The notes under the pieces: generated by a model | What the model was told of the DNA's origin: nothing | The model's database searches: none | Seen by the model: the letters and a program-made list of their open reading frames with translations, nothing else | Made by a program: the position numbers and the translations under genes | From: an uncultured Pelagibacteraceae bacterium | GTDB taxonomy: Bacteria; Pseudomonadota; Alphaproteobacteria; Pelagibacterales; Pelagibacteraceae | Reading direction: 5' to 3' | Length of the DNA: 42,234 nucleotides | Assembly: GCA_902633965.1 (NCBI GenBank) | Contig: CACPID010000007.1 | Coordinates: 1 to 42,234 of the forward strand | In this document: positions 1 through 42,234 of the stretch, piece after piece | Layout: each line of letters opens with the position of its first letter | How positions within the stretch are numbered: the stretch's first letter is position 1

Positions 1-31
1 TCTAAACATTTTTTATTTTAAAACATTTAAA

Positions 32-121
32 TGGCGGAGAGAGTGGGATTCGAACCCACGGTACCTGTGAGGGTACACACACTTTCCAAGCGTGCGCCTT
101 AAACCACTCGGCCACCTCTCC
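32..121 (-). tRNA. tRNA-Ser(GGA)
   Basis: A 90-nt class II tRNA with an encoded CCA end. The acceptor arm GGAGAGG pairs near the 3' end with CTCTCC. The anticodon loop carries GGA at tRNA positions 35-37 (complement of 85-87), decoding UCC/UCU. A long variable arm with GTACC/GGTAC stem is typical of serine tRNAs, and the T loop reads GGTTCGAATCC. It begins 3 nt after the stop codon of the upstream methyltransferase gene, so it is probably co-transcribed and released by RNase P cleavage. Bases 1-31 downstream of it hold nothing recognisable. Confidence 0.97.
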
Positions 122-124
122 TTG

Positions 125-973
125 TCATTTTTTTTGTATAATGGCTACCTCGTTACTTTTACCTTTAAAAATCTCTATACTTTTAAAATTTTTCAAAAAA
201 TATTTTTTATCTTCATCATTGATATATTTTGAATTAAAGTCTCTGTTTTCCTTAATTGCTAATAATATCTGCTTAAGGTCAGGGTACTCATTTTTTAAAT
301 TCATATCTTGTCTTGTCTCAGGGAAATCAAGCTCTTCACAGACAAAAATTCCATTTGGCGAAACTTTTCTAAAAAGTAAAAATAGACTGATTATTTGGTC
401 TTTTAGAGTATGTGACGCGTCTTCAATGATGATATTAAAATTATCATTATTTTTAATTAAAATTTCGTCAATTGAGTTTTCACTTGAACTATTAATATAA
501 AAATTTTTTAATCTAGATGATTTGTATCTAAATAAGTCAGGAAATATATCAGCTGAAAAAATTTTTGAATTTTTAAAATAGTAAAAAAAGGCTCCTGCCG
601 CATTTCCGTAAAAAGAGCCGATTTCTAATACATTTAGATTATCTCCTCTTATTTTTTCAAAGTACTTTTCATATATTTTCGAATAGCCATGAGCATCAAT
701 TCTTTTATTATTTTTTTTTATCGGCTGCATGTATTGATTAATATAATATTGGCCTTTATCGCTGTTGAAATACTCAAACAAAAAGTCTAAGTCTTTTTTA
801 AATAATTCACTGTTATTTTTAGAGTGACTGTCTAAGTTTATTACCTTAGGTAAAAAAGGAATATTTATTAAATATCTAAACGGTAATATGATAAATATAT
901 ACACTTTTAAAAATATGTTAGCTTTATGTATTCTATGTCTGTAGAAAATATTATAAAATGTTTTGATCCTCAT
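125..973 (-). CDS. Class I SAM-dependent methyltransferase, substrate unknown
   Basis: A 282-residue protein with a Rossmann-type SAM-binding motif, VLEIGSFYGNAAGAF, at about residues 115-129, preceded by an SDKG...HGYSKIYEKYF block. A downstream strand, NIIIEDASHTLKDQ, resembles the D-D/A-S-H motif of sugar/macrolide O-methyltransferases of the MycE/TylF-like kind. The N-terminal 45 residues are basic and hydrophobic, perhaps a membrane-associated helix. Start ATG at 973 lies 2 nt after the lepA stop, so it is the last protein gene of the translation operon and ends 3 nt before tRNA-Ser. A methyltransferase fold is well supported; the acceptor (sugar, small molecule or protein) cannot be read from the sequence. 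A glycosyltransferase at the other end of the operon makes a glycan substrate possible, but that is inference. Confidence 0.75.
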   Translation of the reverse strand: MRIKTFYNIFYRHRIHKANIFLKVYIFIILPFRYLINIPFLPKVINLDSHSKNNSELFKKDLDFLFEYFNSDKGQYYINQYMQPIKKNNKRIDAHGYSKIYEKYFEKIRGDNLNVLEIGSFYGNAAGAFFYYFKNSKIFSADIFPDLFRYKSSRLKNFYINSSSENSIDEILIKNNDNFNIIIEDASHTLKDQIISLFLLFRKVSPNGIFVCEELDFPETRQDMNLKNEYPDLKQILLAIKENRDFNSKYINDEDKKYFLKNFKSIEIFKGKSNEVAIIQKK

Positions 974-975
974 AT

Positions 976-2781
976 TTAATCTTTATTGATTTTTAAAACT
1001 CCTATGAAGGCTTCTTGAGGAATTTCAACTTTTCCAAATTGTTTAGATCTTGCTTTACCTTTTTTTTGTTTATCTAATAACTTCCGCTTTCGATCTCTTG
1101 CACCTCCACCATGAATTTTGGTTAAAACATCTTTTTTGAAGCCTTTTATAGTTTCTCTAGCTATAATTTTTCCACCTATTGCAGCTTGAATAGGTATCAT
1201 GAAATTATGTCTAGGTATTAAATCCTTAAGCTTTTCACATACTTCTCTTCCGATAGTTTGCGCAAAGTCTTTGTGAACCATCATAGCTAAAGCATCTACT
1301 GGTTCCCCATTAACTAAAATTGATAACTTGACTAACTCACCCTCTCTATGTCCTATTATTTCATAATCAAAGCTTGCATAGCCACTTGTTATAGACTTAA
1401 GTCTATCATTAAAATCAAATACTACCTCATTAAGTGGTATCTCATAATTCAAGACAGCTCTATTACCCGAGTAATTTAAATTTGTTTGAATCCCTCTTTT
1501 ATTTTGACATATTTTGATTATTGGTCCTAAATACTGATCAGGTGTGATAATTGTGGCCTTAATCCAGGGCTCCTCAATATATTTTATTATAGTTGGGTCA
1601 GGTAAATTGGATGGATTTTGTAGGTCTAGAACTTTATCATTGTTAAGATGAACCTTATAAACAACTCCGGGAGTGGTTGTAAGTAAGTTGATATCAAATT
1701 CTCTTTCTAGCCTTTCTGTAATAATTTCAAGGTGAAGTAAACCTAAAAACCCACACCTAAAACCAAGTCCTAAAGCTGATGATGACTCTGGTTCGTAAGA
1801 AAAACTCGAGTCATTTAATTTTAATTTAGCTAATCCATCTTTTAGTTTTTGATACTCAGAACTATCAACAGGAAAAAGTCCACAAAATACAACTGGCTTA
1901 CTCGGTTTAAATCCAGGTAACGCTTCTTTTAATGGTTTACTAGCTTCGCATATTGTATCCCCAACTTTTGTATCTGATAGATTTTTAATTCCTGTTATTA
2001 TAAAACCTATTTCTCCTGAATTTAGTTCATCCATGTCTTTTGGTTTGGGGGTAAAAACACCAACTTTTTCAACAATATATTCTTGGTTAGTAGACATCAT
2101 TTTTATTTTCATGTTTTTTTTAATTTTTCCATCTATTACTCTTATTAGAATTACAACTCCGAGATAAGAGTCGTACCAACTATCAACAAGAAGACATTTT
2201 AAAATATCGTTTTTATTGCCTCTTGGAGGTGGTAAAGTTTGAATAATCTTCTCTAATATCTCATCAATACCTTCGCCAGTTTTTCCAGAGCATGGTACTG
2301 AATTGGAGGTATCAATACCTATAACTTCTTCGATTTGATTTTTTGTTTTTTCAATTTCTGAGGCTGGTAGATCTATTTTATTTAAAATTGGAATAATTTC
2401 ATGATTTGTATCCATAGCCTGATACACATTTGCGAGAGTTTGAGCTTCAACGCCTTGAGTACTATCAACAATCAAAATTGATCCCTCACAAGCATATAAA
2501 GATCTGCTTACTTCATAACTAAAATCTACGTGACCTGGAGTATCAATAATATTTAGTATGTAATCTTTTCCATCCTTTGATTTGTAGTTTAACTTTACAG
2601 TTTGCGCCTTGATAGTAATACCTCTTTCTCTTTCGATATCCATAGAGTCTAGAACTTGAGCTTTCATCTCTCTTTCTGTTAGGCCACCACATTTATGAAT
2701 AATTCTATCAGCTATTGTAGATTTACCATGATCTATATGTGCAATAATTGCAAAGTTTCTTATATTATCAATTGTAGACAT
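976..2781 (-). CDS. lepA: Elongation factor 4 (LepA), ribosome back-translocating GTPase
   Basis: A translational GTPase related to EF-G. From the preferred start it has the P-loop AHIDHGKS at residues 14-21, switch motif [18 protein letters not shown], and the LepA-specific C-terminal region ending with a Lys/Arg-rich [17 protein letters not shown] stretch. About 601 residues, the normal family length. The reading frame extends 12 codons upstream to 2817, into pheT, but the ATG at 2781 gives the canonical N-terminus ([17 protein letters not shown]) and sits one base after the pheT stop (TAA A ATG). It is co-transcribed with pheST and probably translated by coupling. LepA is known to bind stalled or mis-translocated ribosomes. 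Confidence 0.97.
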
Positions 2782-2782
2782 T

Positions 2783-5191
2783 TTAGGATCTAATTTTTGC
2801 GCCTGTCTTAGACTCAACAGTTGAAATAATCAAATTATTTATTTTTTCTAGATCTTTATCATTTAAAGATTTTTTTAATGACTGAATTGTTACATTCAAG
2901 GCAATTGATTTTTTATCACTTGGGATATTTTCTCCTTCATATAAATCGAAAACCTTTACATTTTTAATTAAGTTATTATCGATCTCATAAATAATTTTTA
3001 CTAATTCTTGTACATTTAAATTTTTATCTATTATGAATGCAAAATCTCTTTCAGACTTTTGAAAATCTGAATATTCATATTTATTTTTTTGGTCCTTAAG
3101 TTTATTTTTATGAAGCTCGATTTTATCTAAAAAAATTTCAAATAATATTAATGCTTCAGTTTTAATCTGTAATTTTTGATTAATATTTGGATGAATTTCA
3201 CCAAAAAAAGCTATTGGGTAATTAGATTTTGAGTCTTGATAAATGGCTCCAGATTTTCCAGGATGATAGTAATTTGGTGCATTTGAGTTGATATGAAATT
3301 TTTTGTCATCTAACCCTGTCTCAATTAAGGTTTGCATTACATCTCTTTTTGCATCAAAAACGTCAACTTTTCTTTCTTTCTCAATCCAATTAAGTCTGGA
3401 AATCATGCCAGACTTTATTCCTGCAATAACTATCTGTTGCTGTCCTGGTTTTTTTCCACTAAAAATTGGTCCAATCTCAAATAAAGAAATATCTTTTACA
3501 TCTCGATCTAAATTTTTTTTTAAATAAAAAATTAAGTTTGAAAAAATTGAGCTTCTCAAAACATTTAAATCCGAGCTTATTGGATTTACTATTTTTACTT
3601 CATGTTTTTCCTCTTTAAATAACTCATTTATTTTTGAGTCTGTAAATGACCACGTTACAGTTTCATAGTAACCCTTTGATGCAACTGATCTTTGCAAGAA
3701 ATGGAATAATTTTTGACGTGCATTTAAAGTTTGTTTATTTCTAGTTTTTTCTGGTAATTCAGTTTTAATTCTATCGTATCCCTTAATTCTCACTATTTCC
3801 TCAACAATATCAATTGGTTGTAAAATATCTGGTCTCCAGGAAGGCACTTTTAGATTTAGATCCTTTTTATTTTTTTTTACTAGAAAACCAAGATCTGATA
3901 AAATCTTAGTCATTCCCCTAACTTCAACTTTAAAGCCCGTTGTGTTATTAAATAAATCAATTGGAAACTTAATAGCTTTGTGGTTTGATTTTTCTTTTTT
4001 TGTAATATTTATTTTGCTAATTGTTCCACCACATATATTTTGTATTAATTCGGCTGCCTTAATCAACCCGTCTTCAATTGAATTTGGATCTATGCCTCTT
4101 TCAAATCTATATTTTGCATCTGTATCTAAATTTAAGATTTTTGAAGTAGATCTAATAGATTTTGGTTTAAAATATGCTGATTCTAAAAGTATATTCTTTG
4201 TATTGAGTTCTGTTCCTGACCTAACGCCACCTATAATGCCACCTAAACCCAAAACACCTGATGCATCGGATATAACACACATATTATCGCCAAGTAAATA
4301 TTTTTTATTATCCAATGCTTCAAAGCTTTCTCCTTTTTTGGAATTTCTAACAATGATACCTTTATCAATTTTATCTGCATCATAAGCATGAAGTGGCCTG
4401 TTAAGATCCATCATAACATAATTTGTTACATCCACTACTGCAGATATTGGTTTTTGTCCCAGTGATAATATTTTTTCTTTCAACCATTTTGGACTTTCAG
4501 TATTTTTAATTCCTTTGATGAGTAAACTACCAAACTTTGTGCATCCTTGATTTTTATCATTAGTTATTTTGACTTTTATTTTGTTTAAACCTGAAAAATT
4601 TATTTTACTTTTATTTTTATTTTTTAATTTGCCAGCTCCAGCGGCTGCAAGATCTCTTGCAATTCCTCTTACACCAAGACAATCTGCTCTATTTGGTGTA
4701 ATTGAAAGATCTACAACTTTTTGATTTTTGTTTACGAAATATTTTTTTCCAACTTGTTTGCTGTATTTTGTTGGGGAAAGAGTAATAATTCCCTCACTTT
4801 CATTTGATAATTTTAGCTCTGATTCTGAGCAAAGCATGCCGTAAGATGTTACACCTCTGATTTTACTAACAGAGAGCTTTGTTTGGCTTTTAGGAATAGT
4901 TGCCCCAGGAGGAGCATAAACAGTTAAAAGATCATTTTTGGCATTTGGAGCTCCACATACAACTTTTACTTTTTCCTTTTGTCCAATATCAACATCGCAT
5001 AACTTGAGTCTATCTGCATTAGGATGTTTTTCCGCCTTTAGGATTTTAGCAACTATAAATTTATCTAATTCAGAGGATTGACTTTCAAAACTTTCAACCT
5101 CTAGACCTATACTTGTTAATTTATCAATGATTTTTTGATCGTCGAGTTTTGTGTCTAAATGTTCTTTAAGCCAATTAATTGTAAATTTCAT
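2783..5191 (-). CDS. pheT: Phenylalanyl-tRNA synthetase beta subunit
   Basis: An 802-residue beta subunit of the alpha2-beta2 enzyme that charges tRNA-Phe. Visible in order: N-terminal [13 protein letters not shown], an EMAP/Arc1-like tRNA-binding domain ([15 protein letters not shown] at about 56-70, [23 protein letters not shown]), the B3/B4 editing region ([10 protein letters not shown]-like motif, [10 protein letters not shown]), B5, the catalytic-like core, and a C-terminal FDX-ACB anticodon-binding domain beginning near [11 protein letters not shown]. The length is normal. Its ATG overlaps the pheS stop by 4 nt, and its stop is one base before lepA, so translational coupling is likely. 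It has no odd residues and is a confident core gene. Confidence 0.97.
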
Positions 5192-6255
5192 CTACTAAGG
5201 CCTCTGTAGTTTGAGGGAACATCTAAAGGATCAAATCCAAAATGATTTAACCATCTGTAATCAGTTTCAAAAAAAGCTCTTAAGTCATTAATGCCGTATT
5301 TTAGCATTGCAAGTCTATCAATCCCCATACCAAAAGCATAACCTTGGTACTTTTGTGGATCTACCTTAACATTTTTTAAAACATTTGGATGCACCATTCC
5401 ACATCCAAGAATTTCTAACCATTTATCACCTTCTCCAATTATTATTTTTCCGTCTTTTAGTCTATAGCCAATATCAACCTCTGCCGAAGGTTCAGTAAAA
5501 GGAAAGTGGCTTGGTCTAAACCTCATTTTAATTTTATCTATTTCAAAAAATTCTTTAATAAAATAGTTCAAACATCCCTTTAGGTGCCCCATGTTTATAT
5601 TTTTATCTATATGAAGACCCTCTACCTGATGAAACATAGGTGCATGGGTTTGATCACTATCAGATCTATAAGTTCTTCCAGGTGCAATAACCTTAAAAGG
5701 TGGTTTTCCTCCTAACATAGTTCTCACTTGCACTGGTGAAGTATGAGTTCTTAACAAATATTCTTTATTATCATCTAGATAAAAAGTATCATGCATATCT
5801 CTTGCCGGATGATTATCTGGTGTATTAAGTGCAGTGAAATTATTATATTCATTTTCAACATCGGGCCCTTCTGCAACACTAAAACCTATTTCAGAAAATA
5901 TAGAAGATATTTCATCAATTACTTGTGATACGGGATGTATTTTTCCTCTTTTAAAACTTCTTTCTGGCAAAGTAACATCTACTTTTTCGTTTTGAAGTTT
6001 TTGAATAATTTCTTTTATTTCAATATCTTTGATTTTTTTCTCAATGGTTTTCTGAAGTTCATCTTTAATTGCATTAAGATCTGATGCAAACTTTTTTCTA
6101 ATATCTGGTGACATAGAGCCCATCTTTTTAAACTCATTTGAAATTTTTCCAGTTTTGCCAAATAGTTCTGACTTGATTTGATTAATATTATTTAAATCTA
6201 AATCATCTTTTAATTTTAAAAGATATTCATCTTTAATTTTTATAATATCAGACAT
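5188..6255 (-). CDS. pheS: Phenylalanyl-tRNA synthetase alpha subunit
   Basis: The catalytic alpha subunit, 355 residues. The N-terminal coiled-coil arm (about 1-90, Lys/Glu/Ile-rich) precedes a class II aminoacyl-tRNA synthetase core: [26 protein letters not shown], motif 2 at [21 protein letters not shown], and motif 3 at [21 protein letters not shown]. It ends with NYRGLSR, overlapping the pheT start by 4 nt. It lies 43 nt downstream of rplT in the classic thrS-infC-rpmI-rplT-pheST order. I saw no Phe-rich leader peptide or attenuator in the 43-nt gap, so E. coli-style attenuation is not supported here. Confidence 0.97.
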
Positions 6256-6298
6256 CTTATTAGAATATTTCTTAACTTAGGAAAAACAATAGAGAAGA

Positions 6299-6655
6299 TT
6301 AGTTTAAGGCTGCTTGAGCCTTTTTAACTATGGTTTTAAATGCCTCTGGGTTATCATATGCTATTTCTGCTAGAATTTTCCTATCTAATTTAATACCAGA
6401 CTTATTTAAACCATGAATAAATTTTGAATATGTCAATCCCTCAGCTCTTACACCTGCATTAATTCTTTGTATCCATAATGATTTAAATTCTCTTTTTTTA
6501 TTTCTTCGATCTCTGTAAGCATACTGCATGGATTTCTCCATAGCTTGTCTAGCAACTCTAATAGTATTTTTTCTTCTTCCCCATTGGCCTTTTACAGCTT
6601 TTAGAACTTTTTTGTGTTTTGCTCTACTGGTTACACCTCTTTTTACTCGAGCCAT
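6299..6655 (-). CDS. rplT: 50S ribosomal protein L20
   Basis: A 118-residue, very basic ribosomal protein that binds 23S rRNA early in 50S assembly. The N-terminus [19 protein letters not shown] and the [16 protein letters not shown] and [20 protein letters not shown] blocks are diagnostic of L20. The length matches the family. The ATG lies one base after the rpmI stop. In enterobacteria L20 represses its own operon by binding mRNA; I could not recognise such an operator here. Confidence 0.98.
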
Positions 6656-6656
6656 A

Positions 6657-6863
6657 TTATCCTCTTAGACTGTAAGGCATGTAAGATTTTACAATTTTTC
6701 CATCTTGTTTAGACATTGTTGTTGTGCCTCTTTGCTTTCTTATCTGTGAATTAGTTCTTTTTATCATTCCATGCCTCTTTCCTGCTTGGGCCATAATTAC
6801 TTTGCCTTTTGCAGAAATTTTGAACCTTTTTTTTGCTGAACTTTTTGTTTTCAATTTTGGCAT
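6657..6863 (-). CDS. rpmI: 50S ribosomal protein L35
   Basis: A 68-residue basic protein with the L35 signature: [15 protein letters not shown] at the N-terminus, [19 protein letters not shown] in the middle, and an M(P)Y-type C-terminus. Slightly longer than the usual 64-66 residues. It sits between infC (53-nt gap) and rplT (1-nt gap). The 53-nt gap to infC is one of the longest inside this operon; it is AT-rich and shows no strong Shine-Dalgarno or clear hairpin. Confidence 0.97.
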
Positions 6864-6916
6864 GGCCGAACTTATACAAATATAATTTTAGATTTACAAC
6901 CCTAATTTAGTGCTTA

Positions 6917-7459
6917 CTACAAAGGCTGAATTACCATTATCATTTGTTTTCCATCAAACTTTGGATGAAGTTCTATTTTTCCAATTGAAGACATATCAGC
7001 TTTGATTTTTTCCATTAATTCGTTACCGAGATGTGTATGCTGTAATTCTCTTCCCTTAAATCGAATTGTAAACTTTACTTTATCTCCCTTTGACAAGAAT
7101 TTTTGAGCATTTTTTATTTTGAAAGTATAGTCATGTACTTCCGTTACAGGTCTAAGTTTAATCTCTTTTAAGTCTATTTTCTTTTGTTTCTTTTTTGCTT
7201 TATTGGCTTTTTTTTGAGCATCATATTTATATTTTCCCATGTCCATTATTTTACAGACCGGTGGTTTTGCATTAGGTGAAATTTCTATTAAATCTAACCC
7301 CTCATTTTTTGCCATAGATATTGCTTCAGTAGTATTTAATACACCAAGATTTTCTCCATCACTTGAGATAACTTGAACCTCAGGTGAATAAATTCTATTG
7401 TTAGATCTTGGACCTCTATCTTTAGTTCTTCTCTGAAAGTAATTTTTTTGATCTGCCAC
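6917..7459 (-). CDS. infC: Translation initiation factor IF-3, GTG start
   Basis: IF-3 binds the 30S subunit, prevents premature 50S joining and checks start-codon choice. The 180-residue protein has the N-terminal domain (NNRIYSPEVQVISSDGENLGV, then LDLIEISPNAKPPVCKIMDMGKYKY), a Lys-rich linker, and the C-terminal domain (DLKEIKLRPVTEVHDY..., ending MIMVIQPL). The only start that keeps the full N-domain is GTG at 7459, the base directly after the thrS stop codon (TAAGTG). The next ATG would remove much of the N-terminal domain. IF-3 genes commonly use rare starts as part of autoregulation (AUU in E. coli); here the non-ATG start is retained but is GTG. Confidence 0.95.
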   Translation of the reverse strand: MADQKNYFQRRTKDRGPRSNNRIYSPEVQVISSDGENLGVLNTTEAISMAKNEGLDLIEISPNAKPPVCKIMDMGKYKYDAQKKANKAKKKQKKIDLKEIKLRPVTEVHDYTFKIKNAQKFLSKGDKVKFTIRFKGRELQHTHLGNELMEKIKADMSSIGKIELHPKFDGKQMIMVIQPL

Positions 7460-9376
7460 TTAGTTTGAAGGTGCTTGACTTAAAGCAGTATATAGTTCTA
7501 AAAATTTATCTAGCTTCATATTTTCTTGTTTATTATTATCTAACTTTCTAATAGTTACACTATTACTGTCAACTTCTTTTTTACCACAAATTAATAGAAC
7601 TGGTATCTTTGAAAGTGAATGTTCCCTTATTTTGTAATTTAAATTATGGTTTTTTAAATCTACTATACAATTTATACCCTTATCATTTATCTCATTAGAA
7701 ACTTTTTTAGCATAATCATCAAAATCATCTGATACTGGTATTACAACGACCTGCAAAGGGCTTATCCAAAAAGGTAGCTTGCCAGCATAATTTTCAATTA
7801 GAATTCCAATAAATCTTTCTAGCGATCCAAATAATGCTCTGTGAAGCATTACTGGAACTTTTTTTGATCCATCTTTATCAACATAAGATGCACCTAATCT
7901 TTCTGGTAAATTAAGATCTACTTGCAATGTTCCACACTGCCAATCTCTTCCAATTGCATCTCTTAAAACAAATTCAATTTTTGGACCATAAAAAGCTCCT
8001 TCACCTTTATTAATGCTATACTCTAATTTTGTAGCTTTAACTGCCTCAAGCAGAGCAGCCTCAGACTTATCCCAAACTTTATCATCACCAACTCTAACTT
8101 CAGGTCTGTCAGAATATTTCAATATTACATTGCTAAACCCTAAATTTTTATAAATATCTAAAATTAGATTTGTAACACTTAAAGACTCGCCTGTGATTTG
8201 ATCTTCTGTACAAAAAATATGCGCGTCATCTTGAGTGAAAGCTCTTACTCTCATTAAACCATGTAATGCTCCAGATGGCTCGTACCTGTGTACCTTTCCA
8301 AACTCAGACATTTTTAAAGGAAGGTCTCTATAACTTTTTAAACCTTGATTAAAAACTTGAACACAACCAGGACAATTCATTGGTTTGATAGCAAATATTT
8401 TCTCATCAGGAGTGGTTGAGGTGTACATATGTTCGCCAAACTTTTCCCAGTGGCCTGATTTTTCCCATAAGCTTCTGTCTAAAATTTCGGGTGTATTTAT
8501 TTCTTTATAGCCAGCCTTTCTTTGTCTTAGTCTCATATAATCAATTAATTTTTGAAAAAGACTCCATCCTCTCTCATGCCAAAATACAGATCCTGGACTT
8601 TCCTCTCTAAAGTGAAAAAGGTCCATTTCTTTTCCAAGTTTTCTGTGATCTCTTTTTTCTGCCTCCTCAATTCTTTTAAGATAATCATCTAATTCCTTTT
8701 GCGATGGCCATGCTGTTCCATAAATTCTTTGTAACATTTCATTGTTTGAGTCACCTCTCCAATATGCTCCTGATACTTTCATTAATTTAAAGTGCTTTCC
8801 AATTTTTCCAGTTGAGGATAAATGAGGACCTCTACATAAATCATGCCATTTACCATGAAAATATAAAGAGATTTCTTCTCCCTCGGGAATACTCTCTATA
8901 ATTTCAGATTTATAAATCTCACCTTTTTTTTTAAAATGATCTGCAGCTTTGTTTCTTTCCCAAACTTCTCTCCTTGTTTCCTCATCTCTATCTACAATTT
9001 CTTTCATTCTTTTTTCAATTTTATCTAAATCATCCTGAGTAAAGGGCTCTTTTCGTGCAAAATCATAATAAAAACCGTTATCAATAACTGGTCCTATAGT
9101 TACTTGAGTTCCGGGGAATATCTCTTGGACTGCCATCGCAAGTATGTGAGCCGTATCATGTCTAATAGTATCAACTCCCTCACGGTCTTTAGAAGTGAAT
9201 ATTTTAACTAAAGAATCTTTTTCAATATTAAAAGAGAGATCTTTTTGCTCTCCATCAACACTCATTATAAGTGCATTCTTAGAAAGTGATTTGCTTATTT
9301 TATTACATATATCTAAACCATTAACTGGCTTGTCAAATTTTATTTGTTTCCCATCTGGTAAAGTAATATTTGGCAT
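7460..9376 (-). CDS. thrS: Threonyl-tRNA synthetase
   Basis: A 638-residue class II synthetase charging tRNA-Thr. Domain order: TGS domain (MPNITLPDGKQIKFDKPVNGLDI, about 1-60), the second additional (editing) domain with HDTAHILAMAVQ and the late CRGPHLSSTG motif, the catalytic core with MNCPGCVQVF (zinc Cys), motif 2 (HRYEPSGALHGLMRVRAFTQDDAH), motif 3 (LHRALFGSLERFIGILIE), then the anticodon-binding domain. Normal length. Its ATG overlaps the stop of the upstream glycosyltransferase by one base (TAATG), and its own stop abuts the infC GTG start, so it lies in a tightly coupled operon. Confidence 0.98.
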   Translation of the reverse strand: MPNITLPDGKQIKFDKPVNGLDICNKISKSLSKNALIMSVDGEQKDLSFNIEKDSLVKIFTSKDREGVDTIRHDTAHILAMAVQEIFPGTQVTIGPVIDNGFYYDFARKEPFTQDDLDKIEKRMKEIVDRDEETRREVWERNKAADHFKKKGEIYKSEIIESIPEGEEISLYFHGKWHDLCRGPHLSSTGKIGKHFKLMKVSGAYWRGDSNNEMLQRIYGTAWPSQKELDDYLKRIEEAEKRDHRKLGKEMDLFHFREESPGSVFWHERGWSLFQKLIDYMRLRQRKAGYKEINTPEILDRSLWEKSGHWEKFGEHMYTSTTPDEKIFAIKPMNCPGCVQVFNQGLKSYRDLPLKMSEFGKVHRYEPSGALHGLMRVRAFTQDDAHIFCTEDQITGESLSVTNLILDIYKNLGFSNVILKYSDRPEVRVGDDKVWDKSEAALLEAVKATKLEYSINKGEGAFYGPKIEFVLRDAIGRDWQCGTLQVDLNLPERLGASYVDKDGSKKVPVMLHRALFGSLERFIGILIENYAGKLPFWISPLQVVVIPVSDDFDDYAKKVSNEINDKGINCIVDLKNHNLNYKIREHSLSKIPVLLICGKKEVDSNSVTIRKLDNNKQENMKLDKFLELYTALSQAPSN

Positions 9377-10530
9377 TAGTTTACTAATTTTTTATATTCT
9401 GAATAAGTATTTAAACACATTTTTTCAATATTAAATCTATTTATAACGTTTTTTCTTCCTTCTCTACCCATTAAATCTAAAGTTAAAGTATCTAATTTTA
9501 TAATTTCGTTAAGTTTGTCGCATAAAGATTTGGGATTTCCACTTTCAAATAAAAGTCCAGTTTTATTATCAATTACAGTTTCTTTTGACCCTCCAATGTT
9601 ACTGGCAATAATAGGTTTTTTCATTGCTTGGGCCTCTACAGAAACTCTGCCAAAAGCTTCGGGTTCTATAGATGATGATACAATTACATCAGAAATATAA
9701 TAAGCGACGGGCATCACTTTACAATTATCAACAAATTTAATATTTTGTGTAAGGTTAAATTGCTCGACAAGTCTCTCAAGTTTTTTTCTGAAAACGGTCC
9801 TACCTTGATCATCACCAAGAATTACAGCAACAAAATCTAACTCTGGGTTACTTTGTTTGAACAAATTTATTGCCTCTATAAACATTTCTTGTCCTTTCCA
9901 AGCGGTTAATCTTCCAGGTAATAGTATAATTTTCTTATTATCCTCGATTTTCCAAGTGGCTTTGAGTTTATCTATGTCTTTTTTTTTGATTATGTCTGAG
10001 TTAAAATATTCAGTATTAATTCCTCTAAAGATAACTAAAAACTTTTTTTTTGAATTTAAAAATTTTTGATAATTTTCCGAAATATGAGAGAAGATAAAAT
10101 TTGAACCTGCAATTAATACATCCGACTTGACCATTATTGAGTTATAAAACTTTTTTATTGAATTTTTAAAATTGTAAGTACCATGAAATGTTGTAACAAA
10201 TTTTCGTCTTGTAATTTTTGTTGCTATATAACATGACCATGCTGGTGCCCTGCTCCTTGCGTGAACAATGGAAATATTTAAAAATAAAATCAAAAGAGTT
10301 AAGGCAATACTATTAATGAGAATTATCAAAGGATTTTTACTTTGAACAGGTAGTTTTATAAGTTTCACTTTCTTTTTATCAATGTATTTAATGAGCTCAC
10401 CACCGCTGGTTACTATATATGACTTACAATCCTGTTCATGCAAGTAGTGTGCTAAATCATAACATCCTGTTTCTGCTCCTCCATAACCTAACCTTGGTAT
10501 AACTTGTAAGACTTTTAATTTTGATGCCAT
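9376..10530 (-). CDS. GT4-family glycosyltransferase
   Basis: A 384-residue GT-B fold retaining glycosyltransferase. The N-terminal domain starts KVLQVIPRLGYGGAETGCYDLA (acceptor-side GGAE motif). A hydrophobic stretch at about 68-86 (LIILINSIALTLLILFL) may contact the membrane. The C-terminal donor domain has LLPGRLTAWKGQEMFIEAI and the E-x7-E nucleotide-sugar motif in EAFGRVSVEAQAMKKPIIASNIGG. This class adds sugars to lipids, LPS cores or polysaccharides; the donor and acceptor cannot be told. It is the first gene of the thrS-to-lepA operon, an unusual place for a surface-glycan gene, and is divergent from the hydrolase across only 43 bp. Confidence 0.85.
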   Translation of the reverse strand: MASKLKVLQVIPRLGYGGAETGCYDLAHYLHEQDCKSYIVTSGGELIKYIDKKKVKLIKLPVQSKNPLIILINSIALTLLILFLNISIVHARSRAPAWSCYIATKITRRKFVTTFHGTYNFKNSIKKFYNSIMVKSDVLIAGSNFIFSHISENYQKFLNSKKKFLVIFRGINTEYFNSDIIKKKDIDKLKATWKIEDNKKIILLPGRLTAWKGQEMFIEAINLFKQSNPELDFVAVILGDDQGRTVFRKKLERLVEQFNLTQNIKFVDNCKVMPVAYYISDVIVSSSIEPEAFGRVSVEAQAMKKPIIASNIGGSKETVIDNKTGLLFESGNPKSLCDKLNEIIKLDTLTLDLMGREGRKNVINRFNIEKMCLNTYSEYKKLVN

Positions 10531-10573
10531 TGAATTAAAATATACATTATCAATTGATGTAAATAAACTTTAT

Positions 10574-11329
10574 ATGATTAAATACAAATACTTACGATTG
10601 AATAAATATAAAAAGTTAAGATATTTATCAATAAACAATCAATCAAAAATTTGTATTGTTTTTCTTCATGGTTTTATGTCTGACCTTGAGGGTAAAAAAC
10701 CAAAGAGTCTATTGAAATTCTGTAAAACGAACAAATTAGGTTTTGTAGGTCTTGAATACTCTGGGCACGGCAAGTCCTCAGGAAAATTTACAAAAGGGAA
10801 TATTAGTACTTGGTCTAATGATACCAAAAAAATAATTAAAAAATTTGTAAAAAAAAGAAAAGTTATTTTGATTGGATCGAGTATGGGATCTTGGATAGGA
10901 CTGAAACAATTTAAATATTTTTCAAATCAAATAATCGGTTTTATTGGAATAGGATCTGCTCCAGAATTTTTAGAACTTTTGATGTGGAAAAAATTTTCAA
11001 AAAAAATAAAAACTGAAATTAAAACAAAAAAAATTTATTATTTAAAAAGTGAAAATTATGAGTATCCAATTACTTATCAAATTATACGAGATGGTAAAAA
11101 AAATAAGGTCTTAAACAAAAAGATTTTATCAAAAATTAAAGTGACAATGATACATGGTAGCAAAGATGAAGTAGTTCCAACCGTTTATTCCAAAAAAGTA
11201 TTAAAACTCTTTCCTTATGCTAAAAAAAAATTAGTTATTATTAAGAATGGCGATCATAGTTTATCAGACAAGAAAAACCTAAAAAGAATAGTTAGTGAAT
11301 TAAAAATTCTTATCTTTAATAAATTTTAA
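10574..11329 (+). CDS. Alpha/beta hydrolase (ABHD10-like serine hydrolase)
   Basis: A 251-residue alpha/beta-hydrolase with the oxyanion motif VFLHGFMSDLEG (about 29-40), the YSGHGKSSG strand, the nucleophile elbow GSSMGSW (Ser103), an acid in HGSKDEVVP (Asp198), and a base in GDHSL (His228). The full triad is therefore present. The pattern resembles ABHD10/BioH-like esterases common in alphaproteobacteria; the natural ester or thioester is unknown. It is a single plus-strand gene whose last 30 bases overlap the end of the convergent reductase-like gene. Codon 4 onward is very Lys/Tyr-rich, as elsewhere in this AT-rich genome. Confidence 0.85.
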   Translation: MIKYKYLRLNKYKKLRYLSINNQSKICIVFLHGFMSDLEGKKPKSLLKFCKTNKLGFVGLEYSGHGKSSGKFTKGNISTWSNDTKKIIKKFVKKRKVILIGSSMGSWIGLKQFKYFSNQIIGFIGIGSAPEFLELLMWKKFSKKIKTEIKTKKIYYLKSENYEYPITYQIIRDGKKNKVLNKKILSKIKVTMIHGSKDEVVPTVYSKKVLKLFPYAKKKLVIIKNGDHSLSDKKNLKRIVSELKILIFNKF

Positions 11330-12154
11330 TCCTTCAACAAAAGTAGGAAATTTAAGCTTGTATTTAAAGAATTTTTTCATTTTATCATTATTAACTTTTT
11401 TTGAGTCTTTATAAAAATTTTTAAGCATACCGTCTTGCAGTTTGTCTAATGTGATTTTTTCAGGAATTTTAATTTTTAATAGCTCAGCTGCAAAAGTAGT
11501 AATTTCCTCAGTGGATGCAGGTCTATCATCAGATATATTAAAAATTTCACCTCCCTTAAAGTTAACCATCGACTCAACTAAAATATTTGTAATATCGTCT
11601 AGGTGTATTCTTGAAAAAAAATGATTTTTTTTATCAATTATTTTTGCACTTCCATTTTTAAGTCTTTTCAAAATATTATTAGAATTTGAATAGATGCCAG
11701 AAAGTCTAAAAATTTGAATAGGAAGATTTGACTCCTCATATAATGAAATCCACTTTTTCTCAGCAGCCAATCGACTTATTCCATTTTCAGAAGTTGGTTT
11801 CGTTAAACTTTTTTCATTTACCCAGTCCCCTTTGTGGTCTCCATAAACACTTGTTGCAGATAAATATGTAATCCACTTGGCTTTAATTTTTGTTAATTCA
11901 CTTTCAAAGTGTTTAAAAACTATATCTTCTCCATTAATTGGTGGAATTGATATTAAAATAAAATCTGCTTCATGTATTTTTTCAACTATTTTTGAATCAA
12001 AGTAGTTTTCATTTAATTCTAAAATATTATGAGTATTATTTATGTTTTTTGGCGACCTGGAAGTGTAACTAAGATTTATTTTATTTTTTTTGGAAAGTTC
12101 ATTTATAAAATTTCCTGCAACTTGTCCGTAGCCGAAGCAAAAAATATTTACCAC
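11300..12154 (-). CDS. Atypical SDR / NAD-dependent epimerase-like protein
   Basis: A 284-residue protein starting VNIFCFGYGQVAGNF, an N-terminal Rossmann fold with GxGxxxG-type nucleotide site (about residues 8-14). The middle strand TYLSATSVYGDHKGDWVNE is typical of extended SDR/epimerase proteins, and the C-terminal half (GGEIFNISDDRPASTEEI) matches the same group. At the place of the usual catalytic Tyr-x-x-x-Lys the sequence reads NGISRLAAEK, with no Tyr, so this is an atypical (YeeZ-like) member. The frame opens with GTG at 12154, one base after the gltB stop; no better ATG lies nearby. Probably the last gene of a gltD-gltB unit. The substrate is unknown. Confidence 0.8.
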   Translation of the reverse strand: MVNIFCFGYGQVAGNFINELSKKNKINLSYTSRSPKNINNTHNILELNENYFDSKIVEKIHEADFILISIPPINGEDIVFKHFESELTKIKAKWITYLSATSVYGDHKGDWVNEKSLTKPTSENGISRLAAEKKWISLYEESNLPIQIFRLSGIYSNSNNILKRLKNGSAKIIDKKNHFFSRIHLDDITNILVESMVNFKGGEIFNISDDRPASTEEITTFAAELLKIKIPEKITLDKLQDGMLKNFYKDSKKVNNDKMKKFFKYKLKFPTFVEGLKFIKDKNF

Positions 12155-12155
12155 T

Positions 12156-15100
12156 TTAACTTACTTTTTTAATTGTAGATTTTGTTGTAATTGGATTTTT
12201 TAATTTATCTAACATTTCCTTAGGACATACTTGTACAAAATTTAAAATTTCCTTATCAAAATTTTTGATAATTTCATTTGATAATTTTGAATTTGTCTCT
12301 TTTGAATGCTCTTCAATAATAATTTTTAAAAACTCTTTCCAGTATTCAGTTTCAACATTTTGCCAAACTACTGTTTCAGGATTAACTTTTTTCTCAAATT
12401 GTTTACTTTTATCGTAGATAAATGCCATACCACCAGTCATACCAGCAGCAAAGTTATCACCAACCTCCCCTAGTATAATAATTGAACCACCTGTCATATA
12501 TTCACATCCATTCGAGTCACATCCTTCAATGACTGAAGTGGCACCTGAATTTCTTACAGCAAATCGTTCGCCTGCCTGTCCTGCAGCAAAAAGTTTCCCC
12601 GATGTAGCTCCATATAAAACTGTATTTCCAATAATTGTATTTTCAGACGAAACTAGATTGCTTTCATCTGCTAATTTAATTGATATTGTCGCTCCAGATA
12701 ATCCTTTAGCTACATAATCGTTAGCATCACCTTTCAAAACTAATTTTAGTCCTTTCATTGCAAACGCTCCGAATGATTGTCCTGCAGAACCTTTGAAATT
12801 TAGAGTTAAAAATCCCTCATCTAACTTATCATGTCCGAACTTTTTATATAAATTATGTGATATTCTTGTTCCAACAGCTCTATGCGTGTTTTCAATTTCA
12901 AATTCTTTAATTATTTTTTTTGGATTATCTAAATGATTTTCAATTTCAGGCCATATGTTTTGATCAAGAGTATTTGGTACATCATTAATAATTTGTTTTT
13001 CACAATATCTCTTATTTTCACCTGGATCAGCTTGAACAAAGAGTGGATTAAGATCAAGATCATCCAAATTAGCTGATGCTTTGCTTACTTGTCTTAATAG
13101 ATCAGTTCTGCCAATTACATCATTTAAAGATTTAAAACCTAATTCTGCTAGAATTTCACGAACTTCAGTTGCAATAAAAGTAAACAAATTTACAACTTTT
13201 TCAGGAGTTCCAGTAAACTTTTCTCTAAGTTTATCATCTTGTGTACAAACTCCTACTGGACAAGTATTGGAGTGACACTGTCTTACCATTATACATCCCA
13301 TAGCCACTAGAGCAGTTGTCGCCACTCCAAATTCTTCAGCACCCATCATTGCAGCTATAACAACATCTCTTCCAGTTTTTATTCCTCCATCAGTTCTTAA
13401 AGTAACGCTGTGCCTTAAATTATTTAAAGTTAAAACTTGATTAGCTTCAGTCAAACCCATCTCCCAAGGTACTCCAACATACTTAACACTTGTTTGAGGA
13501 CTTGCGCCTGTTCCACCATTATGTCCTGAAATTAAAATAATATCTGCTTTTGCTTTTGCTACTCCCGCAGCAATCGTTCCAATTCCTGATGATGCAACCA
13601 ATTTAACGCCAACTCTTGCTTTAGGGTTTATTTGTTTAAGATCATAAATTAATTGTGCCAAATCCTCAATTGAGTAAATATCGTGATGTGGTGGTGGAGA
13701 AATCAATGTAACTCCAGGTGTTGAGTGTCTTAATCTTGCAATTTCTGCTGAAACTTTAAAACCAGGTAATTGTCCACCCTCTCCAGGTTTTGCACCTTGT
13801 GCCATTTTTATTTCTATTTCATTACAATTATTAAGATAATTAATCGTTACTCCAAACCTGGCTGATGCTATTTGTTTAACTCTTGAATTTGCACTATCCC
13901 CATTTTCCATTTTAGTGAACCTTTTTTCATCTTCACCACCTTCTCCACTGCAAGAAGCGCCTCTTATCCTATTCATTCCAATTGCAAGAGTTTCATGAGC
14001 CTCTTTTGATAATGCACCATGAGACATGCTTCCACTTCCAAATCTTTTTAGGATATTTTCAATAGGTTCTACTTCAGATACATCTATTGATTTATTCAAA
14101 TATCTTTTTCTAAAGTCAATTAAATCTCTTAAGTTAATTGGAGGTAAATTATAAATACCCTCAGCATATTTTTTGTAAACTGCATAAGATCCACTCCCGA
14201 CTGCACTTTGAAGCATATGGATTAATTTACCTTGGTACTGATGTAACTCACCATTTTTTCGATAACGATAAATTCCCCCAATCGGTAAAACACTGTCCTC
14301 GCTTTCAAATGCCTCATCATGAATTACTCTTATTTTTTTTTCAATTCCAGTCAGACCGATACCAGAAATTTTAGATACAACTCCTGGAAAATAATCAGAA
14401 ACAATCGTTCTACTCAAGCCAACAGTTTCAAAGTTACAACCTCCTCGATAGGAACTTAGAACAGAAATTCCCATTTTTGACATTATTTTTAACAAGCCAC
14501 TATTAACTGATTTTATGTATCTTTTGATACAATCTTCATACTCAAAGTTACCGAATAATTTTTTTTCAAATCTTTGATATAGACAATCAAGTGCCAAATA
14601 TGGATTTACAGTTGTTGCTCCTACACCTAAAAGGGTTGCAAAAGAGTGTGTATCTAAAGCTTCTCCTGTTTGTACATTTATAGACACATACCCTCTTAAT
14701 TTATTATTTATTAGGTAAGAATTAATAGCACCAACAGACAAGAGCATTGGAATAGGAAGTCTTTTTTCTGAGATATTTTTATCAGACAAAATTAATTGTT
14801 TAACTCCTTTTCTAACCTCAATTTCTGCTTCTTTTTGTATTCTTTCTAATGCAATTTCTAAATTTTCACTTTTTTCAAATGTACAATCTATTTCATAAGA
14901 GTTTTTGCCAAAATAATTTATAAATTTTTTGAGTTGAGAATTAGATAAAATAGGTGAGTCTAAAACATAGATATTATCCTTAGTAAGATTATCAAAATTT
15001 AATATATTTCCTAAGTTACCAAATCTTGTTTTTAAACTCATAACTTTATTTTCTCTCAAAGAGTCGATAGGTGGATTAGTAACTTGGCTAAAATTTTGTC

Positions 15101-16661
15101 TAAAAAAGTGATATAAGGGCCGATACTTATCTGAAAGTACAGCTAAGGGTGTATCATCACCCATTGAACCTGTTGCCTCTTTAGCATCTTCAGCCATTGG
15201 ATGCAAAATAAGTTCTAAATCCTCTAAGCTTATACCAAAAGCATGTTGTCTTTTCTTTAGATCACTACCTTTAAATAAAGCTTTTTCATTTGAAACTGTA
15301 ATTTTTTTATCTAGATCAATTATTTGACTATTAAAATGTTTATATTCTTTCGCGAGATAATTTTTTATCTTCTCATTAGTAAATAATTTTCCTTTTTCAA
15401 TTCTTACACCAATTATTTCTCCTGGTCCTAATCGCCCTTTGGCTAATATTTTTTTTTCATTTAGTTTAATCATTCCTGTCTCAGAACCTGCAAACAAAAA
15501 TTTATCTTTTGTTATAGTGTATCTAAGTGGTCTCAAACCATTTCTGTCATTAGCTGCTATTACCCACTCGTTATCGGTTCCTGCAATTGCTGCTGGTCCA
15601 TCCCATGGTTCCATGGTACTGTTTAAAAAATTAAATAGTTGTTGATGATCTTTTGACAAAACTTTACTTTTTTTTGACCATGCATCTGGGACCAACATAA
15701 GTTTAGCAAGTGGAGCAGGTTGTCCTGATATATTTAACAACTCAAATACATTGTCTAGTGCTGCTGAGTCTGATGTTCCTGGTTGAATAACTGGTTTCAA
15801 ATTCTCTATATCTTCAAATAAATTACTATCCATTTCTTGCTCATGGACTTTCATCCAATTTTTGTTTCCTCTAAAAGTGTTTATCTCGCCATTATGTGCA
15901 ATGGCACGGAAAGGTTGGGCTAAATCCCAACTTGGTGCGGTATTGGTCGAAAATCTTTGATGAAAAATAGCAAATCTGGAGACAAAACGTTCATCTTGTA
16001 AATCAATATAAAAATCTGATATCGACTCTGCCAAAAACATACCTTTGTAAATAATTGATTTTGAACTTAAAGAACAAATGTAAAATCCACTTAACGATTT
16101 TTTAATTGCCTCGTTCTCGATTTTTCTTCTTGTCTCATAAAGTTTTCTCTCTAGGTTTTTGCCACTTAATTCCTTTATGTTATGTTTAAATAGAACCTGA
16201 GCAATTTCAGGTCTTGTTCTGTCTGCTTTCTCTCCCAATACTTTTGGATTTACAGGTACTTGTCTCCATCCATAAATGCTAAAGTTACTTTTTGTTAATT
16301 CACTCTCAACAATAGTTCTGCATGTTTCCTGCGCATCAAAATTATTTCTTGGCAGAAAGATCATGCCAACACAAATTTCAGAGTTATCAAATTTGTGTCC
16401 AGTTATCTCAATTTTTTCTATAAAAAAATCTTTTGGAATTTCTAAATGGATACCCGCACCATCGCCTGTTTTTCCATCTGCATCCACAGCTCCTCTATGC
16501 CAAACAGCCTTTAAAGCTTGTATTCCATAATCGACGACTGCTCTTGTTTTTTTTCCCTCCGTAGATGCAACTAAACCAACTCCACAAGCATCATGCTCCA
16601 TATCTTTAGAATAAACATTGCTCTTTTTAAGTAGATCTAAGTTTTTTTTATATCTTTCCAT
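12156..16661 (-). CDS. gltB: Glutamate synthase (NADPH) large subunit
   Basis: A 1501-residue ferredoxin/NADPH-type GOGAT alpha subunit, which makes two glutamates from glutamine and 2-oxoglutarate. The N-terminal class II glutaminase domain has its nucleophile Cys26 in HDACGVGLVAS, so about 25 residues would be removed on maturation. Then come the central domain, the FMN-binding synthase domain (GSMSHGALSKEAHETLAIGMNR, GAKPGEGGQLPG, SGHNGGTGASP), the 3Fe-4S cysteines in C-x5-C-x4-C form (CIMVRQCHSNTC, about residue 1120), and the C-terminal beta-helix (YGATSGKLFAAGQAGERFAVRNSGA). Normal length. The ATG overlaps the gltD stop (TAATG), so the small subunit is made first. It is the main route for ammonia into amino acids together with glutamine synthetase. 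Confidence 0.98.
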   Translation of the reverse strand: MERYKKNLDLLKKSNVYSKDMEHDACGVGLVASTEGKKTRAVVDYGIQALKAVWHRGAVDADGKTGDGAGIHLEIPKDFFIEKIEITGHKFDNSEICVGMIFLPRNNFDAQETCRTIVESELTKSNFSIYGWRQVPVNPKVLGEKADRTRPEIAQVLFKHNIKELSGKNLERKLYETRRKIENEAIKKSLSGFYICSLSSKSIIYKGMFLAESISDFYIDLQDERFVSRFAIFHQRFSTNTAPSWDLAQPFRAIAHNGEINTFRGNKNWMKVHEQEMDSNLFEDIENLKPVIQPGTSDSAALDNVFELLNISGQPAPLAKLMLVPDAWSKKSKVLSKDHQQLFNFLNSTMEPWDGPAAIAGTDNEWVIAANDRNGLRPLRYTITKDKFLFAGSETGMIKLNEKKILAKGRLGPGEIIGVRIEKGKLFTNEKIKNYLAKEYKHFNSQIIDLDKKITVSNEKALFKGSDLKKRQHAFGISLEDLELILHPMAEDAKEATGSMGDDTPLAVLSDKYRPLYHFFRQNFSQVTNPPIDSLRENKVMSLKTRFGNLGNILNFDNLTKDNIYVLDSPILSNSQLKKFINYFGKNSYEIDCTFEKSENLEIALERIQKEAEIEVRKGVKQLILSDKNISEKRLPIPMLLSVGAINSYLINNKLRGYVSINVQTGEALDTHSFATLLGVGATTVNPYLALDCLYQRFEKKLFGNFEYEDCIKRYIKSVNSGLLKIMSKMGISVLSSYRGGCNFETVGLSRTIVSDYFPGVVSKISGIGLTGIEKKIRVIHDEAFESEDSVLPIGGIYRYRKNGELHQYQGKLIHMLQSAVGSGSYAVYKKYAEGIYNLPPINLRDLIDFRKRYLNKSIDVSEVEPIENILKRFGSGSMSHGALSKEAHETLAIGMNRIRGASCSGEGGEDEKRFTKMENGDSANSRVKQIASARFGVTINYLNNCNEIEIKMAQGAKPGEGGQLPGFKVSAEIARLRHSTPGVTLISPPPHHDIYSIEDLAQLIYDLKQINPKARVGVKLVASSGIGTIAAGVAKAKADIILISGHNGGTGASPQTSVKYVGVPWEMGLTEANQVLTLNNLRHSVTLRTDGGIKTGRDVVIAAMMGAEEFGVATTALVAMGCIMVRQCHSNTCPVGVCTQDDKLREKFTGTPEKVVNLFTFIATEVREILAELGFKSLNDVIGRTDLLRQVSKASANLDDLDLNPLFVQADPGENKRYCEKQIINDVPNTLDQNIWPEIENHLDNPKKIIKEFEIENTHRAVGTRISHNLYKKFGHDKLDEGFLTLNFKGSAGQSFGAFAMKGLKLVLKGDANDYVAKGLSGATISIKLADESNLVSSENTIIGNTVLYGATSGKLFAAGQAGERFAVRNSGATSVIEGCDSNGCEYMTGGSIIILGEVGDNFAAGMTGGMAFIYDKSKQFEKKVNPETVVWQNVETEYWKEFLKIIIEEHSKETNSKLSNEIIKNFDKEILNFVQVCPKEMLDKLKNPITTKSTIKKVS

Positions 16662-18100
16662 TAAGCTACTTTTTCTTGATTAATAGTTTTTTGCTTTAAA
16701 AATTTTTTAATATTTATAGCTGCATCACGTCCATCTTTAATTGCCCATACAACTAGAGAAGCTCCTCTAATGATATCTCCTGCAGCAAATACACCAGGTA
16801 AATTTGTTTCCATGGTATCAAAATCTGTTTTAATCGTGCCCCATCTAGATACTTGAAGTTCTTTACTTCCAAAAAGTGTTGGCAAATCTTCAGGATCAAA
16901 ACCTAATGCTTTGATCACCATGTTTGACTTTATTTCAAACTCTGAATCTTTTTGAATTTCGGGTTTACGTCTACCAGTTTCATCTGGTTCTCCAAGTTTA
17001 ATTTTATTTACTTTTAAGCTTTCAATTTTATTTTTTCCTATAAATTCTTTAGGTGCTGTAAGCCATACAAACTCTACTCCCTCCTCCTCAGCATTAGCCA
17101 CCTCTCTAGCTGATCCAGGCATATTTTCTTTATCTCTTCGGTATAGGCATTTTACTGATTTAGCATTCTGTCTTATTGCGGTCCTTACACAGTCCATTGC
17201 GGTATCACCGCCGCCTATAACTACAATATTCTTTCCTTCTGCATTGAGTTTGCCATTATCAAATAATTCAACTTTATCACCTAATCCTTTTTTATTGGAT
17301 GCAGTAAGAAATTCCATAGCAGGAAAAATATTCTCCAAATCGTTTCCGGGTAAATCAATCTCTCTAGCTTTATAGACACCAGTTGCAATCAAAATTGCAT
17401 CGTGTTTTTCTCTTAATTCTTCAAGAGTTGAGTCTTTTCCAACTTCAAAATTTTGTACAAATTTAATCCCACTTTCCTTTAAAAGTTTTGTTCTTCTTTC
17501 AACTACAAATTTTTCAAGCTTAAAGTTTGGTATGCCGTATATTAAAAGTCCTCCAGGTCTATCGTATCTATCATATATTGTTACTTTATATCCTGAGGTT
17601 CTTAATTGTTCTGCACATGCTAAGCCTGCTGGACCTGATCCGATTATTCCTACACTCTGATTAATTTCATTTTTTACTTTAATTGGTTTAATCCAACCAT
17701 TCGCCCATGCATTTTCTGTTATATATTTCTCAACAGAGCCTATTGTTACGGTTCCATGCCCTGATTGTTCGATCACACAATTCCCTTCGCATAACCTGTC
17801 TTGAGGGCATATACGACCACAAACTTCTGGCATATTGTTTGTACTTTGAGATAATTCATAGGCCTCTTTAAGTCTTCCTTCTGCGGTTAATTTAAGCCAA
17901 TCTGGAATATTGTTACTTAAAGGGCAATGGACTTGGCAAAAAGGAACTCCACATTGAGAACACCTACTTGATTGTTGGGTTGCTTTTTCGTTTATAAATT
18001 CATCATAGATCTCTTTAAAATCCTCTTTTCTAAGATCAATCTCTCTCTTAGGTGGATTTTGCTGACCTATATCAGTAAACTTTAACATCTTTTTTGACAT
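16661..18100 (-). CDS. gltD: Glutamate synthase (NADPH) small subunit
   Basis: A 479-residue GOGAT beta subunit that carries electrons from NADPH through FAD and two 4Fe-4S clusters to the large subunit. Visible: N-terminal cysteine clusters (CSQCGVPFCQVHCP near 47-60; CGRICPQDRLCEGNC near 93-107), the FAD dinucleotide motif GSGPAGLACAEQL near 153, an NADPH motif GGGDTAMDCVRTA, and the C-terminal GVFAAGDIIRGASLVVWAI FAD motif. Start ATG at 18100 has AGGT about 8 nt upstream. It lies upstream of gltB, the reverse of the enterobacterial order. The 179-bp divergent gap to uppP should carry the promoter. Confidence 0.98.
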   Translation of the reverse strand: MSKKMLKFTDIGQQNPPKREIDLRKEDFKEIYDEFINEKATQQSSRCSQCGVPFCQVHCPLSNNIPDWLKLTAEGRLKEAYELSQSTNNMPEVCGRICPQDRLCEGNCVIEQSGHGTVTIGSVEKYITENAWANGWIKPIKVKNEINQSVGIIGSGPAGLACAEQLRTSGYKVTIYDRYDRPGGLLIYGIPNFKLEKFVVERRTKLLKESGIKFVQNFEVGKDSTLEELREKHDAILIATGVYKAREIDLPGNDLENIFPAMEFLTASNKKGLGDKVELFDNGKLNAEGKNIVVIGGGDTAMDCVRTAIRQNAKSVKCLYRRDKENMPGSAREVANAEEEGVEFVWLTAPKEFIGKNKIESLKVNKIKLGEPDETGRRKPEIQKDSEFEIKSNMVIKALGFDPEDLPTLFGSKELQVSRWGTIKTDFDTMETNLPGVFAAGDIIRGASLVVWAIKDGRDAAINIKKFLKQKTINQEKVA

Positions 18101-18279
18101 AATTTTTACCTGTATATACTAAGAAAATTCAATTTTAAGTAATATTTAGGACAGTTTTTATTACCTATTTTAAGTAAAAAAATGAGCATTTATGTAGCTA
18201 ATTCTTTTTTTGCATAGCACATATTCCAACATCTTATCGCTTTATTTTAAATTTATATAAGCTACTTAAGAATCTTTAG
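18101..18279. promoter_or_regulatory. Divergent gltD/uppP intergenic region with an 11-bp direct repeat
   Basis: This 179-bp AT-rich gap must hold the promoters of gltDB (minus) and uppP (plus). It contains two exact copies of ATTTTAAGTAA, at 18132-18142 and 18167-18177, 35 bp apart start to start. No tRNA, riboswitch or open reading frame was seen. The repeats could be binding sites for a regulator of nitrogen assimilation or chance in AT-rich DNA. Confidence 0.35.
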
Positions 18280-19047
18280 ATGTTTTCAAACTTTTTCGAA
18301 TTAACTATTTTATCTGCAATTCAGGGAATTTCTGAATTTTTACCAGTAAGCTCATCTGCACATTTAATTTTAGCTAATGATATTTCAAATCTAGGGATTG
18401 GCTCAATTTATCTTGATACCGGAATGCACCTAGGTTCTCTGCTAGCTGTAATCTTTTATTTCAGGAATGATTTAAAAAAAATTACTAAAAATAAAAAATT
18501 ATTGTACTTAATGATATTTGGTTCTTTACCAACAATTTTTTTAGGTGCAATTTTATATATTACAGGATTAATAAACCTTTTAAGAAGTATAGAAATAATT
18601 GCATGGACAACTTTTATATTTGCTATCCTGCTATGGGTTGCTGACAAATTTAAAGTTGAAAAAAAAATAGAAAGTGATCTAAATATAATATCAATTTTAC
18701 TTATTGGCTTATTCCAAATGTTATCACTTATCCCAGGCGTAAGTAGATCAGGGATTGTAATCACAGCTGGTCGTTTTTTAAATTTTGATAGATTTGAATC
18801 CACAAAAATTTCGTTCTATTTATCTATACCTGCAATTGCGGGTGCAAGTTTTTTAACGTTAAAAGATTTAGGTTCATCAATTGCTGATAATAATATAATA
18901 ATTATACTTGGAATATGCTTTTCATTTATTTTTTCCTATCTAACGATTAAATATTTTTTAATTTATATAAAAAATTTTACTCTGTTTGCATTCATAATTT
19001 ATAGAGTTATTTTATCTTTTATATTATTTTATATAATTTATATCTGA
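18280..19047 (+). CDS. uppP: Undecaprenyl-diphosphatase (BacA/UppP)
   Basis: A 255-residue integral membrane phosphatase that converts undecaprenyl diphosphate to the monophosphate lipid carrier for peptidoglycan. Diagnostic motifs: QGISEFLPVSSSAHLIL (about 15-31) and PGVSRSG (about 150), which form the active site, with about eight hydrophobic segments between and after them. The length is close to the family norm (260-275). ATG at 18280 is chosen because it gives the standard start right before the first motif. The 3' end overlaps the convergent EamA gene by 10 bp. Confidence 0.95.
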   Translation: MFSNFFELTILSAIQGISEFLPVSSSAHLILANDISNLGIGSIYLDTGMHLGSLLAVIFYFRNDLKKITKNKKLLYLMIFGSLPTIFLGAILYITGLINLLRSIEIIAWTTFIFAILLWVADKFKVEKKIESDLNIISILLIGLFQMLSLIPGVSRSGIVITAGRFLNFDRFESTKISFYLSIPAIAGASFLTLKDLGSSIADNNIIIILGICFSFIFSYLTIKYFLIYIKNFTLFAFIIYRVILSFILFYIIYI

Positions 19048-19931
19048 GATTTTTTTAATTCAGGAATAATTTGAGAAAACAATACACCGGCGAGTATTAA
19101 ACAACAGCCAATTATATTATTCAGATTTAATATCTGAGATAATATAATCCAAGCTGCGATTGCGGCAAAAACACCCTCAAGTGAAAATATTATAGCTGAT
19201 GGCGTTGGTGAAATATTTTGTTGTGCATAGATTTGTAAAACAAATGCGATGCCACCTGATAAAACTCCTGCATATAATATCTGTATTTTTTGATCTAATA
19301 TATTTGCTAAAATGAATTCCTCAAACATAATTGCGGGAACTAGTGAACAGATTGAAACGATAAAAGTTTGGATTAAACCAACCAGTATTGGAGCATCAAA
19401 CTCCTCAACTAAAATACCAATAAAAATAATATGTAGGCTCCAAAAAAGAGCACAAATTAATACAAGAGTATCTCCTAAGCGTATAGTTGCATCATGGAAA
19501 TTTGTCAAAAGGTATGCGCCTAAAATACATAAAAATATGGATGGCCAAACGCTCCAATGAATTTTTTTTTTAAATAAAAAAAAAACAATAATTGGAACCA
19601 TTGGCACGTAAAATATTGTGATGAATGCTGCATTAGCAACATCGGTAAAAAGAAGCGCTACTTGTTGAAGTAAAGAAGCTAAAAATAAAAAAATACCTAT
19701 TGAGATAGATAAATAAATAAATCTGTTTCTATTTTTTGATAAGACTTCACGTGTTGTTTTTTTTTCTAAAAATAAATAGAAAGGTATTAAAGCTAAAAAT
19801 CCCACAAAAAATCTAGTAGTATTAAAGACATAAGGTCCAATTAGCTCCATGCCTGTATCTTGAGCTATAAAAGTTGTTCCCCAAATAAATGTGCAGAAAA
19901 ATGCAGCTATCATTGATTGAGGTTTTGTCAT
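19038..19931 (-). CDS. EamA/DMT-superfamily permease
   Basis: A 297-residue protein with about ten hydrophobic segments arranged as two repeats of five, the drug/metabolite transporter pattern. The N-terminus MTKPQSMIAAFFCTFIWGTTFIAQDTG and the C-terminal repeat SLEGVFAAIAAWIILSQILNLNNIIGCCLILAGV match EamA domains. The exported or imported solute is unknown; family members move amino acids, nucleotides or other metabolites. Its ATG follows the aceF stop with no spacer (TAAATG), so it is co-transcribed with pyruvate dehydrogenase. A link to pyruvate or a related metabolite is only suggested by position. Confidence 0.88.
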   Translation of the reverse strand: MTKPQSMIAAFFCTFIWGTTFIAQDTGMELIGPYVFNTTRFFVGFLALIPFYLFLEKKTTREVLSKNRNRFIYLSISIGIFLFLASLLQQVALLFTDVANAAFITIFYVPMVPIIVFFLFKKKIHWSVWPSIFLCILGAYLLTNFHDATIRLGDTLVLICALFWSLHIIFIGILVEEFDAPILVGLIQTFIVSICSLVPAIMFEEFILANILDQKIQILYAGVLSGGIAFVLQIYAQQNISPTPSAIIFSLEGVFAAIAAWIILSQILNLNNIIGCCLILAGVLFSQIIPELKKSQI

Positions 19932-20843
19932 TTAGATTGCTAACCTGTATGCAAAATTTTTACCCAAATTTTCTTTAAGTTCATTATTAAATCTTGCTGC
20001 CTCAGCGCCATCAATAATCCTATGATCATAAGATAAAGATAAAGGTAGCATAATTCTCTCGTTAGATTTTCCTCCTGAGTGCGAATGAACTTTTCTCAAC
20101 TTTCCGATCCCTAGAATGGCTACCTCAGGAAAATTAATTATAGGAGTAAAAAAAGAGCCTCCTATGCCGCCAAGGCTGGTTATAGTCATTGAGCCACCGT
20201 AAAAATCCTTTTTATCTATCTTAAGTTTTCTGCACTTATCACTTGTAGTTTTGAGTTCCTCTGCGATTTGATTAATATTTTTTTGATCCACATTTCTTAT
20301 CTTTGGCACCATCAAACCATGCTCAGTATCAACAGCTATACCAATATGAAAATATTTTTTGATTGTCATTTTTCCATTTTCTATGTCATCAATTGAGCTA
20401 TTAAAAGAAGGAAACTTTTTCAAAGTTGCAACTAAAGCTTTGGTTATAAAAGCAAGAGGTGTTATTTTCTTTTTTTCACCAGTATGCAAATCCTTAAGTG
20501 AATTTCTAAAATTTTCCATATCTGTAACATCTGCTTCATCATGGTTTGTTACATGTGGAATTGTATTCCATGCATGCGAAAGGTGTACAGCAGCTATTTT
20601 TTTAACTCTTGGAATATCTTTGATTTCTATATCACCAAAATCTGAATGGGTAAATTCTGTTTTGAATTCATTTTTACTTTGTGTATTTTTTTCTTGACCA
20701 ACATGTTTAACAAATTTTTTAATATCCTCCTCAACTACTCTACCATCTCTTTGTGAACCTAATACTAAGTTGATATTAACTCCTAATTCTCTAGCAAACT
20801 TTCTGGTTTTTGGACTTGCTGGAACTCTTTTTTTTTCATTCAT
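19932..20843 (-). CDS. aceF: Pyruvate dehydrogenase E2 core lacking a lipoyl domain
   Basis: A 303-residue dihydrolipoamide acetyltransferase, far shorter than usual E2p (about 420-640). It begins directly with a peripheral-subunit-binding domain (RVPASPKTRKFARELGVNI...GRVVEEDIKKFV, about 7-46), then a charged linker, then the catalytic acetyltransferase domain ending with the active-site motif DHRIIDG (His274). No lipoyl domain with a DK(A/S) lysine is present anywhere in it, nor in frame upstream: the preceding gene ends 4 bases before this ATG. The missing domain is on the N-terminus of the adjacent aceE. It should still form the trimeric catalytic core and bind E1/E3 through its binding domain. 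Confidence 0.93.
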   Translation of the reverse strand: MNEKKRVPASPKTRKFARELGVNINLVLGSQRDGRVVEEDIKKFVKHVGQEKNTQSKNEFKTEFTHSDFGDIEIKDIPRVKKIAAVHLSHAWNTIPHVTNHDEADVTDMENFRNSLKDLHTGEKKKITPLAFITKALVATLKKFPSFNSSIDDIENGKMTIKKYFHIGIAVDTEHGLMVPKIRNVDQKNINQIAEELKTTSDKCRKLKIDKKDFYGGSMTITSLGGIGGSFFTPIINFPEVAILGIGKLRKVHSHSGGKSNERIMLPLSLSYDHRIIDGAEAARFNNELKENLGKNFAYRLAI

Positions 20844-20846
20844 AAT

Positions 20847-23800
20847 TTATAATTTGCTTGGAAAGGATCTTTTTGTATCAATATTATATTTTTTTATTGC
20901 ATCTTTGACTGGCTTAGATGAAATTAGTTGCTCATTTGACAGAACACTTAGTGCATATGTAACTATGTGTTCTTTATCAACCTCAAAGAATTTTCTCAAA
21001 TTTTTTCTGGTATCACTTCTTCCAAAACCATCAGTTCCTAGTGAATAAAAACTATTTTTTACAAAAGGTCTTATTTGCTCTGAATGACTTCGCATATAAT
21101 CGGAGGCTGCCAAGACAGGGCTATTTGATTGGCCCAAACATTGTTCTACATATGAAGCTTTATTTTTTTCATCTGGATTTAATAGATTGTATCTTTCAGT
21201 TTCCATACCATTTCTCGCAAGCTCATTAAAACTAGTTACACTCCAAATTTCACTATCAATTCCATATTCATTTTGTAGTATTTCAGCACCACTAATAATT
21301 TCTCTTAAAATTGCACCAGATCCAATTAGCTGAATTTTGGTTTTTTTATTTTTATTAAATTCTTTAAACTTATACATGCCCTTTAAAATTCCCTCCTCAC
21401 ATCCTTTATCTTTTGGCATAGCAGGATGAGGATAATTTTCATTCATAGTTGTAATGTAATAAAATATATTCTCTTTTTTTTCATGCATACGTCTAAGTCC
21501 TTCTCTAAAAATTACAGCAAGTTCGTAAGCAAATGTTGGGTCATAAGAAATACAATTTGGTATAGTAGAGGCTAGAAGATGACTATGTCCATCCTGATGT
21601 TGTAATCCCTCACCTGCCAAAGTAGTCCTACCTGAGGTAGCACCAATTAAAAAACCTCTAGCTTGACTATCACCTGCTGCCCAAGCAAAATCTCCAACTC
21701 TTTGAAAACCAAACATAGAGTAAAACAAGTATATTGGTATCATTTCAATATCATGATTTGTATAAGACGTTCCTGCAGCAATCCAAGATGCCATTGATCC
21801 TGCCTCGTTGATTCCTTCTTCTAGAACTTGACCTTTTTTATCTTCTCTATATGAACTTAATTGCTCAGAGTCCTCTGGTTCATATTTTTGTCCCTCATGA
21901 GCGTAAATTCCAATTTTTTGAAAAAAACCTTCCATACCAAATGTTCTAGCCTCGTCAGGTATAATTGGCACAAGTCTAGGTGCAACATTTTTATCTCTTA
22001 GAAGGTTTGTTAATAATCTTACTAATGCCATTGTTGTTGACATCTCTTTTTTTCCTGTAGACTCTTTTAAAAAATCAAAAATATCCTTTTGAGGAGCTTT
22101 TATTTGCTTGGCATAAGTAGTTCTTTCTGGAATGAAGCCACCCAGTTTGATTCTACGATCTTTTAAATATTTAATTTCCTCAGAATTTTCATCAGGTCTA
22201 AAATATTGAATTTCCTCTACCTGCTTATTGGTTAGTGGAACGTCAAATCTATCTCTGTAATACATTAAATCCTCAACACCCATTTTTTTTTGCTGGTGGG
22301 TGGTATTAACACTTTCTCCTGTTTTTCCCATTCCATATCCCTTAATAGTCTTTGCAATGATTACAGTAGGTCTACCTTTGTTTTTTGAAGCTTGATCATA
22401 AGCTGCGTAAACTTTATGTGGGTCGTGGCCCCCTCGGTTTAATCTCCATATATCCTTATCAGAGAGAGTGGATACCAGTTCCTTTGTCTCAGGATATTTG
22501 CCAAAAAATTTCTCTCTAACATATAAACCATTTCTTGCTTTAAAAGCTTGATATTCACCATCGACTGTTTCATTCATTATTTTTACCAGGTGTCCAGTTT
22601 TATCTTTTGCTAATAAAGGATCCCAATAAGAACCCCATATTACTTTAATTACATCCCAGCCTGCTCCTCTAAAAATACCCTCTAGCTCTTGAATAATTTT
22701 TCCATTTCCTCTAACTGGACCATCTAATCTTTGAAGATTGCAATTAACAACAAAAATTAAATTATCTAAGTTTTCTCTAGCTGCTAATCCAATAGCTCCC
22801 ATAGACTCTGGTTCATCCATTTCACCGTCACCAAGAAATGCCCATACTTTTCTACCCTCATCTTTTATAAGTCCTCTATTAATTAAGTATTTCATAAATC
22901 TAGCTTGGTAGATTGCCAACATAGGACCTATTCCCATAGAGACAGTTGGGAACTGCCAAAAATTTGGCATGAGCCAAGGATGTGGATATGAGGATAAGCC
23001 ACCTGGGTTTACTTCTTGCCTAAAATTATCTAATTGTTTTTCGCTCAACCTTCCTTCTAAGAATGCTCTGGCATACATACCAGGAGCACTGTGGCCTTGA
23101 AAATATATTAAGTCTCCTCCAAACTTATTGTTCTTTGCTCTCCAAAAATGATTCATACCAACGTCATATAAAGTTGCAGCAGATGCAAAAGTTCCAATGT
23201 GACCACCAAGTTCAGGAAATTTTTTATTTGCTCTTACGACCATTGCAGCAGCATTCCATCTAATTAAAGATCTTATCCTTCTCTCAATATTTTGATCACC
23301 GGGAGATTTAGTCTCTTTATCTGGAGATATGGTGTTTACATATGGTGTATTCCTTGAAAGTACTAAATCTGAACCTTGTCTATATGAATGCTCAATTAGT
23401 TGTTTGATTAAAAACTGAGCTCTTTTACTTCCATCTGTTTCTAAAACGGAGGATAATGAATCTATCCATTCTTTTGTTTCGATTGGATCAATATCTCCAT
23501 CTTTAACAACGTTTGAGATTCGATCCTCAGCAATTTTTATAGTTTCTTTTTGTATTTGTGGTTGGGAGGTATCTTTTATCTCTTTTTGAATTTCAGTTTC
23601 TTGAACATGTTTTATCTCTTTATGAATAGTTTTTTCTGCCTCTTCGATTAAATTTTTTGTACTTTTTGGAATTTCATCTGGTGATACCTTTCCATTTCCC
23701 TCAACTTCTAAAATTAAATCTCCTTTAGAAACTTTGTCTCCTACTTTAACATTAATATTTGATATTTTACCTTCAACTGTTGACGGAACTTCTACACTAG

Positions 23801-23927
23801 ATTTATCACTTTCAAGTGTGACCACTGGATCATTTTTCTTTATACTCTCACCAGCTTTTACTATGACTTCAATTATTTCTACTTGTTCAAAATCACCTAT
23901 ATCTGGAACTTTTAACTGAATTGACAT
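20847..23927 (-). CDS. aceE: Pyruvate dehydrogenase E1 (homodimeric) with N-terminal lipoyl domain
   Basis: Decarboxylates pyruvate with thiamine diphosphate and transfers acetyl to lipoamide. From ATG 23927 the 1026-residue protein starts with a complete lipoyl domain (about 3-78; lipoylation site Lys42 in TLESDKSSVEVPS), then a charged Glu/Lys/Ile/Gln linker (about 80-140), then a full AceE-type E1 (from about 143, GDIDPIETKEWIDSL), with the ThDP motif GDGEMDEPES near 366 and NCN near 395. The C-terminal SEQIRPFVKNSFYSLGTDGFGRSD is standard. The E1 part alone matches the usual 880-890 residues, so the lipoyl domain is an addition. The frame also opens with GTG at 23942, but the ATG gives the canonical lipoyl start. 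aceF follows after 3 bases. Confidence 0.95.
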   Translation of the reverse strand: MSIQLKVPDIGDFEQVEIIEVIVKAGESIKKNDPVVTLESDKSSVEVPSTVEGKISNINVKVGDKVSKGDLILEVEGNGKVSPDEIPKSTKNLIEEAEKTIHKEIKHVQETEIQKEIKDTSQPQIQKETIKIAEDRISNVVKDGDIDPIETKEWIDSLSSVLETDGSKRAQFLIKQLIEHSYRQGSDLVLSRNTPYVNTISPDKETKSPGDQNIERRIRSLIRWNAAAMVVRANKKFPELGGHIGTFASAATLYDVGMNHFWRAKNNKFGGDLIYFQGHSAPGMYARAFLEGRLSEKQLDNFRQEVNPGGLSSYPHPWLMPNFWQFPTVSMGIGPMLAIYQARFMKYLINRGLIKDEGRKVWAFLGDGEMDEPESMGAIGLAARENLDNLIFVVNCNLQRLDGPVRGNGKIIQELEGIFRGAGWDVIKVIWGSYWDPLLAKDKTGHLVKIMNETVDGEYQAFKARNGLYVREKFFGKYPETKELVSTLSDKDIWRLNRGGHDPHKVYAAYDQASKNKGRPTVIIAKTIKGYGMGKTGESVNTTHQQKKMGVEDLMYYRDRFDVPLTNKQVEEIQYFRPDENSEEIKYLKDRRIKLGGFIPERTTYAKQIKAPQKDIFDFLKESTGKKEMSTTMALVRLLTNLLRDKNVAPRLVPIIPDEARTFGMEGFFQKIGIYAHEGQKYEPEDSEQLSSYREDKKGQVLEEGINEAGSMASWIAAGTSYTNHDIEMIPIYLFYSMFGFQRVGDFAWAAGDSQARGFLIGATSGRTTLAGEGLQHQDGHSHLLASTIPNCISYDPTFAYELAVIFREGLRRMHEKKENIFYYITTMNENYPHPAMPKDKGCEEGILKGMYKFKEFNKNKKTKIQLIGSGAILREIISGAEILQNEYGIDSEIWSVTSFNELARNGMETERYNLLNPDEKNKASYVEQCLGQSNSPVLAASDYMRSHSEQIRPFVKNSFYSLGTDGFGRSDTRKNLRKFFEVDKEHIVTYALSVLSNEQLISSKPVKDAIKKYNIDTKRSFPSKL

Positions 23928-23986
23928 GTTTAATTTTACCACATTTTAATCTTTTTTTGGACAACCTTAAACGAGATAAATTGTGT

Positions 23987-24103
23987 ATGTTTAAATTATT
24001 AATCAAAAAATTAAAAAAAATTAACGATAAAGATGGTTTAGATGCTAGGTATTGGATACAAATGGCACTATTAAACAAAAATTACGTATCAACTAAAAAC
24101 TAA
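23987..24103 (+). CDS. Possible 38-residue protein, unknown
   Basis: A short plus-strand frame between two minus-strand genes: starts MFKLLIKKLKKI, contains DGLDARYWIQMALLNK, and stops at 24101-24103, sharing bases with the thiolase stop. The composition (a basic amphipathic start, then D/W/Y residues) looks more protein-like than random AT-rich translation, but there is no good Shine-Dalgarno (only CGAGA about 13 nt upstream) and I do not recognise a family. It fills the 172-bp gap upstream of aceE almost exactly. It may be a small protein or chance. Confidence 0.35.
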   Translation: MFKLLIKKLKKINDKDGLDARYWIQMALLNKNYVSTKN

Positions 24104-25221
24104 TCTCTTTCAAGACACATAGCTATACCCATTCCACCTCCAATACAAAGAGTAGCTAAACCTTTTTTTGAACTTCTTCTTTTCATCTCATGAAGCAAGG
24201 TTACTACTATTCTACAGCCAGATGCTCCAATTGGATGTCCTAAAGCAATTGCACCTCCATTTACGTTAACAATATTTTCAGGTATTTTTAATTCTTTAAT
24301 TACAGCTAAACTCTGCGCTGCAAATGCCTCGTTTGACTCAATTAAATCTAAATCGTTGATTTTCCAATTCGCAATCTCAAGAGCTTTTTTTGATGCAGGA
24401 ATTGGACCAGATCCCATGAGGGCTGGATCTACACCACAGGATGCCCATGAAACAATTTTACCAAGTGGTTCTAGATCTCTTTTTTCAGACTCGTTTCTTT
24501 TCATAATTAAAACTCCTGCCGCTCCATCATTTACACCTGAAGAATTACCAGGGGTTACTGTTCCATCTTTCTTAAATACTGGTTTAAGCTTAGTTAAATC
24601 TTGAAAAGTTATATTCGCTCTAGGATGTTCATCTTTAAAAGATTTATAATTTTCATTTTTAATAATCTCATCTTCAAACTTTTTTTTTTTAATAGCGTCT
24701 TGCACTTTTGATTGAGAATTTAATGCAAAATTGTCTTGCTCATCCCTTGTGATATTCCATTTTTCAGCAACATTCTCAGCTGTAACTCCCATATGATAAT
24801 TATTAAATGCATCAATTAAACCATCTTTCATCATTAATTCCTTGTTACATCTAGACATGCTTTCTTGGCCACCAGCTATTATTACTTTTGATGAATCTAG
24901 CAATAAGGATTGGTAGGCTAAGACTATTGCTCTTAGACCGGATCCACAAACCTGATTTACTATATAGGAAATTTTATCATGTGGAATCTTTGCTCCTATA
25001 GCTGCTTGTCTTGCTGGATTCTGTCCAACATTACTAGTCAAAACTTGACCTAAAATAACCTCGTCAATCTCGTCTGGCTTTATAGATGTTTGCTTTAAAA
25101 TATCTGTGATAACAATCTTTCCTAAATCATGGGCAGCTTTATTTCCCCACATTCCGTTAAATTTTCCTATTGCTGTTCTAGTAGCATTTACAATAACAAC
25201 ATCTTGGGAAGATTTCTGCAT
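24100..25221 (-). CDS. Acetyl-CoA acetyltransferase (thiolase)
   Basis: A biosynthetic-type thiolase that joins two acetyl-CoA or cleaves acetoacetyl-CoA. From ATG 25221 it has 373 residues. Active site: nucleophile Cys92 in NQVCGSGLRAI, the NEAFAAQS motif, GGAIALGHPIGASG (His), and the C-terminal CIGGGMGIAM Cys. It is shorter than the common 390-394; the segment between AGGQESMS and KDGLIDAF is about 15 residues shorter than in typical homologues. The frame extends to a TTG at 25230, but the ATG is more likely. Exact substrate chain length is not evident. It is a single gene, divergent from tRNA-Arg over 72 bp. Confidence 0.93.
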   Translation of the reverse strand: MQKSSQDVVIVNATRTAIGKFNGMWGNKAAHDLGKIVITDILKQTSIKPDEIDEVILGQVLTSNVGQNPARQAAIGAKIPHDKISYIVNQVCGSGLRAIVLAYQSLLLDSSKVIIAGGQESMSRCNKELMMKDGLIDAFNNYHMGVTAENVAEKWNITRDEQDNFALNSQSKVQDAIKKKKFEDEIIKNENYKSFKDEHPRANITFQDLTKLKPVFKKDGTVTPGNSSGVNDGAAGVLIMKRNESEKRDLEPLGKIVSWASCGVDPALMGSGPIPASKKALEIANWKINDLDLIESNEAFAAQSLAVIKELKIPENIVNVNGGAIALGHPIGASGCRIVVTLLHEMKRRSSKKGLATLCIGGGMGIAMCLERD

Positions 25222-25293
25222 AAGAAACAATTATTATTTGATTTAAAATTACATTAATAAATTATAAATATATAGTAAAAAAAATTTAAATAT

Positions 25294-25370
25294 GCGCCTG
25301 TAGCTCAACTGGATAGAGCGCTTGGCTACGGACCAGGAGGTTCTGGGTTCGACTCCTAGCAGGCGCACCA
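25294..25370 (+). tRNA. tRNA-Arg(ACG)
   Basis: A 77-nt tRNA with encoded CCA. The acceptor GCGCCTG pairs with CAGGCGC, the D arm reads AGCTCAACTGGATAGAGC, the anticodon ACG is at 25328-25330 (position 34 A is expected to become inosine through TadA), and the T arm reads GGTTCGACTCC. It decodes CGU/CGC/CGA. A small membrane-peptide gene starts 15 nt downstream, so the tRNA heads a plus-strand transcription unit. Confidence 0.98.
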
Positions 25371-25385
25371 ATTATTAAGGAGATT

Positions 25386-25469
25386 ATGAAAGTATCTTTA
25401 CAAAAATCCGTAGTTCTTTTCTTTTCAATTGTGTTTATAATATTAATTATTTTAACAATATTTCTATAA
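25386..25469 (+). CDS. 27-residue single-span membrane peptide
   Basis: A very short frame with an excellent Shine-Dalgarno, AAGGAG, ending 3 nt before ATG 25386. The product begins MKVSLQKSVVLFF and continues as an unbroken hydrophobic Ile/Leu/Val/Phe run to the stop, so it is one predicted transmembrane helix with a basic N-terminus (N-in). It lies between tRNA-Arg and the thioesterase gene (8-nt gap; the latter has no Shine-Dalgarno of its own), suggesting the pair is coupled. It could alternatively act as a leader peptide for the downstream operon. No family recognised. Confidence 0.6.
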   Translation: MKVSLQKSVVLFFSIVFIILIILTIFL

Positions 25470-25477
25470 ATTTTATT

Positions 25478-25879
25478 ATGACTAAAAAATTTGAACAACT
25501 AAGTTCTGCCTCAGGCTTTATGAAGCATAACGGAGGTCTTTTATTTAGAACAATTTCAGAGAATCAATATGAATTTAAAACAATCGTGACAGAAAATCAT
25601 CTTAATAGAGTAAAAATAACTCATGGAGGTTATATAGCTTCGATAATAGATGCAGGACTTGGGACTGCAGCTAGTAGATGTGCGGGCAATGTCCCATGTG
25701 TTACAATATCTTTAGACATAAAATATATTGCACCATCAAAGGAAGGAGACGAAATTATTGGCTTTACAAAAATTTTAAAAAAAACTAAGACCATGGTTTT
25801 TCTTACATGTGATTTAAAATGTAATGATAAGATTATTGCTAATGCTTCGGGGGTTTGGAAAATTTATAAAAATAAATAG
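25478..25879 (+). CDS. PaaI-like hotdog-fold thioesterase
   Basis: A 133-residue hotdog protein. The family motif appears as ENHLNRVKITHGGYIASIIDAGLGTAA: the HGG turn followed by an acidic residue (Asp) on the long helix, as in PaaI/4HBT-type acyl-CoA thioesterases. A second strand, CVTISLDIKYIAPSKEGDEI, matches the same fold. Such enzymes hydrolyse aryl- or acyl-CoA esters and often act as tetramers; the substrate is unknown. It has no obvious Shine-Dalgarno, so translation likely depends on the small peptide gene just upstream. Confidence 0.85.
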   Translation: MTKKFEQLSSASGFMKHNGGLLFRTISENQYEFKTIVTENHLNRVKITHGGYIASIIDAGLGTAASRCAGNVPCVTISLDIKYIAPSKEGDEIIGFTKILKKTKTMVFLTCDLKCNDKIIANASGVWKIYKNK

Positions 25880-25985
25880 AAATGAGAACTTTTAGATCAA
25901 TGATTCGGACTAGTTTTAGTCTATTTTTGTTCTATACACACAACAATATATAGTATTAAATTTTAATAAGACACAAATAGTAGAA
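25880..25985. promoter_or_regulatory. Gap before the helicase operon: weak hairpin and possible promoter
   Basis: A 106-bp gap. It contains a short hairpin, GACTA-GTTT-TAGTC, followed by ATTTTTG, that could be a weak terminator for the thioesterase unit. A TTGTTC and a TATAGT-like element follow before the helicase ATG. Both assignments are tentative. Confidence 0.3.
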
Positions 25986-28454
25986 ATGAAAAAAAACAAA
26001 TTAGTTGCTGTTCTTGGTCCTACAAATACAGGAAAAACCTATCTTGCAATTGAAACTATGCTCTCATTCGAAACTGGGATGATTGGTTTTCCATTAAGAT
26101 TGTTAGCTAGAGAGGTATATGACAAAGTAATTAAAAAAGTAGATCCTAGTAAAGTGGCTTTAATAACAGGTGAAGAAAAGATCATACCAATTAACGCAAA
26201 ATATTATTTATGCACAGTGGAGTCGATGCCAATCGATAAAAACTTGGAATTTGTTGGGATTGATGAAATTCAAATGTGTACTGATCATGAGAGAGGTCAT
26301 ATTTTTACTGATAGATTGTTAAATCTTAGAGGTGATAAAACAACTATGTTTATGGGATCATATTCCATGAAAAATATCATAAAAAAATTAGATGAGGATG
26401 TAGAATTTATTGATAGAAAGAGACTTTCAAAATTAACTTTTTCAGGTCATAAAAAAATTTCAAGAATTGAGAGAAAGAGTGCAATTATTGCTTTTTCTGC
26501 TGAAGAGGTTTATGCAATTGCAGAGCTAATAAGAAGACAAAAGGGTGGAGCTGCTATTGTTATGGGATCTCTAAGCCCAAAGACGAGAAATTCGCAAGTT
26601 GAGCTTTATCAATCTGGAGATGTTGATTTTTTAGTTGCAACAGATGCAATAGGTATGGGTATTAATATGGATTTAGATAATGTTTATTTTTCTAATCTTA
26701 AAAAATTTGATGGAAGAAAAATGAGAAGGTTAAACCTTGCGGAAATTGGCCAAATCGCTGGGAGAGCAGGACGGTACTTAAATGATGGATTGTTTGGAAT
26801 AACTGGCGATTGTGGAGAAATTAGTGCTGAAGAAGTTGAGCTACTTGAAAATCATAAGTTTAATGAAATTCATACATTATACTGGCGTAATCCAAATTTA
26901 AATTTCAAGAATGGTAACGAATTAATAAAGTCTTTGGATGAAAGACCAAATAAGAGTTGGTTAAAAAGAATTTATGAATGTGAGGACGAGAAGGTACTTA
27001 AAACAATACTTAAAGATACTGAAAATCTTACAATTTTTAATGATGAAAATGAACTAAAGTTACTTTGGGAATGTTGCCAAATACCAGATTTTGCAAAAAA
27101 AAGTTATGGTAATCATTTAGAGGTTGTTGGAAAAGTTTTTAATTTTTTGAGAGAAAAACCAGGTAGAATTTCAAATCTTTTCATGAAACAACAACTTTCC
27201 CATCTAGATAAACTAGATGGCAATGTTGACTCAATATCTAACAGAATAGCAAATGTCAGAACTTGGTCATATATTTCAAATAAAATTAATTGGGTAGATA
27301 ATCAAGATTACTGGATAGAGAGAACAAAAAATTTGGAAGATAAATTATCAGATAGATTGCACGAAGAGTTAACAAAAAGTTTTATAGATAAAAGAGCTAG
27401 TGTTTTAGCAAGAGGTTTAAAACAGGATATTTCTTTTGATACAAAAATATTAAGTGACGAAAAGGTAATGATTAATAATCAATACATTGGTCAATTGAAG
27501 GGATTGAAGCTTGAATTAGATTATAAAATTGGGGCACTGGATACTGATATAAAATCATTAAAGAAAGCTGCAAGACAAAACGTTAGCCCAGAAATTTTAA
27601 AGAGAATAGATCAAATTATCAAGACTGGATTACTAGATTTAAGAAATGATTTTAAAATTTACTGGAATAATTCTCCTATAGCAAAACTATCTCAAGGTAG
27701 AGATTATTTAAATCCTGAAATTAATTTAATCATAGATGATATGATAGAAAATGAAGATCAAATAAAACTACTTGAATACTTAAACTCCTGGATAAACAAT
27801 AAAATTAATCAAGAATTAAAAAATTTACTTGATCTAAAAAATATTAACGAAAAAAATTCTTCTATCAGAGCATTAGCATATCAAATTTATGAAAATAATG
27901 GTGTTGTAAAAAGAGATGATGTTAGAAATTTTTTAAAATTTTTAAAGCAAGATGAAAGAAAAATATTAAGAAAGTTAGGTGTAAAATTTGGAAGATATCA
28001 TGTTTTTGTTCAAAACTTATTCAAACCTAACATTGTAACATTAAGAATTTTATTGTGGAAAAACTTTCAACAAAAAAATTTTGACCTAGATCCACCTAAA
28101 TTCGGCTTGAATTTTTTTGAAAGCGACAAGAATATTGACAGAAACTTTATGTTAATTTGTGGATTTGAAAAATTTGATAAGTTTTTTGTTAGAATAGATA
28201 TTTTGGAAAGACTTTTTTTAAAGATTATTGATAATGAAAAAGAAATAAAATTGGTCGCTGAAATGCTTAATCTCCTCGGATGTAGCAAAGAAAGTTTCGT
28301 TAAATTAATCAACAAAATGGGATATAAAACCTTTGATAAGAATAATGAGACTTTTTTTAAATATTTACCTAAAAGGGGCAAAAATGCAAATGTACCTTCA
28401 AGAAAAAATAAAGATAATCCTTTTAGTATTTTAAGTGAAATAAACTTTAAATGA
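25986..28454 (+). CDS. SUV3-like ATP-dependent RNA helicase
   Basis: An 822-residue superfamily 2 helicase like mitochondrial SUV3 and its alphaproteobacterial relatives. Walker A GPTNTGKT is at residues 11-18, the DExx box appears as DEIQ (about 93-96), the motif V-like region is VATDAIGMGINMDLDNVYF, and motif VI is QIAGRAGRYL (about 254-263). A long C-terminal region with a PKFGLNFF segment follows. SUV3 in mitochondria works with a ribonuclease in RNA turnover; a similar role here is inferred. It is the first gene of a helicase-TerB-FdxA-CarD run. Its stop overlaps the next start (ATGATG). Confidence 0.92.
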   Translation: MKKNKLVAVLGPTNTGKTYLAIETMLSFETGMIGFPLRLLAREVYDKVIKKVDPSKVALITGEEKIIPINAKYYLCTVESMPIDKNLEFVGIDEIQMCTDHERGHIFTDRLLNLRGDKTTMFMGSYSMKNIIKKLDEDVEFIDRKRLSKLTFSGHKKISRIERKSAIIAFSAEEVYAIAELIRRQKGGAAIVMGSLSPKTRNSQVELYQSGDVDFLVATDAIGMGINMDLDNVYFSNLKKFDGRKMRRLNLAEIGQIAGRAGRYLNDGLFGITGDCGEISAEEVELLENHKFNEIHTLYWRNPNLNFKNGNELIKSLDERPNKSWLKRIYECEDEKVLKTILKDTENLTIFNDENELKLLWECCQIPDFAKKSYGNHLEVVGKVFNFLREKPGRISNLFMKQQLSHLDKLDGNVDSISNRIANVRTWSYISNKINWVDNQDYWIERTKNLEDKLSDRLHEELTKSFIDKRASVLARGLKQDISFDTKILSDEKVMINNQYIGQLKGLKLELDYKIGALDTDIKSLKKAARQNVSPEILKRIDQIIKTGLLDLRNDFKIYWNNSPIAKLSQGRDYLNPEINLIIDDMIENEDQIKLLEYLNSWINNKINQELKNLLDLKNINEKNSSIRALAYQIYENNGVVKRDDVRNFLKFLKQDERKILRKLGVKFGRYHVFVQNLFKPNIVTLRILLWKNFQQKNFDLDPPKFGLNFFESDKNIDRNFMLICGFEKFDKFFVRIDILERLFLKIIDNEKEIKLVAEMLNLLGCSKESFVKLINKMGYKTFDKNNETFFKYLPKRGKNANVPSRKNKDNPFSILSEINFK

Positions 28455-28879
28455 TGTTCGATTTTTTAAAAAAAAAAGAAAAAAAAGCTTCTAATGATGA
28501 TAACAAGTTTATCATGTCTGCAGCATTATTAATACATGCAGCAAAAATTGATCAAAATTTTACTGAAAAAGAAAAAACAATAATTAAGAAAACTTTATTA
28601 GAAATAGGTGCAAAGGAACAAGAATTAGAAAATATATACAATGAAGCAGAGAAAATTGAAAATAATTCAAACCAAATTCTTGATTTTACAAGGGAGATTA
28701 AAAGTTTAGACGAGGAATTTAAGGTAAAAATTACTGAGTCTTTATGGAGTATTATATATTCTGATGGTTTGTCTGATATGTATGAAGATAACTTTATGAG
28801 AAGACTTACAGGTCTGCTCTATTTAGATAAAAAAATAGTTGGAGATATCAAAGAGAGAACAAAAAATAAAAATAAATGA
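28451..28879 (+). CDS. TerB-family protein
   Basis: A 142-residue mostly helical protein. After a Lys-rich start ([12 protein letters not shown]), it shows the TerB pattern: [28 protein letters not shown] in the first half and [28 protein letters not shown] in the second, with acidic residues at the pair of putative metal sites. TerB-like proteins occur as stand-alone forms in many alphaproteobacteria with no tellurite role; its function is unknown. It overlaps the helicase end by 4 nt and fdxA by 4 nt (ATGA), so it is tightly coupled. In many related genomes an S4-domain RNA-binding protein occupies this slot. Confidence 0.8.
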
Positions 28880-29202
28880 CGTATTTAGTTAACGAGAAAT
28901 GTATAAAATGTAAATTAATGGACTGTGTTGATGTATGTCCGGTTGATTGTTTTTACGAGGGAAAAAATATGCTTGTAATTAAGCCTGATGAGTGTATAGA
29001 TTGTGGCGTTTGCGAGCCAGAGTGTCCTGTCGATGCTATTGTTCCAGATACTGCTGAAGGAAGTGAGAAGTGGCTGGAAATGAATACTAAGTACTCGGAA
29101 ATTTGGCCAAACATAAGTGAAAAAAAGGATCCACCGGCGGATCACAAAAAGTACGAGAATGAAGAAGATAAATTTAAAAAATATTTTAAAGAAAACCTTT
29201 AA
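28876..29202 (+). CDS. fdxA: FdxA-type 7Fe ferredoxin
   Basis: A 108-residue ferredoxin with a [3Fe-4S] and a [4Fe-4S] cluster. Cysteines are at 9, 12, 17, 21 and 25 ([17 protein letters not shown]) and at 40, 43, 46 and 50 ([11 protein letters not shown]), then PVDAIVPD and a C-terminal tail [20 protein letters not shown] that is typical of FdxA. Its electron partner is unknown. It overlaps TerB by 4 nt and the carD start by 44 nt. The helicase-FdxA-CarD order is a familiar alphaproteobacterial arrangement. Confidence 0.95.
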
Positions 29203-30001
29203 AAAAAAAGTAGTCAAAAAGAAATCAACTAAAGTTAAAAAAGTAAAAAAAGTTTTAGTTAAAAAAACTAAAAGTTCTATAAAAGTTAAAAAATTAAAAA
29301 ATCTCAAAAAAAAAAATATAGCTAAGATTAAAGAACCTGAGAAGAATGTAAGTTTAAGAATTTCAAAACAAAATGAGTTAAAACCAGAAATCAAAAAAAT
29401 TAAAAAACAAGAAACAGAAAAAAAAGTATTTAAAGCAAAAGATTATGTTGTTTACCCTAAGCATGGAGTTGGACAGATTTTATCAATTAGTGCTAAAACT
29501 ATCGGTGGCATTGAGGTACAATGCTATGACATCAAATTTGAAAAGGATAAGGCTGTTGGGCTTTTACCAATAAATAAGCAATCATTTTTAAGGCCGCTGT
29601 CTACTATCAACCAGGTTAATAAATGTATATCTATTTTAAAAAGTAAGCCCAAAATAAAGAGATCTATGTGGAGTAGAAGAGCACAAGAATATGAACAAAA
29701 GATTACATCAGGAAAAATTTATGAATTGGCTGAGGTTGTGAGAGATTTGAATAAGGGTGATGATATAATGGTAGATCAATCATATAGTGAAAGACAACTT
29801 TTTGAAAAAGCTTATGAAAGAATGTCTTCTGAATTTCAAATCATATTAAATATTTCTTCAGAGGAAACGCAGAAAAAATTAAATAAAGCACTTAAAAGAA
29901 ATTTAGAAAGTCAAACGCCGAAAATTGAAACTAAGCAAGCAGTTCCAACTGAAAGTACTGAAAGCGATGATGTTTCGGTGGTAGAGGAAGAACAAGAATA
30001 A
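29159..30001 (+). CDS. CarD-type transcription regulator with a Lys-rich N-terminal tail
   Basis: About 280 residues from ATG 29159. A CarD/CdnL core starts at about 91 with [16 protein letters not shown] and continues through the RNA polymerase-binding Tudor-like part ([15 protein letters not shown]) and the DNA-contacting helical domain, with the conserved tryptophan in [14 protein letters not shown]. CarD stabilises open promoter complexes, especially at rRNA promoters. Unusual: the first 90 residues hold 37 lysines and no aspartate, resembling histone-H1 tails, while the C-terminus is acidic ([17 protein letters not shown]). Usual alphaproteobacterial CarD proteins are about 165-200 residues. 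A GTG at 29117 would add 14 more residues ([14 protein letters not shown]); either start overlaps fdxA. Ends in a shared terminator. Confidence 0.88.
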
Positions 30002-30003
30002 AA

Positions 30004-30042
30004 AAAAACGCTTCTCACACAAAAGTTATGAGAAGCGTTTTT
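30004..30042. terminator. Bidirectional intrinsic terminator between carD and the small basic peptide gene
   Basis: A 14-bp perfect inverted repeat: AAAAACGCTTCTCA at 30004-30017 and TGAGAAGCGTTTTT at 30029-30042, with an 11-nt loop. GC-containing core with A/T flanks on both sides makes it read as a Rho-independent terminator in either direction: for carD (plus; begins 2 bases after its stop) and for the minus-strand peptide gene (12 bases after its stop). It is the clearest terminator in the window. Confidence 0.9.
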
Positions 30043-30053
30043 ATATAAGAAAA

Positions 30054-30122
30054 CTATCTTCTTCTTCTTTTTTTAGCTTTCTTTTTAGCTTTTTTCTTAG
30101 CTTTTTTTCTTCTTTTAGCCAT
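30054..30122 (-). CDS. 22-residue Lys/Arg/Ala peptide
   Basis: A short frame whose product contains only Lys, Arg and Ala after Met: it starts MAKRRKKAKKKAKKKA and ends with four arginines and TAG. It has a strong Shine-Dalgarno (GGGAG, 6 nt before ATG 30122), a TTGACA promoter candidate upstream, and a true terminator 12 nt after the stop, so it looks like a real, independently expressed gene. The AKKKA repeats resemble histone-H1-like/HU-tail sequences, so nucleic-acid binding is likely by composition. Whether it acts on DNA, RNA or the ribosome is unknown. It is convergent with the Lys-rich CarD gene. Confidence 0.7.
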   Translation of the reverse strand: MAKRRKKAKKKAKKKAKKRRRR

Positions 30123-30322
30123 CTTTAGCTCCCTTTTTTTGTTTTGCGAAACAATTGATTCGCTATTAACTTTATTTTTATTTTTTTTATCTACATATGT
30201 CAAATATATAATGAATTACAAATTTGTAATTTAATTTGTAAAAAATTATTTTTAATTAATTTTTTTATTTAGTTAAATAAATAAGATTTTATGCGATTAA
30301 TAAACGGTTTTTAAATTAGAAT
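30123..30322. promoter_or_regulatory. Leader and promoter region of the small basic peptide gene
   Basis: A 200-bp AT-rich stretch between the peptide gene and the acyl-CoA synthetase stop. On the minus strand it has TTGACA at 30198-30203, a 17-bp spacer, and TAAAAA at 30175-30180 as a weak -10. An 18-bp perfect palindrome AATTACAAATTTGTAATT at 30214-30231 lies just upstream of the -35, a common operator or activator position. In the leader, GCGAA-CAATTG-TTCGC forms an almost perfect inverted repeat (30146-30163). No tRNA or riboswitch seen. Confidence 0.5.
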
Positions 30323-32026
30323 TTAATATAAATTTTCAAATTTTTTTTTGTACATGTTAACAATTTTATATCTTTTAAGTTTCAATGTTGGCGTTAACAT
30401 TCCATTTTCAATTGAAAATTTTTCATTAATAACAAAATATTTTTTAATTTTTTCTATTTTTGTTAAGTTTTTATTTATTTTCTCTAATTCTTTTTCAAAA
30501 TCTTTATCAAATGTGTGTTTTTTTTCTTCTGTTGGTACAATTAATGCAACTAAAAATGGTTTATTATCTCCATAAACAATAGCTTGATCTACAAAATCTG
30601 AATTAGTAATTTCTGTCTCAACTTTTGATGGAGAAATATTGTCACCACCAGGAGTGATTAAAATATCTTTTTTTCTGTCCGTTATGATTAAATAATCGTT
30701 TTCAAATTTGCCAATATCTCCTGTGTGTAACCAGCCATCTACTAAAATTTTTTTGGTTTCAATCTCATTGTTCCAATAACCCAACATCACATTTTCACCT
30801 TTAACTAAAATTTCACCATCTTCGGCTATTTTTACTTGATTTTCATTAAATGGCGGACCTACAGTTTCTACTCTTATGTCATTTAAAGGATTACAACTTA
30901 CCACTGGCGAGGTTTCGGTTAATCCATAACCTTGTAGAGTTGGTAAACCTATGGAATTTAAAAATAATCCTACATCTACATTTAAAGCACCTCCGCCAGA
31001 AACGAATGTTTTTAAAGATCCTCCAAATTGTTTCTTAATTTTTTTTCTAACTAAAACATCTAAAATTTTATTAAAAATATTGTCAATAAATCCAATTTTA
31101 TTTTTTTTTATTTTTTTCAAACCTAAGTCTATTGTCTTTTTTATTAAAATTTTTTTGATACCTTTTGTTTTATTAAAATTTGAATTTATCTTTTGAAATA
31201 GATTTTGATAGAATCTAGGTACTGCTGTCATTATGTGTGGTTTACATTCGTTCATATTTTTAATCAGCTTATCTATACTTTCTGCATAAAAAATTTGAGC
31301 ACCTAGTGAAATTTGTACAAATTGAACTGTATGCTCATATGAGTGCGAAAGAGGCAACCAGGTCAGAAAACGAGTTTTTTCTTGAATTAAAGTTGAGAGT
31401 AAATTTAAAGCTCCTGAGCAATTACTTAATATTCCTCCATGGCTTAACATTACACCTTTGGGATTTCCTTGGGTACCTGATGTATAAATTATACATGCTG
31501 GATCTTTCCTTAATAATTCACAAGTTGGTAAATTATTATAATCCAAATTAGATTTTTCTAAAATATCATCTAAGTATAAATAATCTTTGTTTTCAATTTC
31601 TGTGGATTTATCGAAACAGAAAATTTTTTTTATAAAATCCTTATGACTAATAATTTTTCTTATTTTTTGGTATTGTTCATTATTTGAAAATAAAATTACG
31701 CTAGGCCTACAATCATCGATAATATATTCATAATCTTTTTCTATATATGTTGTGTACGCTGGCACAGTTATACCATTTGATAACATTATGGATAAGTCAG
31801 ATATAAACCACTCTGGCCTATTTTCTGAGATCAATAAGCACCTATCACCTTTTTTAATATATTTTGATATTTCTGAGGAAAGATTGATTATTGCATTTTT
31901 TGTTTGTTCCCAAGAATAAGTTTTTTCTAAATTTTTTAAACTTGTTAAGAGTATCTCATCTTTTTTTTGAGATTTATATTTTTCAAAAAATAGTTCAACT
32001 AAATTATTTGTGTTTTTTAATTCCAT
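30323..32026 (-). CDS. Long-chain fatty acyl-CoA synthetase (AMP-forming)
   Basis: A 567-residue adenylate-forming ligase that activates fatty acids to acyl-CoA. P-loop YTSGTQGNPKG is at about 182-192, LQGYGLTETSPV is the A5 motif, then GWLHTGDIGKFENDYLIITDRKKDILITPGGDNISPSKVE with the A7-A8 hinge region. It resembles the FAA1/FadD15 long-chain group rather than acetyl-CoA synthetase. Start ATG 32026 is only 6 nt after the encoded CCA of tRNA-Leu on the same strand, so the mRNA must be processed from, or overlap with, the tRNA transcript; there is no room for a Shine-Dalgarno outside the tRNA. Confidence 0.92.
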   Translation of the reverse strand: MELKNTNNLVELFFEKYKSQKKDEILLTSLKNLEKTYSWEQTKNAIINLSSEISKYIKKGDRCLLISENRPEWFISDLSIMLSNGITVPAYTTYIEKDYEYIIDDCRPSVILFSNNEQYQKIRKIISHKDFIKKIFCFDKSTEIENKDYLYLDDILEKSNLDYNNLPTCELLRKDPACIIYTSGTQGNPKGVMLSHGGILSNCSGALNLLSTLIQEKTRFLTWLPLSHSYEHTVQFVQISLGAQIFYAESIDKLIKNMNECKPHIMTAVPRFYQNLFQKINSNFNKTKGIKKILIKKTIDLGLKKIKKNKIGFIDNIFNKILDVLVRKKIKKQFGGSLKTFVSGGGALNVDVGLFLNSIGLPTLQGYGLTETSPVVSCNPLNDIRVETVGPPFNENQVKIAEDGEILVKGENVMLGYWNNEIETKKILVDGWLHTGDIGKFENDYLIITDRKKDILITPGGDNISPSKVETEITNSDFVDQAIVYGDNKPFLVALIVPTEEKKHTFDKDFEKELEKINKNLTKIEKIKKYFVINEKFSIENGMLTPTLKLKRYKIVNMYKKKFENLY

Positions 32027-32032
32027 TTAACT

Positions 32033-32117
32033 TGGTGGGCGAAGAGAGAATCGAACTCTCACTTCTTGCGAAACACGATTTTGAGTCGTGCGCGTCTACC
32101 AGTTCCGCCATTCGCCC
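32033..32117 (-). tRNA. tRNA-Leu(CAA)
   Basis: An 85-nt class II tRNA with encoded CCA (32033-32035). Acceptor GGGCGAA pairs with TTCGCCC, anticodon loop CTCAAAA gives anticodon CAA (reads UUG), a long variable arm (TGTTTCGCAAGAAGT) is present, and the T arm reads GTTCGATTCTC. Immediately upstream of the acyl-CoA synthetase start codon. A 69-bp divergent gap separates it from the YqaA-like gene. Confidence 0.97.
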
Positions 32118-32186
32118 TTTAGTTTGCATAAGTTATTATATTAAAAATAAATAGTATAAGAACCTAAATTGTAATAAAACGAAAAA

Positions 32187-32783
32187 ATGTACAAAAAACT
32201 CTATCTAAAATCTTTAGAACTAGCTGCACACAAAAGTTCTGAATTCTATTTAGCTTTAGTATCCTTTATAGAGAGTTCTTTTTTTCCTATACCTCCAGAT
32301 GTGATGATTGTTCCTATGGTGATGGCAAGAAAAGATAGATTTATTAGAATTTTTTTAAATGCAACTATTTTTTCTGTATTGGGGGGAATATTTGGATATT
32401 TTATAGGATTTATCTTTTCAGACCTAGCAATGTCAGTTGTTGAATTTTATAATTATGAAGACAAAGTAAATAATCTAAAAGCAAGATTATCCGAGGGAAG
32501 TGGTTTATATATTTGGTTAATAACTCTTTTTCTTGCAGGTTTCACACCTCTTCCATTTAAAGTTTTTACAATAACAAGCGGTTTAATAAGTTTTAATATT
32601 TTTATTTTTATAATTATTTGTTTGATTTCAAGGGGTTTGAGGTTTTTTATAGTCTCTTATTTTACTTTTAGGTTTGGAGAACCTTTTGTTAACTTTGTAG
32701 AAAAAAAAGGTGCATTATGGTCCACAGTTGTTGGCTTACTTTTGATACCTTTATTTATACTAATTTATTTTATAATAAAATAA
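32187..32783 (+). CDS. YqaA/DedA-family membrane protein
   Basis: A 198-residue integral membrane protein with four to five hydrophobic segments. The ALVSFIESSFFPIPPDVMIVPMVMAR block and the FTPLPFKVFTITSGL block match the SNARE-associated (DedA/VTT) domain of the YqaA group, where the Gly/Pro-rich loops form the conserved half-helices. DedA proteins are thought to be lipid scramblases/flippases such as undecaprenyl-phosphate recyclers; the role here is not proven. It starts a plus-strand operon with dsbB-like and coq7 genes, one base before the next start codon. Confidence 0.88.
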   Translation: MYKKLYLKSLELAAHKSSEFYLALVSFIESSFFPIPPDVMIVPMVMARKDRFIRIFLNATIFSVLGGIFGYFIGFIFSDLAMSVVEFYNYEDKVNNLKARLSEGSGLYIWLITLFLAGFTPLPFKVFTITSGLISFNIFIFIIICLISRGLRFFIVSYFTFRFGEPFVNFVEKKGALWSTVVGLLLIPLFILIYFIIK

Positions 32784-32784
32784 G

Positions 32785-33267
32785 ATGAGTTTTAAATTAA
32801 AAGAAAATTTACAGCATTATATTTTATTTTTTAGCTTATTTGCGATCTTATTTGCTTATTATGTAGAATTTGTTTTAGGTCATAAACCATGCAACTTGTG
32901 TCTTTTAGAAAGAATTCCCTACATCTTAGCAATTTTAATAATTATTCTATCTTCAATTTTTAAAAATTTAAAAAAATTATCCTTTTTAATGCTTGGAATT
33001 ATTTTCTTACTTGCTACTTTTTTATCAATTTACCATGTGGGTATTGAGCAGGGTATAATTAGTGAGTCAGCGTTATGCAAGGCTCAGTCAGGATTAAACA
33101 TCTTAGATAAAGAACAATTATTACAAGAATTAGAAAAAAGTAATATTAGTTGTAAAAACGTTACTTTTACAATATTGGGTTTATCACTTGCTACAATAAA
33201 TACATTTGTATCCTTACTTTTTTCACTTATAACAATGAGAAATTTTTATATTTATGAAAAAAAGTAA
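32785..33267 (+). CDS. DsbB-family disulfide bond formation protein
   Basis: A 160-residue four-helix membrane protein that re-oxidises periplasmic thiol oxidases with quinone. The first cysteine pair is CNLC at 36-39 in HKPCNLCLLERIPY, at the end of TM1, and the second pair is Cys98 and Cys123 in a periplasmic loop, giving the DsbB arrangement. Length is normal. ATG lies one base after the YqaA stop, and the 3' end overlaps coq7 by 14 nt. No dsbA gene is in the window; the TlpA-like protein at 35323 is a separate thiol protein. Confidence 0.9.
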   Translation: MSFKLKENLQHYILFFSLFAILFAYYVEFVLGHKPCNLCLLERIPYILAILIIILSSIFKNLKKLSFLMLGIIFLLATFLSIYHVGIEQGIISESALCKAQSGLNILDKEQLLQELEKSNISCKNVTFTILGLSLATINTFVSLLFSLITMRNFYIYEKK

Positions 33268-33787
33268 TAAAAAAAAAATTGAAGAATTTATTAGAGTCGA
33301 TCACGCAGGCGAAAGAGGGGCAATTAAAATCTATGAGGGCCAGCTTTTGGCGTTAAATACATTAGTAAAAGATGATGAGATGAAAAAAACTATAGAGGAA
33401 ATGAGAGAGCATGAGAGAGAGCATGCAAATTATTTTGAAAATGAAATAAAAAAAAGAGGAATAAGGCCTACCAAATTTTTACCTTTGTGGGATTTGCTTG
33501 GGGTGGGGCTTGGTTTTGGATCAACTATACTTGGTAAGAAAGCTGCAATGTTGTGTACAGCATCAGTTGAAGAAGTCATAGACGAACATTATCAAAATCA
33601 AATTGATCAAATTGAAAACGATGAAAAAGAATTAAAAAAGAAAATTATTAAATTTAGAGAAGATGAATTACATCATAAAGATATTGCGTATGAACAAGGA
33701 GCTACAAAAGATGGACTTTACTCCTTATTTGATAAAATAATAAAAACTGGATCAAGAATAGCAATAAATATATCCGAAAAAATTTAA
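33254..33787 (+). CDS. coq7: Demethoxyubiquinone hydroxylase (Coq7)
   Basis: A 177-residue diiron monooxygenase of ubiquinone synthesis. The N-terminal RVDHAGERGAIKIYEGQ holds the first ligand Glu20; the EHEREH block (Glu54, His57), VEEVIDEHY (Glu107), and EDELHHKD (Glu138, His141) supply the rest, all conserved. It overlaps the dsbB-like gene by 14 nt, a quinone-linked pairing (DsbB uses ubiquinone). Its stop TAA is followed directly by the stop of the convergent HNH gene, with no terminator between. ATG 33254 chosen for full length. Confidence 0.95.
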   Translation: MKKSNKKKIEEFIRVDHAGERGAIKIYEGQLLALNTLVKDDEMKKTIEEMREHEREHANYFENEIKKRGIRPTKFLPLWDLLGVGLGFGSTILGKKAAMLCTASVEEVIDEHYQNQIDQIENDEKELKKKIIKFREDELHHKDIAYEQGATKDGLYSLFDKIIKTGSRIAINISEKI

Positions 33788-34354
33788 TTAAGGCTCAAGT
33801 TCTACGTCCCAATATAAATAATCAATCCAGGTTTTATGTAAAAAGTTTGGTGGGAAATTTCTACCGTTCTTGTGAAGATCCTCAGTAGTTGGTTGATAAG
33901 GCTTTTGATTGAGTGTCATTCCAGATTTTTGTAAAAGTCTACCTCCTTTTTTAACATTACAACCCGAACAAGCAGTTACAACGTTATCCCAATCTGTTTT
34001 ACCACCTTTAGATCGTGGCAATAAATGATCAAATGTTAAATCTTTTTTACTACCGCAGTACTGGCAACTAAACTTGTCTCTTAAAAAAACATTAAATCTA
34101 GTAAAATTTGGATTTGATAATGGTTTTATATAACTCTTTAATGCAATAACACTTGGTAATTTCATGCTAAATGATGGACTGTGAACAGTTCGATCATAAT
34201 AATTAACTATTGAAACTCTATCTAAAAAAACTGATTTAACAGAATCTTGCCAACTCCATAAGGATAATGGATAATAACTCAGTGGTCTGTAGTCAGCGTT
34301 AAGGACCAAAGCTGGGCAGTTTTCAAGAGAAGTACTCTGATTTATTATTGTCAT
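33788..34354 (-). CDS. HNH-domain protein (putative endonuclease)
   Basis: A 188-residue protein. The C-terminal half carries an HNH fold with zinc cysteines CQYC (97-100) and CSGC (129-132), the catalytic-type DH (109-110) and N124: FDHLLPRSKGGKTDWDNVVTACSGCN. The N-terminal half (NADYRPLSYYPLSLWSWQDSVKSVF) is the usual partner of chromosomal HNH proteins common in alphaproteobacteria. It is not accompanied by restriction or toxin-type genes. DNA cleavage is inferred from the fold; a housekeeping role in repair is possible. Confidence 0.85.
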   Translation of the reverse strand: MTIINQSTSLENCPALVLNADYRPLSYYPLSLWSWQDSVKSVFLDRVSIVNYYDRTVHSPSFSMKLPSVIALKSYIKPLSNPNFTRFNVFLRDKFSCQYCGSKKDLTFDHLLPRSKGGKTDWDNVVTACSGCNVKKGGRLLQKSGMTLNQKPYQPTTEDLHKNGRNFPPNFLHKTWIDYLYWDVELEP

Positions 34355-34412
34355 AGTAACAGATTAGCGTAAAAAAAAATAATAATCAACATTTTGAAAT
34401 AAAATTAAAGTT

Positions 34413-35072
34413 TTATTTTATTTCCAAATTTTTTTTAATAAAATGTAAAGCTAAACTTGATGCCTCGATTGGAATATGATGTCCACAATTCTTAATAATT
34501 TTAGTATTGACGCTCACATTATTTCTTATCAAAAAATCTTTCGCTTCAAGAATATTTGACACAGGTACAACTTCATCTGCGTCACCATGGATAAGTAAAG
34601 TCTCAGGACCGTTTTTTTTTCTTCTTTCTAGATCGTCTTTATCAATTATTTTTCCAGAAAAACCAACCACACAATTAAATTTTTCTCTATTCGTCAGAGC
34701 AATATTAATTGCCATCATGCATCCTTGACTAAAACCACATAAAACAATCTTTGATGATAAAATATTATAATTTTTTTTTACTTGTTCTATAAATTTATTT
34801 AAAATAATCTCTGCTTTTACCGCTTCATCTGTAATATATTTTTCGTCATCTATACTCAAATCGAACCATTGATATCCAGAGGGATTAATAGAACATCTTT
34901 GATGACCATTGGGGCACAAAAATATTGTATTATTTAAAAATCTTTTCCAATTTAAAGTCAGCATGCTGATATCTGTTCCGTCTCCACCATAGCCATGAAG
35001 CAAAATTACAGCATTATCTATTTTTTCATTATTATCTGGCTCAATAATTTTTGTTTCTAGGCAAAATGTCAT
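34413..35072 (-). CDS. Phospholipase/carboxylesterase-family hydrolase
   Basis: A 219-residue alpha/beta hydrolase like YpfH/acyl-protein thioesterase. Oxyanion motif ILLHGYGGDGTD, nucleophile elbow GFSQGCM (Ser115), acid in GDADEVVP (Asp166) and base in NCGHHIPIEA (His198) are all present. Such enzymes hydrolyse short-chain esters or lysophospholipids; no specific substrate can be assigned. Lies upstream of the HNH gene on the same strand with a 58-bp spacer that holds only an AT-only hairpin. Confidence 0.88.
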   Translation of the reverse strand: MTFCLETKIIEPDNNEKIDNAVILLHGYGGDGTDISMLTLNWKRFLNNTIFLCPNGHQRCSINPSGYQWFDLSIDDEKYITDEAVKAEIILNKFIEQVKKNYNILSSKIVLCGFSQGCMMAINIALTNREKFNCVVGFSGKIIDKDDLERRKKNGPETLLIHGDADEVVPVSNILEAKDFLIRNNVSVNTKIIKNCGHHIPIEASSLALHFIKKNLEIK

Positions 35073-35122
35073 AAATTTAATTATTATGTTTGTTTATTAA
35101 AAAAATATATATATATCAAACG

Positions 35123-35326
35123 ATGGTTTCAGAAATATTAGTAAAAGTTTTTGCTGTAGCACTTTTAATCGCTGTCGCGATTGTCTTAATACTTGGCATA
35201 GGTACATTGTTCAAAGGTGGCTCAACAAGTAAAAAATACTCTAATAAACTAATGCAACTAAGGGTTCTATTACAATTTATCGCGATTATTGTTTTGGTCG
35301 GACTAGCTTATTTTTTTAAAGACTAA
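35123..35326 (+). CDS. HIG1-domain twin transmembrane protein
   Basis: A 67-residue protein with two predicted transmembrane helices separated by a basic loop: VKVFAVALLIAVAIVLILGIG, then GGSTSKKYSNKLMQLRVLLQ, then FIAIIVLVGLAYFF. The SNKLMQLRVLLQ segment is the HIG1 domain signature, found in mitochondrial Rcf1/HIG proteins that associate with cytochrome c oxidase, and in alphaproteobacteria. The open frame starts at 35090, but ATG 35123 gives the usual N-terminus. No oxidase genes are nearby, so a respiratory role is from the family only. Confidence 0.88.
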   Translation: MVSEILVKVFAVALLIAVAIVLILGIGTLFKGGSTSKKYSNKLMQLRVLLQFIAIIVLVGLAYFFKD

Positions 35327-35850
35327 TTATATTTAGAAAGCCAATTTATAAATTTCTCATCACTAAAATCTATCGATCCAACAATTCTTGCAAACTCTTC
35401 ACCTTCCTTATTTACTATTATAGTGGTTGGCAACCCCCTTAAAGAAAAAGTTTTTGCAAGTTTAATAGTGTTGTCAAAATATAATTCTAAATTTTTGATG
35501 TTTAGCTCAGAAAAAAAATCTACTGATTTTTCTATTTTTTCTTGACCCACGTTTATTGGTATCACTTTTAAATTATTAAGTATTTTTAAATTCTGAAGTT
35601 TATCTAATGATGGCATCTCTTCTCTGCATGGAGCACACCAAGTTGCCCAAAAATTTATTACAACTAATTTATTTTTGAAATCCTTTAGATTTATTATTTT
35701 ATCATTTACATCCGTAAAAGTTACATTCTCAAGTTTCTTATTCTGCTTATGAATTAACAAATTTTTAATATCTGTTTCGTCTGCAAATGAAATAACTGTT
35801 GATATTAAATAAATAAGTACTAAAAAAAATTTATAGCTTAATAATTTCAT
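35323..35850 (-). CDS. TlpA-like thiol:disulfide oxidoreductase
   Basis: A 175-residue periplasmic thioredoxin-fold protein. A cleavable or anchoring N-terminal hydrophobic segment (LLSYKFFLVLIYLISTVISF) is followed by the mature domain with the active site WCAPC (Cys72, Cys75) in NFWATWCAPCREEMP and the cis-Pro loop LRGLPTTIIV. Such reductases serve cytochrome c maturation or oxidase assembly. It is divergent from argH, with only 23 bp between start codons; it overlaps the HIG1 gene end by 4 bp. Confidence 0.9.
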   Translation of the reverse strand: MKLLSYKFFLVLIYLISTVISFADETDIKNLLIHKQNKKLENVTFTDVNDKIINLKDFKNKLVVINFWATWCAPCREEMPSLDKLQNLKILNNLKVIPINVGQEKIEKSVDFFSELNIKNLELYFDNTIKLAKTFSLRGLPTTIIVNKEGEEFARIVGSIDFSDEKFINWLSKYN

Positions 35851-35873
35851 TCTAAAATGTATAGTTACATATC
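35851..35873. promoter_or_regulatory. 23-bp divergent spacer between the tlpA-like gene and argH
   Basis: The whole space between two divergent start codons. It contains TATAGT at 35860-35865 reading toward argH and TATACA at 35859-35864 (complement) reading toward the tlpA-like gene, i.e. overlapping back-to-back -10-like elements. A transcript from either would start within a few bases of its ATG, so one or both mRNAs may be leaderless. The -35 regions would lie in the opposite gene. Confidence 0.45.
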
Positions 35874-37271
35874 ATGAGTAAAAATAAAAACAATAAACCA
35901 GTTTGGAGCACCAGAATAAATCAAAAGGCTGCATCTACATTTCAAAAAGTAGGCTCATCTTTAAATGTAGATAAAAGACTTTTTAGAGAAGATATAACCG
36001 CATCTATTGCTCATGTTGAAATGTTGGAAAAGCAAAAAATTATTACAGTAGCTGTAAAAAATAAAATTATTTGGGGTTTAAAGAAAATTTTGAATGAAAT
36101 AATAAAAAAAAAATTTTCTTTTGATGAAAGAAATGAAGATATTCATATGAGCATAGAAAAAAGGCTTTTCGAGATTTTAGGTGAGGATGCAGGTTTCATA
36201 CATACCGCTAGATCTAGAAACGACCAAGTTCTTACTGATTTAAAAATATGGTTGAGAAAATCTACTTATGAAATTATCGATGATCTGAACAAAACAATGA
36301 AAATTTTTTTAAAATGTGCAGAAAAAAATATTCATACAATTATGCCTGGATTAACTCATTTAAAAAATGCTCAACCAATATCTTTTGGACATTATCTAGT
36401 CGCGTATATAGAAATGTTTTTAAGAGATAAAAAAAGATTTAAGAATAATCTAGAAAATCTATATGAAAATCCTTTAGGTGTTGCTGCATTCTCAGGTACA
36501 TCATTTAATATAGATAGATTTTATACAACAAAAAAACTCAAATTTAATAAACCTACAGGAAACTCAATTGATACAGTATCTGATAGAGATTTTGTTTGTG
36601 ACTTTCTTTATTCAGTTTCATTATGCTCGATTCACATATCAAGATTTTCAGAAGAATTTATCATTTGGAACTCTGATGCTTTTAATATGATTAGTTTAAA
36701 TGATAAAATAGTTACCGGATCCTCTATAATGCCTCAAAAAAGAAATCCAGATCCACTTGAATATTTAAGAGGCAAATCTGGGAGTGTAATAGGAAACTTG
36801 CTATCTATGCAAACTATTTTAAAAGGTTTGCCTTTATCATATTTTAAAGATTTGCAGGATGACAAAAAACTAGTTTTTGACTCCTTTGATCATTTAAAGA
36901 ATTGTCTTAAAATTTTGAGGGATGTTCTTATTAATTTTAGTCCGAATAAAAAAAGAATGTTAGAATTTTCGGAAGTTGGACATACAACAGCGACAGATCT
37001 TGCAGATTATATTGTAAGAGATCTTAAATATCCTTTCCGAAAAGCCTATTCAATTACAGCTAAGATAGTTAATCTTGCTGAAAAAAAAAAGAAAAGCATT
37101 AGTGAGATGTCATTAGATGAAATAAGAACTATTGATAAAAAAATAGGTACAGAAGTACTTAACGTAATAAAAGTTAATAATTCCGTAAAATCCAAAAGTT
37201 CTTATGGAGGAACTTCTTTTGACAATGTAAAGAAAATGATAAAGAAGTATAAAAAACAAATAAATGACTAA
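35874..37271 (+). CDS. argH: Argininosuccinate lyase
   Basis: The last step of arginine synthesis: argininosuccinate to arginine and fumarate. A 465-residue member of the fumarase/aspartase superfamily. Conserved blocks: TARSRNDQV (about 111-119), MPGLTHLKNAQPISFGHYL (C2-like region), and the signature GSSIMPQKRNPD (about 282-293) with the flexible catalytic loop serine. Normal length. It starts the argH-lipoprotein-lysA-plsC unit; its last 8 bases overlap the lipoprotein start. Confidence 0.97.
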   Translation: MSKNKNNKPVWSTRINQKAASTFQKVGSSLNVDKRLFREDITASIAHVEMLEKQKIITVAVKNKIIWGLKKILNEIIKKKFSFDERNEDIHMSIEKRLFEILGEDAGFIHTARSRNDQVLTDLKIWLRKSTYEIIDDLNKTMKIFLKCAEKNIHTIMPGLTHLKNAQPISFGHYLVAYIEMFLRDKKRFKNNLENLYENPLGVAAFSGTSFNIDRFYTTKKLKFNKPTGNSIDTVSDRDFVCDFLYSVSLCSIHISRFSEEFIIWNSDAFNMISLNDKIVTGSSIMPQKRNPDPLEYLRGKSGSVIGNLLSMQTILKGLPLSYFKDLQDDKKLVFDSFDHLKNCLKILRDVLINFSPNKKRMLEFSEVGHTTATDLADYIVRDLKYPFRKAYSITAKIVNLAEKKKKSISEMSLDEIRTIDKKIGTEVLNVIKVNNSVKSKSSYGGTSFDNVKKMIKKYKKQIND

Positions 37272-37380
37272 AAAAATTATATTAATATTATTTTGCTCAG
37301 TTTTAATATTTTCTTGCGGGAAAAAAGGAGATCCAGAGTATAAAGAGACTAAAAGAATTGAAACTCAATCAATAACTTAA
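37264..37380 (+). CDS. Small LptM-like lipoprotein
   Basis: A 38-residue lipoprotein: a basic N-terminus (MTKK), a hydrophobic run (IILILFCSVLIFS), a lipobox ending at Cys18, then the CGKKGDPEY motif, matching the CGxKGP(P/L) start of the small LptM/YifL-type lipoproteins. Position between argH and lysA is exactly where alphaproteobacteria keep this gene. LptM in E. coli helps LptD disulfide maturation in the LPS export pore; that role here is inferred. Overlaps argH by 8 nt, and lysA ATG overlaps its stop by 1 nt (TAATG). Confidence 0.85.
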   Translation: MTKKIILILFCSVLIFSCGKKGDPEYKETKRIETQSIT

Positions 37381-38594
37381 TGAGATATAATAAACATCGC
37401 CTTTTTATTGAAAAAGTGAATGCTCAATCAATTGCTAAGAAGATTGATACGCCTTTTTATTGTTATTCTTTTAATAAATTAAAAACCAATATTAATAATT
37501 TTAAAAAAAATTTTAATAAAATTGATCCATTGATATGTTTTTCTGTAAAATCAAATAATAATTTGTATATTTTAAGAATAATTAAAAAATTTGGTCTTGG
37601 GGCAGATGTTGTCTCAAAAGGAGAATTATTAAGAGCTCTTAAAGCTGGAATAAGTCCAAATAAAATAGTTTTTTCTGGTGTTGGCAAAACTAAAGAAGAG
37701 ATCAACTTTGCCATTGATAAAAAAATATTACTCATCAATGCTGAATCAGAGGATGAAATAAATGTAATAAATAAAATTGCTATAAAGAAAAAAAAAAAGG
37801 TAAATGTAGGCTTAAGATTAAACCCAAATATTGACGCTAAAACTTTAAAAAAAATTTCCACAGGAAGAAATGAGGACAAATTTGGAGTTCCAGAAAAGAT
37901 ATTTCTTAAAATTATTAAAAAGTTTAATAGCTCTTCTACAATAAATATAAGGTGCTTAAGTGTACATATTGGAAGTCAAATTTTAGATCATAAACCATAT
38001 CTTAGAATGATAAGAGTTATTGAAAATATACTTAAAAAATCGAAAAATAAATTTGACTATATTGATTTAGGTGGAGGAATGGGAATTGATTATGGTTTGA
38101 ACTCTAAAAAACTTAACTATAAAAAATATAGTTCCTCAATAGAGAGCCTTTTAAAAAAATACAAAGTAAAATTTATTTTTGAACCAGGTAGATCTATCAT
38201 TGGAGATACTGCATATCTTATAACAAAAGTTATTTATGTTAAGTCTTCAACGAAAAAGAATTTTATAATTCTCGACTCTGCAATGAATGACTTTATGAGG
38301 CCAGCTCTTTATGGTTCATTGCACAGAATAATACCAACTGTTAAAAATAATAAAATTTTAAAAAAAGTACATGATTTTGTGGGGCCTATATGTGAAACAA
38401 CTGATCGTTTTCTTACTTTAAAAAAATATCAACAATTAAAAGAAAATGATACTTTGGCAATATGTGATGTTGGAGCATATGGTATTGTATTAGCATCAAA
38501 TTATAATTTAAGACCAAAGCCAGCTGAAGTATTAATAAACAATTCAAGTCTAAAAATAATTTCAAAAAGAGAAAATATAAACAAAATAATCTAA
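37380..38594 (+). CDS. lysA: Diaminopimelate decarboxylase
   Basis: The final step of lysine synthesis: meso-diaminopimelate to lysine and CO2. A 404-residue fold-III PLP enzyme. The PLP lysine is Lys57 in LICFSVKSNNN; the GLGADVVSKGELLRAL helix, the SVHIGSQ motif, the glycine-rich phosphate site (DLGGGMGIDY), EPGRSI, and the C-terminal GPICETTDRFL with the active Cys are present. Normal length. It follows the lipoprotein gene by overlap and precedes the plsC-like gene by 10 bp. Confidence 0.97.
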   Translation: MRYNKHRLFIEKVNAQSIAKKIDTPFYCYSFNKLKTNINNFKKNFNKIDPLICFSVKSNNNLYILRIIKKFGLGADVVSKGELLRALKAGISPNKIVFSGVGKTKEEINFAIDKKILLINAESEDEINVINKIAIKKKKKVNVGLRLNPNIDAKTLKKISTGRNEDKFGVPEKIFLKIIKKFNSSSTINIRCLSVHIGSQILDHKPYLRMIRVIENILKKSKNKFDYIDLGGGMGIDYGLNSKKLNYKKYSSSIESLLKKYKVKFIFEPGRSIIGDTAYLITKVIYVKSSTKKNFIILDSAMNDFMRPALYGSLHRIIPTVKNNKILKKVHDFVGPICETTDRFLTLKKYQQLKENDTLAICDVGAYGIVLASNYNLRPKPAEVLINNSSLKIISKRENINKII

Positions 38595-38604
38595 ATTTTA
38601 ATTA

Positions 38605-39306
38605 ATGATTAGAAATATACTTTTCTTAATTTTTTTTTATATTGGTATTATTTCAATTTGTATTTTTTATTTGCCAACATTTTTACTTCCTCACAAAATT
38701 ACTCTTACAGGTGGGAAACTGATGGGTTACTGGTCAAAATTTTGTTTGAATTTATTTTTATCTACAAATGTTGTGATTAAGGGAAGAGAAAATATCATTA
38801 ATAACGAAAAATTTTTTATTGTTTGTTCTCATCAATCAATGTTTGAAACTTTTTTCTTGCAAACAATATTTAATTCACCTGTTTTTATTTTAAAAAAAGA
38901 ATTAATGAATATTCCAATTTTTGGTTGGTATCTGAAAAAAATTAAATCAATTTCAATTGATAGAAATAAAATTACTAAAGAAAATTTAGATTTTTATGAA
39001 AAGATAAAGCTTTCTTACCAAAAATCTAATCGTCCTATTATAATTTTTCCACAAGCAACTAGAGTAAATCCTGATGATAGGAGTGATTTTAAAAAAGGTG
39101 CATCAAGAATCTATAAAGAATTAAAAATAAAATGCCAACCAGTAGCAATTAATTCTGGTTCAGTTTGGCCAAAAAATGGTCCACTTAAAGCAAATAAAAA
39201 ATTGACTGTATCAATTCTTGAACCAATCAATCCAAATTTAGATGAAAAAAACTTTCTCGAATTAGTTCAAAAAAGAATATACGAGGAATTAGATAATTTA
39301 AATTAA
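38605..39306 (+). CDS. 1-acylglycerol-3-phosphate acyltransferase (PlsC-like)
   Basis: A 233-residue membrane acyltransferase. An N-terminal transmembrane segment (about 4-26) is followed by the PlsC domain with the catalytic motif CSHQSMFE (His76, Glu81, i.e. H-x4-E in place of H-x4-D) and a motif III that reads FPQATR (about 148-153) instead of the usual FPEGTR. The rest (SDFKKGASRI...QPVAINSG) is typical of alphaproteobacterial members. Makes phosphatidic acid or acylates a related lipid. The variant motif III is the one uncertain point. The stop shares TTAA with the convergent dnaN stop. Confidence 0.85.
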   Translation: MIRNILFLIFFYIGIISICIFYLPTFLLPHKITLTGGKLMGYWSKFCLNLFLSTNVVIKGRENIINNEKFFIVCSHQSMFETFFLQTIFNSPVFILKKELMNIPIFGWYLKKIKSISIDRNKITKENLDFYEKIKLSYQKSNRPIIIFPQATRVNPDDRSDFKKGASRIYKELKIKCQPVAINSGSVWPKNGPLKANKKLTVSILEPINPNLDEKNFLELVQKRIYEELDNLN

Positions 39307-40415
39307 CCCTTCATTGGCATTACAACATAGATACTGTCAAAATCAGAGGGGTCTTTGATTAAAGCTGGAGATCCGGAGTCGTTTAAAAATATTTCTATTT
39401 TTTCACCATCGAGCTGGGAAGCAATATCAATTAAATATCTTGAATTAAAACTTATATCTAGCTCATGATCAAATTTTGCACTCAACGTTTCTTTTCCATC
39501 TCCACTACTTGCGTTATTAACTGATAAATTTAATTTATCTTTCTCAAGACTGAATTTTACTCCATCCTTTTTATCAAGAGAAACTGATGCAACTCTATCA
39601 ACTGAACTTAAAAATAATTGCAAATCTATATCTAATTTTTTCTTATTATTTTTTGGGATGACTTGAATATAGTTTGGGAATTTTCCATCAATAAGCTTCG
39701 ATATCAAGAGACTATTTTCTAGCTGAATTTTTATCTTTGATTTTTGACAACTAACTTTGATATCTCCGTCATAATTCTCTAACAATGCACAAAGTTGGAA
39801 AATTGTTTTTTTTGGCATAATTATAGGCTCAAAGGTAATTTTATCTTTTAGTAATAATTTTGAAATAGACATCCTATGACTATCTGTGGCTGCGGCTGTC
39901 AAATAGTGTTTATCATCTACCTGGGTTTGATGAAAATAAATCCCACTTAAATAATGCCTTGTCTCATCCGTTGAAATTGAGAACTTACACTTGCTCAACA
40001 ATTTAAGGAATTGTTTGGACTTTAGTACAAACTCATTTTCGGTGAAATTTTCTTCCATCAGTGGAAATTCATCTGCGCTCATACAATTTAGGTTGAAAAC
40101 AGATTTTTCGGATTCTAGTTGAATTTTATTTTCAGTTGTGAGGTTGAAATTGATTTTTTTTCCAGAGGAAAATTTTCTAATAATATCGTACAAAGTTGAT
40201 GAAGTCGTAGTAGTCTTGCCTTCCTCAATTACCTCAACATCGTTAATTTCATTAATAAATATTAAATCTAAATCTGTGGCAGTTATTTTAAGTTTTGAAT
40301 TATATGCCTCTAATAAAATGTTAGATAATATTGGAAGTGTGCTTCGTTTTTCTATTACTCCTTGGCAGAAACCCAATGATTGTTGTAGGTCTTTCTGGTT
40401 AACGCTAAACTTCAT
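39303..40415 (-). CDS. dnaN: DNA polymerase III sliding clamp (beta subunit)
   Basis: A 370-residue processivity clamp. The N-terminus MKFSVNQKDLQQSLGFCQGVIEKRSTLPILSNILLEA and the C-terminus SGSPALIKDPSDFDSIYVVMPMKG are diagnostic. Normal length for the three-domain ring protein. Lies immediately downstream of dnaA, overlapping its 3' end by 11 nt, in the standard dnaA-dnaN order. The 3' end is overlapped by 4 bp by the convergent plsC-like gene. Confidence 0.98.
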   Translation of the reverse strand: MKFSVNQKDLQQSLGFCQGVIEKRSTLPILSNILLEAYNSKLKITATDLDLIFINEINDVEVIEEGKTTTTSSTLYDIIRKFSSGKKINFNLTTENKIQLESEKSVFNLNCMSADEFPLMEENFTENEFVLKSKQFLKLLSKCKFSISTDETRHYLSGIYFHQTQVDDKHYLTAAATDSHRMSISKLLLKDKITFEPIIMPKKTIFQLCALLENYDGDIKVSCQKSKIKIQLENSLLISKLIDGKFPNYIQVIPKNNKKKLDIDLQLFLSSVDRVASVSLDKKDGVKFSLEKDKLNLSVNNASSGDGKETLSAKFDHELDISFNSRYLIDIASQLDGEKIEIFLNDSGSPALIKDPSDFDSIYVVMPMKG

Positions 40416-41817
40416 TTGAATTATTATATAATATTTGATTTTTCAAAGTATCAATATTAGCACACAGCTCAGTGTCATTTTTTTTTAGATTTTCAATTGT
40501 TTTTATTGAGTGAATGACAGTTGTATGATCTCTATTAGAAAACTCTCTGCCAATTTCGGGTAGAGATTTTGAGGTAAGTATTTTTGTTAAATAAATAGCT
40601 GTTTGTCGTGGTCTTACAAGATATCTTGATCTTCTAGAGGATAACATTTCATTTTTTGATATTTTAAAAAATTTACAAACTAATGATTGGATCATATCCA
40701 CTGATACTTTATTTTCAGGTAAATTTAATAGATCCTTAAGAACGATTTTAGTTTCAGATAGATTAGGAGTTTTGTTATAAATTCTGGAAAAAGAAACTAC
40801 GCGATTTAAAGCTCCAACTAACTCCCTAATACTATTTTTAATCTCTGAACTAATAAATTTTTGTATCTCTTCAGAAATATTTATCTGGTCGGAGTAATAT
40901 TTTCTTAATTCTTCTGACTTGACCTTAACAATCTTGTATCTCAATTCAAAATCAGGCTGCTGAATATCTATTACTAAACCTCCAGAAAATCTGGATTTAA
41001 TCCGTTCTTGAATTTTATAAAGTTTATTAGGAGGTCTATCACCAGAAATAATAATTTGAGAACCTTTTTCCAATAAAGCGTTAAAAGTGTGAAAAAACTC
41101 CTCCTGTAAAGTTTCTTTTCCATTCATAAATTGAATATCATCAATTAAAAAAACATCCGCATTACGAAAATATTCTTTAAATTTAACCATATCATTTGAT
41201 TTTATAGATTTTACAAATTGATACATAAATCTCTCTGCAGAAATAAACATGACTTTTTGAGTATCCTTAAGAGATAATCCAATAGAGTTAAGTAAATGCG
41301 TTTTGCCCATTCCGACCCCACCATAAATGTATAACGGATTATAATGAGATGTTTTTTCTGAAACTTTTTTTGAGGCTTCAAAAGCAATTTTATTACTTGA
41401 ACCTATTATAAAGTTATCAAAATTTTTATTTGGATCTATTCTATTATACTGAAAAAAGAAGTCTTTTATAAAAGATACATTATTATTTGATGAAACTACT
41501 TTTTTCTCATTTTTATTTTCATAATTTTTTTCATCAGTATTATTATCAACCACTGAGATTTCTATTCTCCCAATTTCTCTTTTATGCGACTTTACTATTT
41601 GTAATATTTGATCAAGATATCTTGATGTGATCCAATCTCTTAAAAATCGAGTTGAGACGTTTAATAAAATATAATTACTGAACTCTCCTGAGAAGTTTAT
41701 TTTTCTTAACCAACTGTCAAATATATCTTTCCCGAATTTGTTTTTCATTTCGAGCTGGATCTTTTCCCAGTCAATTTTTTGAATTTCGTTTTTATTTAAA
41801 GTATTTTTATTTTCCAT
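40405..41817 (-). CDS. dnaA: Chromosomal replication initiator DnaA
   Basis: A 470-residue initiator. Domain I (WEKIQLEMKNKFGKDIFDSWLRKI) is about 17-80, an Asn/Lys-rich linker (domain II) about 90-115, the AAA+ domain III with Walker A GGVGMGKT (166-173) and Walker B FLIDDIQF, and domain IV with the DnaA box-binding signature SRRSRYLVRPRQTAIYLTKIL...NRDHTTVIHSI. Normal length and full motif set. A short palindrome sits 9 bp upstream of the ATG. It probably opens the dnaA-dnaN unit downstream of rpsT. Confidence 0.98.
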   Translation of the reverse strand: MENKNTLNKNEIQKIDWEKIQLEMKNKFGKDIFDSWLRKINFSGEFSNYILLNVSTRFLRDWITSRYLDQILQIVKSHKREIGRIEISVVDNNTDEKNYENKNEKKVVSSNNNVSFIKDFFFQYNRIDPNKNFDNFIIGSSNKIAFEASKKVSEKTSHYNPLYIYGGVGMGKTHLLNSIGLSLKDTQKVMFISAERFMYQFVKSIKSNDMVKFKEYFRNADVFLIDDIQFMNGKETLQEEFFHTFNALLEKGSQIIISGDRPPNKLYKIQERIKSRFSGGLVIDIQQPDFELRYKIVKVKSEELRKYYSDQINISEEIQKFISSEIKNSIRELVGALNRVVSFSRIYNKTPNLSETKIVLKDLLNLPENKVSVDMIQSLVCKFFKISKNEMLSSRRSRYLVRPRQTAIYLTKILTSKSLPEIGREFSNRDHTTVIHSIKTIENLKKNDTELCANIDTLKNQILYNNSNEV

Positions 41818-42102
41818 GAAACGTTAAGTGAAATTCACTAAAAACCTTTTGAAAAAATTTATCAAGAAATATTTTAAATTTTATAAAAAAAAATAAAATC
41901 TCCGAGTGTATTTTCAATTTTAAAATTAAATTAAAAATAGAATAAATTTATTTAAACTCTTAGGCGAAGTTAATTTTTTAATATATTTTTTTTTATTTAT
42001 GAAAGTTTAAAAAAAAATTACAAGATCTAGTTAATTTTAAAAAATGATATCTTTTATTTAGTGCAAATCTTAAGTTGCAGCGAAATAACAATCGCGAGTT
42101 GA
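41818..42102. promoter_or_regulatory. dnaA upstream region, AT-rich, no consensus DnaA boxes
   Basis: A 285-bp gap, the longest in the window. It is extremely AT-rich with many poly-A/T runs. An inverted repeat AGTGAA-A-TTCACT at 41827-41839 sits just before dnaA, and an AT-only inverted repeat (AAAATTA/TAATTTT, 42014-42038) encloses an AGATCT. I found no TTATCCACA-type boxes even with one mismatch, so an origin here is not supported. It must hold the dnaA promoter and possibly the rpsT terminator. Confidence 0.4.
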
Positions 42103-42234
42103 TTAAAGAGAATTAATTTTTTTAGTTAGTCTTGACAGGTTCCTTGAGGCATTTCCTTTTTTAATTACCCCTGTCTTAGCAATTTTCATCAATTCTGAGT
42201 TTAGTTTAGGCAAATAAGATAGAGCATCTTTTTT
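42103..42234 (-). CDS. rpsT: 30S ribosomal protein S20, C-terminal part (runs off the window)
   Basis: The last 43 codons of a minus-strand gene, cut at the window edge. The translated end reads ...KKDALSYLPKLNSELMKIAK and then TGVIKKGNASRNLSRLTKKI to NSL and TAA. This matches the S20 C-terminal helix with its conserved KGxIHKN(T/A)A(A/S)R-x-x-SRL pattern, here GVIKKGNASRNLSRLTKKI. S20 binds 16S rRNA early in assembly. The rpsT-dnaA neighbourhood is common in alphaproteobacteria. The start is outside the window. Confidence 0.92.
   Translation of the reverse strand, partial: KKDALSYLPKLNSELMKIAKTGVIKKGNASRNLSRLTKKINSL

Follow-up and report, generated by a model that had tools for sequence, protein, structure and literature searches.

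Can the swinging arm of a pyruvate dehydrogenase (PDH) complex reside on E1? In textbook 2-oxoacid dehydrogenase complexes, E2 forms the core and bears its own lipoyl arms, which visit E1, E2 and E3. The question is raised by an aceE-aceF locus of SAR11 (Pelagibacteraceae), a group among the most abundant bacteria of the ocean, which lies in a 42,234-nucleotide stretch of DNA that we refer to as the window. A sequence-only reading had described a lipoyl domain at the start of AceE and an adjacent AceF with none (Table 1). The pair is genuine: Biotin_lipoyl (PF00364) matches AceE at residues 9-79, numbered from the GTG start (Pfam; E 1.4e-18, 66.9 bits, cut-off 22.1), PF00364 is absent from AceF, where Pfam matches PF02817 and PF00198 only, and the numbering of Lys42 stands as first given.

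Table 1. Features of the aceE-aceF locus, in window coordinates.
Feature	Position	Strand	Description
aceE	20847..23927	minus	pyruvate dehydrogenase E1 of the homodimeric type, bearing an N-terminal lipoyl domain; 1026 aa from ATG 23927
AceE lipoyl domain	23706..23918	minus	PF00364
Lys42 codon, predicted lipoyl attachment site (ESDKSS)	23802..23804	minus	
AceE charged linker, lipoyl domain to E1	23499..23705	minus	without Pfam match above cut-off
AceE complete E1 (ThDP) part	20850..23498	minus	TIGR00759; PF00456, PF17831, PF22613
aceF	19932..20843	minus	dihydrolipoamide acetyltransferase lacking a lipoyl domain; 303 aa
AceF peripheral subunit-binding domain	20721..20825	minus	PF02817 E3_binding, residues 7-41, 39.5 bits (cut-off 23.7)
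AceF acetyltransferase catalytic domain	19965..20621	minus	PF00198 2-oxoacid_dh, residues 75-293, 251.1 bits; DHRIIDG motif
AceF C-terminal tail	19935..20003	minus	two residues longer than the non-SAR11 AceF compared; invariant Phe, codon 19953-19955

The E1 part of AceE is of the homodimeric family, with TIGR00759 (NCBIfam) covering residues 149-1029 at 1444.9 bits (cut-off 859.9). Two observations bear on whether its substrate is pyruvate or 2-oxoglutarate: this score is higher than the 1294.7 bits of TIGR03186, which stays under its own cut-off of 1408.3, and the gene has aceF as its neighbour. The likely start, judged from conservation, is the ATG at 23927 rather than the GTG at 23942 given by the ORF tool; the methionine concerned does not vary, whether followed as M6 of the GTG frame (5 sequences) or as M1 of the ATG frame (18 sequences), and it is with this start that the attachment lysine becomes Lys42. 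In a structure model built on an alignment of 18 close relatives, which with an overall pLDDT of 43.7 is usable for the lipoyl domain only, residues 1-70 are predicted to adopt a beta fold, with pLDDT of 75-86 when taken in blocks of ten residues, and Lys42 lies in a predicted turn between strands 34-39 and 44-48. A promoter and terminator scan gave no signal exceeding the shuffled expectation.

The adjoining aceF follows in the order aceE-aceF, its ATG 3 bases past the AceE stop codon, so that no domain is hidden between the two. The models for full-length AceF score under their cut-offs (TIGR01348, 308 bits against 552; NF008814, 296 bits against 722), and on these domain matches the protein is an E2p core and not a full AceF. 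Its best solved relative, at E 4.1e-65, is 7b9k, an E2p represented there by 24 chains of one sequence; our own AceF model, from 9 close relatives, is poor (pLDDT 54.7). Some lipoyl-less AceF (L041, L206, L207 and L212) have Asn for the Asp of the DHRxxDG motif, as do Azotobacter-type E2p chains.

The arrangement extends well beyond the window. An E1 lipoyl domain was found in all 161 SAR11 AceE loci read, an uneven sample collected by similarity to a lipoyl-bearing AceE, and the attachment lysine is present in 158/158 aligned E1 lipoyl domains (153 distinct SAR11 AceE), including 42/42 where AceF has none. The AceF lipoyl domain, by contrast, is kept in 107 of 153 scored SAR11 AceF and absent in 46; each of these 46 stands directly behind a lipoyl-bearing AceE, and 17 of the loci belong to named records. 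An early-branching SAR11 clade bears the domain on E1 and also on 10/10 scored AceF. Outside SAR11, all 12 AceE loci with AceF in the locus carry one to three lipoyl domains on AceF, none of 20 AceE loci read (ten with upstream frames >1000 aa and ten others) has one on AceE, and among the matches listed for the window's phylum, the non-SAR11 rows along the E1 part begin at query residue 118 or later. The earlier suggestion that the arrangement is perhaps lineage-specific agrees with its being seen only in SAR11, the window's own group.

It might be supposed that a frameshift, a misassembly or a chimeric bin conceals an E2 lipoyl domain, and one locus (L176) does have a broken AceF frame, for which reason it was left out of scoring. 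In the 46 loci, however, the AceF open frame starts -120 to +60 bases from the end of the AceE frame, which leaves no room for the domain; the loci come from many separately assembled genomes; and whole-genome domain searches show no displaced copy. We therefore take such an artefact to be almost certainly not the explanation, and the misassembled or frameshifted neighbour against which the sequence-only reading had cautioned was not encountered.

How often, and in which direction, did the E2 state change? By parsimony it changes at least 8 times on the AceE tree, with 7 changes forced by well-supported branches of a FastTree topology in which 60/160 inner branches are weak, and at least 8 times on the AceF-core tree, with 5 so forced on a quick tree that carries a long-branch warning. 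These changes are most simply read, from the two gene trees, as repeated loss. The two things that favour loss as the direction are the outgroups (12/12 E2 with lipoyl domain) and the early SAR11 clade (10/10); an early loss followed by later regain of the E2 domain is also compatible with parsimony. The proposal that the arm moved from E2 to E1 stands in part: no PDH lipoyl domain other than that of E1 was found here, but a single E2-to-E1 transfer is rejected, since most relatives read carry both domains. Because the E2 domain changed state separately, the extra domain in AceE and the missing one in AceF are separate events.

A second lipoyl-bearing PDH E2, which the sequence-only reading had named as its refutation, was sought by whole-genome domain search and found in none of 22 genomes with a lipoyl-less E2, the window's own 73.6% complete draft included, nor in 10 further genomes, of which 7 read as lipoyl-less-E2 and three (G050, G087 and G112) had no AceF read. 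Strong PF00364 matches number exactly three in 20 of the 22, namely AceE and two further frames, one of 119-151 aa and the other of 436-454 aa. The remaining two (the window's own draft and G218) are without the 436-454 aa frame only, and 8 of the 10 further genomes have the same three matches, G006 and G010 being without the larger frame. The smaller frame, with its biotinyl EAMKT motif and an AccC-like neighbour in 5/5 cases read by eye, is AccB, and the larger is SucB by NCBIfam in 2/2 scanned. In 12 of 13 genomes a single Lpd exceeds the cut-off, and its coordinates adjoin those of the ~440 aa frame with a lipoyl domain. As for the supporting genes, lipA was present in 10/10 genomes searched (own included) and lipB in 8/10, with no lipB match in G190; the window's own genome yielded no lpd, lipB or ~440 aa lipoyl frame, probably owing to its 73.6% completeness.

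Most of these genomes have both a lipoyl-bearing, SucB-sized frame and a shared Lpd. Could PDH use the SucB lipoyl domain in trans, with that of AceE an accessory? E1p enzymes acetylate E2o lipoyl domains poorly. The attachment lysine of the AceE domain is moreover kept in all 158 cases, and in a lipoyl-domain tree the E1 copies group with PDH-type (AceF/Lpd) domains, apart from SucB (100/100), on 78 columns that are too few to date the gain and with E1 beta lipoyl domains not included. The AceE domain is also universal among the loci read (a point of lowered weight, as the loci were found by similarity to a lipoyl-bearing AceE), whereas several lineages have none on E2. Actinobacteria do offer a documented case of lipoyl-lysine supplied in trans, their OdhA using the AceF lipoyl domain (PMC10415282), but for SAR11 we consider such supply unlikely. 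Still less probable is that lipoyl-less AceF is decaying toward non-function in lineages that have ceased to depend on a PDH that needs E2. Such a decay might be read into the 8 of 130 genomes of the family without an AceE-level match; these, however, are 90-97% complete drafts that also lack an AceF-level match, about as expected from incompleteness, and the short AceF keeps its subunit-binding domain and DHR motif region and remains an open frame in several lineages.

We consider it highly probable that these genomes encode a working PDH with its sole swinging arm on AceE, reached by a gain on E1 and then repeated loss of the AceF domain. Lys42 of AceE would be octanoylated and then converted to the lipoyl form by LipB and LipA; the arm would be reductively acetylated at the ThDP site of E1, swing by means of the charged linker to the AceF core, which has no lipoyl domain, and its CoA/lipoamide channel, and be reoxidised by a single Lpd common to PDH and the 2-oxoglutarate complex, with E1 and Lpd docking on AceF via its subunit-binding domain. 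In an ancestor of the Pelagibacteraceae the N-terminus of AceE would have acquired a lipoyl domain of PDH type while AceF kept its own, and we propose that the AceF domain was lost repeatedly because the E1 copy had made it redundant. What we infer are the lipoylation of Lys42, the catalysis, the docking, the geometry and the direction in which the E2 state changed; the literature searched gave no biochemical, proteomic or structural work on the PDH of SAR11.

Two comparisons bear on this model of a sole E1 arm. The E1 lipoyl domain diverges relatively less where AceF has none of its own: the median ratio of E1 lipoyl to E1 core difference is 1.65 for lipoyl-less E2 (10 path-disjoint pairs) vs 2.65 (25 pairs; Mann-Whitney p 0.010), and 1.93 (5 pairs) vs 3.39 (20; p 0.038) at core differences <0.06, in a test devised after the data were seen and covering few lipoyl-less lineages, with clade averages that overlap (2.52 in the window's clade, 0.94 in one E2-lipoyl clade). 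The E1 linker averages 65.8 with a lipoyl-less E2 (n=42) vs 56.1 with one E2 lipoyl domain (n=99), a difference that we treat as shared ancestry. Compensation by linker length was rejected, as path-independent pairs do not support it (over four thresholds, an average of 2.1-2.4 of 7 pairs one way and 0.2-0.6 the other, with the median p of the sign test at 0.5 to 1).

Among known complexes, the SAR11 PDH shares its E1 family, E2 core type, subunit-binding domain and aceE-aceF gene order with the E. coli type (AceE plus an AceF with 1-3 N-terminal lipoyl domains), but the window has its lipoyl domain on AceE and none on AceF. The E1p of Zymomonas mobilis is alpha2beta2 and its E2 retains a lipoyl domain; in Neisseria-type PDH the lipoyl domain is on E3, fused to Lpd; and Mycoplasma hyopneumoniae has a different type of E1 and, as Matic et al. 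are said to have reported in 2003, a PdhC without a lipoyl domain. One paper (PMC7873978) places the Mycoplasma hyopneumoniae domain on E3 (PdhD) and that of Zymomonas mobilis in E1beta by a title it cites, although its own text says E1 alpha. The window's PDH resembles that of Zymomonas in bearing a lipoyl domain on E1, but on a single homodimeric-type chain, and that of Mycoplasma in having the arm off E2, but on E1 instead of E3; unlike the E3-lipoyl type, five lipoyl-less-E2 genomes with an Lpd match (G164, G083, G051, G093 and G105) have Lpd frames of 466-470 aa without PF00364. Lipoyl domains on E3 and E1 beta are already known, but among open-access titles and abstract starts we found no report of one on a homodimeric E1, whether from SAR11 or elsewhere, nor of a sole arm on homodimeric AceE.

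The actinobacterial hybrid PDH/ODH, with its two-in-one OdhA, has an AceF that is trimeric through a three-residue Phe-containing C-terminal insertion (PMC10415282). Both it and the SAR11 complex proposed here have an acyltransferase that depends on the lipoyl-lysine of another polypeptide, but the actinobacterial arm is on E2p and the SAR11 arm on E1p, with AceF not fused to E1. SAR11 likewise has a Phe-containing insertion near the E2 C-terminus, of two residues instead of the three described there, in 141/141 complete tails. By analogy, the SAR11 PDH might conceivably be stripped down, with arms on E1 dimers and a lipoyl-less AceF core that is a free trimer through this insertion, not a 24-mer, and no large particle, a tentative reading that we hold to be rather doubtful. 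If it were true, E1 would be the real carrier of the arm family-wide, and this would account for the E2 arm having been lost repeatedly.

The SAR11 loci suggest that a swinging arm can sit on E1 alone. A lipoyl-less AceF could be mistaken for a truncated one in annotation, and AceE would not be sought among the lipoylated proteins of marine metaproteomes. Close relatives that still bear both arms offer several separate natural tests, and allow one to ask which arm works and whether arm position limits flux or assembly.

In the AceE of the window, a lipoyl domain (PF00364, 66.9 bits) and then a charged linker precede a complete homodimeric E1 (TIGR00759, 1444.9 bits), while a domain search of AceF, whose gene begins three bases past the aceE stop codon, finds no lipoyl domain, bearing out the arrangement proposed in the sequence-only reading. 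The nearest solved relative of both the AceE lipoyl region (2.7e-42, three stretches of the chain combined) and AceF (4.1e-65) is the same E2p chain, 7b9k. In an AlphaFold model of AceE, usable for the first ~70 residues only, these residues are predicted to adopt the strands of a lipoyl domain, and Lys42, the putative attachment site, falls in a turn.

Features of the window and of two loci (L216, L217) with a second AceE-like gene
Feature	Coordinates	Strand	Description
aceE	20847-23942 by ORF tool; most likely 20847-23927	minus	homodimeric E1, 1026 aa
aceF	19932-20843		E2: subunit-binding and acetyltransferase domains
AceF C-terminus	19935-20003		two residues longer than in the non-SAR11 AceF compared
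thiolase adjoining aceE	24100-25230		376 aa as called, a little shorter than the matched models would suggest
second AceE-like gene, L216	4963-7614		lipoyl-less
second AceE-like gene, L217	5011-7671		lipoyl-less

Among 583 AceE-like stretches from named genomes, the 80 best matches all carry the names of SAR11 bacteria (Pelagibacteraceae, Pelagibacterales or Candidatus Pelagibacter). When AceE and AceF of relatives were searched for lipoyl domains, as the sequence-only reading had proposed, AceE carried one in 156 and two in 5 of the 161 SAR11 loci read (the window, 80 hand-picked and 80 from named records), and none in the 20 non-SAR11 loci read. The tandem N-terminal domains (L072, L073, L075, L078, L079) have the lysine in both copies. 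Among the 153 SAR11 loci scored for AceF (in seven others the locus offered no readable AceF, and in one the frame was broken), AceF has no lipoyl domain in 46, one in 103 and two in 4; 46 of 153 is not a natural frequency, because loci were picked by similarity to the window AceE and enriched for short AceF. Where a non-SAR11 locus includes an AceF (12 loci), that AceF always bears one to three lipoyl domains.

Our order-level sample held 148 genomes, 130 of the window's family and 18 of another (G118-G135). Across the 130, AceE matches start at query residue 13 or earlier, except for second, lipoyl-less AceE copies and a G201 match cut by a contig end; no AceE-level match was found in 8. A short AceF frame (299-329 aa) lies directly behind AceE in 22 genomes of the sample, all covered by the hand-picked loci. 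The other family gave no AceE-level match in any of its 18 genomes; an AceF query found one E2 match in 16 and none in 2.

The second AceE-like gene (~885 aa, 51-55% identical; L216, L217 and similar loci) occurs in 19 genomes of the sample (one partial) and in none of the 22 with a lipoyl-less E2. That absence would be expected if its product borrows an E2 arm, but the distribution is clustered on the tree and may have arisen by chance. Neighbours were scanned in two loci: the gene adjoins a TRAP transporter in L217 and D-amino-acid and 2-hydroxyacid dehydrogenase-like genes in L216.

We looked for a second, lipoyl-bearing E2p encoded elsewhere in the genome. In the window's own genome the sole PF00198 match is the window AceF, and PF00364 has just two matches above cut-off, AceE and a frame of 141 aa, the latter judged by eye to be AccB-like and adjoining an AccC-like frame. 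Since this genome is a draft (73.6% complete, 903,680 bases, 24 contigs), the PF00364 question was put to 22 genomes read as lipoyl-less-E2, itself included. The same three strong matches make up the set in 20: AceE, a frame of AccB size and one of 436-454 aa. The own draft and G218 lack the last of these. In G051 (99% complete) and G083 (98%), both among the 20, the ~440 aa protein is SucB (NCBIfam). In G137 and G192 one extra match falls right at the cut-off, scoring ~22 bits across 28 model positions; it lies in a frame of 447 aa. Ten further genomes from five genera, 7 of them read as lipoyl-less-E2 (that reading covers all but G050, G087 and G112), gave the same three matches in 8; the ~440 aa frame is missing from G006 and from G010, the latter with a marginal PF00364 match at a contig edge. 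In neither the own genome (PF00198 and PF00364) nor the 22 (PF00364) did a second lipoyl-bearing E2p appear among the strong matches.

Several observations bear on whether the E1 arm is used. The attachment lysine is present in all 158 E1 lipoyl domains, including the 42 paired with a lipoyl-less E2. In the four two-domain AceF proteins (L074, L076, L077, L078) the inner domain is degenerate and its lysine is replaced in every case, which should leave it unlipoylated. Lipoyl-domain difference divided by E1-core difference is lower with a lipoyl-less E2 (median 1.65 in 10 pairs vs 2.65 in 25, p 0.010; 1.93 in 5 vs 3.39 in 20 at core difference < 0.06, p 0.038), in a test on path-disjoint pairs of relatives that was devised after the fact and in which clade means overlap. 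Among 10 genomes searched, lipA is found in all, the own genome included, and lipB in 8, the two without a hit being the own draft and G190. The single above-cut-off Lpd adjoins a lipoyl-bearing frame of SucB size in 12 of the 13 genomes searched; this pair was not found in the own draft.

A FastTree phylogeny was built from 153 distinct AceE cores, with ten non-SAR11 AceE as the root. On it AceF must have switched lipoyl state 8 times or more, and starred branches force 7 of these changes; one close pair, of which L178 has the domain and L050 lacks it, are sisters at 99%. A quick IQ-TREE computed from the AceF cores, with lipoyl columns left out and a long-branch warning, also requires at least 8 changes, 5 forced. 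Such counts by themselves give no direction, but AceF carries lipoyl domains both in the outgroups and in the early SAR11 clade, which makes repeated loss the simplest reading. In a tree of lipoyl domains without those of E1 beta (107 rows, 78 columns), whose bootstrap had not settled and which is poorly resolved inside SAR11, the SAR11 E1 and E2 domains group with other PDH lipoyl domains, apart from SucB (100/100). We infer that the E1 domain derived from an AceF-type domain prior to the family's radiation.

Lipoyl domains off E2 are already known: they are recorded on E3 of Alcaligenes, Neisseria and Mycoplasma hyopneumoniae, while in Zymomonas the domain is on E1, given as E1 alpha in the text and E1 beta in the cited title (PMC7873978). 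These resemble SAR11 AceE in carrying the domain outside E2. In actinobacteria, the two-in-one OdhA is described as receiving its lipoyl-lysine in trans (PMC10415282). Where a paper on SAR11 subclade IIIa speaks of aceEF and of additional aceE copies, it makes no mention of lipoyl domains (PMC10030771). Our literature searches, in an open-access library, gave no report of a lipoyl-bearing homodimeric AceE.

SAR11 AceF has a peculiarity of its own. Its two-residue C-terminal extension relative to the non-SAR11 AceF compared (one residue longer still in 6 of 141 SAR11 tails) goes with a Phe, within the motif N-F-A or D-F-A, in all 141 complete tails, and this insertion is absent from five SAR11 SucB tails and one sister-family SucB tail. 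It resembles, as far as sequence goes, the three-residue Phe-containing insertion that makes actinobacterial E2 trimeric, described as breaking a trimer-trimer contact (PMC10415282). In the lipoyl-less AceF of L041, L206, L207 and L212, Asn replaces the Asp of DHRxxDG.

The anatomy of these proteins suggests how such a complex might work. The lipoyl group on the N-terminal arm of AceE would be acetylated by the same E1 or its dimer partner, pass the acetyl on to CoA on reaching the AceF core, and be reoxidised by a shared Lpd. The N-terminal segment of E. coli E1 takes part in E2 binding, which would place the root of such an arm near the core. Arm number would then follow E1 number, and delivery would be possible only by docked E1.
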